From an uncultured Allomuricauda sp. (GTDB lineage Bacteria; Bacteroidota; Bacteroidia; Flavobacteriales; Flavobacteriaceae), in the NCBI RefSeq assembly GCF_947495325.1, contig NZ_CANLYK010000001.1:310001-374000 (forward strand): DNA of 64,000 bases. The letters run 5' to 3'. A model generated the notes under the pieces. That model saw nothing but the letters and a program-made list of their open reading frames with translations. It was not told where the DNA came from and made no database searches. Below are positions 1-64,000 of this stretch, in pieces (the first letter of the stretch is position 1; the number at the start of each line of letters is the position of its first letter). The position numbers and the translations under genes were made by a program.

Positions 1-1
1 C

Positions 2-811
2 GAGAAGGAAACCTGGAACATTTCTCCAGAACTGTTAGAAAAAGCAATAATAGACAGGATAAACCTTGGAAAGAAACCTAAGGTGATAATTGCTGTTCAT
101 TTATATGGAATGCCCTACAAAGTGGATGATATTATTAATATATCTCGAAAGTATGACATTCCCGTGATTGAGGATAGTGCAGAGGCATTGGGCAGTGTTT
201 ATAATGGGGTTAGGTGTGGAAGTTTTGGGGATATTGCCATTTTATCTTTTAATGGAAATAAAATTATAACTACTTCAGGAGGCGGGGCATTATTAAGTAA
301 AGACAAACAAATTACAAATAAAGCAGTTTTTCTAGCCACTCAAGCTAGGGACAACGCTCCTCATTATCAACACTCCCATATTGGTTATAATTATAGGATG
401 AGTAATGTTCTTGCGGGTATAGGAAGAGGCCAGATGGAAGTTTTACCAGAAAGAGTGGATGCCAGAAAGAATAATTTTTTGTTTTACAGAGAAAATTTAT
501 CTCAGATTTCTGAGTTAAGCTTTCTTGAAGACCCAAAGGGGAGTTCATCCAATAGGTGGCTTACCTGTGTTTTAACCTCTTCTTTTAAAACTCGTGAGGA
601 GATTAGAATGGCACTTGAAAATGAAAATATAGAATCAAGACCTCTTTGGAAACCAATGCATATGCAACCTGTATTCAAGGAAGCTGCAAGTTATACCAAC
701 GGGGTAAGTGAAGACCTTTTTAATAGAGGGCTGTGTTTGCCCAGTGGTTCAAATTTGAACAAGGAAGACTTGTCCAGAATTTGTAAAATAATAAAAAGTG
801 CATTTAGATGA
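2..811 (+). CDS. DegT/DnrJ/EryC1/StrS sugar aminotransferase (5' partial)
   Basis: This is the C-terminal 269 residues of a PLP-dependent nucleotide-sugar aminotransferase. The frame is open from base 2, so roughly the first 100 residues of a family usually near 370 aa lie outside the window; the GTG at base 83 is internal. The motif IEDSAEALG holds the Asp that contacts the PLP pyridine nitrogen, and SFNGNK followed by a Gly-rich turn holds the PLP lysine (codon at 260-262). Its stop overlaps the start of the next gene (ATGA), and that gene is a PglF/CapD-type 4,6-dehydratase. The pair therefore probably makes a UDP-4-amino-4,6-dideoxy-GlcNAc precursor of the bacillosamine type (PglE-like). 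The exact sugar is inference; the family is secure. Confidence 0.9.
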   Translation, partial: EKETWNISPELLEKAIIDRINLGKKPKVIIAVHLYGMPYKVDDIINISRKYDIPVIEDSAEALGSVYNGVRCGSFGDIAILSFNGNKIITTSGGGALLSKDKQITNKAVFLATQARDNAPHYQHSHIGYNYRMSNVLAGIGRGQMEVLPERVDARKNNFLFYRENLSQISELSFLEDPKGSSSNRWLTCVLTSSFKTREEIRMALENENIESRPLWKPMHMQPVFKEAASYTNGVSEDLFNRGLCLPSGSNLNKEDLSRICKIIKSAFR

Positions 812-2754
812 TAAAAAAATACATTTTTGATAACGATAGACACTACGCTTCAAAATGGACAGTTCTATTTATTGACCTTTGTATCGTAGCCGTTTCATTT
901 ATCTTGGCATACTTTATACGCTTTAACCTTAGTTTTAACTTTGATGTTCATAGACTATGGACCCAACTGCCTATAGTTGTATTGTTGTTTCTTGCGGCAT
1001 TTCTTGTTTCTGGAAGTTATAAAGGAGTAGTAAGACATACAGGAATTAAGGATGTCTACGCGATTTTTAATGCAATTTGTTTGGCAAGTATTGGTACGAT
1101 AGCTATTATTTTATCAAATAGGTATATGAACCTTGTTGAAGGGTTTACAATACCTTTATCGATTATAATCATTAATAGTTTACTCACCTTTATAACCCTT
1201 ACGGCATCTAGATATGTCTTTAAAATTTGTTTTGAGAGTTTAATAAAGAACAATGAGACCCCCACAAAAAACCTTATAGTTTATGGAGCGGGTGAGTCTG
1301 GAATTATTACATATAACACCTTGACAAACCATTCAAAGATGAAGGTCAAAGTTGTTGGGTTCGTTGATAATAATCTTCAAAAGGTTGGAAAACAAATTAA
1401 TGGTGTAAAAGTCTATAATAAATCTATACTTACTAAAGATTTTATTAGGTTCCATAACGTCTCCGAAGTTGTTTTTTCAATCCAAAATATTCGTCCTAAG
1501 CAGCTAAGGACTTTGGTAAATGAAATTGTTGACTTACCGGTAAAGGTGAAAATTGTTCCTCCTGTTGAAGATTGGATCAATGGAGAATTAAAAGTTTCAC
1601 AAATAAAAAGAGTACAAATTGAAGACTTATTGGACAGACCGCCAATAGAAATAAAAAACAGCAAAGTTGTTAGGGATTTTGAGGACAAAGTAATTATGGT
1701 TACAGGTGGGGCAGGATCCATAGGAAGCGAGCTAGTTCGTCAAATTTGTAAATATAACTACCAATCCCTTATTATAATCGATCAAGCGGAGTCCGCACTT
1801 TATGATCTTCAACAAGAATTAAAACAAGCAGGGTTCCATAACTATATTCCAATTGTTAGTGATATTAGGGACAAAAATAAAATGAGGGCTTTATTTGAGG
1901 AGTATAAGCCTGACAGAATTTTTCATGCCGCTGCATATAAACATGTTCCGCTTATGGAGAGGAACCCATATGAAGCTGTTAAAATTAATGTTGCAGGTAC
2001 AAAAACAATAGTTGACCTTGCTGTTGATTTTAATGTTGAGAAATTTGTTTTTGTTTCTACTGATAAAGCCGTGAACCCTACCAATGTTATGGGGGCAACA
2101 AAGCGTATTGCAGAAATGTATATAGGTTGCAGACAGCAAGATGGTAAAACAAAGTTCGTTACAACACGATTTGGAAATGTACTGGGATCTAATGGATCAG
2201 TTATACCATTATTTAGAAAGCAAATTGAGAAAGGAGGACCTTTAACGGTAACACATAAAGATATTACAAGATATTTCATGACCATCCCAGAGGCTTCTCA
2301 ATTAGTATTAGAGGCTGGAGCCATGGGCAAAGGGGGAGAGATATTTATATTTGATATGGGTGAATCCGTTAAAATTTTAGATTTGGCGAAAAATATGATA
2401 AGACTTTCTGGTCTTCACTATCCGGACGAAATTGATATTAAAATTACGGGACTAAGGCCAGGAGAGAAGTTATATGAAGAACTTTTGGCAAATGGTGAAA
2501 ATACACTGCCTACTTATCATGATAAAATAATGATTAGCAAAGTTAGAGATATAGACTATGCAAAAACAAGAACTATGATAGATGAGCTTTGCATATCAAA
2601 TTTGTTCTTTAAAGGGAATGTTGTACAACTAATGAAAAGTATTGTTCCAGAGTACATCTCAAACAATTCCGATTTTTGTAAATTAGACACCGATACGGAA
2701 CAATCAAAACCTGATAAGGATTCAAAATCAAAAATTCCACAACTCAATAGCTAA
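808..2754 (+). CDS. Membrane nucleoside-diphosphate-sugar 4,6-dehydratase (CapD/PglF/FlaA1 family)
   Basis: This 648-residue inner-membrane enzyme of polysaccharide synthesis has four hydrophobic helices in the first ~150 residues. A first Rossmann-like CoA-binding region follows (YGAGESG near 160), then the catalytic extended-SDR domain starting at VTGGAGSIGSE near residue 297. The active-site segment STDKAVNPTN then MGATK has Met where classical SDRs have Tyr, which is normal for PglF-type UDP-GlcNAc C6-dehydratases. The length fits the long form of the family. It overlaps the upstream aminotransferase by 4 bp and lies 13 bp before the Wza-like gene, so it is part of one exopolysaccharide operon. 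The substrate is most likely UDP-GlcNAc, by family. Confidence 0.93.
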   Translation: MIKKYIFDNDRHYASKWTVLFIDLCIVAVSFILAYFIRFNLSFNFDVHRLWTQLPIVVLLFLAAFLVSGSYKGVVRHTGIKDVYAIFNAICLASIGTIAIILSNRYMNLVEGFTIPLSIIIINSLLTFITLTASRYVFKICFESLIKNNETPTKNLIVYGAGESGIITYNTLTNHSKMKVKVVGFVDNNLQKVGKQINGVKVYNKSILTKDFIRFHNVSEVVFSIQNIRPKQLRTLVNEIVDLPVKVKIVPPVEDWINGELKVSQIKRVQIEDLLDRPPIEIKNSKVVRDFEDKVIMVTGGAGSIGSELVRQICKYNYQSLIIIDQAESALYDLQQELKQAGFHNYIPIVSDIRDKNKMRALFEEYKPDRIFHAAAYKHVPLMERNPYEAVKINVAGTKTIVDLAVDFNVEKFVFVSTDKAVNPTNVMGATKRIAEMYIGCRQQDGKTKFVTTRFGNVLGSNGSVIPLFRKQIEKGGPLTVTHKDITRYFMTIPEASQLVLEAGAMGKGGEIFIFDMGESVKILDLAKNMIRLSGLHYPDEIDIKITGLRPGEKLYEELLANGENTLPTYHDKIMISKVRDIDYAKTRTMIDELCISNLFFKGNVVQLMKSIVPEYISNNSDFCKLDTDTEQSKPDKDSKSKIPQLNS

Positions 2755-2767
2755 ACACAGATATTTT

Positions 2768-3529
2768 ATGAGCTCAAAATTTAAATTGGTGTATTTATCA
2801 TTATTGACACTAATAGTTGTTTCATGTGGATCAAAAAAGGAAGTAGTTTATTTTCAAGATGCAAGCGAGTTTGAGACCCTTGTTGATGACAATTCTTTCA
2901 ACACCAAATTCAAAGTCGATGATTTGGTAAGTATACATGTCTCTACTTTGGACCCTGAGGCTAGTGCTCCATTTAATCTTTTCAGAGGCGCAGAAGAAGG
3001 AGGGATAAGAGCTGAACAGGTTAACTATTTGGTAGATAAGAATGGAGAAATCGATTTTCCAGTGATTGGAAAAATTAAAATTGGAGGTCTTTCTCCTAGT
3101 GAAGCTAGAGATTTGCTTAAGGTTAAACTTACAGATTACCTGAAGGATCCTATTATTAATATGAGAATCCGAAATTTTACGGTTACCATTTTGGGTTCAG
3201 TAAATAGGCCAGGCACCTATCAAGTTAATGGAGAGCAAATAACAATACTGGAAGCATTAGGTCTGGCAGGTGACATTAATATAAAGGGTAGACGTGATAA
3301 TGTTATGGTGATTAGGGACTTTAATGGGACCAAAGTTTATAATCGTGTTGACTTAAATAGAAAAGATGCACTTAAGTCGCCAGTTTATTATCTTACCCAA
3401 AACGATGTTGTGTACGTTGAACCCAATCAATCTGGAAAAACCGCTTCAAATTTAGATCAGAGAGCATCTATAGCGGTTTCAATAATTTCGGTTTTAGTAA
3501 CTTCAACAGTTGTTTTATTGACTAGGTAA
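2768..3529 (+). CDS. Wza-like polysaccharide export lipoprotein
   Basis: This 253-residue outer-membrane auxiliary protein for polysaccharide export has a signal peptide ending in the lipobox VVSC (lipidated Cys20). A Poly_export domain starts around residue 47 (FKVDDLVSIHV), followed by an SLBB domain around 140-215 (ILGSVNRPGTY). The C-terminal hydrophobic stretch (~233-251, ASIAVSIISVLVTSTVV) corresponds to the membrane-spanning helix of Wza-type export pores. The next gene, 34 bp downstream, is the matching Wzc-like co-polymerase/kinase, the usual partner. The protein is shorter than E. coli Wza (~380 aa), as is common in Bacteroidota. Confidence 0.92.
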   Translation: MSSKFKLVYLSLLTLIVVSCGSKKEVVYFQDASEFETLVDDNSFNTKFKVDDLVSIHVSTLDPEASAPFNLFRGAEEGGIRAEQVNYLVDKNGEIDFPVIGKIKIGGLSPSEARDLLKVKLTDYLKDPIINMRIRNFTVTILGSVNRPGTYQVNGEQITILEALGLAGDINIKGRRDNVMVIRDFNGTKVYNRVDLNRKDALKSPVYYLTQNDVVYVEPNQSGKTASNLDQRASIAVSIISVLVTSTVVLLTR

Positions 3530-3563
3530 CTTTTTTCTTTTATTCCTCAAAACTTTATTAGCA

Positions 3564-5933
3564 ATGTCAAGCAACTCTGATTTAAATCTTAAAGCTCTAT
3601 TGGACATATGTCTTAGGAATTGGAAGTGGTTTTTAATTTCAATTATTCTAAGTGTAGCACTATCCATGATATATCTTAGGTATGCAATTCCTCAATACAG
3701 TGCAACTGCAAAAATTCAGATTCTTGAACAATCTAATCAAGCGTCAGAACTAAGTGTTTTGGATGACTTAGATATTTTTTCATCTGGAAAAGCTAAAATT
3801 GAGGATGAGACTGAACTGTTATCAGCAAGAGATAATTTTATTAGCATTGTAAAAAATTTAGATTTAAATATCCAATTTTTTGTATTGGGCAACATAAAAA
3901 ACAAGGAAATTTATCGAAAAGAAAACACTCCTTTTTCAATCAATTTTTTAGCCACTGATTCAATAATTAACACTGCCAAACATACTTTTTTTGTCAAGAT
4001 TCATTCCGATACTTCATTTGGCTATAAGGAAAAAGAAGATGAAGCGGAGAAGAAATATGATTTTGGTGATAAGGTTAAAAGTAAAATAGGAGATATCATA
4101 TTAACACCTAATAAAACACTGTCTGCCAATAAAAACAAGCAATTACAAGTTGTAATTAAGCCAATAGATTTTGTGGCAGATTCCTATAGAAAGAAAACGC
4201 ACATTAATGCAAATGATAAAAAACTTTCGAACATAATAAACATTAACCTAACAGATCCCATAGAACAGCGGGCGATTGATATAATTAATGAGTTGATTGG
4301 TATAAATAACAATAATGCGGTTTCTGATAAAAAAGCTATTGCAGACAGAACAACAAAGTTTATTAATGACCGTATCACTGAAATTTATTCTAATCTATCT
4401 TCAGTTGATGATACTGCAGAAAATTTTAAATCTAGTAGGGGGATTGCCGATTTAGGTACGCAATCAAATGTAAACTTTAATCTCAGCGCATCTAGTGAGC
4501 AAGAATTACAAAACATAAATATTCAGTTGAGTATTGCAAATTCTATGAAGGATTTAATTAATGGCCAGGACGGATATGATATTATTCCTGAAGTTGGCCT
4601 GTCTGATCAAGGCATTTCCAACTCTGCACAACGATATAATGAATTAGTAGCTCAAAGAAAAAGGCTGTTGGAAAGCTCTAATGAAAAAAACCCGGTTATA
4701 GTAAATTTAGATCAGCAATTACAGGGTTTAAAGAGAGGAATGCAGTCGAGTTTGAATAATGTCTCTAATAATCTTAATCTTCAGGTAAATAGTTTGAGCA
4801 AGCAATTATCCCAAATAAATTCTAGAATTTATGCTGCACCAAGTAACGAAAGAGCTTTAAGGGACATTACCAGAAAGCAACAAACCACGGAGTCACTTTA
4901 TTTATACTTACTACAAAAAAGAGAGGAGTCCCAGATTACGTTTGCTTCAGCCTCGCCTAAATCTAAGATAATAGACTCTGCTTATGGATCTAATTTTCCA
5001 GTTTCACCAAAAAAGAGGGCTATTTTTTTAGCGTCGATTATTTTGGGAGTCCTTATTCCCTTTTCAATTATTTATGTGAAAGATTTATTGGATAATAAGG
5101 TGCATAATAAGCTCGGTTTGGAAAAAACAATTTCGAACAAAGCACCTGTTTTGGCAGAATTGCCCAAGATAGGGAAAAAAGACCCTAAACTGATTTCAGG
5201 CGTTGACCGTTCTGTTTTAGGCGAATCTATGCGTATTTTAAGGACAAACTTAGACTATATTCTGAAGAAGAATGTAAAACCGGGTAGGGGAGGTGTAATA
5301 TTGGTGACTTCTAGTGTGCCAGGAGAAGGGAAGACATTTATATCCTCAAATTTAGCTATGGTGTTCGCGAGCACAAAACGTAAAGTACTATTGATAGGTG
5401 CGGATATACGAAACCCAAAGTTGTATGATTTTTATTCAAGTTTAAGCGAAAATGTTGATGGAGTAAATAAAAGAAGGAAGGATTTGACAGGTTTAACGGA
5501 ATATTTACATAATGATAGGGTAGAAATAAAGGATATTATCACTTCTATCCATGTAAATGATAATAATGTAGATGTTATTTTTTCAGGTCAAATACCACCA
5601 AATCCAGCTGAACTTCTAATGAGCACCAGGCTAAAGGAGCTTATAGATCATTGTTCTGGTATTTATGACTGTGTTATTATAGATTCCGCTCCTTTATTAC
5701 CTGTTACGGATACTTTACTTATTAATGAGTATGCGAATCAAACGGTTTATGTCACAAAAGCTGGAGTTACTGAAGAAAAAGTTTTAGAATACCCAATAAG
5801 ATTAAAAGAAGAAAAAAAGCTAAAAAACTTGTCTTTTGTTGTTAACGCTGTCAAGGATGCAAATTTGGGATACGGTGGAAAATATGGCTATGGCTACGGC
5901 AAGAGCGTTAAAAAATGGTGGAGCTTTTCGTGA
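3564..5933 (+). CDS. Wzc-like polysaccharide co-polymerase with tyrosine autokinase domain
   Basis: This 789-residue inner-membrane protein controls polysaccharide chain length and export. A Wzz domain with TM1 (~22-39) is followed by a long periplasmic, coiled-coil-rich part and TM2 (~490-510). The cytoplasmic BY-kinase domain has Walker A SVPGEGKT (Lys590), Walker A' IGADIRNP (Asp614) and Walker B VIIDSAP (Asp707). The C-terminus carries a Tyr cluster in a Gly-rich tail (Tyr770, 774, 776, 778), the expected autophosphorylation sites. Phosphorylation cycling with the PHP-family phosphatase encoded convergently right beside it is the known mode for this family. The stop codon directly abuts that neighbour's stop. 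Confidence 0.94.
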   Translation: MSSNSDLNLKALLDICLRNWKWFLISIILSVALSMIYLRYAIPQYSATAKIQILEQSNQASELSVLDDLDIFSSGKAKIEDETELLSARDNFISIVKNLDLNIQFFVLGNIKNKEIYRKENTPFSINFLATDSIINTAKHTFFVKIHSDTSFGYKEKEDEAEKKYDFGDKVKSKIGDIILTPNKTLSANKNKQLQVVIKPIDFVADSYRKKTHINANDKKLSNIININLTDPIEQRAIDIINELIGINNNNAVSDKKAIADRTTKFINDRITEIYSNLSSVDDTAENFKSSRGIADLGTQSNVNFNLSASSEQELQNINIQLSIANSMKDLINGQDGYDIIPEVGLSDQGISNSAQRYNELVAQRKRLLESSNEKNPVIVNLDQQLQGLKRGMQSSLNNVSNNLNLQVNSLSKQLSQINSRIYAAPSNERALRDITRKQQTTESLYLYLLQKREESQITFASASPKSKIIDSAYGSNFPVSPKKRAIFLASIILGVLIPFSIIYVKDLLDNKVHNKLGLEKTISNKAPVLAELPKIGKKDPKLISGVDRSVLGESMRILRTNLDYILKKNVKPGRGGVILVTSSVPGEGKTFISSNLAMVFASTKRKVLLIGADIRNPKLYDFYSSLSENVDGVNKRRKDLTGLTEYLHNDRVEIKDIITSIHVNDNNVDVIFSGQIPPNPAELLMSTRLKELIDHCSGIYDCVIIDSAPLLPVTDTLLINEYANQTVYVTKAGVTEEKVLEYPIRLKEEKKLKNLSFVVNAVKDANLGYGGKYGYGYGKSVKKWWSFS

Positions 5934-6674
5934 TTAATAAAAAGTCTTAATTGTGTTTTCTATTATGGGAAGGATTAGATTCAGTACTTTGGTAGGAATT
6001 TTAATTTCCTTAAGTGCACTTAGTTGCCTTCTATTATGAACATCTGAGGCAACAAAATCTATTAGTCCGTCTTTAAGAAGTTTTCTCGTTACTTTTTGTA
6101 TTTCAATTCCGTAGTATCCAGAGAGTGAAAGAAAATTTAGTTGAAAAAGAATTCCACTTGATTTAAGGTCCTTGTAGATACCGTATTTTTTATGATAATA
6201 AACATATCTTTCCGGATGGGCCAAAATGGAAAAGTAGTTATGTTGTGTAATTTTTGCAATCGAATATTCAAAATTGAAAGATGGTTGCAAGTAGGACATT
6301 TCTATCAGAAGGGAATTTTTTCTTAATGGTAATACTTGCCTGCTTTCAAGATTATTTTCAAACCCATCATCTATCATATGTTCCGCAGCATAATCAATAC
6401 GGATATTGTTCATATTATTGGCAGATAGTTCTTTCTCGAGCAAATCAAAGGAACTTTTTACAGTAGCAGATGTATTAGGATAATAATGGTTCATTATATG
6501 TGGGGTGCAGATAAAATTGGTAACCCCAAACTGGGAAAACCCCTTGATTATCTCAATGGATTCTTCAACGTTTTTGGCACCGTCATCAATTCCAGGTAAA
6601 ATATGGTTGTGTATATCAACAAGACCATGTAAGTAATCAACCAGATATCTTTTCCTTTCAAAAAAACTGAACAT
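5934..6674 (-). CDS. PHP-family protein-tyrosine phosphatase (YwqE/CpsB-like)
   Basis: This 246-residue metal-dependent phosphatase is expected to dephosphorylate the Wzc-type kinase tail. The PHP signature DIHNHILPGIDDG lies near the N-terminus. ILAHPERY and the late DVHN supply further metal-binding residues typical of CpsB/YwqE. The chosen ATG at 6674 gives the family-like start MFSFF; an upstream in-frame ATG at 6692 would add MLLIFT. It is transcribed towards the kinase gene, and the two stop codons are adjacent with no intervening base, so the two transcripts probably overlap at their 3' ends. Confidence 0.9.
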   Translation of the reverse strand: MFSFFERKRYLVDYLHGLVDIHNHILPGIDDGAKNVEESIEIIKGFSQFGVTNFICTPHIMNHYYPNTSATVKSSFDLLEKELSANNMNNIRIDYAAEHMIDDGFENNLESRQVLPLRKNSLLIEMSYLQPSFNFEYSIAKITQHNYFSILAHPERYVYYHKKYGIYKDLKSSGILFQLNFLSLSGYYGIEIQKVTRKLLKDGLIDFVASDVHNRRQLSALKEIKIPTKVLNLILPIIENTIKTFY

Positions 6675-6760
6675 AGTAAAAATTAGGAGCATAAAGATAC
6701 ATTATAAGAAATCCATATACCTGATTGCTTTTTTAATTACTGTTACTTTCTTTTAAATAA

Positions 6761-6827
6761 TAAAAGACATTCTTATCCTTATTCTGACAATTATCATATT
6801 TTCTGCATAACCCCTGAATTACTTTTG
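6761..6827 (+). promoter_or_regulatory. Promoter module A of the copper/nos locus
   Basis: A 47-bp block (6761-6807) matches 10803-10849 at 41 of 47 positions by direct reading, and the match continues as a fixed layout. The element AAAAGACATTCTTATCCTT is followed by the palindrome TGACAATTATCA (6785-6796) and the Bacteroidetes -7 box TACTTTTG (6820-6827). The palindrome start is 35 bp from the -7 box in both copies. If transcription starts about 5-6 bases after the -7 box, the palindrome is centred near -41.5, the class II position for CRP/FNR-type activators. The regulator itself is not identified in this window. Confidence 0.65.
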
Positions 6828-6831
6828 GATT

Positions 6832-7209
6832 GTGAAAAAAATCGCAATCATAGTATTCTCACTATCTATTTTGGCTAAACCATTGTATCCTATTGGTGAG
6901 TACATTATGAATTATGATTATATCGTGAACAACCTATGCGAGAATAAAAACAAACCAGCATTAAATTGCGATGGAAAATGCTACCTCTCCAAACTATTGG
7001 CACAAGAGTCTAAGCAAAGTGAAGAAAATCCGTTCGGAGAAAAACAATCCCAAACCGAAGTGCCACATATTTTCTTTTATAAATTACCTTCTCAAATTTA
7101 TTTTGATGGAAATTTGTTACAAGCTTCAAAAGATAATTTCAAAATTGTTTCCTTATTGAGTTCAACTCCATTTATTTCAGAGATTTCCGAACCGCCTGAA
7201 GTATCCTAA
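6832..7209 (+). CDS. Small exported Cys-motif protein of the copper/nos locus
   Basis: This 125-residue protein starts with GTG and has one N-terminal hydrophobic segment (KKIAIIVFSLSILA). The motif LCENKNKPALNCDGKCYL follows, with three Cys that could bind metal. I know similar short proteins (C-x-N-K..P...C-x-G-K-C-x-L) from Bacteroidota metal loci but have no assigned function for them. It directly precedes the copper-type TonB receptor and lies just behind the nos-type promoter module, so a role in copper handling is inferred. The -7 box ends four bases before the GTG and no other in-frame start lies upstream before a stop, so the mRNA may be leaderless. The C-terminal half is hydrophilic and unassigned. 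Confidence 0.75.
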   Translation: MKKIAIIVFSLSILAKPLYPIGEYIMNYDYIVNNLCENKNKPALNCDGKCYLSKLLAQESKQSEENPFGEKQSQTEVPHIFFYKLPSQIYFDGNLLQASKDNFKIVSLLSSTPFISEISEPPEVS

Positions 7210-7220
7210 TCCCGTTTTTT

Positions 7221-7271
7221 GTACTTGCTTTTTTTATTCGGATGATTTTCTCATCCAAAGAAAGCATGTAC
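7221..7271 (+). other. Intercistronic stem-loop before the TonB receptor gene
   Basis: The outer arms GTACTTGCTTT (7221-7231) and AAAGCATGTAC (7261-7271) pair with one mismatch. The inner arms GGATGA (7240-7245) and TCATCC (7251-7256) pair perfectly around a 5-base loop. There is no strong T-run after it, so it looks more like an mRNA processing or stability element than a terminator. The function is inferred only from the fold. Confidence 0.5.
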
Positions 7272-7306
7272 CCTTCATCTTTTGAATTAGTTAAAAATGC
7301 AATCTT

Positions 7307-9376
7307 ATGAAAACCGAATATAGCACTGGGCTTCGCCATTCTATTATTGGTGCCTTAAAAAACAAAAACTTGGTTTTTGTAGTCCTATTGGCATTGATAT
7401 TTCATGGGCAAAGTGCTGCCCAAGAACCAAAAGTAGACTTAATTATAGATTCTATACTGCCTGTACACCTAGAAGAGGTCATTGTAATTTCTTCTTACAA
7501 CAAGGCATTGGAACATAAGTCTCACCATAAACCCTTATCCACTTTAGATGAGTATCTGGAATCCTCAAAAAAAGTGAACATGATTAAAAGAGGAGCATAC
7601 GCCTGGGAGCCTGTTCTTAATGATATGAGTTCAGAGCGCCTATCTGTAACCATTGATGGTATGCGCATTTTTGGTGCATGTACAGACAAAATGGACCCCA
7701 TAACCTCTTATGTAGATGTTTCTAACCTCTCCGATGTTCATGTGGCATCTGGTCAACAGGGCGCGGAACAAGGAGCAACCATAGGGGGGGCTATTGATTT
7801 AAGGCTAGAGAAAAGTAACTTTAATCCAAAAGGATGGGTAGGTTCTATTGAGACTGGCGGCGAAACCAATAACGAAGCTCAAATTATAGGCGGCGAACTG
7901 AATTATTCCGATGAAGCCTTTTATGTTGATACTGATGTTATTTATAGAAATGCTGAAAATTATACTGCGGGTGGTGGTGAAGAGGTTGCATTCTCTCAAT
8001 TTGAAAAATACAATATATCCGCAAATGCAGGTTACAAAGTTTCAGATGATCAGCAACTATTGGCCAGTTTCATTTATGATGAAGCTAGGGATGTGGGTTA
8101 CCCTGCCCTACCTATGGACGTTTCCTTAGCCCAAGCGTTTATTGGCTCCATAAGCTGGAAACAATCCAACTTTATAGGTGATTTAAAAAACTGGGAAACC
8201 AAATTATATGCAAATTCCATAACGCATATTATGGATGATAGCCAAAGACCAGATGTGCCCATACGAATGGATATGCCTGGATGGAGTGATACCTACGGCT
8301 ACTACTCTCAAGCAGAACTTACACTGAACCGCCATAAATTTTTAATGAAATTGGATGGTTTCTACAATCGTTCCTTAGCCGAAATGACCATGTACCCCAA
8401 CAACCCCAATGAGCGGGAAATGTTCATGTTAACTTGGCCAGATGTACGCACAATAAATTCTGGGTTTTATGCCGAGGACGAAATCAGTCTCAAAGAAAGT
8501 TCTTTAAAACTTTCAACAAGATTGGCAGTACAAGGTTTCAATGTAGCAGACGAATTTGGGCTTAATAGTCTTAGAATTTTCTACCCTGAAATGAGTCAAA
8601 GACAGACTCGCTTTCTAAAGAGTGTTTCCGCAGCTTATCATAAAAAATTCAAAACACTCCATATAAACGGTGGACTATCCTATGGTGATCGCGCACCTTC
8701 TGTATCTGAAGGTTTTGGGTTTTATCTGTTCAACAGTTTTGACAACCATGATTATATAGGTGACCCGGATTTAAAAAATGAAAAGGCCATCGAAACCAAT
8801 GTCAAAGTATCATTGCCTCTTAAAAAAGTAAATATAGGTCTTGAGGCCAATTACTTTCATACTATGGATTTTATCATAGGAGAGGTAAATCCAGATTTGA
8901 GCGTTATGACCATTGGCGCCCAAGGAGTTAAAGTTTATAGGAACTTGGAGTATGCTGACCTATACAACATTTCTTTGGACACCAAATATGAAATTACCCC
9001 AGAATTCCTTTGGACAGGACTAATATCCTACCATAGGGGAACTGACCAAGATGGGCGAAATCTGCCCTTTATAAGTCCAATTGCCTATAACTCAATGGTG
9101 CAATACACTACTGGAAGTTTTTCTGGTTCTCTCACAATGCGCGGAGCAGCAGATCAAGTAAACTTCAATCCAGTCTTTGGGGAAGATCGTAGCAATGCTT
9201 ACACGGTTTTTTCAATGGCATTGGGCAAATCGTTTCCTGTAAATAATGATACTGTTTATGTAAAGGCAGGAGTTGAAAATATTTTTGACGAATTCTATTC
9301 CACATATTCAGATTGGAACAATATACCGCGTATGGGACGCAATTTTTTTATGACCGTTTCTTATGCAATCAATTAA
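7307..9376 (+). CDS. TonB-dependent outer-membrane copper receptor (OprC/NosA-like)
   Basis: This 689-residue protein has an N-terminal signal region, a plug domain (~55-170) and a 22-strand-type barrel ending in the typical aromatic/hydrophobic C-terminus (FFMTVSYAIN). The plug carries GACTDKMDP: Cys125 and Met129 form a CxxxM pair. A barrel loop has His307-Ile-Met309 (HxM). CxxxM plus HxM is the copper site described for Pseudomonas OprC, and NosA is its counterpart in N2O-respiring bacteria. The receptor sits between a Cys-motif protein and a Met/His-rich lipoprotein, next to nosZ, whose product needs many copper ions. Copper import is therefore well supported, although no experiment is at hand. 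No SusD partner is present. Confidence 0.88.
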   Translation: MKTEYSTGLRHSIIGALKNKNLVFVVLLALIFHGQSAAQEPKVDLIIDSILPVHLEEVIVISSYNKALEHKSHHKPLSTLDEYLESSKKVNMIKRGAYAWEPVLNDMSSERLSVTIDGMRIFGACTDKMDPITSYVDVSNLSDVHVASGQQGAEQGATIGGAIDLRLEKSNFNPKGWVGSIETGGETNNEAQIIGGELNYSDEAFYVDTDVIYRNAENYTAGGGEEVAFSQFEKYNISANAGYKVSDDQQLLASFIYDEARDVGYPALPMDVSLAQAFIGSISWKQSNFIGDLKNWETKLYANSITHIMDDSQRPDVPIRMDMPGWSDTYGYYSQAELTLNRHKFLMKLDGFYNRSLAEMTMYPNNPNEREMFMLTWPDVRTINSGFYAEDEISLKESSLKLSTRLAVQGFNVADEFGLNSLRIFYPEMSQRQTRFLKSVSAAYHKKFKTLHINGGLSYGDRAPSVSEGFGFYLFNSFDNHDYIGDPDLKNEKAIETNVKVSLPLKKVNIGLEANYFHTMDFIIGEVNPDLSVMTIGAQGVKVYRNLEYADLYNISLDTKYEITPEFLWTGLISYHRGTDQDGRNLPFISPIAYNSMVQYTTGSFSGSLTMRGAADQVNFNPVFGEDRSNAYTVFSMALGKSFPVNNDTVYVKAGVENIFDEFYSTYSDWNNIPRMGRNFFMTVSYAIN

Positions 9377-9414
9377 AATCAAAAACAATAATCATACTTT
9401 AAATTATAATAGAA

Positions 9415-10269
9415 ATGAAAACAATTAAATTTTTCTTAGTCGCACTAATACTTTCAATGACTTTTAGTTCATGTTCGGATAATAATGATGATTCAATTAT
9501 TATATCAGAAAATCCATTGGAAGATTTTAATATGTTGACCAGTTTTAAAGCCAACAATCATAGTGTAGAAATTTATTCTGAACAACAACAGTTTTCCGTA
9601 GGTTACAACGAACTATTCTTCCGAATTAAGGACGATGCTTCTGATAGCTATATCAAAAATGCCGATGTTTCTTGGAAACCCGTAATGCACATGACCTCAA
9701 TGATGCACTCTTGCCCAAATTCTACGGTCTCAAAAACCAATGATGCCTCAGTTTACACAGGTTATACTGTATTTCAAATGCCTGGAAATGCTGATGAATA
9801 TTGGGAGCTCACCTTAGAATATACCGTTGAAGGACAAACTTACAATGCAACAGAACGCATAGAAGTCAATGCCCCCGCCGATGGTAAAAAGACAGTAAAC
9901 GTATTTATGGGAAGTGATGATACAAGATATGTTTTGGCCATGATGCCCATGACACCAGAAGTTGCGGTTAATGATTTTTCAGCCATGCTCTTCAAAATGG
10001 AAAACATGATGTCATTCCCAGCTGTGGAAAATTACAAAGTACATATTGATCCAAGAATGCCTGGCATGGGCAACCATAGTTCACCAAATAATGAAGATCT
10101 AACCTTTGACACATCTTCAAATATGTACACGGGAAAATTGTCATTAACCATGACAGGGTACTGGAAAATAAATCTGAAAGTAGAAAATGAAACTGAAGAG
10201 ATTTTAAAAGGAGAAGATATTACAGAAGAAAATGAAAGCAGTAGTCTGTTTTTTGAGATAGAATTTTAA
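9415..10269 (+). CDS. Met/His-rich lipoprotein, probable copper-binding partner of the TonB receptor
   Basis: This 284-residue lipoprotein has signal peptide and lipobox FSSC (Cys20), followed by SDNNDD, an acidic tail resembling lipoprotein surface-export signals of Bacteroidota. Two similar beta-rich halves each hold a Met/His cluster: MHMTSMMHSCP (residues 91-101) and PRMPGMGNH (213-221). The first resembles YtkA-like domains found near copper proteins. It lies 38 bp behind the copper-type receptor and is followed by a strong terminator, so it closes the copper-capture unit. A copper-binding role is inferred from composition and context; I do not recognise a named family for the whole length. 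Confidence 0.75.
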   Translation: MKTIKFFLVALILSMTFSSCSDNNDDSIIISENPLEDFNMLTSFKANNHSVEIYSEQQQFSVGYNELFFRIKDDASDSYIKNADVSWKPVMHMTSMMHSCPNSTVSKTNDASVYTGYTVFQMPGNADEYWELTLEYTVEGQTYNATERIEVNAPADGKKTVNVFMGSDDTRYVLAMMPMTPEVAVNDFSAMLFKMENMMSFPAVENYKVHIDPRMPGMGNHSSPNNEDLTFDTSSNMYTGKLSLTMTGYWKINLKVENETEEILKGEDITEENESSSLFFEIEF

Positions 10270-10298
10270 AATATAGTTCCGTTTTATTGTTTGTTTTA

Positions 10299-10329
10299 AA
10301 AAGGCCATCCCACAAAGGATGGTCTTTTT
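10299..10329 (+). terminator. Intrinsic terminator of the copper-capture unit
   Basis: The arms AAGGCCATCC and GGATGGTCTT (one G-T pair) enclose the loop CACAAA and run into TTTTT. The near-symmetric A/T flanks allow it to work in both directions, so it may also end the convergent Rrf2 gene. Confidence 0.85.
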
Positions 10330-10339
10330 GCATGTGAAA

Positions 10340-10771
10340 TCAAAGTGGTAGAAAAGACTTTCCCATCTTGATATTCTTTACTAAATCCCCAACGGTGTTT
10401 TGCTCTAAGTTCTTTACAAAATTAACCTTGGTATTGCCTACAAGATCATGCATTGGACATGGGTGCTCTGCATTACATTCTTGTAAGCTAAGCATACAAG
10501 AAGTTAGCCTGTTATCGCCATCAATTACTTGTATGATTTTCATCAAAGGTGTTTTGATATTTTCATCTGAAAGATAAAATCCGCCTCCTGGACCCCTAAC
10601 CGAAGAGACTATATTATGCTTAGAAAGCTCTTGTAAAATTTTAGATAAATATGCTTTTGGAATATTTGTTGGCCTGCTAATATCCTTTGCCAAAATTTTA
10701 TGGTCTTCGGAAGAATTCACAGCAAGATATAGGACTGCCTTAACTGCATATTTAGAGGAGTTAGATATCAT
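10340..10771 (-). CDS. Rrf2-family transcriptional regulator (probable Fe-S sensor)
   Basis: This 143-residue winged-helix regulator begins MISNSSKYAVKA at the ATG; a TTG three codons upstream is an alternative. The DNA-binding part includes the typical YLSKILQEL and GPGGGFYL. Three Cys (92, 99 and 105 from this start) lie in the segment with CNAEHPCP, matching the Fe-S-ligating cysteine triad region of IscR and NsrR. It is divergent from the cytochrome c/nosZ operon, so it is a good candidate regulator of the nos genes that senses NO, oxygen or iron status. Which signal it reads cannot be told. It could equally be an NsrR-like repressor or an activator. Confidence 0.9.
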   Translation of the reverse strand: MISNSSKYAVKAVLYLAVNSSEDHKILAKDISRPTNIPKAYLSKILQELSKHNIVSSVRGPGGGFYLSDENIKTPLMKIIQVIDGDNRLTSCMLSLQECNAEHPCPMHDLVGNTKVNFVKNLEQNTVGDLVKNIKMGKSFLPL

Positions 10772-10802
10772 GATAAACAAGTTTTAAAACCAATATAAAG
10801 AT

Positions 10803-10869
10803 TAAAAGACATTTTTATCCTTTATATGACAATTATCATGTTTTATGCAATGACTCCAACCTAATTTTG
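10803..10869 (+). promoter_or_regulatory. Promoter module B, cytochrome c/nosZ operon
   Basis: This is the second copy of the module at 6761-6827. It contains AAAAGACATTTTTATCCTT, the palindrome TGACAATTATCA (10827-10838) and -7 box TAATTTTG (10862-10869), with the same 35-bp palindrome-to-box distance. The first gene starts at 10894, giving a leader of about 20 bases. The module lies in the divergent gap with the Rrf2 gene, so its upstream element may also be an operator for that regulator (inference). Confidence 0.68.
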
Positions 10870-10893
10870 AGCATTTAATAAAAATACCCTTAT

Positions 10894-11400
10894 ATGAAAA
10901 TCAATATCGTATTATCAGCATTAATGTTTTCCGTACTGCTCGTAGGATGTGGTGGTAAAGAAGAAAAAAAGACAGATGGTTTTAGTGTGGATCGCAAAAA
11001 ATCAACCGAAAAACCGGTAGAAACTCCAGCGGCTGATAATGAAGTTCCAGCTTCACAGAGGATTACGCTAGATGAAAAAGGGGTAGGACAAATAAAATCC
11101 ATTACGCTTGATCCTGAAATTGATATGGAAATGGCCTCCACGGGAGAAGCTATATACAATACCAACTGTACCGCTTGTCACAAATTGGACAAAAGGTTCA
11201 TTGGTCCATCCCCAAGGGGAATTATGGAAAGAAGAAGCCCGGAGTGGATTATGAACATGATTCTTGATCCCAAACTGATGACTGAACAAGATCGTTGCGC
11301 TAAAGATTTATTGATTGAATTTAATGGAGCTGCAATGGCCAATCAGAATTTAACCGTGGAGGAAACCCGCGCTATCCTAGAATATTTTAGAACATTATAA
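10894..11400 (+). CDS. Lipid-anchored monoheme cytochrome c of the nos operon
   Basis: This 168-residue lipoprotein has lipobox LVGC (Cys19), a charged Pro-rich linker to about residue 75, and one class I cytochrome c domain. The heme motif is CTACH (Cys92, Cys95, His96), and a distal Met is likely at 148 in AAMANQ. It is the first gene of the nosZ operon, 12 bp before the fasciclin gene. By position it is the probable electron donor to NosZ, delivering electrons from the quinol pool via a bc1/alternative complex not encoded here. Heme attachment would need the System II synthase CcsBA at 59.5 kb. Confidence 0.9.
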   Translation: MKINIVLSALMFSVLLVGCGGKEEKKTDGFSVDRKKSTEKPVETPAADNEVPASQRITLDEKGVGQIKSITLDPEIDMEMASTGEAIYNTNCTACHKLDKRFIGPSPRGIMERRSPEWIMNMILDPKLMTEQDRCAKDLLIEFNGAAMANQNLTVEETRAILEYFRTL

Positions 11401-11412
11401 ACTCTAACAAAT

Positions 11413-11997
11413 ATGAAAACAGCCAATCTAAAATTTGTATTCGGCGCCGTTTTAGCACTATTAATGACTTTCGGATGTAAAAACGAGCCCAAAACTGATA
11501 ATTCTACTGTATCCAATACCACAATAAATGATACAGAAGCTAACAAAGAAAAAGGTCAAGCCTTTATTGAAGACGATGGGTCAACACCCAATGTATTGCA
11601 AATAGCAATTGGTTCACCTGACCACACTACTCTTGTAGCGGCTGTGCAAGCCGCAAACCTGGAAAATGCACTTGTAAATGCTGGACCGCTTATGGTTTTT
11701 GCCCCAACCAATGCTGCCTTTGATGCTTTGCCAGAAGGTACAGTTGAAAATTTGTTGAAACCAGAAAACAAAGATGCTTTGGCCAATATCCTTAAACATC
11801 ATGTTACCGCAGGTAACTACTCTAAGGATTTTCTTAAAAAGTTTAAAAAATTAGGCCAGGCCAATGATCAGAATACCACTGTAGAAGTAAAAGGTGAAGA
11901 TGTATATGTAGGAGGTGCCAAGATTATAGCCAGTGTCCCCGCAGGAAATGGCATTGTACATGTTGTGGACAAAGTGATTCTTCCACCTTCAGAGTAA
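11413..11997 (+). CDS. Fasciclin (FAS1) domain lipoprotein in the nos operon
   Basis: This 194-residue lipoprotein has lipobox TFGC (Cys22), an Asn/Thr-rich linker, then a single FAS1 domain (~58-192). The family landmarks are FAPTNAAFDALP and a closing GNGIVHVVDKVILP. FAS1 domains mediate protein-protein or surface contacts and have no known redox role. The placement between the cytochrome c and nosZ, with gaps of 12 and 40 bp, suggests a scaffold or maturation helper for NosZ; that is inference. The domain call is secure. Confidence 0.9.
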   Translation: MKTANLKFVFGAVLALLMTFGCKNEPKTDNSTVSNTTINDTEANKEKGQAFIEDDGSTPNVLQIAIGSPDHTTLVAAVQAANLENALVNAGPLMVFAPTNAAFDALPEGTVENLLKPENKDALANILKHHVTAGNYSKDFLKKFKKLGQANDQNTTVEVKGEDVYVGGAKIIASVPAGNGIVHVVDKVILPPSE

Positions 11998-12037
11998 ATC
12001 GATAATCAAAATAAGAACAAACAATAAACAGTAAAAA

Positions 12038-13999
12038 ATGAAAAAGTATAAACATTATGTATTCGCACTTCTTGGAGTGAGTCTATTGCTCGCAGGGTGC
12101 GGAAATCAAACTGGTAAAAGCTCCTCAAATGGCGCGCTATCTTCCAGTGCGGCAGAAAAAGTATACGTAGCTCCGGGAGAACAAGATGAATATTACGCAT
12201 TCCTATCAGGTGGTTATAGTGGAAACCTAACCGTGTATGGTCTACCTTCAGGTAGAATGTTCAAGGAAATTCCTGTTTTTTCGCAATTCCCAACCTCAGG
12301 GTACGGATATTCCGAAGAAACCAAACCTATGTTAAATACTTCCTTTGGATTTGTGCCATGGGATGATGCCCACCACCCTGATATCTCTCAGACCAACGGA
12401 GAACTGGATGGTAGATGGATTTTTATCAATGGTAACAATACCCCGAGAATTGCGCGGATTAGCCTCAGCACCTTCGAAACTGAAGAAATTATAGAGGTCC
12501 CCAATAGTGCAGGTAACCATAGTTCTTCATTTATTACGGAAAACACAGAATATGTAGTCGCGGGAACACGGTTTTCAGTACCCGTTCCGCAACGCGATAT
12601 GCCTATAAACGAATACAAAGGAAACTTTAAAGGGGCATTGTCATTTATCAGTGTTGCACCTGAAAATGGAAGATTGAATCTTGAATTTCAGGTATTAATG
12701 CCAGGGTTTAACTATGACCTTTCTCACCCTGGTAGAGGGAAATCGCATGGATGGTTCTTCTTCACCACATATAATACTGAGGAAGCCAATTCTTTAATGG
12801 AAGTGAATTCTTCGCAAAACGATAAAGATTTTATTGCTGCGATCAATTGGAAAAAGATAGAAGAGTACGTAAAAAATGGTGGTGGTACCAAAATGCCTGC
12901 CAACTATGCGCATAACGTTTATGACGAACACACCCATACCGGTACTTCTACCATGAAAAAAGAAGTGCTGACTGTAGATCCTACCGAAGTTCCTGGTGCA
13001 GTTTTCTTTTTACCAACACCAAAATCGCCACATGGTTGTGATGTAGACCCAACGGGACAATATATTATCGGAAATGGAAAACTATCTGCAGACCTTACCG
13101 TACATTCATTTGATAAAATGATAGCAGCCATTGAAGGTGAAAAATTTGATGGAGAAGCTTATGGCATTCCAATTCTTAAGTTTGAGGATGTTTTGGCTGG
13201 AACCGTAAAAAGCGGTGGATTAGGCCCACTGCACACCGAGTTTGATGCAAACGGAAATGCTTATACCACTTTCTTTATTTCATCTGAAGTAGTAAAATGG
13301 AAACTGGGTACATGGGAAGTTATCGACCGTAAACCTACATTCTATTCCGTAGGGCATTTAATGATTCCTGGTGGAAATTCAAGAAAGCCATTTGGTAAGT
13401 ATGTAGTGGCCATGAACAAGATTACCAAGGACCGTTACTTGCCTACCGGGCCAGAGATGGAACACTCGGCACAGATTTATGACATTTCTGGTGAAAAAAT
13501 GGAATTGATCTATGATTTCCCCACACATGGCGAGCCGCATTATGCTGCCGGTTGCCCCGCAGAACTATTGGCACCCAAATCCAAGAAAATTTATAGACTG
13601 TCAGAAAACAAACATGAATTTGCGACTATTAGTCCAAATGATGCTCGTGTAGAGCGCAATGGCAAAGAGGTTCATATTTATATGTCTACCATTCGTAGTC
13701 ACTTTACCCCAGATAATATTGAAGGTATAAAAGTGGGAGATAAGGTATACTTCCATATCACCAATCACGAACAAGATTTTGATGTGCCCCATGGCTTCTC
13801 AATTATAGGTCAGAATACATCAGAGCTATTGGTAATGCCGGGTCAGACCAAAACCTCTATTTGGGAACCCAAAAAAGTTGGTGTATGGCCATTTTACTGT
13901 ACGGATTTCTGTTCAGCGCTACACCAAGAAATGCAGGGGTATGTAAGAGTATCTCCAGCCAACTCTAATATTGAGCTCTCTTGGTCTTTGGGTGAATAA
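12038..13999 (+). CDS. nosZ: Nitrous oxide reductase, Sec-dependent (clade II), lipoprotein form
   Basis: This 653-residue copper enzyme reduces N2O to N2 in the periplasm. The N-terminus is a Sec lipoprotein signal with lipobox LAGC (Cys21), not the twin-arginine signal of clade I enzymes. The seven-bladed propeller holds CuZ-type His residues, including DAHHPD (His112, His113), SHGW (His237) and PHGCDVDP (His332). The C-terminal cupredoxin domain ends in the CuA motif CTDFCSALHQEM (Cys621, Cys625, His629, Met632), with a further His in DVPHGF. All recognised metal ligands appear intact, so the enzyme should be active. It is preceded by cytochrome c and FAS1 genes and followed by assembly genes. 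Confidence 0.97.
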   Translation: MKKYKHYVFALLGVSLLLAGCGNQTGKSSSNGALSSSAAEKVYVAPGEQDEYYAFLSGGYSGNLTVYGLPSGRMFKEIPVFSQFPTSGYGYSEETKPMLNTSFGFVPWDDAHHPDISQTNGELDGRWIFINGNNTPRIARISLSTFETEEIIEVPNSAGNHSSSFITENTEYVVAGTRFSVPVPQRDMPINEYKGNFKGALSFISVAPENGRLNLEFQVLMPGFNYDLSHPGRGKSHGWFFFTTYNTEEANSLMEVNSSQNDKDFIAAINWKKIEEYVKNGGGTKMPANYAHNVYDEHTHTGTSTMKKEVLTVDPTEVPGAVFFLPTPKSPHGCDVDPTGQYIIGNGKLSADLTVHSFDKMIAAIEGEKFDGEAYGIPILKFEDVLAGTVKSGGLGPLHTEFDANGNAYTTFFISSEVVKWKLGTWEVIDRKPTFYSVGHLMIPGGNSRKPFGKYVVAMNKITKDRYLPTGPEMEHSAQIYDISGEKMELIYDFPTHGEPHYAAGCPAELLAPKSKKIYRLSENKHEFATISPNDARVERNGKEVHIYMSTIRSHFTPDNIEGIKVGDKVYFHITNHEQDFDVPHGFSIIGQNTSELLVMPGQTKTSIWEPKKVGVWPFYCTDFCSALHQEMQGYVRVSPANSNIELSWSLGE

Positions 14000-14028
14000 G
14001 GAATTATAGATTTATTTTTTTCAAGCTT

Positions 14029-14065
14029 GAAGCGGGCAGTGCTGGAAGGTCTGTCCGCTTCTTTT
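14029..14065 (+). terminator. Hairpin between nosZ and the assembly genes
   Basis: The arms GAAGCGGGCAG (14029-14039) and CTGTCCGCTTC (14051-14061) form an 11-bp stem with one G-T pair and an 11-base loop, followed by TTTT. The short T-run suggests partial termination or 3'-end protection, which would give more nosZ message than assembly-gene message. Confidence 0.6.
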
Positions 14066-14127
14066 ACAAATTAGAACAATCAATCAAAACTAATTTCAAT
14101 TTGTAAATAATTTAAAAGTTTTTAAAG

Positions 14128-14748
14128 ATGAAAAAAGCAAGTATCCTTATGATCGTTGGCCCTTTGTTTCTTTTAGGGTTGTATGCGTTCCCCTTATGGA
14201 ATATTATGTTGGGTGCTCCTCAATATCCTGAACCTTTAGGAATGAATATCCATATTGATGGGATTCGTGATGTTAACGAGTTTGATTTGCAAAATATAGA
14301 TGGCCTTAACCACTATATAGGCATGCGAAAATTACCAAAACCGGAAGAAATGTGGGAGTTTAGCACTTTTCCTATTATTATTGGCGGGATGGTTTTTTTG
14401 GGTGTATTGATAGGCTTGCTGGGATATTTTAAGAAAGTAAGCTATATATGGTTTATGGGTTGGTTCGTTGTTATGTCCATTTTAGGAGTTCTGGGCATGT
14501 ACGATTTTAATGCGTGGATGATAGATTACGGAACCAATCTAGATCCCAATGCCATCATGAAGCTTTCAAACCCAGATGGCACACCAATGAGTTACAAACC
14601 ACCACTATTTGGGCACGCTAAGATGTTAAATTTTGATGTTACCTCGTTGCCATCAACAGGAGCTTGGATGATGTTCACAGGAATGATGTTGATTTTGGCA
14701 GCCTTTTTTATGGGCAGGAAAACAAGTAAAAAAACTAAAACCCTTTAG
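14128..14748 (+). CDS. Conserved membrane protein of clade II nos clusters
   Basis: This 206-residue integral membrane protein has helices at about 5-30, 83-105, 108-128 and 182-200. A periplasmic loop after the first helix and a second loop (~130-180) contains the Met/His-bearing PPLFGHAKMLNF. Clade II nos operons commonly have a membrane protein of unknown function between nosZ and the assembly genes, sometimes named NosB; I cannot confirm equivalence by reading alone. It is 4 bp from nosL. A role in electron transfer or copper delivery to NosZ is possible but unproven. Confidence 0.78.
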   Translation: MKKASILMIVGPLFLLGLYAFPLWNIMLGAPQYPEPLGMNIHIDGIRDVNEFDLQNIDGLNHYIGMRKLPKPEEMWEFSTFPIIIGGMVFLGVLIGLLGYFKKVSYIWFMGWFVVMSILGVLGMYDFNAWMIDYGTNLDPNAIMKLSNPDGTPMSYKPPLFGHAKMLNFDVTSLPSTGAWMMFTGMMLILAAFFMGRKTSKKTKTL

Positions 14749-14752
14749 ACTT

Positions 14753-15217
14753 ATGAAAGGTAAACACATCAATTTAAGTCTTATTTTAATACTTCTAATT
14801 GCATCTTGTACAATATCGCCAAAGCCCATAAACTACGGTAGCGATGGATGTCATTTTTGCAGTATGACCATTGTGGATAAGCAACATGCCGCCCAATTTG
14901 TAACAGAAAAAGGCAAAGCCTTTAAGTTTGATGCTGCAGAGTGTATGATGAATCATTTAAAAGAAATTGATGTAGAAACTGTCTCTCTATTTTTGGTCAA
15001 TGATTACCATTCTCCAGGAGATTTGATTGATGCCACAAAGGCTACTTATCTAATTAGCAAGAATATTCCCAGTCCAATGGGTGAATACTTAACAGCTTTC
15101 GAATCCAAAGAGGTAGCAGAAAAAGCTAGGGAACAACATGAAGGTAAACTTTTTACTTGGATAGAATTGAGCAACCGGTTTAATGTTGGAGTTGCTGATA
15201 AAATAAGTCTAAAATGA
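14753..15217 (+). CDS. nosL: NosL copper-delivery lipoprotein
   Basis: This 154-residue lipoprotein has lipobox IASC (Cys19). The characteristic NosL copper site is CHFCSM (Cys33, Cys36, Met38), followed by the family segment KFDAAECMM. NosL hands Cu(I) to apo-NosZ during CuZ assembly, together with NosDFY. It lies 4 bp after the membrane protein and overlaps the following flavin-type gene by 4 bp (ATGA), indicating one transcript and coupled translation. Confidence 0.94.
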   Translation: MKGKHINLSLILILLIASCTISPKPINYGSDGCHFCSMTIVDKQHAAQFVTEKGKAFKFDAAECMMNHLKEIDVETVSLFLVNDYHSPGDLIDATKATYLISKNIPSPMGEYLTAFESKEVAEKAREQHEGKLFTWIELSNRFNVGVADKISLK

Positions 15218-15678
15218 ATGAAACCGTAAAAGATTTGGATATGGACGACTGCCTTCAGCTATTAGGTGAAAACTATATAGGACGCCTAGGGTTTATCTCA
15301 TATTCATGTCCATACATAATACCCGTAACGTATTTTCATGATGCGGAAGAAAAAAACATATTAAGCTATTCAACTGAAGGCTATAAAATAGACGCAATGC
15401 GGCGATTTTCATCCGTATCTCTTCAAGTTGACGAAATAACTACCATACAACATTGGAAATCTGTTTTGATACTTGGAAAGTTTGAAGAGTTAAAGGGTAG
15501 TACAGCAAAAAAATATCTAAGAAGGTTCTCACAAGGGGTTCAAGAATCAATATCAAAAAAAAAGGGTGAAAGTCCCAAGTTCATTAATGATTTTTCAAGT
15601 AGGTTAAGTCAACGAAAGTTACCAATAGTTTATAGAATTCATATAAACAATATATCGGGAAAATATAGAGAGGCATAA
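15214..15678 (+). CDS. Pyridoxamine 5'-phosphate oxidase-like flavin-binding protein
   Basis: This 154-residue cytoplasmic split-barrel protein of the Pyridox_ox_2 type has the opening motif IGRLGF, a PYIIPVTY strand and a KSVLILGKFEEL strand, as in FMN- or heme-binding relatives. It has no signal peptide. It is translationally coupled to nosL (4-bp overlap), which is not a standard NosZ assembly partner, so it is an accessory of this lineage's nos operon. A role as flavin reductase or in NO/heme stress is possible. The substrate is unknown, and true PNP oxidase activity is unlikely given its short divergent sequence. Confidence 0.83.
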   Translation: MNETVKDLDMDDCLQLLGENYIGRLGFISYSCPYIIPVTYFHDAEEKNILSYSTEGYKIDAMRRFSSVSLQVDEITTIQHWKSVLILGKFEELKGSTAKKYLRRFSQGVQESISKKKGESPKFINDFSSRLSQRKLPIVYRIHINNISGKYREA

Positions 15679-15722
15679 CGCAGAATGACTTTTTTCATTT
15701 AACTACCAGATTAAACAAATAT

Positions 15723-16016
15723 ATGTATAGAGTTAAAAGCACAGTTAAAAACCAAGAGTTTGATAAACTTAAAGTTGAAAAAGTGGTTAAAACCAATACC
15801 TTGGAAATATTGAGTATTAGTTTGGAAAGAGATGCAATTTTCCCAGAGCATACATCCTCTGCCGATGCCCAGTTACTTGTTTTGGAAGGAGATATAGACT
15901 TTCACATTCAAGGTAGAACTTTTTATATAACAGAACAACAACATTTTAGTTTTCCAAAGGAAATTGCGCATTGGGTGAAAGCGAATACCAATTCAAAATT
16001 CTTGATCATAAGATAA
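15723..16016 (+). CDS. Small cupin-domain protein
   Basis: This 97-residue protein is a single cupin barrel with PEHTSSADAQLLVLEGD as motif 1 and HFSFPKEIAHWV as motif 2. Possible metal ligands include His43 and the His in AHWV, but the canonical HxH pair is incomplete, so metal binding is uncertain. No signal peptide is seen. Its stop overlaps the nosD start by one base (TAATG), tying it firmly to the nos operon. The function is unknown; a small-molecule or metal sensor/chaperone is a guess from context. Confidence 0.8.
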   Translation: MYRVKSTVKNQEFDKLKVEKVVKTNTLEILSISLERDAIFPEHTSSADAQLLVLEGDIDFHIQGRTFYITEQQHFSFPKEIAHWVKANTNSKFLIIR

Positions 16017-17254
16017 TGAAACAGCTGAGCGGACTACTGGTTTTCTTAATGTTAATTTCGTGGTATACACTGTCCGCAAAAACCATTTCGGTATGCGCCT
16101 CCTGTTCTGTAAAATCTATTAAATCGGGAATCGAAATTGCGGATGCGTTTGATACCCTTCTAATAAAAAAGGGAATTTATAAGGAGTTCAATATTCTTAT
16201 AGATAAACCTTTGACCCTCTTGGGCGATAAATTTCCAGTAATTGACGGTGAAGATCAAGGGGAAATCATCAGAATCGCTTCGGACAATGTGACCATAGAT
16301 GGGTTGTTCATTATCAACGTAGGGACAAGCTATACTTCAGATTACGCAGCCATTCGTGTGGTAAAAAGCGAAAACTTTCTCATTCAAAATGTTGTATTAG
16401 AAAAATTATTTTTCGGGATTTATCTAGAAAAGTCCAATAACGGCAGGGTATACCATAACAAAATTATTGGGGATGCGGTGGATGAGTACAATTCTGGCAA
16501 CGGAATTCAGCTTTGGTACTCTAAAAATGTAGAAGTAGATCGCAATATTGTCCAGGGAGTGCGCGACGGCATTTATTTGGAGTTTTCGGACAACATAACA
16601 ATCAATAATAATATTAGCTCCAATAATCTCAGGTATGGACTCCACTTTATGTTCTCCAATGATGATATCTATACCAACAATACCTTTGAAAATAATGGCG
16701 CTGGCGTTGCTGTGATGTTCTCCAAAAGGATAAAAATGGTAGGTAATACATTTAAAAAAAATTGGGGTGCCGCGGCTTTTGGAATGTTGTTGAAAGAGAT
16801 TAACGACGCTGAAATATATGGGAACACTTTTGAGGAAAATACGATAGGCATCAATATAGAAGGCTCTAACAGAATACAATATAAAAACAACAATTTTATT
16901 AAAAACGGATGGGCAATTAAAGTATTAGGAGCCTGTTATACCAACACCTTCTCAAAAAACAATTTTCTCTACAATTCTTTTGATATTTCCTATAACAGCA
17001 AGCTCAATGATAATGTTTTTGACCAAAATTACTGGAGCAACTACACAGGGTACGATCTAGATAAAAATGGAATTGGAGATGTACCCTATAGACCTGTAAA
17101 GCTATTTTCTTATATAGTAAACAGAACCCCAGAAACCATTGTACTGCTTCGCAGTCTGTTCATGGATATCATTGATTTCTCTGAAAAAGTTTCGCCCGTT
17201 TTCACTCCAGATAACCTAATGGACGCGAATCCCTTAATGAAAAGAACAATATGA
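16016..17254 (+). CDS. nosD: NosD, periplasmic copper-insertion beta-helix protein
   Basis: This 412-residue exported protein has signal peptide MKQLSGLLVFLMLISWYTLSA and a right-handed parallel beta-helix of CASH/NosD repeats. Recurrent Asn-rich turns (NNNI, GNTF, KNNNF) run through most of the chain. The ATG at 16016 is chosen because the signal peptide begins there and it overlaps the cupin stop; an upstream in-frame ATG at 15971 lies inside the cupin gene. NosD works with the ABC transporter NosFY and with NosL in assembling the CuZ centre. It overlaps nosF by 4 bp. Confidence 0.95.
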   Translation: MKQLSGLLVFLMLISWYTLSAKTISVCASCSVKSIKSGIEIADAFDTLLIKKGIYKEFNILIDKPLTLLGDKFPVIDGEDQGEIIRIASDNVTIDGLFIINVGTSYTSDYAAIRVVKSENFLIQNVVLEKLFFGIYLEKSNNGRVYHNKIIGDAVDEYNSGNGIQLWYSKNVEVDRNIVQGVRDGIYLEFSDNITINNNISSNNLRYGLHFMFSNDDIYTNNTFENNGAGVAVMFSKRIKMVGNTFKKNWGAAAFGMLLKEINDAEIYGNTFEENTIGINIEGSNRIQYKNNNFIKNGWAIKVLGACYTNTFSKNNFLYNSFDISYNSKLNDNVFDQNYWSNYTGYDLDKNGIGDVPYRPVKLFSYIVNRTPETIVLLRSLFMDIIDFSEKVSPVFTPDNLMDANPLMKRTI

Positions 17255-17970
17255 TTCAAGTAGAAGGCTTACATAAAAAGTTTAGTAAGAATCAAGTCCT
17301 TTCAGGATTGGATTTAAATATTCAAAAGGGTGGAATCTTTGCCATACTAGGCCCCAATGGCTCAGGTAAGACCACACTGATAAAGATTATTCTGGGCATG
17401 GTTATCGCGGATAAAGGAACTGTTTCTGTCTTTGGAAAGCCCATTAAAAACAAATGGAAGTATCGTCAAGAAATAAAATACCTTCCACAGATTGCCAACT
17501 TCCCCAGCAATCTTAGGGTACGGGAACTTATTAGAATGATAAAAGATTTACGCCAGCAAACCAGCGAAGAAGAACAACTTATTGAGTTATTTGGGCTGAA
17601 ACCTTTTTTGGATAAAAAACTGGCTACACTTTCAGGTGGAACAAAACAAAAGGTAAACATTGTTTTAGCTTTTATGTTTGACAGTCCTTTGCTAATTCTT
17701 GATGAGCCTACAACTGGCTTGGACCCAGCCGCTTTAATTCGTTTGAAAGAACTCATTCAAAAAGAAAAACAAAAAGGCAAGACCATTCTAGTCACTAGTC
17801 ATATTATGCAATTTGTGGAAGAGGTTGCGGATGAAATTGTTTACCTGTTGGAAGGTAAGATTTATTTTAAGGGAAGAATCTCAGAACTTATGGAGAAGAC
17901 ATCCCAAACTAATTTTGAACATGCCATAGCGGCCATAGCAACCAAAACGACCAAAACGACCAATGCTTAA
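17251..17970 (+). CDS. nosF: NosF, ABC transporter ATPase for NosZ maturation
   Basis: This 239-residue ATP-binding subunit has Walker A GPNGSGKT (34-41), signature LSGGT (127-131), Walker B LLILDE (147-152) and the switch His in TSHIM. It pairs with NosY in the inner membrane and with periplasmic NosD. It overlaps nosD by 4 bp and nosY by 8 bp. The C-terminal tail is encoded by a short direct repeat (ACCAAAACG twice), giving TKTTKTT, probably neutral. Confidence 0.95.
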   Translation: MIQVEGLHKKFSKNQVLSGLDLNIQKGGIFAILGPNGSGKTTLIKIILGMVIADKGTVSVFGKPIKNKWKYRQEIKYLPQIANFPSNLRVRELIRMIKDLRQQTSEEEQLIELFGLKPFLDKKLATLSGGTKQKVNIVLAFMFDSPLLILDEPTTGLDPAALIRLKELIQKEKQKGKTILVTSHIMQFVEEVADEIVYLLEGKIYFKGRISELMEKTSQTNFEHAIAAIATKTTKTTNA

Positions 17971-18745
17971 AATTTTAAAATACAGTTTTTACGATTTAAT
18001 GCGTAGTCGCTGGAGCTATGTATATTTTCTGTTCTACTTGGCCTTAGGTTTTGTGCTTCTATTCTTGAACAACGATGTATCTAAAGCCGTAATAACGCTT
18101 ATGAATGTAATCATTGTATTGGTACCTCTAATAGGAACCATCTTTGGGGTCATGTATTATTATGATTCCAAAGAATTTACTGAACTTTTATTGGCACAGC
18201 CTATTAAGCGTTCCTCCATTTTTCTAGGGCAATATCTTGGTGTTGCCTGCTCTTTAACCTTAAGTCTCGTCTTGGGATTGGGTATTCCGTTTCTTCTTTA
18301 TGGTCTTTTTAGGAGTGATGTTATTTTCGATTTTTCATTGCTATTGGTTACCGGTACGTTCTTAACACTCATATTTACCGCGATTGCTTTTAACATTGCA
18401 ATATCAAATGAAAATAAAATAAAAGGTTTTGGGTATGCAGTGTTGGCTTGGTTATTTTTGGCTGTAGTTTATGATGGGTTGTTTTTAATGTCATTGATTG
18501 TGTTTGAAGAATATCCATTGGATTCTTTTTCGTTGACAGCGACTATGTTAAACCCCATAGACCTTTCAAGAACATTGATTTTACTTAAATTGGATATTTC
18601 GGCACTACTAGGCTATACAGGTGCTGTTTTCAAAGAATTTTTTGGAACTAATAGTGGTCTTATCATTTCCATTGTGATGCTTTTTTTGTGGACCGTTTTA
18701 CCCACCTGGCGATTGGTTTATAAATCCAAGCGAAAGGATTTTTAG
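17963..18745 (+). CDS. nosY: NosY, ABC transporter permease for NosZ maturation
   Basis: This 260-residue inner-membrane permease has six hydrophobic helices, starting with WSYVYFLFYLALGFVLLF and ending near the C-terminus with LIISIVMLFLWTVLPTW. It belongs to the ABC-2/NosY family and is the membrane partner of NosF. It is the last gene of the nos operon. No clear terminator hairpin is seen in the 49 bp before the convergent mnmE stop, so the transcript may run into mnmE antisense. Confidence 0.93.
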   Translation: MLKILKYSFYDLMRSRWSYVYFLFYLALGFVLLFLNNDVSKAVITLMNVIIVLVPLIGTIFGVMYYYDSKEFTELLLAQPIKRSSIFLGQYLGVACSLTLSLVLGLGIPFLLYGLFRSDVIFDFSLLLVTGTFLTLIFTAIAFNIAISNENKIKGFGYAVLAWLFLAVVYDGLFLMSLIVFEEYPLDSFSLTATMLNPIDLSRTLILLKLDISALLGYTGAVFKEFFGTNSGLIISIVMLFLWTVLPTWRLVYKSKRKDF

Positions 18746-18794
18746 ATCTTCATAAAATTATATTGATACTTTTGGATTTGATTTTTTTGTGAGG

Positions 18795-20165
18795 TTATTT
18801 TCCGATACAGAAATTTGAAAAGATATTGCCCAACAGATCATCCGTAGATACACTTCCAGTAATTTCTCCTAGATGATGTAATGCCTGTCTAATATCTATG
18901 GCCATGAGGTCGCTGGATAATTCCATTTCCATACCTTCTTTTACTTTTTGTATTTCTTCCAATGCTTTGAGCAAGGCATCATAATGTCGGCTATTTGTAA
19001 TTATGGTTTCATCACCGCTCAAAGCTCCAGAATCTACCAATGAAAGTAGTTTTTTCTCCAAATTTGGGATTCCGGTTTTGTGTTTTGCGGAGAGAAAAAT
19101 AGTTTGTGGAATTTCATCTTTGATTTGGGTTATCTCGGAGTCCTTTAACATATCCATTTTGTTGCAGATGGGCAACAGTTCTTTGTTGGGATAACGTTGT
19201 CTAATCTTGTCCAGTTCCAATCTGTCAAAATCCAAACTATCAAAAAGAAAAATAACTAGTCGTGCCTTTTCAATTTTATCAAAGGTTCGCTCAATACCAA
19301 TTTTTTCGACAACATCCTTTGTTTCTCGAATTCCTGCAGTATCAATGAACCTGAAATTAATTCCGTTTATGCTTATTTGATCTTCAACTGTATCCCGAGT
19401 TGTTCCAGCAATATCACTTACTATGGCCCTTTCCTCATTCAATAGGGCATTTAAAAGTGTTGATTTTCCAACATTGGGTTCTCCAACAATGGCCACCGGA
19501 ATACCATTTTTTATCACATTGCCCAAGGCAAAAGAATCTATGAGTTTTTTAAGGACCTCACTGATGCGGTTCAATAATTCGTTGAATTGGGTTCTATCTG
19601 CAAACTCAACATCTTCTTGGGAAAAATCGAGCTCTAATTCTATGAGCGATGCAAAATTCAATAATTCCTCTCGTAATTTCTGGATTTGATCACTAAAACC
19701 ACCTCTCATTTGTTGTATCGCAATTTCATGTGCAGCTTCACTATCACTTGAAATTAAATCGGCAACGGCTTCAGCTTGGCTTAAATCCATTTTTCCGTTC
19801 AAGAATGCCCGTAAGGTAAATTCACCTGCTGATGCCATTCGACAACCATTCCGTAAAAAAAGTTGAATAATCTGTTGTTGAATGTATGTGGAGCCATGAC
19901 ACGAGACTTCGACAATATCCTCCCCGGTATATGAATTTGGTCCTTTAAAGATTGAAACCAAAGCTTTGTCCATTACCTTTTTGCTTTCAACTATATGCCC
20001 CAGATGAATAGTATGACTTTTTTGATTCTTTAATTTTTTTCCTCTAATGGATTCAAATAAGGTGTCTGAAATGTCTATTGCTTTAGGACCGGAAACTCGA
20101 ATCACAGCTATTGCTCCTGTGCCTGAAGGTGTTGCCAATGCTACTATTGTATCTGTGTGCGACAT
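18795..20165 (-). CDS. mnmE: tRNA uridine-34 modification GTPase MnmE
   Basis: This 456-residue enzyme works with MnmG to install 5-(carboxymethyl)aminomethyl on wobble uridine. The N-terminal THF-binding domain opens with DTIVALATPSGTGAIAVIR. The G domain is inserted in a helical region: G1 GEPNVGKS (228-235), DIAGTTRD, DTAG and NKMD. The C-terminal CIGK (Cys453) is the family hallmark. A -7 box lies five bases before the ATG, so the mRNA may be leaderless. This core gene marks the right edge of the nos region. Confidence 0.97.
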   Translation of the reverse strand: MSHTDTIVALATPSGTGAIAVIRVSGPKAIDISDTLFESIRGKKLKNQKSHTIHLGHIVESKKVMDKALVSIFKGPNSYTGEDIVEVSCHGSTYIQQQIIQLFLRNGCRMASAGEFTLRAFLNGKMDLSQAEAVADLISSDSEAAHEIAIQQMRGGFSDQIQKLREELLNFASLIELELDFSQEDVEFADRTQFNELLNRISEVLKKLIDSFALGNVIKNGIPVAIVGEPNVGKSTLLNALLNEERAIVSDIAGTTRDTVEDQISINGINFRFIDTAGIRETKDVVEKIGIERTFDKIEKARLVIFLFDSLDFDRLELDKIRQRYPNKELLPICNKMDMLKDSEITQIKDEIPQTIFLSAKHKTGIPNLEKKLLSLVDSGALSGDETIITNSRHYDALLKALEEIQKVKEGMEMELSSDLMAIDIRQALHHLGEITGSVSTDDLLGNIFSNFCIGK

Positions 20166-20170
20166 GGGGG

Positions 20171-20178
20171 CAAAAGTA
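20171..20178 (-). promoter_or_regulatory. -7 box of mnmE
   Basis: On the minus strand this reads TACTTTTG, a full match to TAnnTTTG, with only CCCCC between it and the ATG. No good TTG -33 element is visible at the usual distance. Confidence 0.5.
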
Positions 20179-20253
20179 CAAATTCCGCTGATGTTGTAAC
20201 ATTACTTCTAAAATGTATACAGATATAGTATAACATCTTTAATCAATCAAAAA

Positions 20254-20613
20254 ATGGAAATCATAAATCAAAAAGTAATCAGAAAGGATAATACACTTTT
20301 ATCCGTTACACATTTATCACAATTATTACATTATGTAACCGGTTTTGGCGGTTTTATTGTGCCTCTTATCATCTGGCTGACATCCAGAAGAACGGTAGAA
20401 GGCATGGACGAACACGGAAAAGCGGTAATAAACTTACAGCTAAGTTTATTGTTGTACATAATAATAAGTATTCCTGCAATTCTATTGTTGGGGTTGGGGA
20501 TATTAGGCTTAATAGGAGTTGCCATTTTAGGTTTTGTTCTTCCTATTGTAAATGCAGTGAAGGCTGCCAACGGGGAGTCCCCATCTAATTTTTTGACCAT
20601 CCCCTTTGTTTAA
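20254..20613 (+). CDS. DUF4870 (Tic20-like) membrane protein
   Basis: This 119-residue small inner-membrane protein has a hydrophilic N-terminus followed by hydrophobic helices around 38-52 (FIVPLIIWL) and 68-110 (two helices with many Gly/Ile). The pattern TSRRTVEGMDEHGKAVINLQ between them is the DUF4870 hallmark. The family's function is unknown. It is divergent from mnmE and ends at a shared terminator facing dnaN. Confidence 0.88.
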   Translation: MEIINQKVIRKDNTLLSVTHLSQLLHYVTGFGGFIVPLIIWLTSRRTVEGMDEHGKAVINLQLSLLLYIIISIPAILLLGLGILGLIGVAILGFVLPIVNAVKAANGESPSNFLTIPFV

Positions 20614-20618
20614 AAAGC

Positions 20619-20649
20619 AAAAAGGCCGAGATAATTGTCTCGGCCTTTT
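20619..20649. terminator. Bidirectional intrinsic terminator
   Basis: A perfect GGCCGAGA/TCTCGGCC stem with loop TAATTG is flanked by A-run and T-run, giving poly-U on either strand. It serves both the DUF4870 gene and the convergent dnaN. Confidence 0.92.
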
Positions 20650-20669
20650 CAAGTATTTAGGTTGGGAAG

Positions 20670-21788
20670 TTAGTTGTTCAGCATAACGGGCATTACGAGC
20701 ATGGTAACATGCTCGCCCTCATCCAGTCCATCAACAGGAGTTAATATTCCTGCTCTATTTGGCAAGCTCATCTCCAGCGAAACTTCATCTGCAGTTAAAT
20801 TATTGAGCATTTCCACCAAAAACCTGGAGTTAAAGCCAATCTGCATATCATCACCTTGGTAAGAACATGAAAGTCTTTCTTCGGCTTTGTTGCTATAGTC
20901 TACATCTTCAGCAGAGATATTCAATTCGGCACCTGCAATCTTCAATCTAATTTGATGGGTTGTCTTGTTTGAAAATATGGAAACCCTACGAACTGAGCTT
21001 AAAAATTGGTTTCTAGGAATGGATAATCTATTTGGATTTTCTTTCGGAATAACAGCCTCGTAGTTGGGATATTTTCCGTCAATCAGCCTACAAATCAATT
21101 CTGACTGGTCAAAAATAAATTTTGCATTACTGTCATTATATTCAATGGTCACTTCTGATTCAGAACCAGATAGAATGCCTTTCAACAATGTCAAAGGTTT
21201 TTTTGGCATAATGAATTCTGCCACTTCTGAAGCGGTAACATCATTTCGTTGGTACTTAACCAGTTTATGGGCATCTGTTGCAACGAAAGTTAAACTCTCG
21301 GTTGAAAACTGAAAGAAAACACCGCTCATCACAGGGCGTAAATCGTCATTTCCAGCAGCAAAAATAGTTTTGTTGATTGCTGTAGCCAAAATATCACCAA
21401 GTAGGGTAGTGGAGCTTGGATTTGATACTTCCACTGCCTTTGGAAATTCTGCACCATCAGCATAGGCCAAGGCATATTTACCATGGTTGGAACTGATTTC
21501 CACAGTATTATTGTCCTCAACAACAAATGTCAAAGGTTGCTCGGGAAAAGTCTTTAAAGTTTCCAATAATAACCTAGCTGGCACTGCAATTGTACCTTCA
21601 GCATCTGAATCAACCTCTAAAACGGAACTCATGGTTGTTTCCAAGTCAGAAGCAGAGACCGTTAGTTTGTTTTGTTTAAGATCAAATAGAAAATTATCCA
21701 GAATTGGTAGCGTGTTGCTATTGTTTATAACACCTCCCAAGACTTGTAATTGTTTTAATAAATATGTACTGGATACAATAAACTTCAT
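20670..21788 (-). CDS. dnaN: DNA polymerase III beta sliding clamp
   Basis: This 372-residue ring-forming processivity factor has three clamp domains. The N-terminus MKFIVSSTYLLKQLQ is typical of the Bacteroidota clamp, so the ATG at 21788 is chosen over an in-frame start at 21818 that would add ten residues. The C-terminus ends HVTMLVMPVMLNN, matching the family's closing (x)MPMRL-type strand. No dnaA or origin motif lies beside it. Downstream in the same direction there is only the terminator; upstream is gldG. Confidence 0.96.
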   Translation of the reverse strand: MKFIVSSTYLLKQLQVLGGVINNSNTLPILDNFLFDLKQNKLTVSASDLETTMSSVLEVDSDAEGTIAVPARLLLETLKTFPEQPLTFVVEDNNTVEISSNHGKYALAYADGAEFPKAVEVSNPSSTTLLGDILATAINKTIFAAGNDDLRPVMSGVFFQFSTESLTFVATDAHKLVKYQRNDVTASEVAEFIMPKKPLTLLKGILSGSESEVTIEYNDSNAKFIFDQSELICRLIDGKYPNYEAVIPKENPNRLSIPRNQFLSSVRRVSIFSNKTTHQIRLKIAGAELNISAEDVDYSNKAEERLSCSYQGDDMQIGFNSRFLVEMLNNLTADEVSLEMSLPNRAGILTPVDGLDEGEHVTMLVMPVMLNN

Positions 21789-21813
21789 CAAAGAAATTCT
21801 TTTAGAATTGTTT

Positions 21814-21830
21814 CCCATTCACAGAATGGG
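21814..21830 (-). other. Leader hairpin of dnaN
   Basis: The 7-bp arms CCCATTC and GAATGGG enclose ACA, within the inferred 55-base leader. It might influence translation of dnaN; there is no direct evidence. Confidence 0.35.
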
Positions 21831-21849
21831 TTAATAAAATCGATAAAAA

Positions 21850-21857
21850 CAAATATA
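21850..21857 (-). promoter_or_regulatory. -7 box of dnaN
   Basis: On the minus strand this reads TATATTTG, an exact TAnnTTTG. It gives a leader of about 55 bases before the chosen ATG. Confidence 0.55.
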
Positions 21858-21896
21858 TCTTAAAACCCGCTAGTAATGAAACAAATTTATCAACAC

Positions 21897-23561
21897 TTAT
21901 GCTCCAAATTTTCGCTTTCTGTAGAAGCTAAAGAAAATGCCTAGCGCCAGAGTCAAAAGTACAGGGAGTCCTATGTTTATAAGTTGCCATTTTGTTTTTT
22001 CCGTTGCAATTTTCTCTACATCCAATACAGGAATGGATACTTTTTTATTTCTGATGTTTATAAGTCCCGTATCATCCAAAAGGTAATTCATACAATTTAC
22101 CAAAAATTCCTTGTTGCCATATGAACTATTGGTCCATTTGTCATAGCCCAATTCCAAAGGTTTACCATTGCTCAACTGATTTTTTATTACATCACCGTCC
22201 GAAATTAGTATCATTTTATTTTCACCCCCATCTTCAATGGTATTGTTCAGTTTTATGGGTTTCACCCGATTTTTGAACATAGAACTGAACTTTCCTTCGA
22301 CCAATACCGCTAGTGGTTGATTTCCATTCGTATATGCTGCCTTGTCTGGAGGAGAATCCAAAATATTTAACCCTATTTGTCTAGGGACCCCATCAGTTTT
22401 GGACAATGGGGAACTTTGCAACAGCACTGTTTTTTTATACTCATTTTCTAAAATATCCAGGGTGCTGGTAAATTGATAGCGGACTGCTTCAATATTGGTG
22501 TTAATGGGGTGGTTGTTTTTGGAAAATACCATTGGATTATAGTACCATGGAACAGGATTGTACTGCGAATCATTCCCTTCGCCGGAAGCCAATACTATTT
22601 GTGTAAAGTACAGGTCATTGACCAAATCAGAATTAATCCTGACTCCATAAGAAAAGAAGAAGTCCTTTAGGTTTAAATTCCTGGGAAGGGCCAAGGCTGT
22701 TCCACCACCTTTAAAAATGCTGTCCACTTCCATGGCCACCTGATCTATCAACCAAATAGATTTTCCGCCGTGTACCGTAAATTGATCTAACACATATTTT
22801 TCTTCATCCGAAAAGGCTTCGGTTGGTTTGGCAATTAGGGCCATGTCAAAACCTTTTAATTGATTCAGCACTCCTTGAGCATTTGTCTCAACTGAATCTA
22901 AGGTAATTGCCCCAATATTGTAGTAATCCCGAATCGTTGTCAAATAATCTGCAAGAAAAATATCATCCAATTCTCCGTTACCCTTTATAACGGCAACCCT
23001 TTTCTTTTCTGTAATACTCAGCTTTGTGAAGGCATCCGCAAAGGCATATTCCAATTGCTGAACAGAATTGTTGATTCGATCTTCTGCGGAAGACCCCAGT
23101 TTATTTTTAAGCAATGAAACTTTTACAGTTTGATTTTTGTAATTGACCATGGCCCATGGAAAAACCAGTTCTTGTGAAACTTTTCCATTTTCCTCAACGG
23201 TAACACTTGCGGCTTTAAGACCTATTTGCTGTAAATCTGCTATGGTTTGTTGTGTTTGATTTTCATCTTCCAGCGGATTCACCAAGTTGTATTTGATGTT
23301 CTTGTTCTCTGATGAAAACTCTTCCAACAACTGAACAGTTTCAGTTTTGAGTTTTGAAAACTCCGAGGGAAGGTTTCCATCCAAAAGAACATCTATAATA
23401 ACAGGGGAACCGAATTTTTTGGCCGTATCTATTGCAGGTTGGGATAAGGTAAAACGCTTATCTTCAGTAAGGTCAAATCGAGCGTATAAAAGATTACCGA
23501 TTATATTTAGAATTATTACAGCTGCTAATGCTTTGGCAATTGATATTAAAAACTTTCCCAT
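21897..23561 (-). CDS. gldG: Gliding-motility ABC transporter auxiliary protein GldG
   Basis: This 554-residue protein is anchored by an N-terminal helix (~7-26) and a C-terminal helix (~525-548, followed by YRKRK). The large external part is of the ABC_transp_aux/GldG type, containing LRFDLTEDK-like YARFDLTEDKRFTLS near residue 30. GldG works with GldF and the ATPase GldA, required for gliding in Flavobacterium johnsoniae. Its start overlaps the gldF stop by one base. gldA is not in this window, as is usual because it lies elsewhere in flavobacterial genomes. Confidence 0.95.
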   Translation of the reverse strand: MGKFLISIAKALAAVIILNIIGNLLYARFDLTEDKRFTLSQPAIDTAKKFGSPVIIDVLLDGNLPSEFSKLKTETVQLLEEFSSENKNIKYNLVNPLEDENQTQQTIADLQQIGLKAASVTVEENGKVSQELVFPWAMVNYKNQTVKVSLLKNKLGSSAEDRINNSVQQLEYAFADAFTKLSITEKKRVAVIKGNGELDDIFLADYLTTIRDYYNIGAITLDSVETNAQGVLNQLKGFDMALIAKPTEAFSDEEKYVLDQFTVHGGKSIWLIDQVAMEVDSIFKGGGTALALPRNLNLKDFFFSYGVRINSDLVNDLYFTQIVLASGEGNDSQYNPVPWYYNPMVFSKNNHPINTNIEAVRYQFTSTLDILENEYKKTVLLQSSPLSKTDGVPRQIGLNILDSPPDKAAYTNGNQPLAVLVEGKFSSMFKNRVKPIKLNNTIEDGGENKMILISDGDVIKNQLSNGKPLELGYDKWTNSSYGNKEFLVNCMNYLLDDTGLINIRNKKVSIPVLDVEKIATEKTKWQLINIGLPVLLTLALGIFFSFYRKRKFGA

Positions 23562-24289
23562 TATTGTGGTAGTTGTTTTAATCTTAAAAAGGTCAGGTAT
23601 AGGAAGAATATTGTCAAGGAAATAAAATAAACCAAATCCCGTGTATCTACTATTCCCCTTGCAATGCTTTCAAAATGTGATTTTGCCCCCAGGCTTTGGA
23701 TAATCTGTTGTGATTCTCCTGAAAATAAGGAAGAGAGGGCTTCAAAACCTTTAAATATTAAAAAACAAATCAAAATCCCGATAATGAATGATACAATTTG
23801 ATTATCAGAGATTGTTGAGGAAAACAAACCTATCGATGTATACAGAGCAATTAAAAACAACAAGCCAAAGTATGAACCTAAAACAACTCCCAAGTCATAA
23901 TTTCCTGGTGTGATTCCCAAATCGGAAATGGCAAACACATAAATAATGGTTGGCAAAACGGCAATTACACATAGTAAGGTTGCGCCCCAAAATTTCCCCA
24001 ACACCAGTTTCCAAACTGATATTGGTTTTATAAGCAACAATTCCAAAGTCCCTACTTTTCTTTCCTCAGAGAAGCTTTTCATGGTAATGGCCGGAATTAA
24101 AAAAATAAAAATCCATGGGGCCAATAAAAACAGATTTCCAAGGTCGGCAAAGCCATAATCAAAAATATTGAAATCACCTTTGAATACCCATAAGAATAGT
24201 CCGTTGAGCAATAAAAACAACCCAACAATGAGATATCCGATCGGTGATGTAAAAAAGGATTGAACTTCCCGTTTAAAAATAGCGAACAT
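23561..24289 (-). CDS. gldF: Gliding-motility ABC transporter permease GldF
   Basis: This 242-residue inner-membrane permease has six helices. It begins MFAIFKREVQSFFTSPIGY at an ATG (24289), preferred over a TTG three codons upstream. It forms the membrane part of the GldAFG transporter. It is followed directly by gldG (1-bp overlap). An 84-bp gap with degenerate repeats separates it from the ABM gene upstream. Confidence 0.95.
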   Translation of the reverse strand: MFAIFKREVQSFFTSPIGYLIVGLFLLLNGLFLWVFKGDFNIFDYGFADLGNLFLLAPWIFIFLIPAITMKSFSEERKVGTLELLLIKPISVWKLVLGKFWGATLLCVIAVLPTIIYVFAISDLGITPGNYDLGVVLGSYFGLLFLIALYTSIGLFSSTISDNQIVSFIIGILICFLIFKGFEALSSLFSGESQQIIQSLGAKSHFESIARGIVDTRDLVYFISLTIFFLYLTFLRLKQLPQ

Positions 24290-24290
24290 G

Positions 24291-24325
24291 GTATTCAATT
24301 ATCAATTAGCAGTTGTCAATGGTCA
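24291..24325. repeat. Short degenerate repeat before gldF
   Basis: The stretch contains several imperfect copies of TCAATTATCAATT and TTGTCAATGGTCAA, and a related TTGTCAATTG lies at the end of the ABM gene. It looks like simple degenerate intergenic repeat DNA of no known function. Confidence 0.3.
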
Positions 24326-24373
24326 ACGAATTAGTTATCGGGCAGTATTTGAGTATGATTAGTGTTTGCATCG

Positions 24374-24685
24374 CTATTTGTCAATTGTATTATTGTTTAT
24401 TGAACATTGTCTCAAACTCCAAGCTTCCGGTTTTTCTGAAAACAGTTTTTTTGTATTGCTCCAAACACCCTTAAAAAAATCTGATGCCCTGTAGTTTTCC
24501 AAATCTGATTCGCTATCCCAAACGCTATACGTAAAAAATACACATGGATTTTTAAGGTCTTGATACCCCTCTACATGATTGCAACCTTCAAAATCCAATA
24601 TGCTCGATTTTGATACTTCAAAAATACGTTTAAAACTAGGAATATTTTCGGGTTTAAAAGTGAGTTTCACAATTCTAATAAGCAT
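24374..24685 (-). CDS. Antibiotic biosynthesis monooxygenase (ABM) domain protein
   Basis: This 103-residue single ABM/dimeric alpha-beta barrel has LIRIVKLTFKPENIPSFK, the CVFFTYSVWDSESDLENYR core and a terminal helix. Such small proteins may be quinol or heme-related monooxygenases or simply stress proteins; no catalytic residue is diagnostic. Its ATG directly follows the SAM hydrolase stop with no gap, so they are cotranscribed. The last ten residues (rich in Asn) are encoded by repeat-like DNA. Confidence 0.82.
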   Translation of the reverse strand: MLIRIVKLTFKPENIPSFKRIFEVSKSSILDFEGCNHVEGYQDLKNPCVFFTYSVWDSESDLENYRASDFFKGVWSNTKKLFSEKPEAWSLRQCSINNNTIDK

Positions 24686-25516
24686 TTATAGGAAATTTAT
24701 GGTCACTGTATCTCTGTAGTTTAGCCCCAATAGTGTTGAAGCGCCCCCTACAGTGTTTAAATCACTTTTATATATGGCAAGTTCAATATAACCTGCGGAA
24801 TTGAAAAGTGCCAATGCATCTCCAGGGCCTTTACGTTGAGATCTATCTAAATTATAATTGATGATTCCATTGTAACTATCATGAATGGTCTTCATCGTAT
24901 TTGTTCTAGCGGATATTTCAAAATCCCGTCCACTACGATAGGCTTCAAAAAGGCTCTTTTGAATGTTGGTAATAACATTTCCGTAATTATCAATATAAAT
25001 TACGTTACCAACTATGCTTTTACCATTATTGGTAATTCTGGGTTCAAATTCCCGTAATTCCTTTAATTCGTTAAAAGGTTTTCCAATGACCTCTAGTTTT
25101 CCACCACGGGAAATATGGCAAGCTGCCTGCACAAAAACGTCCAATACAGGAAAAGAACTTGTATTTAGATTTGGAATATTGATTTCCATTACTTTTTCCG
25201 GGGCTATTTCTGAAGTTATCAAGGAGATAACCCCATTGTTTGCACCTACAAAATAGTGTCCATCAACTTGTACTGCAATGTGTTGGTTTTCAGCTGATAG
25301 CTCAGAGTCTACACCTATAATATGGACCGTTCCAGTCGGAAAAGTACGGTACGCATTCTTTAAAATATAGGCACACTCTTGGATATTGAATGGACTAACA
25401 GCATGCGAAATATCAACAACATGGACCTCAGGAAGATCACTTAAAATATTCCCTTTTATAGCACCTACAAAGTGGTCTTTGTATCCAAAATCAGTAGTTA
25501 AAGTTATGATTGCCAT
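24686..25516 (-). CDS. SAM hydrolase (DUF62/SAM hydroxide adenosyltransferase family)
   Basis: This 276-residue enzyme is related to fluorinase/chlorinase but of the hydrolase type, converting S-adenosylmethionine plus water to adenosine and methionine. Signature stretches are TLTTDFGYKDHFVGAIKG at the N-terminus, VGANNGVISL, and IDNYGNVITNI in the C-terminal barrel. It is cytoplasmic with no signal. It is divergent from phoH and upstream of the ABM, gldF and gldG genes; this order is familiar from flavobacteria. Its physiological role is not settled. Confidence 0.92.
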   Translation of the reverse strand: MAIITLTTDFGYKDHFVGAIKGNILSDLPEVHVVDISHAVSPFNIQECAYILKNAYRTFPTGTVHIIGVDSELSAENQHIAVQVDGHYFVGANNGVISLITSEIAPEKVMEINIPNLNTSSFPVLDVFVQAACHISRGGKLEVIGKPFNELKELREFEPRITNNGKSIVGNVIYIDNYGNVITNIQKSLFEAYRSGRDFEISARTNTMKTIHDSYNGIINYNLDRSQRKGPGDALALFNSAGYIELAIYKSDLNTVGGASTLLGLNYRDTVTINFL

Positions 25517-25639
25517 GCAATACTGTTGATATGTTTTTTCTTGCTCAAATTGATTTTTGGTTAAGTTTGTGGGGTAAAATTAAATAAAAAAGAAAGAATA
25601 AAGTTTCTTCAAAAATAACCTTAAAACATCCCACTTTTT

Positions 25640-26593
25640 TTGAACGAATTAATCATAGAACTCACGGAGATTAGCCCACAAGATTTTTTTGGGCAGCAGA
25701 ATGAAAATATTGAACTTCTTAAAAAGTATTTCCCCAAACTTAAGATTGTTGCCCGTGGTAGCAAAATAAAGGTTTATGGAGATCAGGAGTTATTGGAAGA
25801 GTTTGATAAACGCTTTGATATGCTCACGACCCATTTTGCCAAATACAATAAGTTGGATGAAAATATGATCGAGCGGGTACTCACCAGTAACGGCAAAGAA
25901 GACTATACCTCATCTAAGAGCAGTGGGGATGTTTTGGTACACGGCGTTAGCGGTAAATTGATAAAGGCCCAAACCGCAAACCAAAGACGACTTGTTGATG
26001 CTTGCAAAAAGAATGATATGGTCTTTGCCATTGGACCTGCTGGTACAGGAAAGACCTATACCGGTGTTGCCTTGGCAGTAAAAGCTTTAAAAGAAAAACA
26101 GGTTAGACGAATTATTTTAACCCGGCCTGCGGTGGAGGCAGGGGAGAACCTTGGTTTTCTTCCAGGAGATTTAAAGGAAAAACTAGATCCCTATATGCAA
26201 CCACTTTATGATGCACTTCGTGATATGATTGCACCAGAACGTTTGGATAAATATATAGAAGACGGAACTATTCAAATTGCACCCATGGCATTTATGCGCG
26301 GTAGAACTTTGGACAATGCCTTTGTTATTTTGGATGAAGCACAGAATACTACACACGCCCAGATGAAAATGTTTTTGACACGTATGGGTAAGAACGCAAA
26401 GTTCTTATTAACAGGAGACCCGGGACAAATTGATCTTCCTCGCCGGGTAACCTCTGGTTTAAAAGAAGCGCTTCTAATTTTAAAGGATGTAGAGGGAATC
26501 AGTATGATTTATCTGGATGATAAAGATGTTATTCGTCATAAATTGGTCAAAAAAGTTATTGACGCCTATAAAAATATTGAGCACCATAATTAG
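25640..26593 (+). CDS. PhoH family ATPase
   Basis: This 317-residue P-loop protein of the PhoH/PhoL type has Walker A GPAGTGKT (132-139) and Walker B VILDEAQN (~227-234). The start is TTG (25640), supported by the family-like N-terminus MNELIIELTEI and absence of a nearby in-frame ATG. PhoH proteins are linked to RNA metabolism and phosphate stress, often beside ybeY; here the neighbour is purC, 6 bp downstream. Confidence 0.93.
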   Translation: MNELIIELTEISPQDFFGQQNENIELLKKYFPKLKIVARGSKIKVYGDQELLEEFDKRFDMLTTHFAKYNKLDENMIERVLTSNGKEDYTSSKSSGDVLVHGVSGKLIKAQTANQRRLVDACKKNDMVFAIGPAGTGKTYTGVALAVKALKEKQVRRIILTRPAVEAGENLGFLPGDLKEKLDPYMQPLYDALRDMIAPERLDKYIEDGTIQIAPMAFMRGRTLDNAFVILDEAQNTTHAQMKMFLTRMGKNAKFLLTGDPGQIDLPRRVTSGLKEALLILKDVEGISMIYLDDKDVIRHKLVKKVIDAYKNIEHHN

Positions 26594-26599
26594 CAGCGC

Positions 26600-27553
26600 A
26601 TGTCAAATACTTTAATGGATACTAATTTCCATTTTTCAGGTCAAAAATCTATTTACAAAGGAAAAGTTAGGGAGGTTTATACCCTAGAGAACGATGTTTT
26701 GGTAATGATAGCCACAGACCGTCTTTCTGCTTTTGATGTGGTAATGCCCAAAGGAATACCCTATAAAGGACAAATTCTTAATCAGATAGCGACTAAAATG
26801 ATGGAATCAACCAAGGACATTGTCCCCAATTGGTTGCTTTCAACACCAGACCCAAATGTTGCGGTAGGCGAGGCCTGTGAACCCTTTAAGGTTGAAATGG
26901 TAATTCGAGGCTATCTATCCGGTCATGCTGCTCGTGAGTACAAGGCTGGGAAACGAATTTTATGCGGGGAACCCATGCCAGAGGGCATGAAAGAAAACGA
27001 TAAGTTTCCAACACCTATTATAACTCCTGCCACCAAAGCTGAAAAAGGAGAGCATGATGAAGATATTTCAAAAGAGGAAATCTTAAGCAGAGGAATTGTA
27101 ACGAAGGCTGATTATGAAGTTTTGGAAAAGTATACCAAGGCCTTATTTCAAAGAGGCACTGAAATTGCTGCCCAACGTGGATTGATTTTAGTGGATACCA
27201 AATACGAGTTTGGTAAAACCAAGAATGGCGAAATCGTTTTGATTGATGAAATACACACTCCAGATTCATCAAGGTATTTTTATGCTGATGGATATGAAGA
27301 GCGCCAGGTTAATGGCGAAGCTCAAAAACAGCTCTCCAAAGAATTTGTTCGGCAATGGTTAATTTCCAATGGATTTCAGGGTTTGGAAGGGCAAACTGCT
27401 CCTGAAATGAGTGATGCATATGTTGAATCTGTCTCAGAAAGGTATATTGAATTGTACGAAAGTATTATGGGGGAGAAGTTTGAGAAAGCAGATATCTCCA
27501 ATATTCATGAGCGGATTGGGTCCAATGTTGCCAACTATCTAGGCTCAAAGTAA
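26600..27553 (+). CDS. purC: SAICAR synthetase (phosphoribosylaminoimidazole-succinocarboxamide synthase)
   Basis: This 317-residue purine-biosynthesis enzyme joins CAIR and aspartate with ATP. The family landmarks are YKGKVREVY near the N-terminus, [26 protein letters not shown] and [12 protein letters not shown]. Its length is that of the longer yeast-like/Bacteroidota form. It lies 6 bp after phoH, probably in the same transcript. No terminator hairpin is seen after it. Confidence 0.96.
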
Positions 27554-27654
27554 TATGTTAATAGTCTTGTATTGAGTTGTATTCCTTAGGCGTTGTACAC
27601 AGATATTTTTGAAAGTTATTTCCTATCTTTAGAATGTAGAAAAAAGAAGTAGTG

Positions 27655-28458
27655 ATGGGAAGGAAACTCTTGATATTTTTACTGACCCTTGTCTTTTTAA
27701 CTTGCTCAAAAGATAGCGCGCCAGATGAGGGACTACCTATTGTTACTACTGATGAGCCTAGAAGTATCTTAAGAAATTCCGCTATCCTAGGGGGTGATGT
27801 TTCCGAGTCTTCGGAAGGAACAATTTTAGAACACGGGGTAGAATGGGGACTTGCTGGAATACCTCCTGAGGAGGATAACAGGATTGAAATAGGGAGTGGT
27901 CCAGGCACCTTTAGGGAAACATATCAAATATTTGAAGCCAATACAGCATATTACTACAGGGCATATGCAGTGAATGAAAATGGCATTGGGTATGGAAAAG
28001 TGTACGAATTTACAACTGCTGACGATATGCCCTGCGATTATCAGATGGAAAATCATTTGTATTTGAATTCCATGGAATTGGTTATAGATGAATTTCATAT
28101 ATCTGGAAGCCCAGGTCTGGGTTTTGCCAATGTTAGCTTCTTTGTGGGTACTGTGGATGATTCCACGGGGCATTGGTACACTGTAAGCTTGGGTTTTTGT
28201 GAACTAAAAGCAGCATTTCCGTTGACGGGAACGTATGGTATTCGGGAAGACCGTACTTTTTTTGTTGATGATTGTTTTGATGGAAAAACACACATCAGGG
28301 TTAATAGTAATATCTTGGACGAAACTTTGATTGTCTTGAATGGGGAAAGCATTTATGTTGAAAACTATGACAACAAAAAAATGGTTTTTACTTTTTGCGA
28401 TGTTCAATTGAGTGGTAACAACACCTTGAATGGACAAATAACCTATGTAGACGAGTAA
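27655..28458 (+). CDS. Hypothetical lipoprotein with fibronectin-like domain
   Basis: This 267-residue exported protein has signal peptide and lipobox FLTC followed by SKDSAPDEG, a charged segment that may favour surface location. The first half is an Ig/FN3-like module as seen in many Bacteroidota surface proteins (VTTDEPRSI... ATLGG-like ILGGDV... YYYRAYAVNENG... YEFTT). The second half (residues ~130-267) is beta-rich and unassigned. A GTG codon directly before the ATG is an alternative start. It stands alone between purC and acs. Function unknown. Confidence 0.8.
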   Translation: MGRKLLIFLLTLVFLTCSKDSAPDEGLPIVTTDEPRSILRNSAILGGDVSESSEGTILEHGVEWGLAGIPPEEDNRIEIGSGPGTFRETYQIFEANTAYYYRAYAVNENGIGYGKVYEFTTADDMPCDYQMENHLYLNSMELVIDEFHISGSPGLGFANVSFFVGTVDDSTGHWYTVSLGFCELKAAFPLTGTYGIREDRTFFVDDCFDGKTHIRVNSNILDETLIVLNGESIYVENYDNKKMVFTFCDVQLSGNNTLNGQITYVDE

Positions 28459-28575
28459 AAGATAAAAACTTAACTTATCCTCAATTAATTTTGGCAGAAT
28501 CATTAGTGCCTTTGGAAAAGAGGCTTCGGAGTCGATTGATTAGACTTTAATTAAAATGGCTCAATAATTATTTTT

Positions 28576-28600
28576 GGAAGGAATAAACACTTCCTTTTTT
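28576..28600 (+). terminator. Short intrinsic terminator upstream of acs
   Basis: The arms GGAAG and CTTCC with a 9-base loop are followed by TTTTTT. It probably ends the lipoprotein transcript, or a short leader or small RNA starting near 28520. Confidence 0.5.
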
Positions 28601-28636
28601 GCTATTTTTAAGCTCTAAACCTTATCGCACACATTC

Positions 28637-30544
28637 ATGAGTAATTACCATATCAAACATTTAGAAGAGTATTTTCAAGTATATCGAAAATCTGTTCGGA
28701 ATCCAGAGGATTTTTGGGAAGAAGTAGCCGAGGAGCACTTTGTCTGGAGAAAAAAATGGAATTCTGTGTTGGATTGGGATTTCTCAAAACCTGAGATTAA
28801 ATGGTTTGATGGAGCACAGTTGAATATTACTGAAAATTGTATCGATAGGCATTTGCATATCCGTGGAGATAAAACGGCCATTCTTTTTGAACCCAATGAC
28901 CCAAATGAAGAGGCAGAACATATTACATACAGACAACTGCATGAACGTGTATGCAAGTTTGCCAACGTTTTAAAAGATAATGGTATCCAAAAAGGCGACA
29001 GGGTTGTCATTTATTTGCCAATGATTCCAGAGTTGGCAATTTCGGTTTTGGCGTGCGCACGAATTGGGGCTGTCCATTCCGTGGTATTTGCAGGGTTTTC
29101 TTCTACTGCTTTGGCAACTCGAATCAATGATTGTGAAGCAAAAATGGTATTGACTTCGGATGGGTCATATCGAGGTAAGAAAGTAATCGATTTAAAAGGG
29201 ATAGTTGATGAAGCTTTGGAACAATGCCCTGTTGTAGAATCGGTTTTGGTCGCAAAGCGAACCAATACCGAAATCGAAATGAAAGAAGGTCGGGATAAAT
29301 GGTTGCAACCTCTCTTGGAAAGTGCCTATGCCGATTATACTCCCGAGGTGATGGAAGCAGAAGACCCGTTATTTATTTTGTATACATCTGGATCAACGGG
29401 ACGTCCAAAAGGAATGCTTCACACCACTGCAGGTTATATGGTCTATACAGCCTATACGTTTAAAAACGTATTCCAATATCGTGAGGATGATGTGTATTGG
29501 TGTACCGCAGATATTGGTTGGATTACGGGGCATTCGTACATTGTCTATGGGCCACTTGCGAATGGGGCAACCACCGTTATGTTTGAAGGAGTACCCTCTT
29601 ATCCTGATTTTGGACGTTTTTGGGAAATTGTTCAAAAACATAAAATCACACAATTTTATACGGCACCCACTGCGATTAGGGCCTTGGCAAAAGAGAATTT
29701 GGATTTTGTTACCAAATATGACTTATCCAGCCTAAAAGTACTTGGCACTGTTGGGGAGCCTATAAATGAGGAAGCGTGGCACTGGTACAATGATCATGTG
29801 GGTGAGAAGAAATGCCCCATTGTGGATACGTGGTGGCAAACGGAAACAGGAGGAATTTTAATTTCTCCAATTCCCTTTTCTACACCAACAAAACCTACCT
29901 ACGCCACATTGCCAATGCCTGGAATTCAACCCGCATTGATGGATGAAAATGGTAAAGAAATTTTAGGTAATCAAGTTGATGGAAGACTGTGTGTTAAATT
30001 TCCATGGCCATCAATTGCCAGAAGTATCTGGGGTGACCACCAACGCTATAAAGACACGTATTTCTCGGCTTTCGAGGGTAAATATTTCACTGGAGATGGC
30101 GCCCTACGTGATGAAGTGGGTTATTACAGAATCACAGGTAGGGTAGATGATGTCATCATTGTATCGGGCCATAATTTGGGTACTGCACCTATTGAGGACG
30201 CTATCAATGAACATCCGGCCGTTGCAGAATCTGCTATTGTTGGTTTTCCGCATGAAATTAAAGGAAATGCTTTATATGGTTATGTGATTTTAAAGGAAAC
30301 AGGTGAGTCACGAGATCGTGATAATCTTAAGAAAGAAATCAACCAAATGATTACCGAGCATATTGGCCCAATTGCCAAATTGGACAAAATTCAGTTTGTT
30401 CCAGGACTTCCTAAGACAAGAAGCGGGAAAATTATGCGCCGTATTTTACGAAAAATTGCATCCAACGAAACGGGCAATTTGGGAGATACTTCAACCTTGT
30501 TGAATCCAGAGGTGGTAGAGGAAATTATTAAAGAGAGCCTATAA
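28637..30544 (+). CDS. acs: Acetyl-CoA synthetase (AMP-forming)
   Basis: This 635-residue cytoplasmic enzyme activates acetate to acetyl-CoA via acetyl-AMP. The ANL-family core motif is YTSGSTGRPKG, then YWCTADIGWITGHSY, DTWWQTETGG and the hinge GRVDDVI. The catalytic Lys598 in TRSGKIMRR is the usual acetylation-regulated residue. It is convergent with a DEDDh exonuclease gene (3-bp gap) that is paired with a cNMP/CBS/DUF294 signalling protein; that pair is often found near acetate-use genes. Confidence 0.97.
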   Translation: MSNYHIKHLEEYFQVYRKSVRNPEDFWEEVAEEHFVWRKKWNSVLDWDFSKPEIKWFDGAQLNITENCIDRHLHIRGDKTAILFEPNDPNEEAEHITYRQLHERVCKFANVLKDNGIQKGDRVVIYLPMIPELAISVLACARIGAVHSVVFAGFSSTALATRINDCEAKMVLTSDGSYRGKKVIDLKGIVDEALEQCPVVESVLVAKRTNTEIEMKEGRDKWLQPLLESAYADYTPEVMEAEDPLFILYTSGSTGRPKGMLHTTAGYMVYTAYTFKNVFQYREDDVYWCTADIGWITGHSYIVYGPLANGATTVMFEGVPSYPDFGRFWEIVQKHKITQFYTAPTAIRALAKENLDFVTKYDLSSLKVLGTVGEPINEEAWHWYNDHVGEKKCPIVDTWWQTETGGILISPIPFSTPTKPTYATLPMPGIQPALMDENGKEILGNQVDGRLCVKFPWPSIARSIWGDHQRYKDTYFSAFEGKYFTGDGALRDEVGYYRITGRVDDVIIVSGHNLGTAPIEDAINEHPAVAESAIVGFPHEIKGNALYGYVILKETGESRDRDNLKKEINQMITEHIGPIAKLDKIQFVPGLPKTRSGKIMRRILRKIASNETGNLGDTSTLLNPEVVEEIIKESL

Positions 30545-30547
30545 TTC

Positions 30548-31225
30548 TCAAAGTCCAAATTTTAGCGGCTTTTGTTTGTTGATGAGGTCACCAAGGTTTT
30601 TTGGTTTAAGTTTATCCAAAATGCCAAGAAAAGCGATTACGGTAATATAGGTATCTCCTAAAGCGGTATGCCTATCTTTTTTAGAAATACTGAATTTTTC
30701 CGCTAAATCATCTAACGAATACTGCTCCTTTTTTTGTAATACGGAAGTTGTAAGTAAGGTTCTTTTGTAAAGTAATCCGGTATCAAGTGTTTGATTCTTT
30801 AGTTTGGGCAGACCATTTCTTTTTAGAGCTTGGTTAATCATAGCAACATCAAACATGACATGATGCCCAACTAAAACATGGTTTTTAATGTATGATAGGA
30901 ATTGTTCCAACGCTTCAACTTCAGTAATGCATTTTTTCTTTCCTTTTTTAAGAATACCATGAATCTCAGCACTATCAGCATTATAATGAGTTTGAGAAAT
31001 GTAGACTTCAAAACTTTCTTTAACCAGAATATTTTTGTTAATGAGTTTCAAAGCCCCAATGCTAAGGATTCTATCTTTATCAAAACTAAAACCTGTGGTT
31101 TCTGTATCGAAAATTACAAACTGATTTTCATTAATGTTGACAGGAAGTTTATCTTTAAACTGATTGGAATAGTCTTTCCAGAAAGTTGGCAAATCCTTTT
31201 GTTTTTTCTTTTGGAAAAGTCGCAT
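30548..31225 (-). CDS. DEDDh 3'-5' exonuclease (DnaQ/epsilon-like)
   Basis: This 225-residue exonuclease domain protein has all five catalytic residues in place: Asp40 and Glu42 (FDTETTGF), Asp126 (HHVMFDVAMI), His186 and Asp191 (HTALGD). It is too short for a replicative polymerase and has no other domain, so it resembles stand-alone DnaQ-like nucleases. Its start overlaps the stop of the DUF294 gene by one base, showing tight coupling. The functional link to the partner is unknown. Confidence 0.9.
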   Translation of the reverse strand: MRLFQKKKQKDLPTFWKDYSNQFKDKLPVNINENQFVIFDTETTGFSFDKDRILSIGALKLINKNILVKESFEVYISQTHYNADSAEIHGILKKGKKKCITEVEALEQFLSYIKNHVLVGHHVMFDVAMINQALKRNGLPKLKNQTLDTGLLYKRTLLTTSVLQKKEQYSLDDLAEKFSISKKDRHTALGDTYITVIAFLGILDKLKPKNLGDLINKQKPLKFGL

Positions 31226-33144
31226 TACCCTAAAATATTCTTGATTTGGAACCGTACCTGCAATAATTCTTGAATTTCCTTAATAGTTTTAAAGGTTCTC
31301 TTGAGCTTTATTTTCTCTTCTTTGTTGAGTTTGTCCAAAGCTATAAACCTACCTGAATCATTATGTTGTAAACCTTGAATAGTTCTAAATTTTAACAACG
31401 CCTTACTGGCATAGGAGCATGCTAAATAAAACTCTTTGTTTTGAGGTTCCAGTTCTGCCAGTTTCTCAAAACGCTCTGCAGTATTGTTAATGGACTTTAC
31501 AGAATGGGAAAGAATCAATACCCTTGCCGCATCTATAAGTGGCATCAATGCGCGTAGTTTGAGATCAAAAAAATCTTTGTGCGCCCCATCTTGTTCTACC
31601 AAAAAATCTCTAAAAAACCCCGTAGGCGATGGGTTTTGCAAAGCTCCGCCAGCTAAATGTGTTAAGAACAACGGATGCTTTTCTACGCTGGCAAAAATAT
31701 GTTTAGAAAGCTCATCTGTAAGCTTTTTATCTCCATAAGTAACATTGTAATCAAAAAAGATAGAGGATAAAAGCACTTCATCTGGCCCTGGATTAGTAAT
31801 CCAATGGGTGGTCACCTCTTTCCATTCGCTTAGACTATGGCACCATAATGGATTAGAAGCCATCATTTCGGCAGGGCAATACTCATAACCTATAGTGTTC
31901 AATTCCTTGGTTATCATTGATCCAAGTTTTAAAAAGTAATCAGTGGTCTCTTTTTGCTTGTTTTTAGGGACATCTTCAAAAAGAATGGCGTTGTCCTGAT
32001 CGGTATTCAATAATTGTTCGGCTCTTCCTTGACTACCCATGGTCAACCAAGCGAATCTTACAGGCGGTTCTGTATCCATATTTTTGATGACAATTTTTAT
32101 CACCTGTTTTATTGTGGCATCATTTAGTTCAGATATAATTTTTGAAACTAATCTTATAGGAATATTTTCATCTAAATAACCCCTGAGTAAATTCATTACC
32201 CCATGTCTTATGGAACGTAACCTTTTGGTGCTTCTACACCTTTTAATGGCCCGCATCAGTACTGCAGGATTATTACCAATAGCGACCATTACATCATGCT
32301 TTGACAGTATCCCCACTGCAGGTGTTTCAGGAGTTCCATCCTCGGTTAAACATAGATGACTTATGTTGCTTTTCATCATGGCCATTTGAGCCTGGGTAAT
32401 GGTAAGCTCTCTTGGGTAGGTGATAACAGGAGATGTCATAACTTCTTTTGCGGTTCCACCAATTGGAACAAGACCAGTGAAAATTTTGTTTCTGATATCT
32501 TTATCAGTTATAATACCAACGGGAAGTTCATTTTTTACGACCAGAATACACCCCACATTGTTAATGGTCATGGTGTTGGCAACCATCTTTATTTTAGTAC
32601 TTTCCGTACAGGTGACCAAATTTGTGGAATAACGGACTGGTTGAAGATCTAGAAGTTTATTTTCAGGATTAGTTTCAGTATGATTAGAAATACCGTACAG
32701 CTTTCCACTATGCTTTATAGAATATGGATTACGGGTGTTAGATGCAAAGCTTTCTATCAAAAAATCTCCAACCCGCTTATTTTCAAGGGCAATAGGCTTA
32801 AATTCCTTGATGGGGATGGCATATAATATGGTTTCCTCATGTGCTTTCGCTTCCAATTTGTAATTCTCCTTTGCCATTAGGGGTCGTAAACCAAAAATAT
32901 CTCCCTCGTCACATATATCCAGAACACTGGTTGTGTCTTTTTTTGCAAGGGCTATGGCTCCTTTATGGACAACATAAAAGTATTCATGAGGTTCCTCATT
33001 TTCTGTGAAAATTATACTGTTGTTTTCTTTGTAGATAATAGATACTTCGTAGGAAAGCTTTTGCAACTGATTTTCCTCCAAGATATTAAAAGGAGGGAAG
33101 TTTTTAAGAAAATCTGCAACCCGTTCAGAAATGGTATTTTTCAT
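31225..33144 (-). CDS. cNMP-binding / CBS / DUF294 putative nucleotidyltransferase
   Basis: This 639-residue cytoplasmic signalling protein has an N-terminal cyclic-nucleotide-binding-type domain (~18-130), a CBS pair (~170-290), and a DUF294 GlnD-like nucleotidyltransferase core with GSQGRAEQLLNTDQDNAILF (~378-398). A helical DUF294 C-terminal domain follows. GlnD-type cores transfer nucleotides to a protein, but the target is unknown here. The gene precedes and overlaps a DnaQ-like exonuclease, and acs is the next convergent gene. This trio suggests control of carbon or acetate use by a nucleotide ligand (inference). Confidence 0.9.
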   Translation of the reverse strand: MKNTISERVADFLKNFPPFNILEENQLQKLSYEVSIIYKENNSIIFTENEEPHEYFYVVHKGAIALAKKDTTSVLDICDEGDIFGLRPLMAKENYKLEAKAHEETILYAIPIKEFKPIALENKRVGDFLIESFASNTRNPYSIKHSGKLYGISNHTETNPENKLLDLQPVRYSTNLVTCTESTKIKMVANTMTINNVGCILVVKNELPVGIITDKDIRNKIFTGLVPIGGTAKEVMTSPVITYPRELTITQAQMAMMKSNISHLCLTEDGTPETPAVGILSKHDVMVAIGNNPAVLMRAIKRCRSTKRLRSIRHGVMNLLRGYLDENIPIRLVSKIISELNDATIKQVIKIVIKNMDTEPPVRFAWLTMGSQGRAEQLLNTDQDNAILFEDVPKNKQKETTDYFLKLGSMITKELNTIGYEYCPAEMMASNPLWCHSLSEWKEVTTHWITNPGPDEVLLSSIFFDYNVTYGDKKLTDELSKHIFASVEKHPLFLTHLAGGALQNPSPTGFFRDFLVEQDGAHKDFFDLKLRALMPLIDAARVLILSHSVKSINNTAERFEKLAELEPQNKEFYLACSYASKALLKFRTIQGLQHNDSGRFIALDKLNKEEKIKLKRTFKTIKEIQELLQVRFQIKNILG

Positions 33145-33189
33145 ACCACAAATTTAGGCCTAAAACCAATTCTTAAAGTGTTTAAAAAG

Positions 33190-33217
33190 AAAAAGACCAT
33201 CAATTGATGGTCTTTTT
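33190..33217. terminator. Intrinsic terminator after tRNA-Met
   Basis: A perfect GACCATC/GATGGTC stem with loop AATT is flanked by five A and five T. It sits two bases past the tRNA 3' end on the minus strand. Confidence 0.9.
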
Positions 33218-33219
33218 CG

Positions 33220-33293
33220 TAGCGAGAGGGGGACTTGAACCCCCGACCTCAGGGTTATGAATCCTGCGCTCTAACCACCTGAGCTACCTCGCC
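33220..33293 (-). tRNA. tRNA-Met (anticodon CAT)
   Basis: Read on the minus strand it is a 74-base cloverleaf. The acceptor GGCGAGG pairs with TCTCGCT (G-T pairs at the ends), the D arm is GCTC...GAGC, and the anticodon loop is TTCATAA. The T arm is GGGGG-TTCAAGT-CCCCC. CCA is not encoded. The position 31-39 pair is A-C. The layout resembles flavobacterial elongator tRNA-Met rather than initiator; an Ile2 (lysidine) identity cannot be fully excluded. Confidence 0.93.
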
Positions 33294-33313
33294 GTGGTTG
33301 CGTTAAGCGGGTG

Positions 33314-33340
33314 CAAATATAAAGTTTAATTTTTGCTCAA
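33314..33340 (-). promoter_or_regulatory. Promoter of tRNA-Met
   Basis: On the minus strand a TTG (33338-33340) is followed after 16 bases by TATATTTG (33314-33321), a full Bacteroidetes -7 box, about 20 bases before the tRNA. Confidence 0.6.
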
Positions 33341-33429
33341 TCAAAATTCAAATTAATTTATTATTTGATATTTATTTTTATATCTTCCCAATCTATATTA
33401 AATGTTGAAAGGCAAAATTAAGTGTAAGA

Positions 33430-33813
33430 ATGAGTGATAAAATTAAATTTGAAATAGAGTTTGTAATACAGGCCTCGCCACAGTTGCTCTATCAATATAT
33501 ATCCACTCCCTCTGGTTTATCAGAATGGTATGCAGACAATGTAAATTCCCGTAGTGAATTGTTCACTTTTATATGGGATGGATCTGAAGAAAATGCCAAG
33601 TTGTTAAAAAAGAAAAGTGATGAGTTTGTTAAGTTTTCTTGGGAGGAAAATGATGATGACAGTTTTTTTGAAATGCGTATAATTGTTGATGAGATAACAA
33701 AAGATGTATCGCTGTTCATAACAGATTTTGCCGATGATGATGAGGTAGATGAGGCAAAAATGCTTTGGGAAAACCAAGTGTCAGATTTAAAACAAGTATT
33801 AGGTTCAAAATAG
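33430..33813 (+). CDS. START-like (SRPBCC/AHSA1-type) domain protein
   Basis: This 127-residue single-domain protein has the sequence VIQASPQLLYQYISTPSGLSEWYAD at the start and FIWDGSEENAKL in the core, typical of the Bacteroidota START-like domain. It is rich in acidic residues toward the C-terminus. It has no signal peptide and no catalytic residues, so ligand binding is likely but the ligand is unknown. Its terminator is nested in the promoter of the next gene. Confidence 0.87.
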   Translation: MSDKIKFEIEFVIQASPQLLYQYISTPSGLSEWYADNVNSRSELFTFIWDGSEENAKLLKKKSDEFVKFSWEENDDDSFFEMRIIVDEITKDVSLFITDFADDDEVDEAKMLWENQVSDLKQVLGSK

Positions 33814-33833
33814 AAGGATTCTTAACTAAAACG

Positions 33834-33841
33834 TATATTTG
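33834..33841 (+). promoter_or_regulatory. -7 box of the class IV aminotransferase gene
   Basis: TATATTTG is an exact TAnnTTTG. It is immediately followed by the upstream gene's terminator hairpin, so transcription would start near 33848, inside that hairpin. Confidence 0.55.
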
Positions 33842-33867
33842 GCCTTGATTTTTTCAAGGCTTTTTTT
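33842..33867 (+). terminator. Intrinsic terminator directly before a start codon
   Basis: The arms GCCTTGA and TCAAGGC with a five-T loop are followed by seven T, ending at the base before the ATG at 33868. Confidence 0.75.
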
Positions 33868-34722
33868 ATGGTCAATTTTAATGGTGATTTTTTTTCGGAA
33901 GACACTTCTATTTTAAAGCATGATAACCGCGCATTAAAGTATGGGGATGCTCTTTTTGAGACACTTAGAGTTGTAAATGGCACCATTTTTTTCTGGGAAG
34001 ACCATTATTTTAGACTTATGGCTTCAATGCGAATCCTTAGAATGGAAATCCCCATGAACTTTACATTGGAATTTCTTGAAGATGAAATTTCCAAAACAGT
34101 AAAGGAAAACGGTTTGGAAAATGGCTCCTCCAGAGTACGGTTGAGTGTTTTTAGAAATGAAGGAGGCCTTTATACTCCGGTAACTAATGAAATATCATAT
34201 CTTATAGAAAGTAATCCACTTGAATCTCCATTTTATACGATAAAGGAAGAAAACTACGAGGTGGAGCTGTTCAAGGATTATTATTTAAACAAGGATATGT
34301 TATCCAATTTAAAAACCACAAATAAGATTCTCAATGTGGTTGCTGGTGTTTATGCCAAAGAAAATGGATACAACAACTGCTTTCTTGTCAATACAGACAA
34401 ACAAGTGGCTGAAATGATTAATGGAAACCTTTTTTTGGTAAAGGGAGCGTCCATTAAGACCCCACCCTTGAGTGATGGATGTTTAAATGGTATCATCAGA
34501 AAAAAGCTTATTGAAATTATTAACTCTACGGAGGATTTACAGCTTTCGGAAGAATCTATTTCTCCTTTTGAGCTACAAAAAGCTGATGAGCTTTTCTTGA
34601 CAAATAGTATTGGCGGTATTGTTCCAATCAGTAAGTATCGAAAAAAGAAATATGTAAATACCGTTGGTAAAAATCTTTTAGGGAAGTTAAACGCAAAGGC
34701 AAGAATGGATTCCCTTAATTAA
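33868..34722 (+). CDS. Class IV aminotransferase (BCAT/DAAT/PabC family)
   Basis: This 284-residue fold-type IV PLP enzyme has NFNGDFFSEDTSIL and RALKYGDALFETLRV at the N-terminus and NLKTTNKILNVVAG carrying the probable PLP lysine. ECFLVN-like NNCFLVNTDKQVAEM and a final FLTNSIGGIVPI complete the pattern. The specificity (aminodeoxychorismate lyase, D-amino-acid or branched-chain) cannot be assigned from motifs alone; the aminodeoxychorismate lyase type is plausible. It is convergent with algH, overlapping it by 8 bp. Confidence 0.9.
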   Translation: MVNFNGDFFSEDTSILKHDNRALKYGDALFETLRVVNGTIFFWEDHYFRLMASMRILRMEIPMNFTLEFLEDEISKTVKENGLENGSSRVRLSVFRNEGGLYTPVTNEISYLIESNPLESPFYTIKEENYEVELFKDYYLNKDMLSNLKTTNKILNVVAGVYAKENGYNNCFLVNTDKQVAEMINGNLFLVKGASIKTPPLSDGCLNGIIRKKLIEIINSTEDLQLSEESISPFELQKADELFLTNSIGGIVPISKYRKKKYVNTVGKNLLGKLNAKARMDSLN

Positions 34723-35275
34723 GGGAAGGATTTTCAGGAGAATTGGACCACAAAAGATAATCTCCTCCCAATTCAACCATTTTTTCCTTCCAAAATGCAT
34801 TGGAAGACTTTGTGAGAATATTGCTTTCGTATTCGTTTTTTACAACCACCCACGATTTTGAAGAAAGTTCTTGGTCTAATTGACTGGAATCCCAACCAGA
34901 ATATCCAAGAAAGAAACGAATATCTTGGTCCGTAATAGTCTTATTGTTTATGAGTGCTACAGTTTTTTCAAAATTTCCACCCCAAAAAATGCCATCAGAA
35001 ATTTCAATACTATCATCAATAAGGTGTGGGACTTTATGAATGAAATAGAGATTATCCTGTTCAACGGGTCCACCGTTAAAAACTTTAAAAGGAATTGTAA
35101 TTTCAGAAATAAGATCACAAATATTATAATCAAGAGGTTTGTTCAAGATAAAACCCACCGATCCTTCCTGATTGTGTTCTGCTAAGAGCACTACAGATCT
35201 GTTGAAAGAAACATCGCCTGTTAACGTAGGCTCAGCAACCAATAATTTTCCTTTTTTTGGCTTAAGGCCAATCAT
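34715..35275 (-). CDS. YqgE/AlgH family protein
   Basis: This 186-residue cytoplasmic protein of the UPF0301 family has the N-terminus KPKKGKLLVAEPTLTGDVSF and the conserved VGFILNKPL, YLFHK-like LYFIHKVPHLI, and GYSGWDSSQLDQEL. The molecular function is unknown; it is named for an alginate effect in Pseudomonas. The 3' end overlaps the convergent aminotransferase gene. A perfect AT-only inverted repeat lies directly upstream of its start. Confidence 0.93.
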   Translation of the reverse strand: MIGLKPKKGKLLVAEPTLTGDVSFNRSVVLLAEHNQEGSVGFILNKPLDYNICDLISEITIPFKVFNGGPVEQDNLYFIHKVPHLIDDSIEISDGIFWGGNFEKTVALINNKTITDQDIRFFLGYSGWDSSQLDQELSSKSWVVVKNEYESNILTKSSNAFWKEKMVELGGDYLLWSNSPENPSLN

Positions 35276-35276
35276 A

Positions 35277-35306
35277 ATATTAAATTCTTGATTTTAAATT
35301 TAATAT
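35277..35306. repeat. Inverted repeat in the algH leader
   Basis: ATATTAAATT and AATTTAATAT are perfect 10-bp arms with a 10-base spacer, beginning one base before the start codon of algH. It may be a weak hairpin or operator; the all-AT content also makes chance plausible. Confidence 0.4.
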
Positions 35307-35345
35307 AATATACGACAAATTCAAAAAAGCGCTTATACAATAATA

Positions 35346-35375
35346 AAAAGGCACTTCTTGGAAAAGAAGTGCCTT
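35346..35375. terminator. Intrinsic terminator of the HU gene
   Basis: AAAGGCACTTCTT and AAGAAGTGCCTTT form a perfect 13-bp stem with loop GGAA; minus-strand reading gives a T-rich tail. Confidence 0.9.
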
Positions 35376-35399
35376 TATATATTTTAAATACGTAATTGA

Positions 35400-35672
35400 T
35401 TAGTTTACTGAACCGCTCAATTCTGCTCCTGCCTTGAACTTTACTACGTTCTTAGCTGCAATCTTGATAGTTTGTCCAGTTTGTGGGTTTCTACCATCTC
35501 TTGCATTTCTCCTGGATACTGACCAAGAACCAAAACCTACTAAAGAAACTCTGTTTCCTTTTTTAAGTGATCCTTCTACATTTCCTAAGAAAGATTCCAA
35601 TGCCTTTTTAGCTGCTGCTTTAGTGATGCCTGCATCAGCTGCCATAGCATCGATTAATTCTGTTTTGTTCAT
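35400..35672 (-). CDS. hup: HU-family DNA-binding protein
   Basis: This 90-residue histone-like protein has N-terminal helices MNKTELIDAMAADAGITKAA and the beta-arm signature VGFGSWSVSRRNARDGRNP, with the DNA-intercalating Pro in RNPQTG. It is a nucleoid protein that bends DNA, expected to be highly expressed. It is monocistronic, with a clear promoter upstream and a strong terminator downstream. Confidence 0.96.
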   Translation of the reverse strand: MNKTELIDAMAADAGITKAAAKKALESFLGNVEGSLKKGNRVSLVGFGSWSVSRRNARDGRNPQTGQTIKIAAKNVVKFKAGAELSGSVN

Positions 35673-35716
35673 AATTGAATCAAATTAATTGTTGTTAAAA
35701 TAATTTTAATGCTAAA

Positions 35717-35746
35717 CAAATTTATATGGATTTGCCTTTAACGCAA
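35717..35746 (-). promoter_or_regulatory. Promoter of the HU gene
   Basis: On the minus strand TTG (35744-35746), a 19-base spacer and TAAATTTG (35717-35724) match the Bacteroidetes -33/-7 consensus closely. The leader is about 38 bases. Confidence 0.65.
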
Positions 35747-35848
35747 GTAAAACCAAGGGAAATAGGGGTTTTTGTTAATAACTTGAAACGTTTGTTGATA
35801 AAGTGGAAAGAAAATGGGCTCATTTGTCAGCCTAGTAACGGTAGGGGC

Positions 35849-36790
35849 TTAGAGAAGATGTGCGTTTTTTTCAAGATTTAAACCATTCAGAATTTCAGAT
35901 ACTTGCATTTTTCGCTTTCCGGGCAATTGTATTTCGAGCAGTTGAAGATAGCCATCATTTGTTGCAACTTTCAATGTCTTTTTGTCTGCAAAAATTTTCC
36001 CAACAGCATCACGATGTTCAAAAGGCTCCATTCGGGTTTTATATATTTTTATGTTTTCTTGTTTTCCATTATGTACTAGATAAGTCCAAGCTGCAGGGTA
36101 GGGACTAAGACCTCGAATATGGTTATGGATATTCTTCATTGGCGCATTCCAATCTATTTTGCAGGTTTCCTTATTAATTTTATGCGCGGGCTTTAAATTG
36201 TCATATTCCTTTTGTGTTGAGGTTGAAAAATCTCCCAAAGCAATCTGCTCACAGGTTTTTACTACCAATTCCGCCCCCACACTCATCAACTTATCATGTA
36301 AGGTACCTGCATTATCCTCTATTGATATTGGTTCGGCTTTTTGTAAAATGATATTTCCCGTATCAATTTTATCGTCTATAAAGAATGTGGTCACACCAGT
36401 TTCTGTTTCACCATTAATAATGGCCCAATTTATTGGGGCAGCCCCACGGTATTGTGGTAGAAGGGAGGCATGAAGATTAAATGTACCATATTTTGGCATT
36501 TGCCAAACTACCTTAGGCAACATTCTAAATGCAACTACTACCTGAAGGTTAGCTTGCAGGCTTTGTAACTCTTCTATAAATGTTTCGCTTTTAAGATTTG
36601 TAGGTTGTAATACGTTGAGGTTGTGTTTTAGGGCAAATTGCTTTACTGCAGATTCTTGAACTTTTCTTCCTCGGCCCGCCGGTCTGTCGGGAGCAGTAAT
36701 TACACCAACAATAGTATATCCTGCATCCAAAATATTTTTCAAACTCCCAACTGCAAAATCTGGAGTGCCCATAAATACAATGCGCAGCAT
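35849..36790 (-). CDS. fmt: Methionyl-tRNA formyltransferase
   Basis: This 313-residue enzyme formylates initiator Met-tRNA. It begins MLRIVFMGTPDFAVGSL at 36790; an upstream in-frame ATG at 36814 would overlap recQ. The catalytic Asn-His-Asp pattern lies in FNLHASLLPQYRGAAPINWA and VTTFFIDDKIDTG. A C-terminal tRNA-binding domain follows SPYPAAWTYL. It lies one base after the recQ stop, so the two are coexpressed. Confidence 0.96.
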   Translation of the reverse strand: MLRIVFMGTPDFAVGSLKNILDAGYTIVGVITAPDRPAGRGRKVQESAVKQFALKHNLNVLQPTNLKSETFIEELQSLQANLQVVVAFRMLPKVVWQMPKYGTFNLHASLLPQYRGAAPINWAIINGETETGVTTFFIDDKIDTGNIILQKAEPISIEDNAGTLHDKLMSVGAELVVKTCEQIALGDFSTSTQKEYDNLKPAHKINKETCKIDWNAPMKNIHNHIRGLSPYPAAWTYLVHNGKQENIKIYKTRMEPFEHRDAVGKIFADKKTLKVATNDGYLQLLEIQLPGKRKMQVSEILNGLNLEKNAHLL

Positions 36791-36791
36791 A

Positions 36792-38684
36792 TTATTTTTT
36801 GATGTCATATTCATTTTTGTGATTCAACATAATTTCTTCATCCTCGAGGAGTATTTGCAAAGTTTCCAACAGAACTTCTTCTTCAACTTCTATTGACATT
36901 GCCATTTGTCTGGAAGTATGCGGGTTGGTCCTCAGAAGCGCAACAATCATATGCTCTAAAAGAGCAGACTCTGGTTTGCTGGTTTTTGTGCAAATATCGC
37001 AAGTACCACATTTCTCATTCACTTTTTCACCAAAATAATTCAGCAAGAATTCGCTACGGCAGGTCGTAGTATTTTTTATATACTCCAATACCGCATTCAG
37101 ATTGTTCTCTTTTACGGTATTGAAATCTTTTATCTTTTTGGCAAATGTATTGATAGAGCGGTCATCCTCTCTGGGAACCAAAAAAGTAATCTCAAGGTCG
37201 CTGGTTATATTTTTGTATTCGGCAATACCATCTTCATGCAATTGCATCAAGATTTTTTTAATACGCTTTTCAGATTCTCCAGTTTTTTGCGAAATTAAAT
37301 GGACATTTATTTTGGTATCATAATCTACAATACCTCCATAAGTTCTAAGAATGGTCTGAATGATTGATCCAGATTTACGATTGGAATTTAAATAATCAAA
37401 AATACCTGCCTTGGTGGCGATAAATTTTAGTGTATTTTTTTCATTATAATTTTCTGATAAAGAAATTACCGAGTTTTGGTCTAAAATTCGAAGCCCATTG
37501 TAGGTTTTGTTTGGGTTAAACTCGTAACGTTTGCAAAAGGCATTGAATTTCAGCACTAGTGTTTCCGTTACGGACTCTCCATATGAGATTTGAAAATAGT
37601 TATTCAGTTGAACATACAATTTCTTTACAAAATCAACATTGGGCAAAGAAGACAAGAATTGTTGTTTTGCCCTTTCCTCATCCTCACCTGTGGTAAGTAA
37701 TATCGCGGTGGCTTCATTTCCATCGCGCCCCGCTCTTCCAGCTTCTTGAAAATAGCTTTCCAGGCTATCGGGAATTTGATAGTGAACAACCAAACGCACA
37801 TCTGGCTTATCCACTCCCATACCAAACGCATTGGTTGCAACCATTATCTGAATAGCATTATTTAACCATAGATTTAATTTTTTTTCTTTTTCAGCTTTGG
37901 AAATTCCACCATGAAAGAAAGTAGCCTTGAAACCGTTCTTATTCAGAAAATCTGAAAGGAACAACGACATTTTCCTTGAACGCACATATATAATTGCACT
38001 TCCAGGTATTTCAAGTAAATGTTTTTTTAATTGATAGAGCTTGTCTTCAGTATATTTAGCTTTGAAAACAATATTGGACCTAGAAAATGAATCCTTAAAT
38101 GTTGATGCATTATCCAGTTTAAGGTTCTCAATTATGTCTTTAATAACCTTTGGAGTTGCGGTGGCTGTAAGTGCTATAATTGGTGATGTTGGGGCCAAGT
38201 CTTTAAGAATTGCACAATCCAGATAAGCAGGTCTAAAATCATTGCCCCATTGGGAAATACAATGAGCTTCATCAATTGCAACTAAATTGACATTCATTTC
38301 CCGGATTCTTTCCTGAACCAAGGTCTGTTGTAGCCGTTCTGGAGATAGGTATAAAAACTTATAGTTTCCATACAAGCAATTGTCTAGAAGGTTGTTGAGT
38401 TCTTCGTAAGAAATCCCACCAAAAAGTGCAATGGCTTTTATCCCCTTTTCTTTTAACGTGCTTACTTGATCTTGAATTAATGCTACCAAAGGTGAAACAA
38501 CAATACAAATACCTTCTTGTGCCAAAGCTGGAACTTGATAGCAAATCGATTTTCCTCCTCCAGTTGGCATTAATGCCATTACATCTCTCCCGTCAAGAAC
38601 AGCATTAATTATATTTTTTTGGGAACCCCTGAAATCATCATGACCCCAGAATTCTCTTAAGATATTTTGAATATCCTGTTGCAC
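36792..38684 (-). CDS. recQ: RecQ-family ATP-dependent DNA helicase
   Basis: This 630-residue superfamily 2 helicase has Walker A PTGGGKS (40-46), DEAH (138-141), the conserved ISQWGNDFRPAY and TATATPKV, and motif VI HYQIPDSLESYFQEAGRAGRD. The zinc-binding Cys cluster ends CGTCDIC. There is no clear HRDC domain; the C-terminus is a short winged-helix-like tail, as in short Bacteroidota RecQ proteins. The start is GTG, overlapping the upstream ATPase stop (TAGTG). Confidence 0.94.
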   Translation of the reverse strand: MQQDIQNILREFWGHDDFRGSQKNIINAVLDGRDVMALMPTGGGKSICYQVPALAQEGICIVVSPLVALIQDQVSTLKEKGIKAIALFGGISYEELNNLLDNCLYGNYKFLYLSPERLQQTLVQERIREMNVNLVAIDEAHCISQWGNDFRPAYLDCAILKDLAPTSPIIALTATATPKVIKDIIENLKLDNASTFKDSFSRSNIVFKAKYTEDKLYQLKKHLLEIPGSAIIYVRSRKMSLFLSDFLNKNGFKATFFHGGISKAEKEKKLNLWLNNAIQIMVATNAFGMGVDKPDVRLVVHYQIPDSLESYFQEAGRAGRDGNEATAILLTTGEDEERAKQQFLSSLPNVDFVKKLYVQLNNYFQISYGESVTETLVLKFNAFCKRYEFNPNKTYNGLRILDQNSVISLSENYNEKNTLKFIATKAGIFDYLNSNRKSGSIIQTILRTYGGIVDYDTKINVHLISQKTGESEKRIKKILMQLHEDGIAEYKNITSDLEITFLVPREDDRSINTFAKKIKDFNTVKENNLNAVLEYIKNTTTCRSEFLLNYFGEKVNEKCGTCDICTKTSKPESALLEHMIVALLRTNPHTSRQMAMSIEVEEEVLLETLQILLEDEEIMLNHKNEYDIKK

Positions 38685-39253
38685 TAAAGTGGTTTAAGTG
38701 TTTCCAAAACGAATGCTATACGCTGATCAACTGGATTTTTTGGCACAATAATAGGGTCGTACCCAAATTTGGTGTACGTATTTAGTAAGGCATCATGAAT
38801 TTTTTCAGCTTCATCAAAAGTTTCCAATCTTTCGTTGTCCGACACGTAAATTTCCTTCCAAGGCGGTACGATGAATATGGTGTCATATTTATGGCTCTCA
38901 CAAGCTTTAATAAATTCTTTGGAATAGGTTTGCTTAAAAAAATCCATATAGGCCAATACATCTGGCATACCTCTATCAAAAAAACTAATAGATGTGTTTA
39001 AGTGTAAGGAATTTTTAAAATGCTCAGCCCTTCCCTTAAGCAAGTCTTTATTAAATTGCAAGGAGTCATCAACAAAAACCAAAGGATTGGAAACAACAGC
39101 GCTAGGGTCACCATTTTTTTTTGCTTTGGAGGTCATATCCCGTATAATCTCATGAAAACAATGGAATCCTCTTTTTTCCAACCCATTGACTATTGAGGTT
39201 TTTCCAGTTCCGGGTGCTCCAGTAATTACTACTTTTTTGTTATTCAAACACAC
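38684..39253 (-). CDS. AAA_28/NadR-type P-loop ATPase
   Basis: This 189-residue single-domain protein has Walker A GAPGTGKT (12-19), a lid-like FFDRGMPDVLAYM and the late VPPWKEIYVSDNERLETFDEA typical of the AAA_28 group of small kinases. The substrate is unknown; relatives include nicotinamide riboside kinase domains. The start appears to be GTG (39253) with TTG two codons later as an alternative. It is directly upstream of recQ with a one-base overlap. Confidence 0.87.
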   Translation of the reverse strand: MCLNNKKVVITGAPGTGKTSIVNGLEKRGFHCFHEIIRDMTSKAKKNGDPSAVVSNPLVFVDDSLQFNKDLLKGRAEHFKNSLHLNTSISFFDRGMPDVLAYMDFFKQTYSKEFIKACESHKYDTIFIVPPWKEIYVSDNERLETFDEAEKIHDALLNTYTKFGYDPIIVPKNPVDQRIAFVLETLKPL

Positions 39254-39313
39254 ATATTTATGAATACAAAGTAATGAAATAGGTAGAAGGAAAAAAAATT
39301 GTATCCTAACCCA

Positions 39314-39321
39314 TATCTTTG
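39314..39321 (+). promoter_or_regulatory. -7 box of the DUF493/DUF4290/murA operon
   Basis: TATCTTTG is an exact TAnnTTTG, ending 14 bases before the TTG start of the DUF493 gene, so the leader is very short. Confidence 0.5.
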
Positions 39322-39335
39322 TAAAAAAATAAGGT

Positions 39336-39623
39336 TTGGAAAAAGAGAAATCTGATGAGTTCTATGCTAGGCTCAAGGAACAGCTTTTAGAGAATACCTC
39401 TTGGCCATCTAATTATTTGTACAAGTTCATTGTACCTACTGATGAAGAAAGGATAGGGCAGATAAAGGATATTTTTAATATGTCTGGAGCTGTTATCGAA
39501 TCAAAAAAATCTAAAAAGGGTACATATACAAGTGTTTCCATTACCGTACATTTGAATAATCCGGATGAGGTCATAGCCAAGTACAAAGAAGTTTCCAGCG
39601 TTGAGGGAGTAATTTCCCTTTAA
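39336..39623 (+). CDS. DUF493 (YbeD-like) family protein
   Basis: This 95-residue small alpha-beta protein has WPSNYLYKFIVPT at about 22-34 and KKGTYTSVSITVHL in the middle, the DUF493 pattern. YbeD-like proteins may be allosteric or regulatory domains; no function is set. The start is TTG. It heads a plus-strand group with the DUF4290 gene and murA. Confidence 0.9.
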   Translation: MEKEKSDEFYARLKEQLLENTSWPSNYLYKFIVPTDEERIGQIKDIFNMSGAVIESKKSKKGTYTSVSITVHLNNPDEVIAKYKEVSSVEGVISL

Positions 39624-39709
39624 AACTTACAATTGCCATAATTTTAGTATTTTGCGAGCGTTATTGGAAAGACTTCCCAATAATTTAATTTCATTAAACT
39701 CTTTTTAAT

Positions 39710-40372
39710 TTGAACGTAGTAGAAAATTTACAATATAATACGGAGCGCTCTAAGCTCTTTATCCCTGAATATGGCCGTCATTTTCAAAAAATGGTAGATC
39801 ATGCCGTTTCCATAGCGGATAGGGAAGAACGAAACAAAGTAGCAAAATCAATTATTAGTGTAATGGGCAATCTTCAGCCTCATTTACGTGATGTGCCGGA
39901 TTTTCAACATAAATTATGGGACCAACTTTTTATCATGGCCGATTTTAAATTGGATGTTGATTCACCATTTCCAATTACTCCAAAAGAAGTTTTACAACAA
40001 CGTCCAGAACCTTTGGAATACCCACAAAACTTTCCCAAGTACAGGTTTTATGGGAACAACATTAAGAGAATGATAGATGTTGCCATAAAATGGGAAAAGG
40101 GTGATATGCGCTCTGGTTTGGAATATGCCATAGCAAACCATATGAAAAAGTGCTATTTAAACTGGAACAAGGATACGGTTGAAGATTCCGCGATTTTTAC
40201 ACATTTAAAAGAGTTGAGCGATGGGGAAATTGACCTTGCCCCAGATGGCGAAAGCTTAACCGATAGCGGACAGTTTCTTAAAAATCGCTTGGCCAAATCC
40301 AACAGGTATGGTAGTAATACCCACAACAACAAAAAGGGACAGCGGAACAATAGAGGTAAAAAAAGGTATTAA
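39710..40372 (+). CDS. DUF4290 domain protein
   Basis: This 220-residue protein is restricted, to my knowledge, to Bacteroidota. It has the family start NLQYNTERSKLFIPEYGRH and RFYGNNIKRMIDVA. The C-terminus is a basic Asn/Lys/Arg-rich tail (NNKKGQRNNRGKKRY) that could bind nucleic acid. The start is TTG at 39710. It lies 14 bp before murA, a conserved arrangement in flavobacteria. Function unknown. Confidence 0.92.
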   Translation: MNVVENLQYNTERSKLFIPEYGRHFQKMVDHAVSIADREERNKVAKSIISVMGNLQPHLRDVPDFQHKLWDQLFIMADFKLDVDSPFPITPKEVLQQRPEPLEYPQNFPKYRFYGNNIKRMIDVAIKWEKGDMRSGLEYAIANHMKKCYLNWNKDTVEDSAIFTHLKELSDGEIDLAPDGESLTDSGQFLKNRLAKSNRYGSNTHNNKKGQRNNRGKKRY

Positions 40373-40386
40373 TTCCAACGGAGTAC

Positions 40387-41694
40387 ATGGGAACATTTCG
40401 GATAGAAGGTGGTCACCAACTACATGGTGAAATTACACCTCAGGGTGCAAAGAACGAAGCGCTTCAAATTCTTTGTGCTGTTTTGCTTTCGGGAGAAAAA
40501 ATTACAATAAACAATATTCCAGATATCATCGATGTCAACAAGTTGATTGCTTTGTTGGAGGATTTAGGAGTTAAAATCCAAAAAAAAGGAAAAGGCTCCT
40601 ATACGTTTAAAGCAGACGATGTTAATTTAGAGTACCTTCAATCAGACCAATTTAAACAGGATGGTCGCGGACTACGGGGATCTATTATGTTGGTTGGACC
40701 TTTGTTGGCACGATTTGGGCAAGGGTATATTCCCAAACCAGGTGGAGATAAAATAGGGAGAAGGCGTTTAGATACTCATTTTGAAGGGTTTATCAAATTG
40801 GGTGCAAAATTCAGATATAATAAGGAGGAATATTTTTATGGTGTTGAAGCGGAGAAACTCAAGGGCACCTATATGCTTTTGGATGAAGCTTCGGTCACCG
40901 GAACCGCGAATATTGTAATGGCTGCTGTCTTGGCCGAAGGAACGACTACCATTTACAATGCTGCCTGTGAACCCTATTTACAGCAATTGTGCAAGATGTT
41001 GAATAGGATGGGGGCAAAGATTTCCGGAATTGGCTCCAATCTTTTGACCATTGAGGGAGTCGATACTTTGGGAGGAACAGAACATACCATGTTGCCCGAT
41101 ATGATTGAAATTGGTAGTTGGGTTGGTTTGGCTGCCATGACAAAAAGTGAACTCACCATAAAAAATGTAAGTTGGGACGATTTGGGACAAATACCCAATG
41201 CCTTTCAAAAACTGGGGATAAAACTTGAACGCAAGGGTGATGACATTTATATTCCGAAGCATGAGAATGGATATGAAGTACAGAATTATATTGATGGTTC
41301 AATCCTTACGATTGCTGATGCTCCATGGCCAGGTTTGACACCGGATTTGCTAAGTATTTTATTGGTTGTGGCCATCCAGGCAAAAGGGGAGGTGGTTATT
41401 CACCAAAAAATGTTTGAAAGCCGATTGTTCTTTGTGGACAAATTGATTGATATGGGAGCTAAGATTATTTTATGCGACCCACACCGCGCTACGGTTATTG
41501 GACATGATTTTAAATCTACCCTAAAAGCCACTACCATGGTATCTCCTGATATTCGGGCAGGAGTCTCCCTGTTGATAGCAGCACTTTCTGCCAAGGGAAC
41601 TTCTACAATCAATAATATTGAGCAAATAGATCGCGGTTACGAAAATATTGATGAACGATTACGTGCCATTGGGGCAAATATAGTTCGTGTTTAG
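40387..41694 (+). CDS. murA: UDP-GlcNAc 1-carboxyvinyltransferase MurA
   Basis: This 435-residue enzyme catalyses the first committed step of peptidoglycan synthesis, transferring enolpyruvate to UDP-GlcNAc. The inside-out beta-alpha barrel landmarks are GAKNEALQI (19-27) and RGSIMLVGPLLARFG. The active-site loop reads KPGGDKIG: residue 121 is Asp where most bacterial MurA have the Cys (Cys115 in E. coli) attacked by fosfomycin. Asp at this place keeps activity and confers fosfomycin resistance in other lineages. It is 14 bp after the DUF4290 gene. Confidence 0.96.
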   Translation: MGTFRIEGGHQLHGEITPQGAKNEALQILCAVLLSGEKITINNIPDIIDVNKLIALLEDLGVKIQKKGKGSYTFKADDVNLEYLQSDQFKQDGRGLRGSIMLVGPLLARFGQGYIPKPGGDKIGRRRLDTHFEGFIKLGAKFRYNKEEYFYGVEAEKLKGTYMLLDEASVTGTANIVMAAVLAEGTTTIYNAACEPYLQQLCKMLNRMGAKISGIGSNLLTIEGVDTLGGTEHTMLPDMIEIGSWVGLAAMTKSELTIKNVSWDDLGQIPNAFQKLGIKLERKGDDIYIPKHENGYEVQNYIDGSILTIADAPWPGLTPDLLSILLVVAIQAKGEVVIHQKMFESRLFFVDKLIDMGAKIILCDPHRATVIGHDFKSTLKATTMVSPDIRAGVSLLIAALSAKGTSTINNIEQIDRGYENIDERLRAIGANIVRV

Positions 41695-41720
41695 TTTTTG
41701 AGGCTATTTAATAGAATCCT

Positions 41721-43697
41721 TTAATTCTTTGGAATTAAGATTGTCACCTTTGTTCCAGTTTTGGTACCATCTACTATATTTTCTACAGTAATTAAATTTT
41801 TATCTGTGAACTTTTGCATTGCCTCAATTCTTTTGGCAGTAATGGACATTCCCCTTGAGAGTCCCTTATATTTATGATCTGCAGCGGGTTTGGACCCAAG
41901 CCCAATACCGTTGTCTTCAACAATGCACTCAATAAATTGCATTTTATCAGTAAAACTGACGGAAAGTTTTTTTGGACCTTTTTTGGGCATGAGACCATGT
42001 AATATTGCATTTTCAAGATAGGGCTGGACCAGCAGCATGGGTACCTCTTGTTCCATTATGTCAATAGAATCGTCCACATTAATGGAGTACGTAAATGAAT
42101 TGTCAAATCTAAGGGATTCTAATTCAAGATAAATTTTGAGCAATTCAATTTCTTCAGAAAGAACCAAGTTAATATTAACTGAACTTTCAAGGACTTGTCG
42201 TAGCAACTTGGAAAATTTTGAAAGGTACCTCAAAGCTCTTACTCTGTCACCAGAATTGATTAGATGTTGAATAGAGTTTAAGGAATTGAACATGAAATGA
42301 GGATTTATTTGCGCCCGTAGCATACGTTTTTCGAGCTCCAGATTCATATCCTCAATGACCTCCTTTTGTTGGGAGATGAGCTGGTTTTTGTTCTGTAACA
42401 GGACATTGGCTCTTTTCTTGGCCCTAAACCTGAAATAGAGTAGCCCTGCAGAGAACAACATCAGGAATATGATGATGGAAAGATAGAAAATCCTTTTGCT
42501 ATTGAGTGCCACCCGGGTATTGAGCAACTCGAGTTGAAGTTTGTTCTCCTTGATCTCCCGGTCCTTTAGGTAGACATCGTGTTGTACTTGTAAATTTTGA
42601 ATTTCCCTGACTTTTGCCTCATTAAGCAGGCTATCCTTGTAAGCCATCATTTGATCAAGGTGCTCTATAGCATTGGGAAGTTGACCCATTTCCTCATGGA
42701 TTCTACTGGCTAGCTCATGCGCATTCTTTTTCTGTGCGTAGGCCCCAACCATAGTTTTTAAAGACTTTAGGTTTTTATTTGAATATTCAATAGCCCTACC
42801 ATATTTTTTTTGACGGAACCACATGTCAGCAAGATTTTGGTAAGCCACCAAAACCTCTTGTTTTAAAGATAGTTTTTTGGCAAGCTTTAAAGATTCCATG
42901 AGATAATCCTCAGCTAGTTTCCATCGACCTAAATTGAGATAGCAGGTTCCAATTTCACCATAGGAATTGGATAAGTTTATTTCATCATTTTGGGCTTTAT
43001 CGTAAGTGGCGCCTTTTAAAAATTTATTAAGGGCAGCTTCATAGTTCCCATTTTCTAAGTCGATTACTCCAAGGTTGACCAAAACAGTCTTTTCTTTATT
43101 GGCCCTATCAGGCTCGGGCACTACTTCTAGGGCCTTTTCATAACTTTCTATTGCTTTTTCTTGTTGACCCATTAAATCATACAAAATTCCCAAATTTATA
43201 TAGGTGTCGGATTTATCAGTATCCAGTTGAAGCGAATCTGCAAGTTTTAAGTCCTTAAGATAATAGTCTTGACTTGTTGAATAATCTCCAATGCGCTTAT
43301 AAACAATGCCTAAAGCTCCATAGTTTAAACTGATGTCTTCAAATTCTTTATTGACCGTGGCTAATGTGAGTGATTGTCTTAAATGGTACAGGGATTCTGG
43401 ATAGTTGCCCGCCATCCCATAGGTTATCCCAATGGAATAAAGCGCCTTGATCTCTCCACGCATGAATCCAATTTGCTTGGCTTTTTCAATACTTTGTTGA
43501 TATAGCTTTAAAGCGTCTTCTGTGCTTTGGGGCCGGGTGTAATTTCCTTGCCATCGTATCAAGTTGACCATGGTGGTGTCATCGGCAGTTTTCATTAGAG
43601 CCTTCAGACTATCCAATTTTTGTGTTTGTGCAGAACAAAAACCGGTAACCAAAAAAAGGGGTAAAAAGGTTTTAAATATGGAAGTAGGAACCCTCAT
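41721..43697 (-). CDS. TPR-containing LytS-type sensor histidine kinase
   Basis: This 658-residue membrane kinase has a signal peptide, an external array of about seven TPR repeats (~35-390), one TM helix (403-422) and a coiled-coil linker. The His_kinase/HATPase pair of the LytS/YehU type has phospho-His467 in LRAQINPHFMFNSLN and the ATP-binding EDNGIGLG near residue 600. No LytTR response regulator lies beside it, so it is an orphan in this window. The sensed signal is unknown; the repeats suggest protein partner binding. Confidence 0.93.
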   Translation of the reverse strand: MRVPTSIFKTFLPLFLVTGFCSAQTQKLDSLKALMKTADDTTMVNLIRWQGNYTRPQSTEDALKLYQQSIEKAKQIGFMRGEIKALYSIGITYGMAGNYPESLYHLRQSLTLATVNKEFEDISLNYGALGIVYKRIGDYSTSQDYYLKDLKLADSLQLDTDKSDTYINLGILYDLMGQQEKAIESYEKALEVVPEPDRANKEKTVLVNLGVIDLENGNYEAALNKFLKGATYDKAQNDEINLSNSYGEIGTCYLNLGRWKLAEDYLMESLKLAKKLSLKQEVLVAYQNLADMWFRQKKYGRAIEYSNKNLKSLKTMVGAYAQKKNAHELASRIHEEMGQLPNAIEHLDQMMAYKDSLLNEAKVREIQNLQVQHDVYLKDREIKENKLQLELLNTRVALNSKRIFYLSIIIFLMLFSAGLLYFRFRAKKRANVLLQNKNQLISQQKEVIEDMNLELEKRMLRAQINPHFMFNSLNSIQHLINSGDRVRALRYLSKFSKLLRQVLESSVNINLVLSEEIELLKIYLELESLRFDNSFTYSINVDDSIDIMEQEVPMLLVQPYLENAILHGLMPKKGPKKLSVSFTDKMQFIECIVEDNGIGLGSKPAADHKYKGLSRGMSITAKRIEAMQKFTDKNLITVENIVDGTKTGTKVTILIPKN

Positions 43698-43851
43698 AAA
43701 CGTGAAATCACTGATTTGGTCGTTTAAACTTAGATGAAATCCTTACTAAAACTAGGGTTTTTATACAGAAATACTACTTAATGTCGTGCTTTTAACAGTA
43801 ATGGCAAACATTGTTATGATTTCTAAAAGCAAATCAAAAATGGAAATAGGG

Positions 43852-44856
43852 TTAACCTTTTTGTTCTAAACTACCACTTGGATACAGAGCAAAGCGCCCT
43901 TTTTCTTTATCATGTACATTATCAGGGTAGGGCCAAGGCCAACCTCCAAACTGGGTCAAACGGTATTCTTTCATGGCCTGTTGTATTTCCTCATCTGTAT
44001 TCATGACAAACGGACCATATTTGGCTACAGGTTCCTCAATGGGTTTTCCTTGCAATACAAGAAAATGGGCCTTCTTAGCACCTACTTTTATGAGAACCTC
44101 TTGTGAAGCATCCAAAGTAATTCCAAAATTGGGGTTTACTTTTTGGTCACCAATATGTATTTCAGAACCTTCGTAAAAATAAAGCGTTCTGGTAACGGAT
44201 GTATTTGCCTTGGGCAAGGTATATTCTGTATCGGCATCCACATGAATGTTCCAAATAGCCACATCATGTTCCGCTTTCGCTGCCCAAGAATCTGGCGCAG
44301 GATTACTGGCTTGATTGCCTTTGTAATTGCCTGCTACAATCTTAATTTGTGCATTTTCCTCTTCAATGACGGGAATATCCTCGTGCCACAACATTTTAAA
44401 ATGGGGCTCTACAAATTTATCTGCTTTTGGAAGATTCAACCAAATCTGAAAAAGTTCAAGAGGATTTTCCTTATCTGTGTTCAATAAGGGAAACATTTCG
44501 GAATGTTGAACACCTCTTCCTGCGGTCATCCATTGCACATCACCTTGACCAAATCTACCTGCTGCTCCCAAAGAATCTGAATGGTCACAATAGCCTTTGT
44601 TTACAATAGTTATGGTCTCAAATCCGCGATGGGGATGGTAGGGAAACCCTGGAATGGTCTGTCCATGATACATGCGCCAACCATCTTTTAGTGTAAAGTC
44701 GTTCCCAATATTCCTGCCTTCCAACAGTTTAGGGTCAGGCCCCATTGTTTCATTCCCCTTCGGATAATGGTCTAAATGGTATACGCAAAAAAGAAATGGA
44801 TCTTGCGTCTGCCATGGAAAGCCTAGCGGGAATATTTGAAGAATTGCATCTGACAT
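43852..44856 (-). CDS. Pirin family protein
   Basis: This 334-residue bicupin has the pirin metal site: FPYHPHRGFETITIV (His74, His76) and GRGVQHSEM (His118, Glu120). Bacterial pirins can have quercetinase or regulatory roles. It has no signal peptide. It is the third gene of an operon with a secreted M20 hydrolase and a VOC-domain protein, 2 bp after the latter, though it is itself cytoplasmic. Confidence 0.93.
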   Translation of the reverse strand: MSDAILQIFPLGFPWQTQDPFLFCVYHLDHYPKGNETMGPDPKLLEGRNIGNDFTLKDGWRMYHGQTIPGFPYHPHRGFETITIVNKGYCDHSDSLGAAGRFGQGDVQWMTAGRGVQHSEMFPLLNTDKENPLELFQIWLNLPKADKFVEPHFKMLWHEDIPVIEEENAQIKIVAGNYKGNQASNPAPDSWAAKAEHDVAIWNIHVDADTEYTLPKANTSVTRTLYFYEGSEIHIGDQKVNPNFGITLDASQEVLIKVGAKKAHFLVLQGKPIEEPVAKYGPFVMNTDEEIQQAMKEYRLTQFGGWPWPYPDNVHDKEKGRFALYPSGSLEQKG

Positions 44857-44858
44857 AC

Positions 44859-45743
44859 TCAGTGTTTTGCGTCGTTTATCTCTATCCAGTAACCGTCGGG
44901 GTCTTGAATGTATATTTGTTTTACCCCATCGGCTCTATTTGTAATGGAACCCTTGGTGCCGGGCCAATCATAAAAATCAATGTCCTTGGAAATCAGGCGT
45001 TCAATAATTTTTTCTAAATTATTTACCGCCAAACACAGATGCATGCTTTTATTCTTTTCGAACTCAGCTACATTTTTTTTAATCAGATGTAATTGTGAAT
45101 TCCCAAACATTTTAAACCATCTATATCCAGGCTTTCCCTCTGGATGGGGAATTTCTTCAAAACCAAAAACATCTTTATAAAAATCACCGGTTTCCATCAG
45201 GTGGGTTACTACAATAGCTTGATGGTCAAAACTATAAGACACTCCCATGGTTTTAGGAGAAGTAAACTGGGTAGTTAAATACTGTTGCTTCCACTTACCA
45301 TCTTCATAGGCACCAACAGTAAAATTATAGGTATTTGAATCTACATACTCCCAATAATCCGTTACTACCGACTCTCCGTATGAATACGTGTATATGATAT
45401 CCTTGCCTTTGTTTTTAACTGTACCTTCGGTAAGGCCCCCAAAAACATCAAATTCCCAAAACTTTATGGAATTGGTTTCCATATCAAATTTTCGAATCCC
45501 ATGATTTCTTGTACCATATGCCGTCTGTTCTTTATTGGTATATCCTTTGGCGTTAGTAAGCACCAAAGCACTGTCCAAATCATATTGAAATTCAATTTCC
45601 TGTTTAAATTTAGAACCATCACCCCAATTACCTTCTGCAATCCATGTTCTTCCGATAAGATTATCAAAAATGGCCAACTTGTTCTGCTGGGCATCTACTT
45701 GGGCAACTAATGGTAAAATCCATAATAGGATGTATTTTTTCAT
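44859..45743 (-). CDS. Secreted two-domain protein with C-terminal VOC domain
   Basis: This 294-residue protein begins with a signal peptide (KKYILLWILPLVAQVDAQ). Residues ~20-160 form a beta-rich domain similar to lipocalin-like or DUF1579-type proteins. Residues ~170-292 form a VOC (glyoxalase/dioxygenase fold) domain with possible metal residues His173, His217 and a Glu in WIEIND. The fusion is unusual for VOC proteins, which are usually cytoplasmic single domains. It lies between the M20 hydrolase (17 bp) and pirin (2 bp). Confidence 0.8.
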   Translation of the reverse strand: MKKYILLWILPLVAQVDAQQNKLAIFDNLIGRTWIAEGNWGDGSKFKQEIEFQYDLDSALVLTNAKGYTNKEQTAYGTRNHGIRKFDMETNSIKFWEFDVFGGLTEGTVKNKGKDIIYTYSYGESVVTDYWEYVDSNTYNFTVGAYEDGKWKQQYLTTQFTSPKTMGVSYSFDHQAIVVTHLMETGDFYKDVFGFEEIPHPEGKPGYRWFKMFGNSQLHLIKKNVAEFEKNKSMHLCLAVNNLEKIIERLISKDIDFYDWPGTKGSITNRADGVKQIYIQDPDGYWIEINDAKH

Positions 45744-45760
45744 TTTAATGTAATTGTTTT

Positions 45761-47188
45761 TTAATTGTTTCCGATGGGTGGGGGACCATCAATCATGGCT
45801 TTATATTTCTCGTCGCCTTTTCTAGTGTTATACTCTTCTTTGACTTTTTCTACCAGTTTTGGATTTTCAAATAAATCTGCCATGGTCATTGCCATCGCTT
45901 TGGAGGCATAGACCATTCCCTTATGTCCAATACTCATTCCTCCACAGGCAACCACCGCCCAGGAGTGCCATGGTGTATCTTTGGGTGCTACTGTTACCCT
46001 GAGGTTAATGTTTGGGACATTCCAACTTACATCACCTACATCGGTAGAACCACCACCAGGATTCTTTTCCGTTTCCCTAAGCGGATTTATTTCACTGTCC
46101 ATTCCTAATTCTGGTTTTCCAGTGGCATTTTGAATTGCTTTTCCAAAGTCAATTTCTTCATTTGTATATGGGATAGGGCCCAAAAGCTCCAAATTCTTCT
46201 GCATGATTTCTCCTCCAGAACGGTTTACTAAGGTTTCATAGATTCCGGAGACCAAAGAAATTTTATAATCAACATTAGCCATGATAGCGGCCCCTTCTGC
46301 CATTTTTTTTACCTGTTCATACGTAGGGAGCATAATAGTACGCTTTGGATCACGCACCCGAACCCAAATTTTGGAGTAATCCGGAACTACATTTACAACT
46401 TGACCTCCATCTTGGATGTGGTAATGAATCCGTGAGGTTGGTTTAATATGTTCCCTATAGTAATTGATTCCGGTTGTGTATAGTTCCAATGCATCGGAAG
46501 CACTACGCCCGTTCCATGGATCTGCGGAAGCGTGGGCCGCTTGTCCATAAAATTCCACAATAAAATCAATTAAAGAAAGGCCGCTCTGTACATCAGCCTC
46601 AATATTGGCCCCGGGATGCCAGCTAATATTTACGTCCACGTCATCCCAAAGACCAGCTTCTACCATCCAAACTTTGGCAAAAAACTTTTCCTCGGCTGGT
46701 GTTCCCAAAAACTTTATGGTTCCTTTTAGTTTGCCCGCCTCAATTTGCTCTTTAATGGCAATAGCAGCACCCAAACTGGCTGCACCAAACATGTTATGAC
46801 CACAACCATGACCTGGAGCTCCATTTACCAAAGGGTTTTTGGTGGGCTCTGTTTTTTGGGATAGTCCAGGTAGTGCATCAAATTCCCCTAATATGCTGAT
46901 CACAGGTTTACCAGAGCCATATGTTGCCGTAAAAGCGGTTGGGATATCTGCAACACCTCTGGTAACTTTTAGTCCGTTTTCCTCAGCGTAGCTTGCTAAA
47001 ACCTCAGCAGATTTAGATTCGTTAAAAGCAGTTTCGGCCAATGCCCAAATAGAATCGCTTATTTGAATAAGACTTTCTTTATGTTTTTCGACGGAGGCAA
47101 TAATTGCTTTTTTGTTTGAAGTAAGTTTTTGTCCTGTAAGATGTACTGAAACCGTACAGAGCAGTACTAAGGTGATGAGTTGTTTCAT
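45761..47188 (-). CDS. Secreted M20 family amidohydrolase (AbgB-like)
   Basis: This 475-residue exported enzyme has signal peptide KQLITLVLLCTVSVHLTGQ. The M20 di-metal site starts with GEFDALPG (101-108) and GAPGHGCGHNMFG (His127, Cys129, His131), and the lid domain includes GQAAHASADPWNG. It resembles p-aminobenzoyl-glutamate hydrolase subunit B and other N-acyl aminoacid hydrolases. The substrate is a periplasmic amide not known from sequence. It heads a three-gene operon with a VOC protein and pirin. Confidence 0.9.
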   Translation of the reverse strand: MKQLITLVLLCTVSVHLTGQKLTSNKKAIIASVEKHKESLIQISDSIWALAETAFNESKSAEVLASYAEENGLKVTRGVADIPTAFTATYGSGKPVISILGEFDALPGLSQKTEPTKNPLVNGAPGHGCGHNMFGAASLGAAIAIKEQIEAGKLKGTIKFLGTPAEEKFFAKVWMVEAGLWDDVDVNISWHPGANIEADVQSGLSLIDFIVEFYGQAAHASADPWNGRSASDALELYTTGINYYREHIKPTSRIHYHIQDGGQVVNVVPDYSKIWVRVRDPKRTIMLPTYEQVKKMAEGAAIMANVDYKISLVSGIYETLVNRSGGEIMQKNLELLGPIPYTNEEIDFGKAIQNATGKPELGMDSEINPLRETEKNPGGGSTDVGDVSWNVPNINLRVTVAPKDTPWHSWAVVACGGMSIGHKGMVYASKAMAMTMADLFENPKLVEKVKEEYNTRKGDEKYKAMIDGPPPIGNN

Positions 47189-47295
47189 TTTGGTATGTTT
47201 GAGTTAGTTAAGACTTTCCGACAAAGCGCTTTTGAGTCAATTTATAGTAACTGAACCAAAAAATAAAATCGAATCTTAAAAATACTGAAAAAGGA

Positions 47296-48606
47296 TTAAC
47301 CTACGGCTTCTTTGTAGACTTTTAAGCAACGTTCGCGAGCCATTTTATGATCTACCATTTTGGGTGGATAGGTAAGTTCTTGAAGTTCAGGTACCCATTT
47401 GCTGATATATTCCCTTTGATTGTCAAATTTATCCACTTGTGTCATGGGATTGAAGATTCTGAAATAGGGTGCAGCATCTACACCACTACCTGCAGCCCAT
47501 TGCCAATTGCCAACATTACTGGACAAATCAAAATCCAATAATTTTTCAGCAAAATAAGCTTCTCCCCAGCGCCAATCTATCAATAAGTGTTTGCAAAGAA
47601 AGCTAGCCACCAACATTCTAACACGATTGTGCATATAGCCTGTATGATTTAGTTCTCGCATTCCGGCATCAACAAGCGCATATCCAGTTTGTCCGTTTTT
47701 CCAAAGTTCAAATTCACTTGGATTATTTCGCCAAACAATACGATCATATTTGGGTTTGAAAGCTTGGTTAACAGTGTTCGGAAAATGCCAAAGAATTTGC
47801 ATGAAAAATTCCCGCCAAATCAATTCGTTCCAAAAGATTTCATTTTCTTCAGAGATGGCTTTCGCAATCATTTTTCGGATGGAAACTGTACCAAACCTTA
47901 GATGGGGCCCTAACCTTGATGTTCCTCCTTCAATAGCAGGAAAATTTCGTGTATCCTCATAGTTTTGAATTAATTTGGGGGTAACATTATAATCCGAAAC
48001 ATGAATTTTTGACGATTCAAAACCTATGTCATCAAGCCTTAAATTGGGAAGGTTTACGTTCTTAAACAGATTGGTAAAGTTGGAATAGGTATCGTAATTG
48101 ACCAGATGGATTGATGGGTTGAATTTTTCTTTCCATCGTTTTTTGTATGGTGTGTAAACCACGTAAGGGTTTCCATCATCTTTTACGATTTCATTTTCTT
48201 CAAAAACAATCTGATCTTTATAGGTTTTAAAATCAATTTGGTTCGATTTTAAAAAAGTCTTTACTTCCGCATCACGTTTTTGGGCATAGGGTTCGTAATC
48301 ATGGTTGGTATAGACAGTATCTACATGGAATTTGGTTGACAGTTGCTTTAGAATTTCGACGGGACTGCCAAAATATATTGCCAAACTACTTTGAAACTGA
48401 TTTTGAAGTTCACTCCTTAATTTTTGAAGTTGTCCATGAATAAATGAGACACGAGCATCATCCTTTGGAAGTTTCTCCAGAATTTCCACATCAAAAATAA
48501 AAATGGGGACTACAGGAAACTTGTTTTGAAGGGCATGATATAAACCTACGTTATCGTCTAGGCGTAAGTCACGTCGAAACCAAAAAATTGATACCGTTTC
48601 CTTCAT
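47296..48606 (-). CDS. phr: Deoxyribodipyrimidine photolyase (class I type)
   Basis: This 436-residue flavoenzyme repairs cyclobutane pyrimidine dimers with blue light. The antenna domain is 1-~165 (VSIFWFRRDLRLDDN). The FAD domain carries WNELIWREFFMQI, DAGMRELNHTGYMHNRVRM and WRWGEAYFAEKLLDFDLSSN, and the Trp chain toward FAD appears present. It is the third gene of an operon after an SRPBCC protein and an SDR, and its start overlaps the SDR stop by one base. Confidence 0.96.
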   Translation of the reverse strand: MKETVSIFWFRRDLRLDDNVGLYHALQNKFPVVPIFIFDVEILEKLPKDDARVSFIHGQLQKLRSELQNQFQSSLAIYFGSPVEILKQLSTKFHVDTVYTNHDYEPYAQKRDAEVKTFLKSNQIDFKTYKDQIVFEENEIVKDDGNPYVVYTPYKKRWKEKFNPSIHLVNYDTYSNFTNLFKNVNLPNLRLDDIGFESSKIHVSDYNVTPKLIQNYEDTRNFPAIEGGTSRLGPHLRFGTVSIRKMIAKAISEENEIFWNELIWREFFMQILWHFPNTVNQAFKPKYDRIVWRNNPSEFELWKNGQTGYALVDAGMRELNHTGYMHNRVRMLVASFLCKHLLIDWRWGEAYFAEKLLDFDLSSNVGNWQWAAGSGVDAAPYFRIFNPMTQVDKFDNQREYISKWVPELQELTYPPKMVDHKMARERCLKVYKEAVG

Positions 48607-49298
48607 TAATTTATATTCAATGTAGAGATGCCTCCATCAACACCCAAAATTTGCCCGGTCATCCAACCACTTTTGTCACTCAACAAAAACACGGCTAGAT
48701 TGGCAATGTCCAATGTCTGCCCGTATCTTTTTAATGGGTGCCTTTCAGACATGAGTTCTTTTTTCCTATCATTGTTTAGAAGACGTTTTGCTAAAGCGGT
48801 ATCCACTAAGGAAGGGGCAATGGTATTTACCCGAATATTTGGTGCATATTCAGCTGCCAATGACTTTGTAAACCCTTCAATGGCTCCCTTAGCGGCTGCA
48901 ACACTAGTGTGAAAGGGCATTCCCATGCTTACTGCAACTGTGCTGAAAAACACCATACTTGAACCAGTAGCCATTCGTGGGAGGATTGTTTTTACCACAT
49001 TGACCAGTGCGAAAAAATTTAGTTCCATATCCTCTTTAAAAGTATCTATGGAAAGCATTTTAAATGGTTTTAAGTTTATGCTACCGGGGCAGTATGCGAA
49101 CCCGTGAATTTCATTTGGAAGCTGCGCTTCATCAAGCGTATCCGTTGTGGCATCAAAAGAAATATAATTTACATCCAGATTTCCCAACTGCTCATTGGTC
49201 CTGGAAGCTACGTACACTGTATGTTCATCCAATAAATCCTTTGCAATTTCAAAACCTATTCCATGGGAACCACCAATTAGTAATATATTTTTCCTCAT
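48606..49298 (-). CDS. SDR-fold protein lacking the catalytic tyrosine
   Basis: This 230-residue Rossmann protein has cofactor motif GGSHGIG (9-15) and the Ser of the active site in FFSTVA (Ser119). The usual YxxxK is VAAAK: Val133 replaces Tyr, while Lys137 is kept. The C-terminus has the SDR pattern GWMTGQILGVDGG. It is therefore likely not a normal dehydrogenase, or uses another acid. It sits between an SRPBCC gene (2 bp) and phr (1-bp overlap), so it should be light- or stress-linked. Confidence 0.9.
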   Translation of the reverse strand: MRKNILLIGGSHGIGFEIAKDLLDEHTVYVASRTNEQLGNLDVNYISFDATTDTLDEAQLPNEIHGFAYCPGSINLKPFKMLSIDTFKEDMELNFFALVNVVKTILPRMATGSSMVFFSTVAVSMGMPFHTSVAAAKGAIEGFTKSLAAEYAPNIRVNTIAPSLVDTALAKRLLNNDRKKELMSERHPLKRYGQTLDIANLAVFLLSDKSGWMTGQILGVDGGISTLNIN

Positions 49299-49300
49299 TT

Positions 49301-49798
49301 TTAAATGGATTTTAATTCCAGAACATTGGGTACATCGTCAATTTTCCCAAAAAGCTCCACTAGTTTTTCTTCGCGATATTTAAAAATTTGTCGCAGTTGT
49401 TTTTTCACTATAATTGGATATGCAATTTGGCCTAGAATTCCAAATGGAAGCTTTAAATCAATAATATCTTCCATTTCGACACCTTTCTCGGTTTCCTTCA
49501 AAAAATGTTTGTGATGCCAAAGCGCATAAGGTCCAAAACGCTGCTCGTCAACAAAATATTCACCTTCTACCACATGGGTTATTTCTGTAACCCATTTAGT
49601 ACTGAAGAATGGAAAAGGTTTTACAATATACTGTATTATCTGTCCGGAGAACATAGGTCTATCCGCACCCGAAAGTATGTGAAACCCCATATGGTCTGGA
49701 GTAATGACCTTTAAGTTTTTAGGACTGGAAAGAAATTCCCAAGCCTTTTGCTTTGAAATGGGAAGCAATTGTTTGGAATAGAGTTGGTAGAGCTTCAT
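49301..49798 (-). CDS. SRPBCC (CoxG/polyketide-cyclase-like) family protein
   Basis: This 165-residue cytoplasmic helix-grip protein has SKQKAWEFLSSPKNLKVITP, WVTEITHV and DEQRFGPYALWHHKHF. It is common beside photolyase/SDR pairs in flavobacteria, where its ligand is not known. It is first in the operon, with the -7 box 11 bases before the ATG and a perfect inverted repeat just upstream. Confidence 0.88.
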   Translation of the reverse strand: MKLYQLYSKQLLPISKQKAWEFLSSPKNLKVITPDHMGFHILSGADRPMFSGQIIQYIVKPFPFFSTKWVTEITHVVEGEYFVDEQRFGPYALWHHKHFLKETEKGVEMEDIIDLKLPFGILGQIAYPIIVKKQLRQIFKYREEKLVELFGKIDDVPNVLELKSI

Positions 49799-49809
49799 TA
49801 TTTTTTTTA

Positions 49810-49858
49810 CAAATATAAATTCAATTTGTTTAATAAAAAATTATATTAGTTAAACAAA
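49810..49858 (-). promoter_or_regulatory. Promoter and operator-like inverted repeat of the photolyase operon
   Basis: On the minus strand TATATTTG (49810-49817) is an exact -7 box. Upstream of it the perfect 9-bp arms TTTGTTTAA (49825-49833) and TTAAACAAA (49850-49858) flank a 16-base spacer. No -33 TTG is present, so an activator bound at the repeat may be needed. Confidence 0.6.
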
Positions 49859-49934
49859 ATATCAGATAATCTAGTATTTCCATTCTTAATCGTTATGTTT
49901 TAGTAGAAATTAATTTATGCGATACCTTAGCGTC

Positions 49935-51050
49935 ATGAGAAGGATTTCCATAATTCCATTATATATCTTTTTGACGTTCAATGTTTTCATGTATGGACAA
50001 AAAGATTTAGTGCAATTAGGAGAATTGGACGCTAGCATTAAAGAAACATCGGGGCTTATCTATTACAACGGGAGCCTTATTACACATAATGACTCAGGAA
50101 ACACACCGCAATTGTTCGAACTCAATCCAGAGAATGGTGAAATTTTAAGGACGGTTACCATTACCAATGCCCAAAATATGGATTGGGAGGATTTGAGTCA
50201 AGATGAAAATCTTATTTACATAGGTGATTTTGGTAATAATTCGGGAAGTCGCGAAGATTTAGGCTTCTACATCATAAATAAGAATGACTATCAAAACTCC
50301 ACTACGGTTTCAGCCGAACGGATTTCATTTGCTTATCCTGACCAGTTGGATTTTACCACTACCGTTAACAGTGATTGGGACGCCGAAGCTTTTTTTGTTT
50401 TGGGGGATAACTTGATTGTATTGACAAAACAGTGGCAAGGAATGGGAACAGTTGCCTATAAAATTCCGAAAACGGCTGGTAACCATATAGCACAACGAAT
50501 GGATAGTTACCAAATTGATGGACTCATTACTGGCTCCATGTACAAAAAAACTGAAAACAAGTTAGTGCTAACGGGTTATTCAGAATTGTTGTTCCCATTT
50601 ATTGTTGAGATTGATGGTGTGTCTGACACTGCAATTTTTTCTGGCACGGTCTCCAAATCATCTTTGGATATTGGCATCGCACAGATAGAAGCAATTGCAA
50701 ATTTTGAGGACACCTATTTTATTACGTCTGAAGAATTTATAAATAGTACACCGCAAATAATCTCAACGTCACGTTTATTTTCATTTACATTAGAAAATAT
50801 AGTTCAAGCGAATGAGAAATTGGTTTTATATCAGCCAGAGGGCAATTTCTTACTTAGTTATCGATTGGATACCGAAGATGAAGTATTTGAGCAAGCAATT
50901 TTTGATGTTTCGGGGAGAAGAGTTTTCTATAATCCCATTGCAATTTTCAAAGATGGTTCAATAGATACTTCATATTTGCGACCATCCCTTTATTTTCTAT
51001 CATTTTTCTTGGATGAAGGAAAAGTTGTAAAGCCATTTATAATAAATTGA
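49935..51050 (+). CDS. Secreted hypothetical protein with T9SS-like C-terminal tail
   Basis: This 371-residue protein has signal peptide (RRISIIPLYIFLTFNVFMYG), a beta-propeller-like body (~20-290) with ITHNDSGNTPQLFELN and DWEDLSQDENLIYIGDFGNN, and a C-terminal domain. The tail (IFDVSGRRV ... LSFFLDEGKVVKPFII) follows the type A type IX secretion sorting pattern. An in-frame ATG at 49917 is an alternative start. It is probably exported across the outer membrane; its function is unknown. Confidence 0.78.
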   Translation: MRRISIIPLYIFLTFNVFMYGQKDLVQLGELDASIKETSGLIYYNGSLITHNDSGNTPQLFELNPENGEILRTVTITNAQNMDWEDLSQDENLIYIGDFGNNSGSREDLGFYIINKNDYQNSTTVSAERISFAYPDQLDFTTTVNSDWDAEAFFVLGDNLIVLTKQWQGMGTVAYKIPKTAGNHIAQRMDSYQIDGLITGSMYKKTENKLVLTGYSELLFPFIVEIDGVSDTAIFSGTVSKSSLDIGIAQIEAIANFEDTYFITSEEFINSTPQIISTSRLFSFTLENIVQANEKLVLYQPEGNFLLSYRLDTEDEVFEQAIFDVSGRRVFYNPIAIFKDGSIDTSYLRPSLYFLSFFLDEGKVVKPFIIN

Positions 51051-51082
51051 TGCTGTTTCTCTTTTAAGTGTTTCTTAACAAG

Positions 51083-51109
51083 TTGGACATCCCTTTATAT
51101 TTAGTTTTG
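51083..51109 (+). promoter_or_regulatory. Promoter of the DUF2911 gene
   Basis: TTG (51083-51085), a 16-base spacer and TAGTTTTG (51102-51109) match the Bacteroidetes promoter consensus, about 30 bases before the ATG. Confidence 0.6.
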
Positions 51110-51139
51110 CTTCACTAACAAATCTAAAACACTTTTCGA

Positions 51140-51985
51140 ATGAAAAAATTACTTTTATTATTATGTGTTGTATCCGTTTCCATTACCATGGAAGCCCAGA
51201 TTACAACTCCTGCGGCAAGCCCTGGCTCTAAATTGAAGCAAAAAGTAGGTTTAACCGATGTTACGGTAGATTATTCACGGCCTTCAATGCGTGGAAGAAC
51301 AATTTTTGGCGACTTGGTTCCCTACAACAAATTATGGAGAACAGGAGCTAATGCATACACAAAAGTTAGCTTTAGTACTGATGTAACCATAGCCGGTACA
51401 GAAGTAAAAGCCGGAACATATTCCATTTTTACAAAGCCAGGTGAATCTAGCTGGGAAGTGTTCTTTTATACTGATACAGAAGGTGGTGGAACTCCAAGGG
51501 AATGGGATGATAGTAAGGTAGCTGCAAAAACAACGGCTCAAGTTTACCCAATCCCTATGGATATTGAGACATTTACTATTACTATTGATGATTTAACCAG
51601 CAATGGCGCTAATTTAGGATTGATGTGGGAAAAAGTTTATGTTGGAATTCCTTTTACTGTTCCTGCTGATTCTGCTGTTATGAAAGATATTGAAACAACC
51701 TTGGCTGGACCAAGCGCTGGAGACTATTACACCGCGGCGGTTTATTATCTAAATGAGGATAAAGATATTTCCAAAGCTAAGGAGTGGATGGAAAAGGCAA
51801 TGTCCATGACCAAAGAGCCTAGATTTTGGCAATTACGTCAGCAGTCCTTGATTTATGCCAAAGCCGGGGATAAGAAAGCAGCCATTGAAACGGCTAAAAA
51901 ATCACTAGCTGCATCTGAAACTGCAGGTAATGATGACTATGTTAAAATGAACAAAGATTCATTAAAGGAATGGGGAGCGCTTTAA
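51140..51985 (+). CDS. Secreted DUF2911 protein with C-terminal TPR-like helices
   Basis: This 281-residue exported protein has signal peptide (KKLLLLLCVVSVSITMEAQ). The DUF2911 domain (~22-170) starts with the motif VDYSRPSMRGRTIFGDLVPY and WRTGANAYTKV. The C-terminal ~90 residues form TPR-like helices (YYLNEDKDISKAKEWMEKAM). The family is very common in Bacteroidota and its function is unknown. It has its own promoter and a strong terminator, so it is monocistronic. Confidence 0.92.
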   Translation: MKKLLLLLCVVSVSITMEAQITTPAASPGSKLKQKVGLTDVTVDYSRPSMRGRTIFGDLVPYNKLWRTGANAYTKVSFSTDVTIAGTEVKAGTYSIFTKPGESSWEVFFYTDTEGGGTPREWDDSKVAAKTTAQVYPIPMDIETFTITIDDLTSNGANLGLMWEKVYVGIPFTVPADSAVMKDIETTLAGPSAGDYYTAAVYYLNEDKDISKAKEWMEKAMSMTKEPRFWQLRQQSLIYAKAGDKKAAIETAKKSLAASETAGNDDYVKMNKDSLKEWGAL

Positions 51986-52010
51986 GCGCTTAAAACTTAT
52001 AAGAAAATTG

Positions 52011-52037
52011 AGCCCACTTTAAAGTGGGCTTTTTTTA
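52011..52037. terminator. Bidirectional intrinsic terminator
   Basis: AGCCCACTTT is directly followed by its complement AAAGTGGGCT, then seven T. It ends the DUF2911 gene and abuts the stop of the convergent symporter gene. Confidence 0.9.
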
Positions 52038-53741
52038 TACTTTAATGGGAGGTTTTCTTAAAAACCAGTCAAAACCTTCTATAAGTATTGCTAATGCAAT
52101 GACCAAAATGCAACCAAAGGCATTGAGCCATAAGTAGGACATCCAATCAAAATACCAGCCAACAATAACAATAGCCTGTGTAATAAGGGCAGCAATAAAA
52201 ACAGCATTCCCTTTAACAAACTTAAAAAAGAACGCCAGGAGAAAGATACCAAGTACATTACCATAAAATATAGAACCAATGATATTGACCAATTGTATTA
52301 AGTTATCAAAAAGGTTTGCGACGCAGGCAATCAGAATGGCAATTATTCCCCAAAGCAATGTGAATGCCTTAGTGGCAAGTACATAATGTTTCTCACCTTG
52401 TTCCCCTTTCTTATTTCGTTTATATAAATCTAGGGCGGTAATTGTACCAAGTGCATTTAATTCAGATGCTGTGGATGACATTGCTGCCGATAATATAACC
52501 GCCAAAAGAAGTCCTATCAAACCAACAGGAAGGTTATCCAATATAAAATGAATAAACACATAATCCTTGTCATTGGTTTCCACTGACTCGTCTGCTTGGG
52601 CTATTAATGTTTTAGCTGCATCCCGACTGGCTCTTTCTTTTTGATTTATTTTGATAATATCCTGTTTTGCTTGTTCTACAGCATTATATTCTTTCAATTT
52701 AAGCGCGGCGGAAAAAGCGTTTTGGGCCATTTCTTTTTCTTGTTCTAAAATTAAATGTCCCTCTTGTAAAGCTTTGTAATCTTCTGAATATTCTGATTGC
52801 AGTACAGCCTCGGTAGCTGCCGGATTAAAACTTAAAGGAGAGTGGTTATATTGATAGAAAACAAAAACCATGGCTCCAACAAGTAGAATAAAAAATTGCA
52901 TTGGAATTTTAAACACCCCATTAAAAATTAATCCCAATTGACTTTCCCTTACCGATTTTCCAGAAAGATAGCGTTGCACCTGACTTTGATCTGTGCCAAA
53001 ATATGCCAACGCTAAAAAGAAACCTCCGGTGATGCCGCTCCAAAAAGTGTAACGGTTATTGGTGTCCAGACTAAAATCAAGGATTTGAAGTTTGTTGTTT
53101 GCCCCAGCAATCTTTAAGGCCTCTCCAAAAGAAACACCTGTTGGCAAGGAACCCAAGATAAAGAAGAAAGCAAAGAACATGCCCACCATTATAATGAACA
53201 TTTGCTGCTTTTGTGTTACGCTTACGGCCTTGGTGCCTCCGGACACAGTATAAATAATCACCAAAATTCCGATAATGATGTTCAAGGTTCGCAAATCCCA
53301 ACCCAGTACTGCCGATAGAATTATTGATGGTGCAAAAATTGTGATTCCTGCCGCGAGCCCCCGTTGAATTAAAAACAGAATGGCTGTAAGTGTACGGGTC
53401 TTTAAATCGAACCTGCCTTCAAGCATTTCATAAGCCGTAAAAACCTTAAGCTTTCTATAGATAGGTATAAAGACCAAGCAAATAACGACCATGGCCAAGG
53501 GCAATCCAAAATAAAACTGCACGAAACCGAGGCCATCATGAAACGCCTGGCCGGGTGTGGACAGAAACGTAATGGCACTTGCCTGGGTTGCCATAACCGA
53601 AAGCCCAATGGTCCACCATTTGGCATCATTGCCTCCACGAATATAGTCGTCTACATTTTTACTGCCCCGCGTTTTCCATACTCCATAACCTACAATAAAA
53701 AGCAGGGTGCTCCCTAGAACAATCCAGTCTAATACTCCCAT
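52035..53741 (-). CDS. Sodium:solute symporter (SSS family)
   Basis: This 568-residue inner-membrane symporter has about 13 helices and the SSS hallmark GGTKAVSVTQKQQ. The first helix is WIVLGSTLLFIVGYGVW and the conserved GRDAKWW-like motif is GGNDAKWWTIGLS. Between helices 8 and 9 it has an extra charged, helical loop of roughly 90 residues (~300-390). The substrate is not known. It is the last gene of an operon with a secreted PIG-L-type enzyme and a 33-residue membrane peptide, so it may import the product released by that enzyme. Confidence 0.93.
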   Translation of the reverse strand: MGVLDWIVLGSTLLFIVGYGVWKTRGSKNVDDYIRGGNDAKWWTIGLSVMATQASAITFLSTPGQAFHDGLGFVQFYFGLPLAMVVICLVFIPIYRKLKVFTAYEMLEGRFDLKTRTLTAILFLIQRGLAAGITIFAPSIILSAVLGWDLRTLNIIIGILVIIYTVSGGTKAVSVTQKQQMFIIMVGMFFAFFFILGSLPTGVSFGEALKIAGANNKLQILDFSLDTNNRYTFWSGITGGFFLALAYFGTDQSQVQRYLSGKSVRESQLGLIFNGVFKIPMQFFILLVGAMVFVFYQYNHSPLSFNPAATEAVLQSEYSEDYKALQEGHLILEQEKEMAQNAFSAALKLKEYNAVEQAKQDIIKINQKERASRDAAKTLIAQADESVETNDKDYVFIHFILDNLPVGLIGLLLAVILSAAMSSTASELNALGTITALDLYKRNKKGEQGEKHYVLATKAFTLLWGIIAILIACVANLFDNLIQLVNIIGSIFYGNVLGIFLLAFFFKFVKGNAVFIAALITQAIVIVGWYFDWMSYLWLNAFGCILVIALAILIEGFDWFLRKPPIKV

Positions 53742-53747
53742 TCAGGT

Positions 53748-53849
53748 TTAATTATTTAGTATCATGATGAAGTAAAACAATATAATATAGAAGACGTTTA
53801 GCAGTAATACTGCAGTGTATTCCTTTTTCCAATTTAATTTATTGTTCAT
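53748..53849 (-). CDS. 33-residue single-helix membrane protein
   Basis: This small gene reads MNNKLNWKKEYTAVLLLNVF and continues YIILFYFIMILNN to a TAA. A basic N-terminus is followed by one hydrophobic helix of about 20 residues. Its ATG lies one base after the PIG-L stop and its stop six bases before the symporter ATG, so it is tightly packed in the operon. Such size and placement suggest an accessory subunit of the symporter, by analogy to other small symporter partners; this is inference. No other start fits. Confidence 0.78.
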   Translation of the reverse strand: MNNKLNWKKEYTAVLLLNVFYIILFYFIMILNN

Positions 53850-53850
53850 C

Positions 53851-56382
53851 TTAACCTTTGATATCACTTTCTGTTTTCACCTCACTTTTGCCAATGGAAA
53901 GCATATTTGCAAAAAGCTTATATGCTCCAGAAACCCCTGCGGGGAGTTCTCTAAAAAAGCTTAGACCTGTGTAGATATAATGACCCTTTCCATGAGGAGC
54001 AACCAAAAGACTACCATCTTTTGGGGTTTCACCTTCATCTCCCATTGAAAGAATGGGGGTAAAATCCGCGCTCCACTCATTTGGAAAATACAAACCTCTT
54101 TCCTGTACCCAACCATCAAAATCACTTTCTTCTATCGTATTTGGAAAGTTAACCAATGAATGATCATTGGCAATGATATTTACTTTAGCTGTTTCGTCGG
54201 TAACGCGATCTCTGGACAAAGTAAGATTGTATGGAGCAATATTCTCAAATTGTTTGCTCCATCTACCGGCGGTATTGTATTGCACAATCATATTTCCTCC
54301 GTTTTCAACATAATCAAACAATATGGACTGCTTAAACTTTAAATCGTCTACAACATTGTAAGCTCTAATTCCCACCACTACGGCATCATATTTAGTGAGT
54401 GAGCCTTGTTTAATATCTTTTGGGTCGATGATATGAACCTGATAACCGATTTGTTCAAGACTTTCCGGCACTTTGTCTCCAGCCCCAACAATGTAGCCGA
54501 TATGTTCACCGGATTTTTGAATATTCATACGGACCACCTTGGCTTCAGAAGGTAATAAAACCGACTGTTTAGGTATATGATCATATGCAATTTCTACAAG
54601 TTCCTTATCAAAAGACTTAGTGCCCATGGTAATCTTAGGAACAATTTTTCCTTCACTATCTTCAGCGGGGGGCGTAACCCTAAAAGTAACTGTTTGTTCC
54701 TGTCCTTTTTGGGCAATTGAAAATGAAATATTTTTTGGGGAAACATCCCATCCATTAGGATGTTGTAATTCAATTTCACCAGATATGCTGTCTTTTCCCG
54801 CCTTTATATTGACCAATACATCTTTCGTTTTGGAATCTGAAAAGATCAAAACCTTTTCCACAATTGTTGAAGTAGCATCGGGAAGTACCACAAATGGTTC
54901 ATATAGTTCACCTTTATCAGGCTTTGAAAATCTATGAACAACGGGTTTTTGAAAATTAATTTCCACGCCATCAAAATCTAAGGTTAGTTGTGCAGTAAAA
55001 GCGCTTGGGGTTTCCGCTTTTCCAATCATTTTTTGATCTCTAACTTCATACATGCCCAAACTACCCTGTTCTTTTAACCAATATGGGCCTGAAATCGTTG
55101 CCGTCTCTGGAATAGGGAATTCAATGCTCAAGTTTTCTTTTTTGTTGTCTGCTAAAACTTTATTTGGAATAGTAGATGTTTTTGTTCCCTTCAACTTAAT
55201 TTCCTTAAGAATAATGTTTTGCGAGCTTCGATTTAAAGCTTCAACATTAAGTTTCTGAGTATTACCTGGGGTAGTTGAAGCGGACTCAGAGCTTACTTCT
55301 AAATACAGCCCTGAACATGCCAAAATTAGGGACTCCAATTCTTTTGATTTTAGTGTTTTCCAGTGTTTATCTTCTATTTTTTGCAATAGCTGATATGCTT
55401 CAACCAGTTCAGGAACATGTTTTGAAGGGCTGGTAAAGTCAAACTCCTCTTCAACTTTGTAAAGAATATTGCCAATTGCTTTCCCGCCTTTTACTCTTGA
55501 CCATGATGTGTTTATTCCATCAAAAAGATCATTGTTTTGGGGAAGGTCTCCTTTTAATAATTCTACATATTCATCTTGTGAACCTCTAGTACTTATTCGT
55601 CCAAACCCCTGGCATAAGTGCTGACTGCTAGCTAATGAAGCAATTTCATTGTTAGAAAGACCCAAATCGGGATAGAATACACCAACATCCATCTTCAACA
55701 AATTGGACTTGTCTGCTTTTTCAAAATTTTCACGACTTCCGTAAAACCACCATGAGGTGTTAAAAAACACCCGTTTGGGTTGCCATACTTGCGTGAGTTG
55801 TAATTGGTCTGGATATGCGCTTGGGTCATTTGTCAAATCAAACGCTTCTAAACTCAACATAGCAGATGCCGTATGATGCCCGTGCGTGGATCCCGGAGTT
55901 CTATGATTGAATCTATTAATAATAACATCCGGCTTTATGTTTCGTATGGCCCAAACTACATCGCCCAAAACTTTTTCTTTGGCCCAAATTTTTAAGGTTT
56001 CATTCGGATGCTTTGAATATCCAAAGTCATTGGCCCGTGTAAACCATTGTTCCCCTCCATCAACTCTTCTGGCCGCCAAAAGTTCCTGAGTTCTTAAAAC
56101 ACCTAAAAGTTCCCTTAATTCTGAACCTATTAAATTCTGCCCACCGTCTCCTCGAGTCAGGGAAAGATATGCGGTACGTGCTTTGGTCTTATTGGACAAA
56201 TATGAAATAAGTCGCGTGTTCTCATCATCGGGATGTGCAGCAATATAGAGTGCTGTGCCCAAAAAATTCAATTTTTGAAGATTGTGATGTATTTCTGCAG
56301 AGGATAGTTTTTCCGGCCTTTGGGCTAAGGTATTTGAAACAACGGTAGCTATAGTCAGCACGCTGACCCAAAAGTTTCGCAT
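53851..56382 (-). CDS. Secreted PIG-L family deacetylase with C-terminal GATase-like domain
   Basis: This 843-residue exported protein has signal peptide (to about Ala20) and an N-terminal PIG-L/LmbE domain. Its zinc-site motif AHPDDE lies at 49-54 and the later STHGHHTASA at ~165-174. PIG-L enzymes deacetylate N-acetylglucosaminyl groups of sugars or glycosides. A middle beta-rich region (~380-600) has an NPCBM/FN3-like look. The C-terminal ~200 residues (DAVVVGIRAYNV ... VENGGNMIVQYNT) resemble a class I glutamine amidotransferase fold without catalytic certainty. It heads an operon with a 33-residue membrane peptide and a sodium symporter. Confidence 0.9.
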   Translation of the reverse strand: MRNFWVSVLTIATVVSNTLAQRPEKLSSAEIHHNLQKLNFLGTALYIAAHPDDENTRLISYLSNKTKARTAYLSLTRGDGGQNLIGSELRELLGVLRTQELLAARRVDGGEQWFTRANDFGYSKHPNETLKIWAKEKVLGDVVWAIRNIKPDVIINRFNHRTPGSTHGHHTASAMLSLEAFDLTNDPSAYPDQLQLTQVWQPKRVFFNTSWWFYGSRENFEKADKSNLLKMDVGVFYPDLGLSNNEIASLASSQHLCQGFGRISTRGSQDEYVELLKGDLPQNNDLFDGINTSWSRVKGGKAIGNILYKVEEEFDFTSPSKHVPELVEAYQLLQKIEDKHWKTLKSKELESLILACSGLYLEVSSESASTTPGNTQKLNVEALNRSSQNIILKEIKLKGTKTSTIPNKVLADNKKENLSIEFPIPETATISGPYWLKEQGSLGMYEVRDQKMIGKAETPSAFTAQLTLDFDGVEINFQKPVVHRFSKPDKGELYEPFVVLPDATSTIVEKVLIFSDSKTKDVLVNIKAGKDSISGEIELQHPNGWDVSPKNISFSIAQKGQEQTVTFRVTPPAEDSEGKIVPKITMGTKSFDKELVEIAYDHIPKQSVLLPSEAKVVRMNIQKSGEHIGYIVGAGDKVPESLEQIGYQVHIIDPKDIKQGSLTKYDAVVVGIRAYNVVDDLKFKQSILFDYVENGGNMIVQYNTAGRWSKQFENIAPYNLTLSRDRVTDETAKVNIIANDHSLVNFPNTIEESDFDGWVQERGLYFPNEWSADFTPILSMGDEGETPKDGSLLVAPHGKGHYIYTGLSFFRELPAGVSGAYKLFANMLSIGKSEVKTESDIKG

Positions 56383-56487
56383 AGGGAGTTTTTTAGTGGT
56401 TGCGCCAAATATAGAAAGATTAAAAAGAGGCGGAATGGAATTTAGAACATCTTTAACAGGGTTATTTCTGACAAAATCCAGCCCAAT

Positions 56488-57444
56488 TTACAATCCCAAA
56501 CTGTCTCTTAGTATCAAATCTTCGTTCCCGTTCTGACCCCAGTAGGGAGTTTTTAGGGATTTTAATTTGGTTGCTTTGGTAGTCATCATTTTTGCTTTAG
56601 GACCAAAACCACTTTTAAATTCTTCGGACCAACTTTCAATTGTATGGGGGAATTCAGTTGTAAAATTGATGGTAAGGCTTCTTTCCAAATCAGGATAGGT
56701 AAGCGTATATGAGCTAATATCTCCTTTAGAGACAAGTGTTGCTTTTGCACTATACGCCTTTATTTCTTTGTGTCTGAGACGAATGTATTCCAAAGATGGT
56801 ATTAGCTTTAGATCACCAACAGGCAAATTTTGAGGATGTATTCTAATTTTAGTCCAGATCTCATTTTCAAGAATGTTTTTTTCAAGGGATAGGTTTTGAT
56901 CGGCCTCATTTTCAAAGTAGGAGTGCGATGTAAATTCAAACAGTTCCCTATTGTTGATTTGTGAATAAACATGCCCGCACCATTCTTGCATAGACAAACT
57001 GGTCTTTATGGCATGTTGGTTGTCATAGATAGGATAAAAAGTACTGCTCATTATGGAATAGGGGTAAATCCCGGTCAAGTAATTTTTTGTAGCATTCAGC
57101 TTTAATACATTGACATTGTCAGGATTATTTCCATCAGCTTTTACCTGTTTTCCCGGTAAAAAGGGTTCCGTAACATAAATCAGCACAGAATTTCCATCTC
57201 TAATTTGGCCATAACGTGCCTGCTCCAATTTATAGGAAGTTATTTCGGCTTTTCCAGCATACCAGTATTTCTTAAAGTCTTCCGAAAGTTGCTTTTTTGG
57301 TATAGCAGCTGTCTTTAGTTCCTTATTGGTGTTTAGCGCAATTTCCTTATTTGAGGCATTGGTTTTATCAATGCAGGAAGTTGTAGTGGATAGCCCAACT
57401 ATTAGAATTAGAACCTTAAATACAATTTTGAATGTTTTTTTCAT
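56488..57444 (-). CDS. Conserved hypothetical lipoprotein
   Basis: This 318-residue lipoprotein has lipobox TTSC (Cys24). It has no recognised catalytic motif. Conserved-looking stretches are KYWYAGKAEITSYKLEQARYG and MQEWCGHVYSQ, and relatives are found next to maf in many flavobacteria, sometimes misnamed after maf. It lies 35 bp after maf on the same strand, so it is probably cotranscribed. Function unknown; it is not a Maf protein. Confidence 0.85.
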   Translation of the reverse strand: MKKTFKIVFKVLILIVGLSTTTSCIDKTNASNKEIALNTNKELKTAAIPKKQLSEDFKKYWYAGKAEITSYKLEQARYGQIRDGNSVLIYVTEPFLPGKQVKADGNNPDNVNVLKLNATKNYLTGIYPYSIMSSTFYPIYDNQHAIKTSLSMQEWCGHVYSQINNRELFEFTSHSYFENEADQNLSLEKNILENEIWTKIRIHPQNLPVGDLKLIPSLEYIRLRHKEIKAYSAKATLVSKGDISSYTLTYPDLERSLTINFTTEFPHTIESWSEEFKSGFGPKAKMMTTKATKLKSLKTPYWGQNGNEDLILRDSLGL

Positions 57445-57479
57445 GGCTATGGGATTTTAGTAAAATTACGTATCCCTAT

Positions 57480-58082
57480 CTAAGAAACCATACTTGTTAA
57501 CGTTTTGTAAACTAAATGAGTGGGCAATCCAACGACATTGGTGTACGACCCTTTTATTTCCGAAATCCCAATCATACCAATCCATTCTTGTATACCATAA
57601 GCTCCCGCTTTGTCGAATGGGTTACACGAATCAATATAATAATTGATTTCGTCATCTGTGAATTCAGTAAATTTCACTTTCGTTGTTTCATTTACGGTTT
57701 GTTGGGAAGTTTTTGTGGTAAAACATACCGAGGTCATTACTTCGTGCCAATCCCCAGATAAGGTGCGAAGCATTTTAAAAGCTTCATTTTTATCTGAAGC
57801 CTTGGCAAGGGACCTATTGTTGTGCCACACAACCGTATCGGAAGTAAGTACAATTTCATTCGGTTTTAATTCAGCTTTAAAAGGGGTGGCTTTTAATTCT
57901 GCCAAATAATCCGATATTTCTTTTCCCTTTAAGTTATCTGGATAGATTTCTTCAACAGATTTTGGCCGTACTTTAAAATCCAATCCCATTTCCTCTAAAA
58001 ACTTCTTTCTCCTAGGTGAACCTGAGCCTAAAATCAAGGTGTGACCTCTAAGTTTTTTGTTTAATGGACTGGGTTCAATCAT
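57480..58082 (-). CDS. maf: Maf-like nucleotide pyrophosphatase
   Basis: This 200-residue protein has the Maf signature LGSGSPRRKKFLEEMG near the N-terminus, the LTSDTVVWHNN catalytic Asp region and the C-terminal WIGMIGISEIKGSYTNVVGLP. Maf enzymes hydrolyse nucleoside triphosphates, including modified ones. The ATG at 58082 is chosen (MIEPSPLNKKL); an in-frame start at 58112 would add ten residues. It overlaps the KdsC-like gene by 8 bp. Confidence 0.94.
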   Translation of the reverse strand: MIEPSPLNKKLRGHTLILGSGSPRRKKFLEEMGLDFKVRPKSVEEIYPDNLKGKEISDYLAELKATPFKAELKPNEIVLTSDTVVWHNNRSLAKASDKNEAFKMLRTLSGDWHEVMTSVCFTTKTSQQTVNETTKVKFTEFTDDEINYYIDSCNPFDKAGAYGIQEWIGMIGISEIKGSYTNVVGLPTHLVYKTLTSMVS

Positions 58083-58602
58083 TTTTGGCACTAAAATTAT
58101 CGTTCCAGTCACCCCGTACCTTCAATACCTGTTCAATGATATCACGAACACAACCTTCACCGCCATTTTTGTGTGAAACATAATCCGAAATTGCCTTTAC
58201 TTCAGGCACTGCATTTTGCGGGGCAGCAGCAAGTGCAACCATTTTCATTGGGGGAATGTCAGGAAGGTCATCACCCATATAAACAACGCTTTCGGCATTG
58301 ATATCATAAATATCCAGATATTCTTCCAAAGGATCTTGTTTATGGTGTGCGCCCAAATAAATATCAGTTACCCCAAGGCCTTTTAAGCGTTCTTTTACAC
58401 CCTGGTTTGTGCCTCCTGTAATAATACAGACGTTGTACCCTTTTTGTAAAGCGGTTTTAAGGGCATAGCCATCTTTAACGTTCATTTTTCGCAGCATCTC
58501 ACCATCATTGGTGATTAAAATGGAGCCATCGGTGAAAACACCATCCACATCAAAAACAAAGGTGGTGATATTGGCCAATAGTTCCTTATAGTTCTTCTTC
58601 AT
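58075..58602 (-). CDS. HAD phosphatase, KdsC-like
   Basis: This 175-residue HAD-IIIA phosphatase has nucleophile Asp18 and acid Asp20 in FVFDVDGVFTDGS and the distal VYMGDDLPDIPPM. It is like KDO-8-phosphate phosphatase of lipopolysaccharide synthesis, though flavobacterial members lie with Maf and may have other phosphoester targets. It overlaps both the upstream DUF2520 gene (17 bp) and maf (8 bp). Confidence 0.93.
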   Translation of the reverse strand: MKKNYKELLANITTFVFDVDGVFTDGSILITNDGEMLRKMNVKDGYALKTALQKGYNVCIITGGTNQGVKERLKGLGVTDIYLGAHHKQDPLEEYLDIYDINAESVVYMGDDLPDIPPMKMVALAAAPQNAVPEVKAISDYVSHKNGGEGCVRDIIEQVLKVRGDWNDNFSAKND

Positions 58603-59347
58603 ACATTTTTTTTATGGCTTCACTGAATAAAGCGTAAAGTTCGGTTTGTTTTTCGTCTTTTAATAGATTTAAATGTATTTCCAAGGTTTTTTTATCATTA
58701 CGTCTAGCTGGCCCTGTCTGAGCTTCTCTTGGTGATATGGATTGTACTTTTTCTGCCGTTTCAAGGATTAGTGGTTGCAAAAGTTCAAATGGTAGGTCTT
58801 CTTGTTCGCAGATTTTCTCACTGATACTGTACAGATGATTGGTAAAGTTATTGGCAAAAACAGCTGCAAGATGTAGCCTCTTCCTTTTATTGGAATCAAT
58901 TTCATGAATATTGTCCGATATGAGATTTCCCAACCTACGCAAAACGCTAAGAGCTGATTCATGCCTTGCTTCAATACAAATGGGAATAGCGGTGAAATCC
59001 AACGTTTTACCTTTAGTAAAGGTTTGAAGTGGATAAAACACGCCGCAATTCTCCAAACCAATAATATCCATTTCCACTGTTCCGGAAGTATGCGCAACAA
59101 TTCCAGATTTTTTTGCAAGCAATTTGGAAACCGATGCAATCGCGCTATCACTCACAGCAACAAGATAAATGTCTGCATCAGCAATTTGAGCGAAATCCGA
59201 GGAAATAGCTGATGTTAACCCAAAACTTTTAAGTGCATCCTGATTTCTGCCCACTACTTGTACAACTTTTACTTCTTTCGATTTGGTAAAAGCATTGAAC
59301 AAATGATTGGCAACATTTCCTGTGCCCACTATTACAATAGATAGCAT
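58586..59347 (-). CDS. Rossmann/DUF2520 domain protein
   Basis: This 253-residue protein has an N-terminal NAD(P)-type Rossmann domain (VIVGTGNVANHL) and a C-terminal DUF2520 helical domain (KRKRLHLAAVFANNFTNHLY). It resembles an oxidoreductase of the ProC/6PGDH kind. The ATG at 59347 is chosen over a TTG two codons upstream. It is first in the operon with the KdsC-like and maf genes. Substrate unknown. Confidence 0.92.
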   Translation of the reverse strand: MLSIVIVGTGNVANHLFNAFTKSKEVKVVQVVGRNQDALKSFGLTSAISSDFAQIADADIYLVAVSDSAIASVSKLLAKKSGIVAHTSGTVEMDIIGLENCGVFYPLQTFTKGKTLDFTAIPICIEARHESALSVLRRLGNLISDNIHEIDSNKRKRLHLAAVFANNFTNHLYSISEKICEQEDLPFELLQPLILETAEKVQSISPREAQTGPARRNDKKTLEIHLNLLKDEKQTELYALFSEAIKKMYEEEL

Positions 59348-59450
59348 GCCCAAAACTACGAATTTAGGTAGAAACTATTTTGTGGAATAATTAACAAATC
59401 TGTTTAAGCTTTTCTACTGTCATCAACGAAGTTAAATGGCAAAAAGATGG

Positions 59451-59458
59451 TATTTTTG
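59451..59458 (+). promoter_or_regulatory. -7 box of ccsBA
   Basis: TATTTTTG is an exact TAnnTTTG, giving a leader of about 20 bases before the ATG at 59485. Confidence 0.5.
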
Positions 59459-59484
59459 CAAGCTGAAAACACATCTGCAATTAG

Positions 59485-62400
59485 ATGATAGATATTCTTA
59501 AAAAGACCCTTTTCTCTACAAAACTTATGGCTGTTCTTTTTGTGGTATTTGCTACGGCAATGGCCATAGGAACTTTTGTGGAAAGTTGGTACAGCACGGA
59601 GACGGCCAGAATCTACATTTATAACGCCACTTGGTTTGAGGCCATTATGGTGTTTTTTATGATCAACTTTTTGGGAAATATGTTCCGTTATAAGCTTTTT
59701 AGCTGGAAAAAATGGCCTGTTCTTATATTACATCTTTCTTGGATTTTAATCATAATTGGCGCTTTTGTTACCCGTTACATCAGTTATGAAGGAATGATGC
59801 CCATTCGTGAGGGTAGCACTGAAAATCGATTTTATTCAGATAAAACATATTTAACGGTTTTTGTTGATGGAGATGTAAATGGAGAGACCAAAAGAAGAAT
59901 TTTAGAAGATGATTTAATTGTTACCCAAGAAGGAAAACGTTCCAGCCTTCCTTGGAAATCAGATTTTAACGGACAACCTTTTACCATTTCCTATGTGGAT
60001 TTTATTGAAGGTGCTGAAGAGGGGTTGATTCCAAATGAAAATGGAAATGAATATCTTAAAATAGTTGAAGCGGGGGATGGGCAACGCCATGAACATTATC
60101 TGGAAAATGGAAAAGTGGCAAGTATTCACAACGTGTTGTTTGCATTGAATAATGAGACCCAAGGTGCCATAAACATTTTCACCAATGGGACTGACTATCA
60201 AATTAAATCACCTTTTAAAGGTGGATTTATGCGAATGGCGGACCAATTTAAAGGAGAAGTGGTCAATGATAGTCTACAGCAGTTTCAGTTACGTTCTTTA
60301 TATACCATGGCAGGAATGCAATTTGTAATTCCAGAACCTATTGTTAAGGGAAAATACGGAGTTGTAAAAGTTCCGGATAGTGAGGTTACAGATGCTACTC
60401 AGGATGCATTGGTTGTTTCTATTTCTGCAAATGGGGAAACTATTGAGCAAAAACTGTTAGGTGGAAAGGGCAGTTCCAATTTTTCAGATAAGATAAAAGT
60501 AGGAGGGTTGGATTTTTCCTTGAGTTATGGTTCCAAGGTTTATGAACTTCCTTTCTCCATTCAATTGAACGATTTTATTGCTGAAAAATACCCGGGAACT
60601 GAAACAGGCTATGCTTCTTTTATGAGTAAGATTACTGTGAACGACGACCGACCTTTTGATTATGATATTTTTATGAACCATGTTTTGGACCATAAAGGAT
60701 ATCGATTTTTCCAATCCAGTTTTCATCCAGATGAAAAAGGAACGGTTTTATCCGTTAACCACGACTTTTGGGGTACATGGATTACCTATACTGGCTACTT
60801 TTTACTTTATCTAGGGTTAATGGGCATTATGTTTTTTGGAAAAACACGTTTTCGCGACCTCCAGAAATCTTTAGAAAAAATCAAAGTAAAAAAAGCGGCT
60901 TTGTCCGCAATTGCATTTTTGATGACCACAGCCTTGTCATTTGGACAGCATGACACTTCTGAAAATCATGGGCACGCGAACCTTCCCACCCAACAACAGG
61001 TAGATTCGATTATTAAATCCAGCATAGTTGCAAAAGAGCATGCTGAAAAATTCAGTGAATTGGTTATTCAAGACAGTGAAGGTAGAATGAAACCCATTCA
61101 CACTTTTGCTTCGGAAGTGCTTCGTAAATTAAGCGGAAAGAGTACGTATAATGGATTAACTGCAGACCAAGTGTTCCTATCCATGATGATGAATCCTGGT
61201 GTTTGGTACAATACGGAGTTCATTGCTTTGGCAAAAAAAGAAAATGATAGTATTCGAAAAATAATAGATGTTCCCAAAGGAACTGAATATGTAAAAGCCA
61301 CCGATTTTTTTGACATCAAAGGGGTATACAAATTACAGCCCTATTTGGAAAAAGCTACATCTACAGCCAATCCTTCCAACTTTGAGAAGGATTTTAAGAA
61401 GGTTGGTGAGCGGTTAAGTTTGTTGAACATAGCGCTCAGTGGCCAAATCATTAAAATTTTTCCCTTATTGAATGATGAGAACAACAAATGGATTTCCGCT
61501 GTGGAATACCGTTCTGGACAATTCCAGGTTTCAGATTCATTGTACGCCAATTTTATTAAAAATTCAATACCCTATTATTTGAGTACGCTTAAAAGTGCTA
61601 TTGCAACTGGCGATTATAAAGAATCGGATAAACTGTTGGAGGCCTTTAAGCAAAATCAAAAAAACCATGGATTTGAGGTTTTACCAAATGAGAAAAAAAT
61701 AAAGACAGAAATACTCTATAACAAACTGGATATTTTTAATCGCTTATATAAATATTATGCGTTAATCGGGGTACTTCTCTTTTTTGTTTTGATTTTCAAA
61801 ATCTTTAAGGACCGAGAAATTTGGAAGGCAACCGCCTATGCGCTTAAAGGATTGGTAATTATCTTATTTATTTGGCATACCGCTGGTTTGGTATTGCGGT
61901 GGTATATTTCGGGGCACGCTCCGTGGAGCGATGCCTATGAAAGTATTTTATATGTTTCTTGGGCAACCATGGGTATAGGTTTGGCCTTTGGCCGCAAAAG
62001 CGAGCTTACTATTGCTGCAAGTGCTTTTGTAACCTCCATGTTGTTATGGATAGCACACCAAAGTTGGGTAGACCCTTCCATTGCCAATCTAGTACCGGTA
62101 CTGGACAGTTATTGGTTAATGATACATGTGGCAGTAATTGTGGGTAGTTATGGACCATTGACCGTAGGTATGATTTTAGGGGTAGTTTCTTTGCTGTTGA
62201 TTATCCTTACCACCGAGAAGAATAAAGAGCGCATGGAGCTCAATTTGAAGGAACTCATTATTATTAATGAACTTGCACTTACCGTTGGGCTCGTAATGCT
62301 AACTATTGGTAACTTTTTGGGAGGCCAATGGGCCAATGAGAGTTGGGGTCGTTATTGGGGCTGGGATCCCAAAGAAACTTGGGCCTTGATTTCCATTATG

Positions 62401-62655
62401 GTGTATGCCTTTGTCTTGCATATGCGTCTGGTTCCTGGACTAAGAGGAAATTGGATTTTTAATTTTGCCAGTATTATAGCTTTTGCCAGTATTATGATGA
62501 CCTACTTTGGTGTCAACTTTTATTTGGTTGGGTTGCATAGCTATGCCAGTGGCGACCAAGTAATAACTCCTAATTTTATTTGGTATACGGTACTTGGAGT
62601 GTTTATTTTAGGAGGTTTAAGTTTTTGGAGGTATAGAATACATTACACTAAATAA
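59485..62655 (+). CDS. ccsBA: Fused cytochrome c synthase CcsBA (System II)
   Basis: This 1056-residue membrane enzyme attaches heme to CXXCH of c-type cytochromes. The N-terminal ResB/CcsB half has helices in the first ~110 residues, a long periplasmic region and a further helix near 432. The C-terminal CcsA half has several helices and the tryptophan-rich WWD motif GGQWANESWGRYWGWDPKETW (Trp958, Trp960, Trp966), with His residues for heme. No separate ccsA or ccsB exists here; the fused form is usual in Bacteroidota. It would mature the nos cytochrome c at 10.9 kb. The central periplasmic region (~480-745) is poorly conserved. Confidence 0.95.
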   Translation: MIDILKKTLFSTKLMAVLFVVFATAMAIGTFVESWYSTETARIYIYNATWFEAIMVFFMINFLGNMFRYKLFSWKKWPVLILHLSWILIIIGAFVTRYISYEGMMPIREGSTENRFYSDKTYLTVFVDGDVNGETKRRILEDDLIVTQEGKRSSLPWKSDFNGQPFTISYVDFIEGAEEGLIPNENGNEYLKIVEAGDGQRHEHYLENGKVASIHNVLFALNNETQGAINIFTNGTDYQIKSPFKGGFMRMADQFKGEVVNDSLQQFQLRSLYTMAGMQFVIPEPIVKGKYGVVKVPDSEVTDATQDALVVSISANGETIEQKLLGGKGSSNFSDKIKVGGLDFSLSYGSKVYELPFSIQLNDFIAEKYPGTETGYASFMSKITVNDDRPFDYDIFMNHVLDHKGYRFFQSSFHPDEKGTVLSVNHDFWGTWITYTGYFLLYLGLMGIMFFGKTRFRDLQKSLEKIKVKKAALSAIAFLMTTALSFGQHDTSENHGHANLPTQQQVDSIIKSSIVAKEHAEKFSELVIQDSEGRMKPIHTFASEVLRKLSGKSTYNGLTADQVFLSMMMNPGVWYNTEFIALAKKENDSIRKIIDVPKGTEYVKATDFFDIKGVYKLQPYLEKATSTANPSNFEKDFKKVGERLSLLNIALSGQIIKIFPLLNDENNKWISAVEYRSGQFQVSDSLYANFIKNSIPYYLSTLKSAIATGDYKESDKLLEAFKQNQKNHGFEVLPNEKKIKTEILYNKLDIFNRLYKYYALIGVLLFFVLIFKIFKDREIWKATAYALKGLVIILFIWHTAGLVLRWYISGHAPWSDAYESILYVSWATMGIGLAFGRKSELTIAASAFVTSMLLWIAHQSWVDPSIANLVPVLDSYWLMIHVAVIVGSYGPLTVGMILGVVSLLLIILTTEKNKERMELNLKELIIINELALTVGLVMLTIGNFLGGQWANESWGRYWGWDPKETWALISIMVYAFVLHMRLVPGLRGNWIFNFASIIAFASIMMTYFGVNFYLVGLHSYASGDQVITPNFIWYTVLGVFILGGLSFWRYRIHYTK

Positions 62656-62689
62656 TTCTTCCAAAAGTTATCTATTTCAAAAAAAGTTG

Positions 62690-62697
62690 CATCTTTG
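62690..62697 (+). promoter_or_regulatory. Possible -7 box upstream of the structured MATE leader
   Basis: CATCTTTG matches TAnnTTTG in all but the first base. A start near 62703 would place the whole three-way junction in the transcript. Confidence 0.35.
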
Positions 62698-62731
62698 CTT
62701 CATCATGAAGTTATAAGAATTATGTACACCA

Positions 62732-62797
62732 TAGATGTCACCTTTGGCTTGGAGCCAAATAACTAACCGAAAATCCTTTTCGGCAGAGTGACATTTA
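62732..62797 (+). ncRNA. Candidate cis-regulatory three-way-junction RNA in the MATE leader
   Basis: P1 pairs TAGATGTCAC (62732-62741) with GTGACATTTA (62788-62797), with one G-T pair. P2 is TTTGGCT/AGCCAAA (62743-62749/62753-62759) with loop TGG. P3 is CCGAAAA/TTTTCGG (62767-62773/62777-62783) with loop TCC. The joining segments are C, TAACTAA and CAGA. GGA in and beside loop 2 can pair with TCC of loop 3. It ends 30 bases before the MATE start. It does not match a riboswitch class I know; it is a structural candidate only. Confidence 0.5.
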
Positions 62798-62827
62798 CCT
62801 TCTTTTTTAAACATAATTCTTTCAAAA

Positions 62828-64000
62828 ATGACAAACTTTAATATACCTTCTTTAAAACAATTATTTAACTATTTCTGGATTGCGATATCTGGTAAAGAGA
62901 CAGAATTTACATCCGGCAGTATCCGAAAGGCCATATTTATGCTTTCCATTCCCATGATTTTGGAAATGCTCATGGAATCCATCTTTGCTTTGGTGGATAT
63001 AGCCTATGTTTCCCAAGTCAGTGTGAATGCAGTAGCGACCATTGGACTTACAGAGTCTGTAATTACCTTGATATATGCATTGGCCATAGGTTTAAGTATG
63101 GCAGCTACAGCGGTTGTTGCCCGAAGAATTGGCGAGAAAGACGTTCAGGGAGCTAAAGAGGCTGCAGTACAGGCTATAGGTTTGGGAATACTAATTTCTA
63201 TTTTGCTTGGTATTTTCGGAATCTTATATGCAAAGGAAATATTAGCGCTAATGGGAGGTGAACCCGACTTGATTGCTGAAGGTTATGGCTATACCAAACT
63301 CTTAATAGGAGGTAACATAACCATAATGTTACTTTTTTTGATCAATGCTATTTTCCGGGGTGCCGGTGATGCGTCAATAGCCATGTGGACCTTGGTATTA
63401 TCCAATGGATTGAATATTATTTTGGATCCTATCTTTATTTTTGGTTGGGGTCCGGTCCCTGAGTATGGGGTCATGGGTGCTGCAATAGCTACAAATATTG
63501 GACGTGGAACAGCAGTTTTATTTCAATTGGGAATTTTATTTTTTGGTTGGGGTAAAATAAAGCTGGCTTTAAAGGATTTGGTATTAAACCTTAAAGTAAT
63601 GGTCAATCTGGTCAAAGTTTCCTTAGGTGGTATAGCCCAATTTTTGATAGGAACTTCCAGCTGGGTTTTCTTAATGCGGATTATGTCCGAGTTTGGAAGT
63701 GAGGTGCTGGCCGGCTATACCATTGCCATTAGGGTAATGATGTTTACGCTAATGCCGTCTTGGGGTATGAGTAATGCTGCGGCAACATTGGTCGGACAAA
63801 ACCTAGGAGCTAAAAAACCTGAACGTGCAGAAATATCGGTTTGGAAAACTGGAAAGTACAACGCCTACTTTATGGGTTTGGTTTCTTTGGTATATCTGTT
63901 GTTTGCCAAATCAATAATTTCATGGTTCAATGCAACACCAAGTGTGGTTGAAAATGGAGCATTATGTCTGCAAATTATTGCAGCTGGCTATATTTTCTAC
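62828..64000 (+). CDS. MATE family efflux transporter (3' partial)
   Basis: This is the first 391 codons of a multidrug and toxin extrusion protein of usually ~450-460 residues; the stop lies beyond the window. It begins MTNFNIPSLKQLF and the first MATE half starts with SIRKAIFMLSIPMILEMLM, then IAYVSQVSVNAVATIGL, then helices to about residue 205. The second half follows, with GMSNAAATLVGQNLGAKKP as the typical MATE loop. It exports organic cations or drugs in exchange for Na+ or H+. A folded leader lies upstream and may control it. Confidence 0.92.
   Translation, partial: MTNFNIPSLKQLFNYFWIAISGKETEFTSGSIRKAIFMLSIPMILEMLMESIFALVDIAYVSQVSVNAVATIGLTESVITLIYALAIGLSMAATAVVARRIGEKDVQGAKEAAVQAIGLGILISILLGIFGILYAKEILALMGGEPDLIAEGYGYTKLLIGGNITIMLLFLINAIFRGAGDASIAMWTLVLSNGLNIILDPIFIFGWGPVPEYGVMGAAIATNIGRGTAVLFQLGILFFGWGKIKLALKDLVLNLKVMVNLVKVSLGGIAQFLIGTSSWVFLMRIMSEFGSEVLAGYTIAIRVMMFTLMPSWGMSNAAATLVGQNLGAKKPERAEISVWKTGKYNAYFMGLVSLVYLLFAKSIISWFNATPSVVENGALCLQIIAAGYIFY

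Follow-up and report, generated by a model that had tools for sequence, protein, structure and literature searches.

The window analysed here is the whole stretch of 64,000 nucleotides from an uncultured Allomuricauda sp. Two units lie side by side in it, one that probably serves copper capture and one (nos) that encodes N2O reductase, with a divergent regulator gene of the Rrf2 family between them (Table 1). The product of nosZ is of the Sec-dependent type, which we take to be clade II, and matches the NosZ of Flagellimonas hymeniacidonis (Flavobacteriaceae) with 100% identity across 653 residues. The 125-aa product of the first copper-unit gene had no Pfam or NCBIfam match at an E-value of 0.001. 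The TonB-dependent receptor scored below the equivalog cut-off of its best match, and it is by inference that a role in copper is assigned to it. For rrf2, the ATG at 10771 is a likelier start than the end of the frame at 10780. Elsewhere in the source genome, two strong matches to the COX1 family (read as cbb3-like and aa3-like) and one weak match below the cut-off were observed. No clear NorB was seen among these COX1-family matches, and the organism may be an N2O reducer that has no NO reductase.

Table 1. Features of the copper unit, the nos unit and their promoters (window coordinates)
Feature	Position	Strand	Remarks
Upstream element, copper unit	6761..6782	+	A-box AAGACA-TTCT-TATCCT at 6764-6779, predicted Rrf2 operator; matrix score 20.6; centre 6771.5 (-60.5)
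CRP/FNR-type palindrome TGACAATTATCA, copper unit	6785..6796	+	Centre at -41.5
Bacteroidota -7 promoter box TACTTTTG, copper unit	6820..6827	+	35 bp from palindrome start
First copper-unit gene, 125-aa Cys-containing protein	6832..7209	+	GTG start at predicted +1
TonB-dependent receptor	7307..9376	+	Closest in NCBIfam to the copper receptor TIGR01778, 115 bits (equivalog cut-off 472)
YtkA-like lipoprotein	9415..10269	+	PF13115
Rrf2-family regulator, divergent from nos	10340..10780	-	PF02082, TIGR00738; C-X6-C-X5-C
Upstream element, nos unit	10803..10824	+	A-box AAGACA-TTTT-TATCCT at 10806-10821, predicted Rrf2 operator; matrix score 25.3
CRP/FNR-type palindrome TGACAATTATCA, nos unit	10827..10838	+	Centre at -41.5
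-7 promoter box TAATTTTG, nos unit	10862..10869	+	Predicted +1 at 10874
c-type cytochrome lipoprotein, first nos gene	10894..11400	+	PF00034
Fasciclin-domain lipoprotein	11413..11997	+	PF02469
nosZ, Sec-dependent N2O reductase	12038..13999	+	TIGR04246, 931 bits (cut-off 625)
nosL	14753..15217	+	PF05573
Probable nosD, nosF, nosY	15971..18745	+	From translation and gene order

The first-pass annotation had described a 67-bp layout common to the two promoters, and this was confirmed. The stretches 6761-6827 and 10803-10869 are identical at 41 of their first 47 bases and at 51 of all 67, while the next-best 47-base match in the window, on both strands, reached 28. In both copies the palindrome TGACAATTATCA (from 6785 in the copper unit and from 10827 in the nos unit) is followed, exactly 35 bp from its start, by a TAnnTTTG box (TACTTTTG from 6820 and TAATTTTG from 10862). 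The identity between the copies is clustered at the motifs, and the spacer has diverged. The number of palindromes was rejected as evidence of significance: TGAYAATTRTCA, with at most one mismatch, occurred at two places in the 64 kb, which are these two copies, and shuffled sequences gave 1.7 on average. Hence it is the layout that is significant, and not the palindrome count alone. The exact palindrome occurs at six places in the source genome. An A-rich element of 20 bp had also been claimed for the two promoters. It is indeed present in both, but it contains a second palindrome, ARGAYA-N4-TRTCYT (here called the A-box), that is conserved in relatives.

According to passages of two start-site papers on Flavobacterium, the -7 box spans -12 to -5 in F. 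johnsoniae and F. psychrophilum (PMC9723704, PMC6847099). When these positions were applied to the boxes of the window, the starts were predicted at 6832 and 10874. The centre of the CRP/FNR-type palindrome then falls at -41.5 in both copies, and that of the upstream palindrome 19 bp away, at -60.5. A TGA-N6-TCA palindrome near -41.5 is what is expected of a class II CRP/FNR site, and it was found here relative to a start deduced from the -7 box. The class II site predicted at first pass is well supported by its conservation and by the set of sites in the genome, both described below.

Conservation was examined in Flavobacteriaceae, where 181 of the 397 genomes scanned had a NosZ of this type. 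Upstream regions were taken from 100 of the 181, mainly in order of NosZ score, and the window brought the number to 101. The search for the palindrome ran from -160 to -20 relative to the first nos gene, and where several were present the one bearing a box was preferred. TGAY-N4-RTCA preceded 94 of the 101 nos operons, and TAnnTTTG lay exactly 35 bp on in 88 of them; the other six had no exact box at +35, and in four (L079, L115, L122, L138) TAnnTTTA could be seen there by eye. No TGAY-N4-RTCA was found between -160 and -20 at the remaining seven operons (L051, L052, L057, L120, L127, L132, L142). In the 88 promoters, positions that played no part in the selection were also conserved: a TA before and a T after the palindrome, the T run, and the upstream palindrome.

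A later set drawn from named records comprised 80 loci, 77 of them usable, with the palindrome at 69, the box at +35 at 61 and a strong A-box at 64. After removal of the promoters identical to earlier ones, the corresponding counts were 65, 57 and 60 out of 73. The full module was missing at 16 of the 77 named loci, including six of Arenibacter and four of the six listed loci titled outside Flavobacteriaceae; it was present at one Cryomorphaceae-titled locus and one Acidiluteibacter locus. At the six Arenibacter nos loci (L401, L411, L415, L419, L422, L427), whose NosZ is 87-89% identical, no palindrome occurred in the stretch searched. It may be noted that a lack of conservation of the palindrome upstream of nos genes in relatives had been named beforehand as an outcome against the proposed promoter; with 94/101 in the first set and 65/73 in the second, this did not occur.

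To score the A-box, a matrix was derived from the 63 nos promoters, out of 88, that scored at least 12. The scores on nos promoters are therefore not independent of the matrix, and those before distal Rrf2 genes, away from the nos promoter, come from other places. ARGAYA-N4-TRTCYT occurred without mismatch in only 41 of the 88 nos promoters. Of the 45 distal Rrf2 matches 30 were examined, and 22 of these had the A-box upstream at a score of 14, compared with 2 of 504 control upstream regions; the other eight scored below 14. Among the nos promoters, it occurred in 82 of the 94 from genomes with a nos-type Rrf2, the other 12 having no strong A-box, and in none of the five from genomes without it; the search for distal Rrf2 genes excluded L062 and L085. 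Fisher tests on these data carry no correction for the relatedness of the genomes.

The assignment of Rrf2 to genomes depended on the search. At an E-value of 1e-25 ten genomes had no match, and three of them had an A-box. A laxer search revealed Cys-triad Rrf2 genes in these three and in two others that had no A-box; these five of the ten were thus reclassified on the Cys triad, at a time when the A-box scores were already known. Among the 16 Rrf2 matches of the laxer search, all six with the triad had an upstream A-box score of at least 10.5, and all ten without it scored 3.0 or less. Of the adjacent Rrf2 genes, 48 of 50 showed the triad, the two exceptions (L117 and L134) having interrupted frames, and so did the Rrf2 genes at 30 of 30 distal loci (of 39 distal genomes). 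At L117 and L134, and likewise at L314, the interrupted Rrf2 frame stands beside an otherwise ordinary nos cluster.

Since the A-box tracks the Cys-triad Rrf2 in both comparisons (22/30 vs 2/504; 82/94 vs 0/5), the sequences suggest a promoter with two inputs, and the upstream operator most likely belongs to the divergent regulator at 10340-10780. The copper and nosZ units had been proposed to be fired by one switch. What holds of this proposal is that the CRP/FNR site is common to both; each copy, however, has two operators. In the source genome 20 A-box-like sites were checked, and the only intergenic ones were those of the nos and copper units. The other 18 lie inside reading frames of at least 150 codons and were rejected as further members.

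The regulator of the window is a member of the Rrf2 superfamily (98.5 bits against a cut-off of 73.3 for TIGR00738; 96.7 against 30 for PF02082). It scored below the equivalog cut-offs for NsrR (NF008240, 39.1 vs 182 bits) and for IscR (TIGR02010, 79.3 vs 207.55 bits). As in NsrR, there is a cluster of three cysteines, here C-X6-C-X5-C, a spacing that differs from that of E. coli NsrR. At three of 13 loci inspected (L181, L185, L190; Pfam on L181 only), a Cys-triad Rrf2 gene is followed by an ScdA/RIC-type gene, a neighbourhood that hints at a role of this Rrf2 in nitrosative stress or Fe-S repair. NO is not an obvious signal for it, since the source genome is without a clear NorB. Rrf2 paralogues of CFLGL type were found divergent from nadA at seven loci (L173, L177-L180, L183, L184; Pfam on L183 only), and five of these have a CRP/FNR module on the nadA strand too.

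Where rrf2 is divergent, a TAnnTTTG box on the rrf2 strand adjoins the A-box at 27 of 44 loci, compared with 2 of 44 others; the rrf2 of the window has only an imperfect TAnnTTTG. As the A-box abuts the -7 box of rrf2 in relatives, autorepression is probable, and the A-box of the nos unit is predicted to be the autoregulatory site of rrf2 too. Strong A-boxes keep a tight distance from the CRP/FNR site, 72 of 83 being at an offset of -24 or -25, including those of promoters with no adjacent rrf2. Such spacing could mean that Rrf2, bound at -60.5, joins the CRP/FNR protein in activation and is not a repressor. However, the A-box lies beside rrf2's own -7 box, as for autorepression, and the 19 bp between the two centres would leave little room for two dimers. 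We regard co-activation as possible, if doubtful, and repression by Rrf2 is the reading carried forward below.

The pattern TGAY-N4-RTCA-N23-TANNTTTG was found at nine sites in the source genome compared with none in a reversed control, and at 818 compared with 15 over 100 genomes of the family. The nine sites precede the copper unit, the nos unit, and genes for OmpW, a biotinyl-domain protein, a thioredoxin-like protein, an S30AE ribosome factor, Usp, a HemN-like protein and a CRP/FNR protein. The HemN call is our own reading, the radical-SAM match being below the cut-off on the first 130 residues. The biotinyl-domain (L152) and thioredoxin-like (L153) targets may be due to chance or real. 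Palindromes of the source genome at L003 and L004 were not taken as sites, for they have no -7 box at +35. One region of 25 kb (G000:C4:136119-160918) contains four modules and one more palindrome, along with a COX1-family gene (read as cbb3-like) and the CRP/FNR gene.

This last gene, at G000:C4:160196-160882 of the source genome, encodes the candidate activator. The protein belongs to the CRP/FNR family, with PF00027, PF13545 and PF00325 all above cut-off. E. coli FNR has an N-terminal C-X2-C-X5-C and a fourth cysteine. The candidate has CENC and only single Cys further on; because it is without the cysteine spacing of E. coli FNR, it is termed simply FNR-type, and a cluster with other ligands is possible. 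Among the candidate gene and its best matches, 30 in all with the source copy, 26 had the palindrome within 200 bp upstream, but the full module (a box at +35) preceded just five. When 80 genomes were searched (E-value 1e-30), 54 had the candidate protein, and all 54 had at least one module. Among the 26 genomes without the candidate type, seven were module-free and 19 still had modules, in which another member of the family must serve; all seven module-free genomes thus lack the candidate. On the co-occurrence in 54/54 and 7/7 genomes this protein is the best candidate for the activator, yet, given the 19, not the only possible one.

Accordingly, a different CRP/FNR protein has to be considered for the palindrome, either of the L201 type (encoded at C2:14974-15621 and bearing C-X2-C-X4-C at its N terminus) or an NO sensor like DNR/NnrR. 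L201 carries an E-x-x-I-R helix like that of the candidate, and the persistence of modules in the 19 genomes agrees with such a protein. The palindrome upstream of the candidate's own gene at 26 of 30 loci, and the lack of the candidate in every module-free genome, argue against it, and we consider it unlikely that one of these proteins takes the place of the FNR-type candidate.

At an E-value of 1e-130, 78 of 397 genomes had a relative of the TonB-dependent receptor, and 73 upstream regions were analysed, four of them truncated where a contig ended. The closer group has the CRP/FNR module (spacing 34-36) within 1750 bp at 39 of 58 units. In the distant group (39-44% identity), which served as the control, it was found within 1750 bp at none of 15, with the spacing of 34-36 likewise allowed. 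A strong A-box was present at six of the 58 closer units. Among eight more copper loci, the window included, it was present in six (the window, L050, L095, L106, L139 and L147), mostly close relatives. From the 39/58 and 6/58 counts, control of CRP/FNR type appears to be widespread at both units, and shared control of Rrf2 type to occur in a minority.

A start codon lies 2-8 nt after the -7 box at 31 of the 39 copper units (29 of them at 4-5 nt), compared with none of the 88 nos promoters. With the start codon so close behind the box, the mRNA of these copper units is predicted to be leaderless, by which a start codon no more than about 2 nt from +1 is meant. Leaderless mRNAs are put at 5.5% for F. 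psychrophilum in passages of the Flavobacterium start-site papers (PMC9723704/PMC6847099). Because they are rare there, the conserved start position of the copper unit is unusual. The first gene of the unit (6832-7209 in the window; loci L210-L267) has a C-x(n)-C-x-G-x-C pattern and is of two sequence types, both of which often start right after the -7 box; it is possibly a copper-responsive leader ORF. The motif search for this gene missed 25 of 80 sequences, and the counts of 39/58 and 31/39 are independent of that search.

Many copper units, as well as targets in the source genome, have the palindrome and the -7 box without an A-box. This would be in line with a single switch, for which the CRP/FNR site alone matters and the upstream element is an A-tract, UP-like, or part of a longer footprint of the activator. 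Such a reading is improbable, as the upstream element is palindromic and both of its arms carry information, and the A-box also lies before Rrf2 genes away from the nos promoter and follows the Cys-triad Rrf2. That the copies are alike (41/47 bases) merely from a recent promoter duplication, with no functional constraint, is highly improbable, because the identity is concentrated at the motifs, the spacer is divergent, and each copy is separately conserved in relatives, across genera.

The sites, their spacing, their conservation and their co-occurrence can be read off the sequences. They make it likely that a composite promoter, with an FNR-type activator and Rrf2, exerts joint control over copper capture and N2O reductase. 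As to which proteins bind, which signals they meet and in which direction Rrf2 acts, we infer the following. RNA polymerase with the housekeeping sigma factor would use the TAnnTTTG box. A CRP/FNR activator, for which the FNR-type protein from G000:C4:160196-160882 is the likeliest candidate, would bind TGAC-AATT-ATCA at -41.5 and, under low oxygen, fire as at class II sites. The Cys-triad Rrf2 (10340-10780) would bind AAGACA-N4-TATCCT at -60.5 and is probably a repressor of rrf2 itself. At the promoters of the nos and copper units it would, somewhat more tentatively, hinder the activator until its cluster meets a signal, perhaps NO. Copper capture and N2O reductase would thereby depend together on low oxygen and on a second signal.

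Neither this promoter nor nosZ switching in these bacteria was described among the matches listed from the open-licence PMC literature. It is conceivable that N2O respiration in Bacteroidota is gated by two proteins acting on a fixed tandem operator, an FNR-type activator and a hitherto undescribed Cys-triad Rrf2 regulator that belongs to the nos clusters. In some lineages this regulator would also have annexed the copper operon, whose small Cys-containing first gene would be read from a leaderless mRNA and may be a copper-responsive leader ORF; we put this forward only as a speculative proposal. N2O is a greenhouse gas, and the nos gene set destroys it. Copper supply is a known limit on NosZ activity. 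The conserved operator pair allows the conditions of N2O consumption to be predicted in a directly testable way and ties them to the supply of copper, and the two DNA motifs can be used to draw regulons in other genomes of Flavobacteriaceae.

Like promoters activated by CRP/FNR at class II sites, those described here have TGAY-N4-RTCA centred at -41.5; they differ in having the -7 box TAnnTTTG instead of TATAAT, and an extra operator at -60.5. The HemN-like and OmpW targets resemble known FNR targets. NosA and OprC are outer-membrane copper receptors linked to N2O reductase, and the present unit resembles them in tying an outer-membrane copper protein to that enzyme. The likeness is drawn from the protein and not from the promoter architecture, and the receptor of the window is below the TIGR01778 cut-off. 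With NsrR and IscR the regulator shares the Rrf2 superfamily, the Cys triad, a site of the autoregulatory type and, at some loci, neighbours of RIC/ScdA type; it differs in lying below both equivalog cut-offs. Its operator, ARGAYA-N4-TRTCYT, is also different from the proteobacterial NsrR site. Enrichment of Rrf2-family regulators on clade II nos scaffolds is stated in a passage of an earlier report (PMC6264515), in the main text of which the term 'binding site' occurs 0 times; a predicted operator is given here. The manner in which the first copper-unit gene might act as a leader ORF can be likened, by analogy, to that of CruR from another phylum, as outlined in part of PMC12914433. Finally, in the control of denitrification by DNR in Proteobacteria, a site resembling the FNR box precedes most denitrification genes, nosZ included, with the consensus CTTGATnnnnATCAAG (as excerpted from PMC1274295). 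The nosZ promoter described here is like these in its FNR-box-like upstream site, but its flanks give TATGAYNNNNRTCATA, and an operator of Rrf2 type is added.
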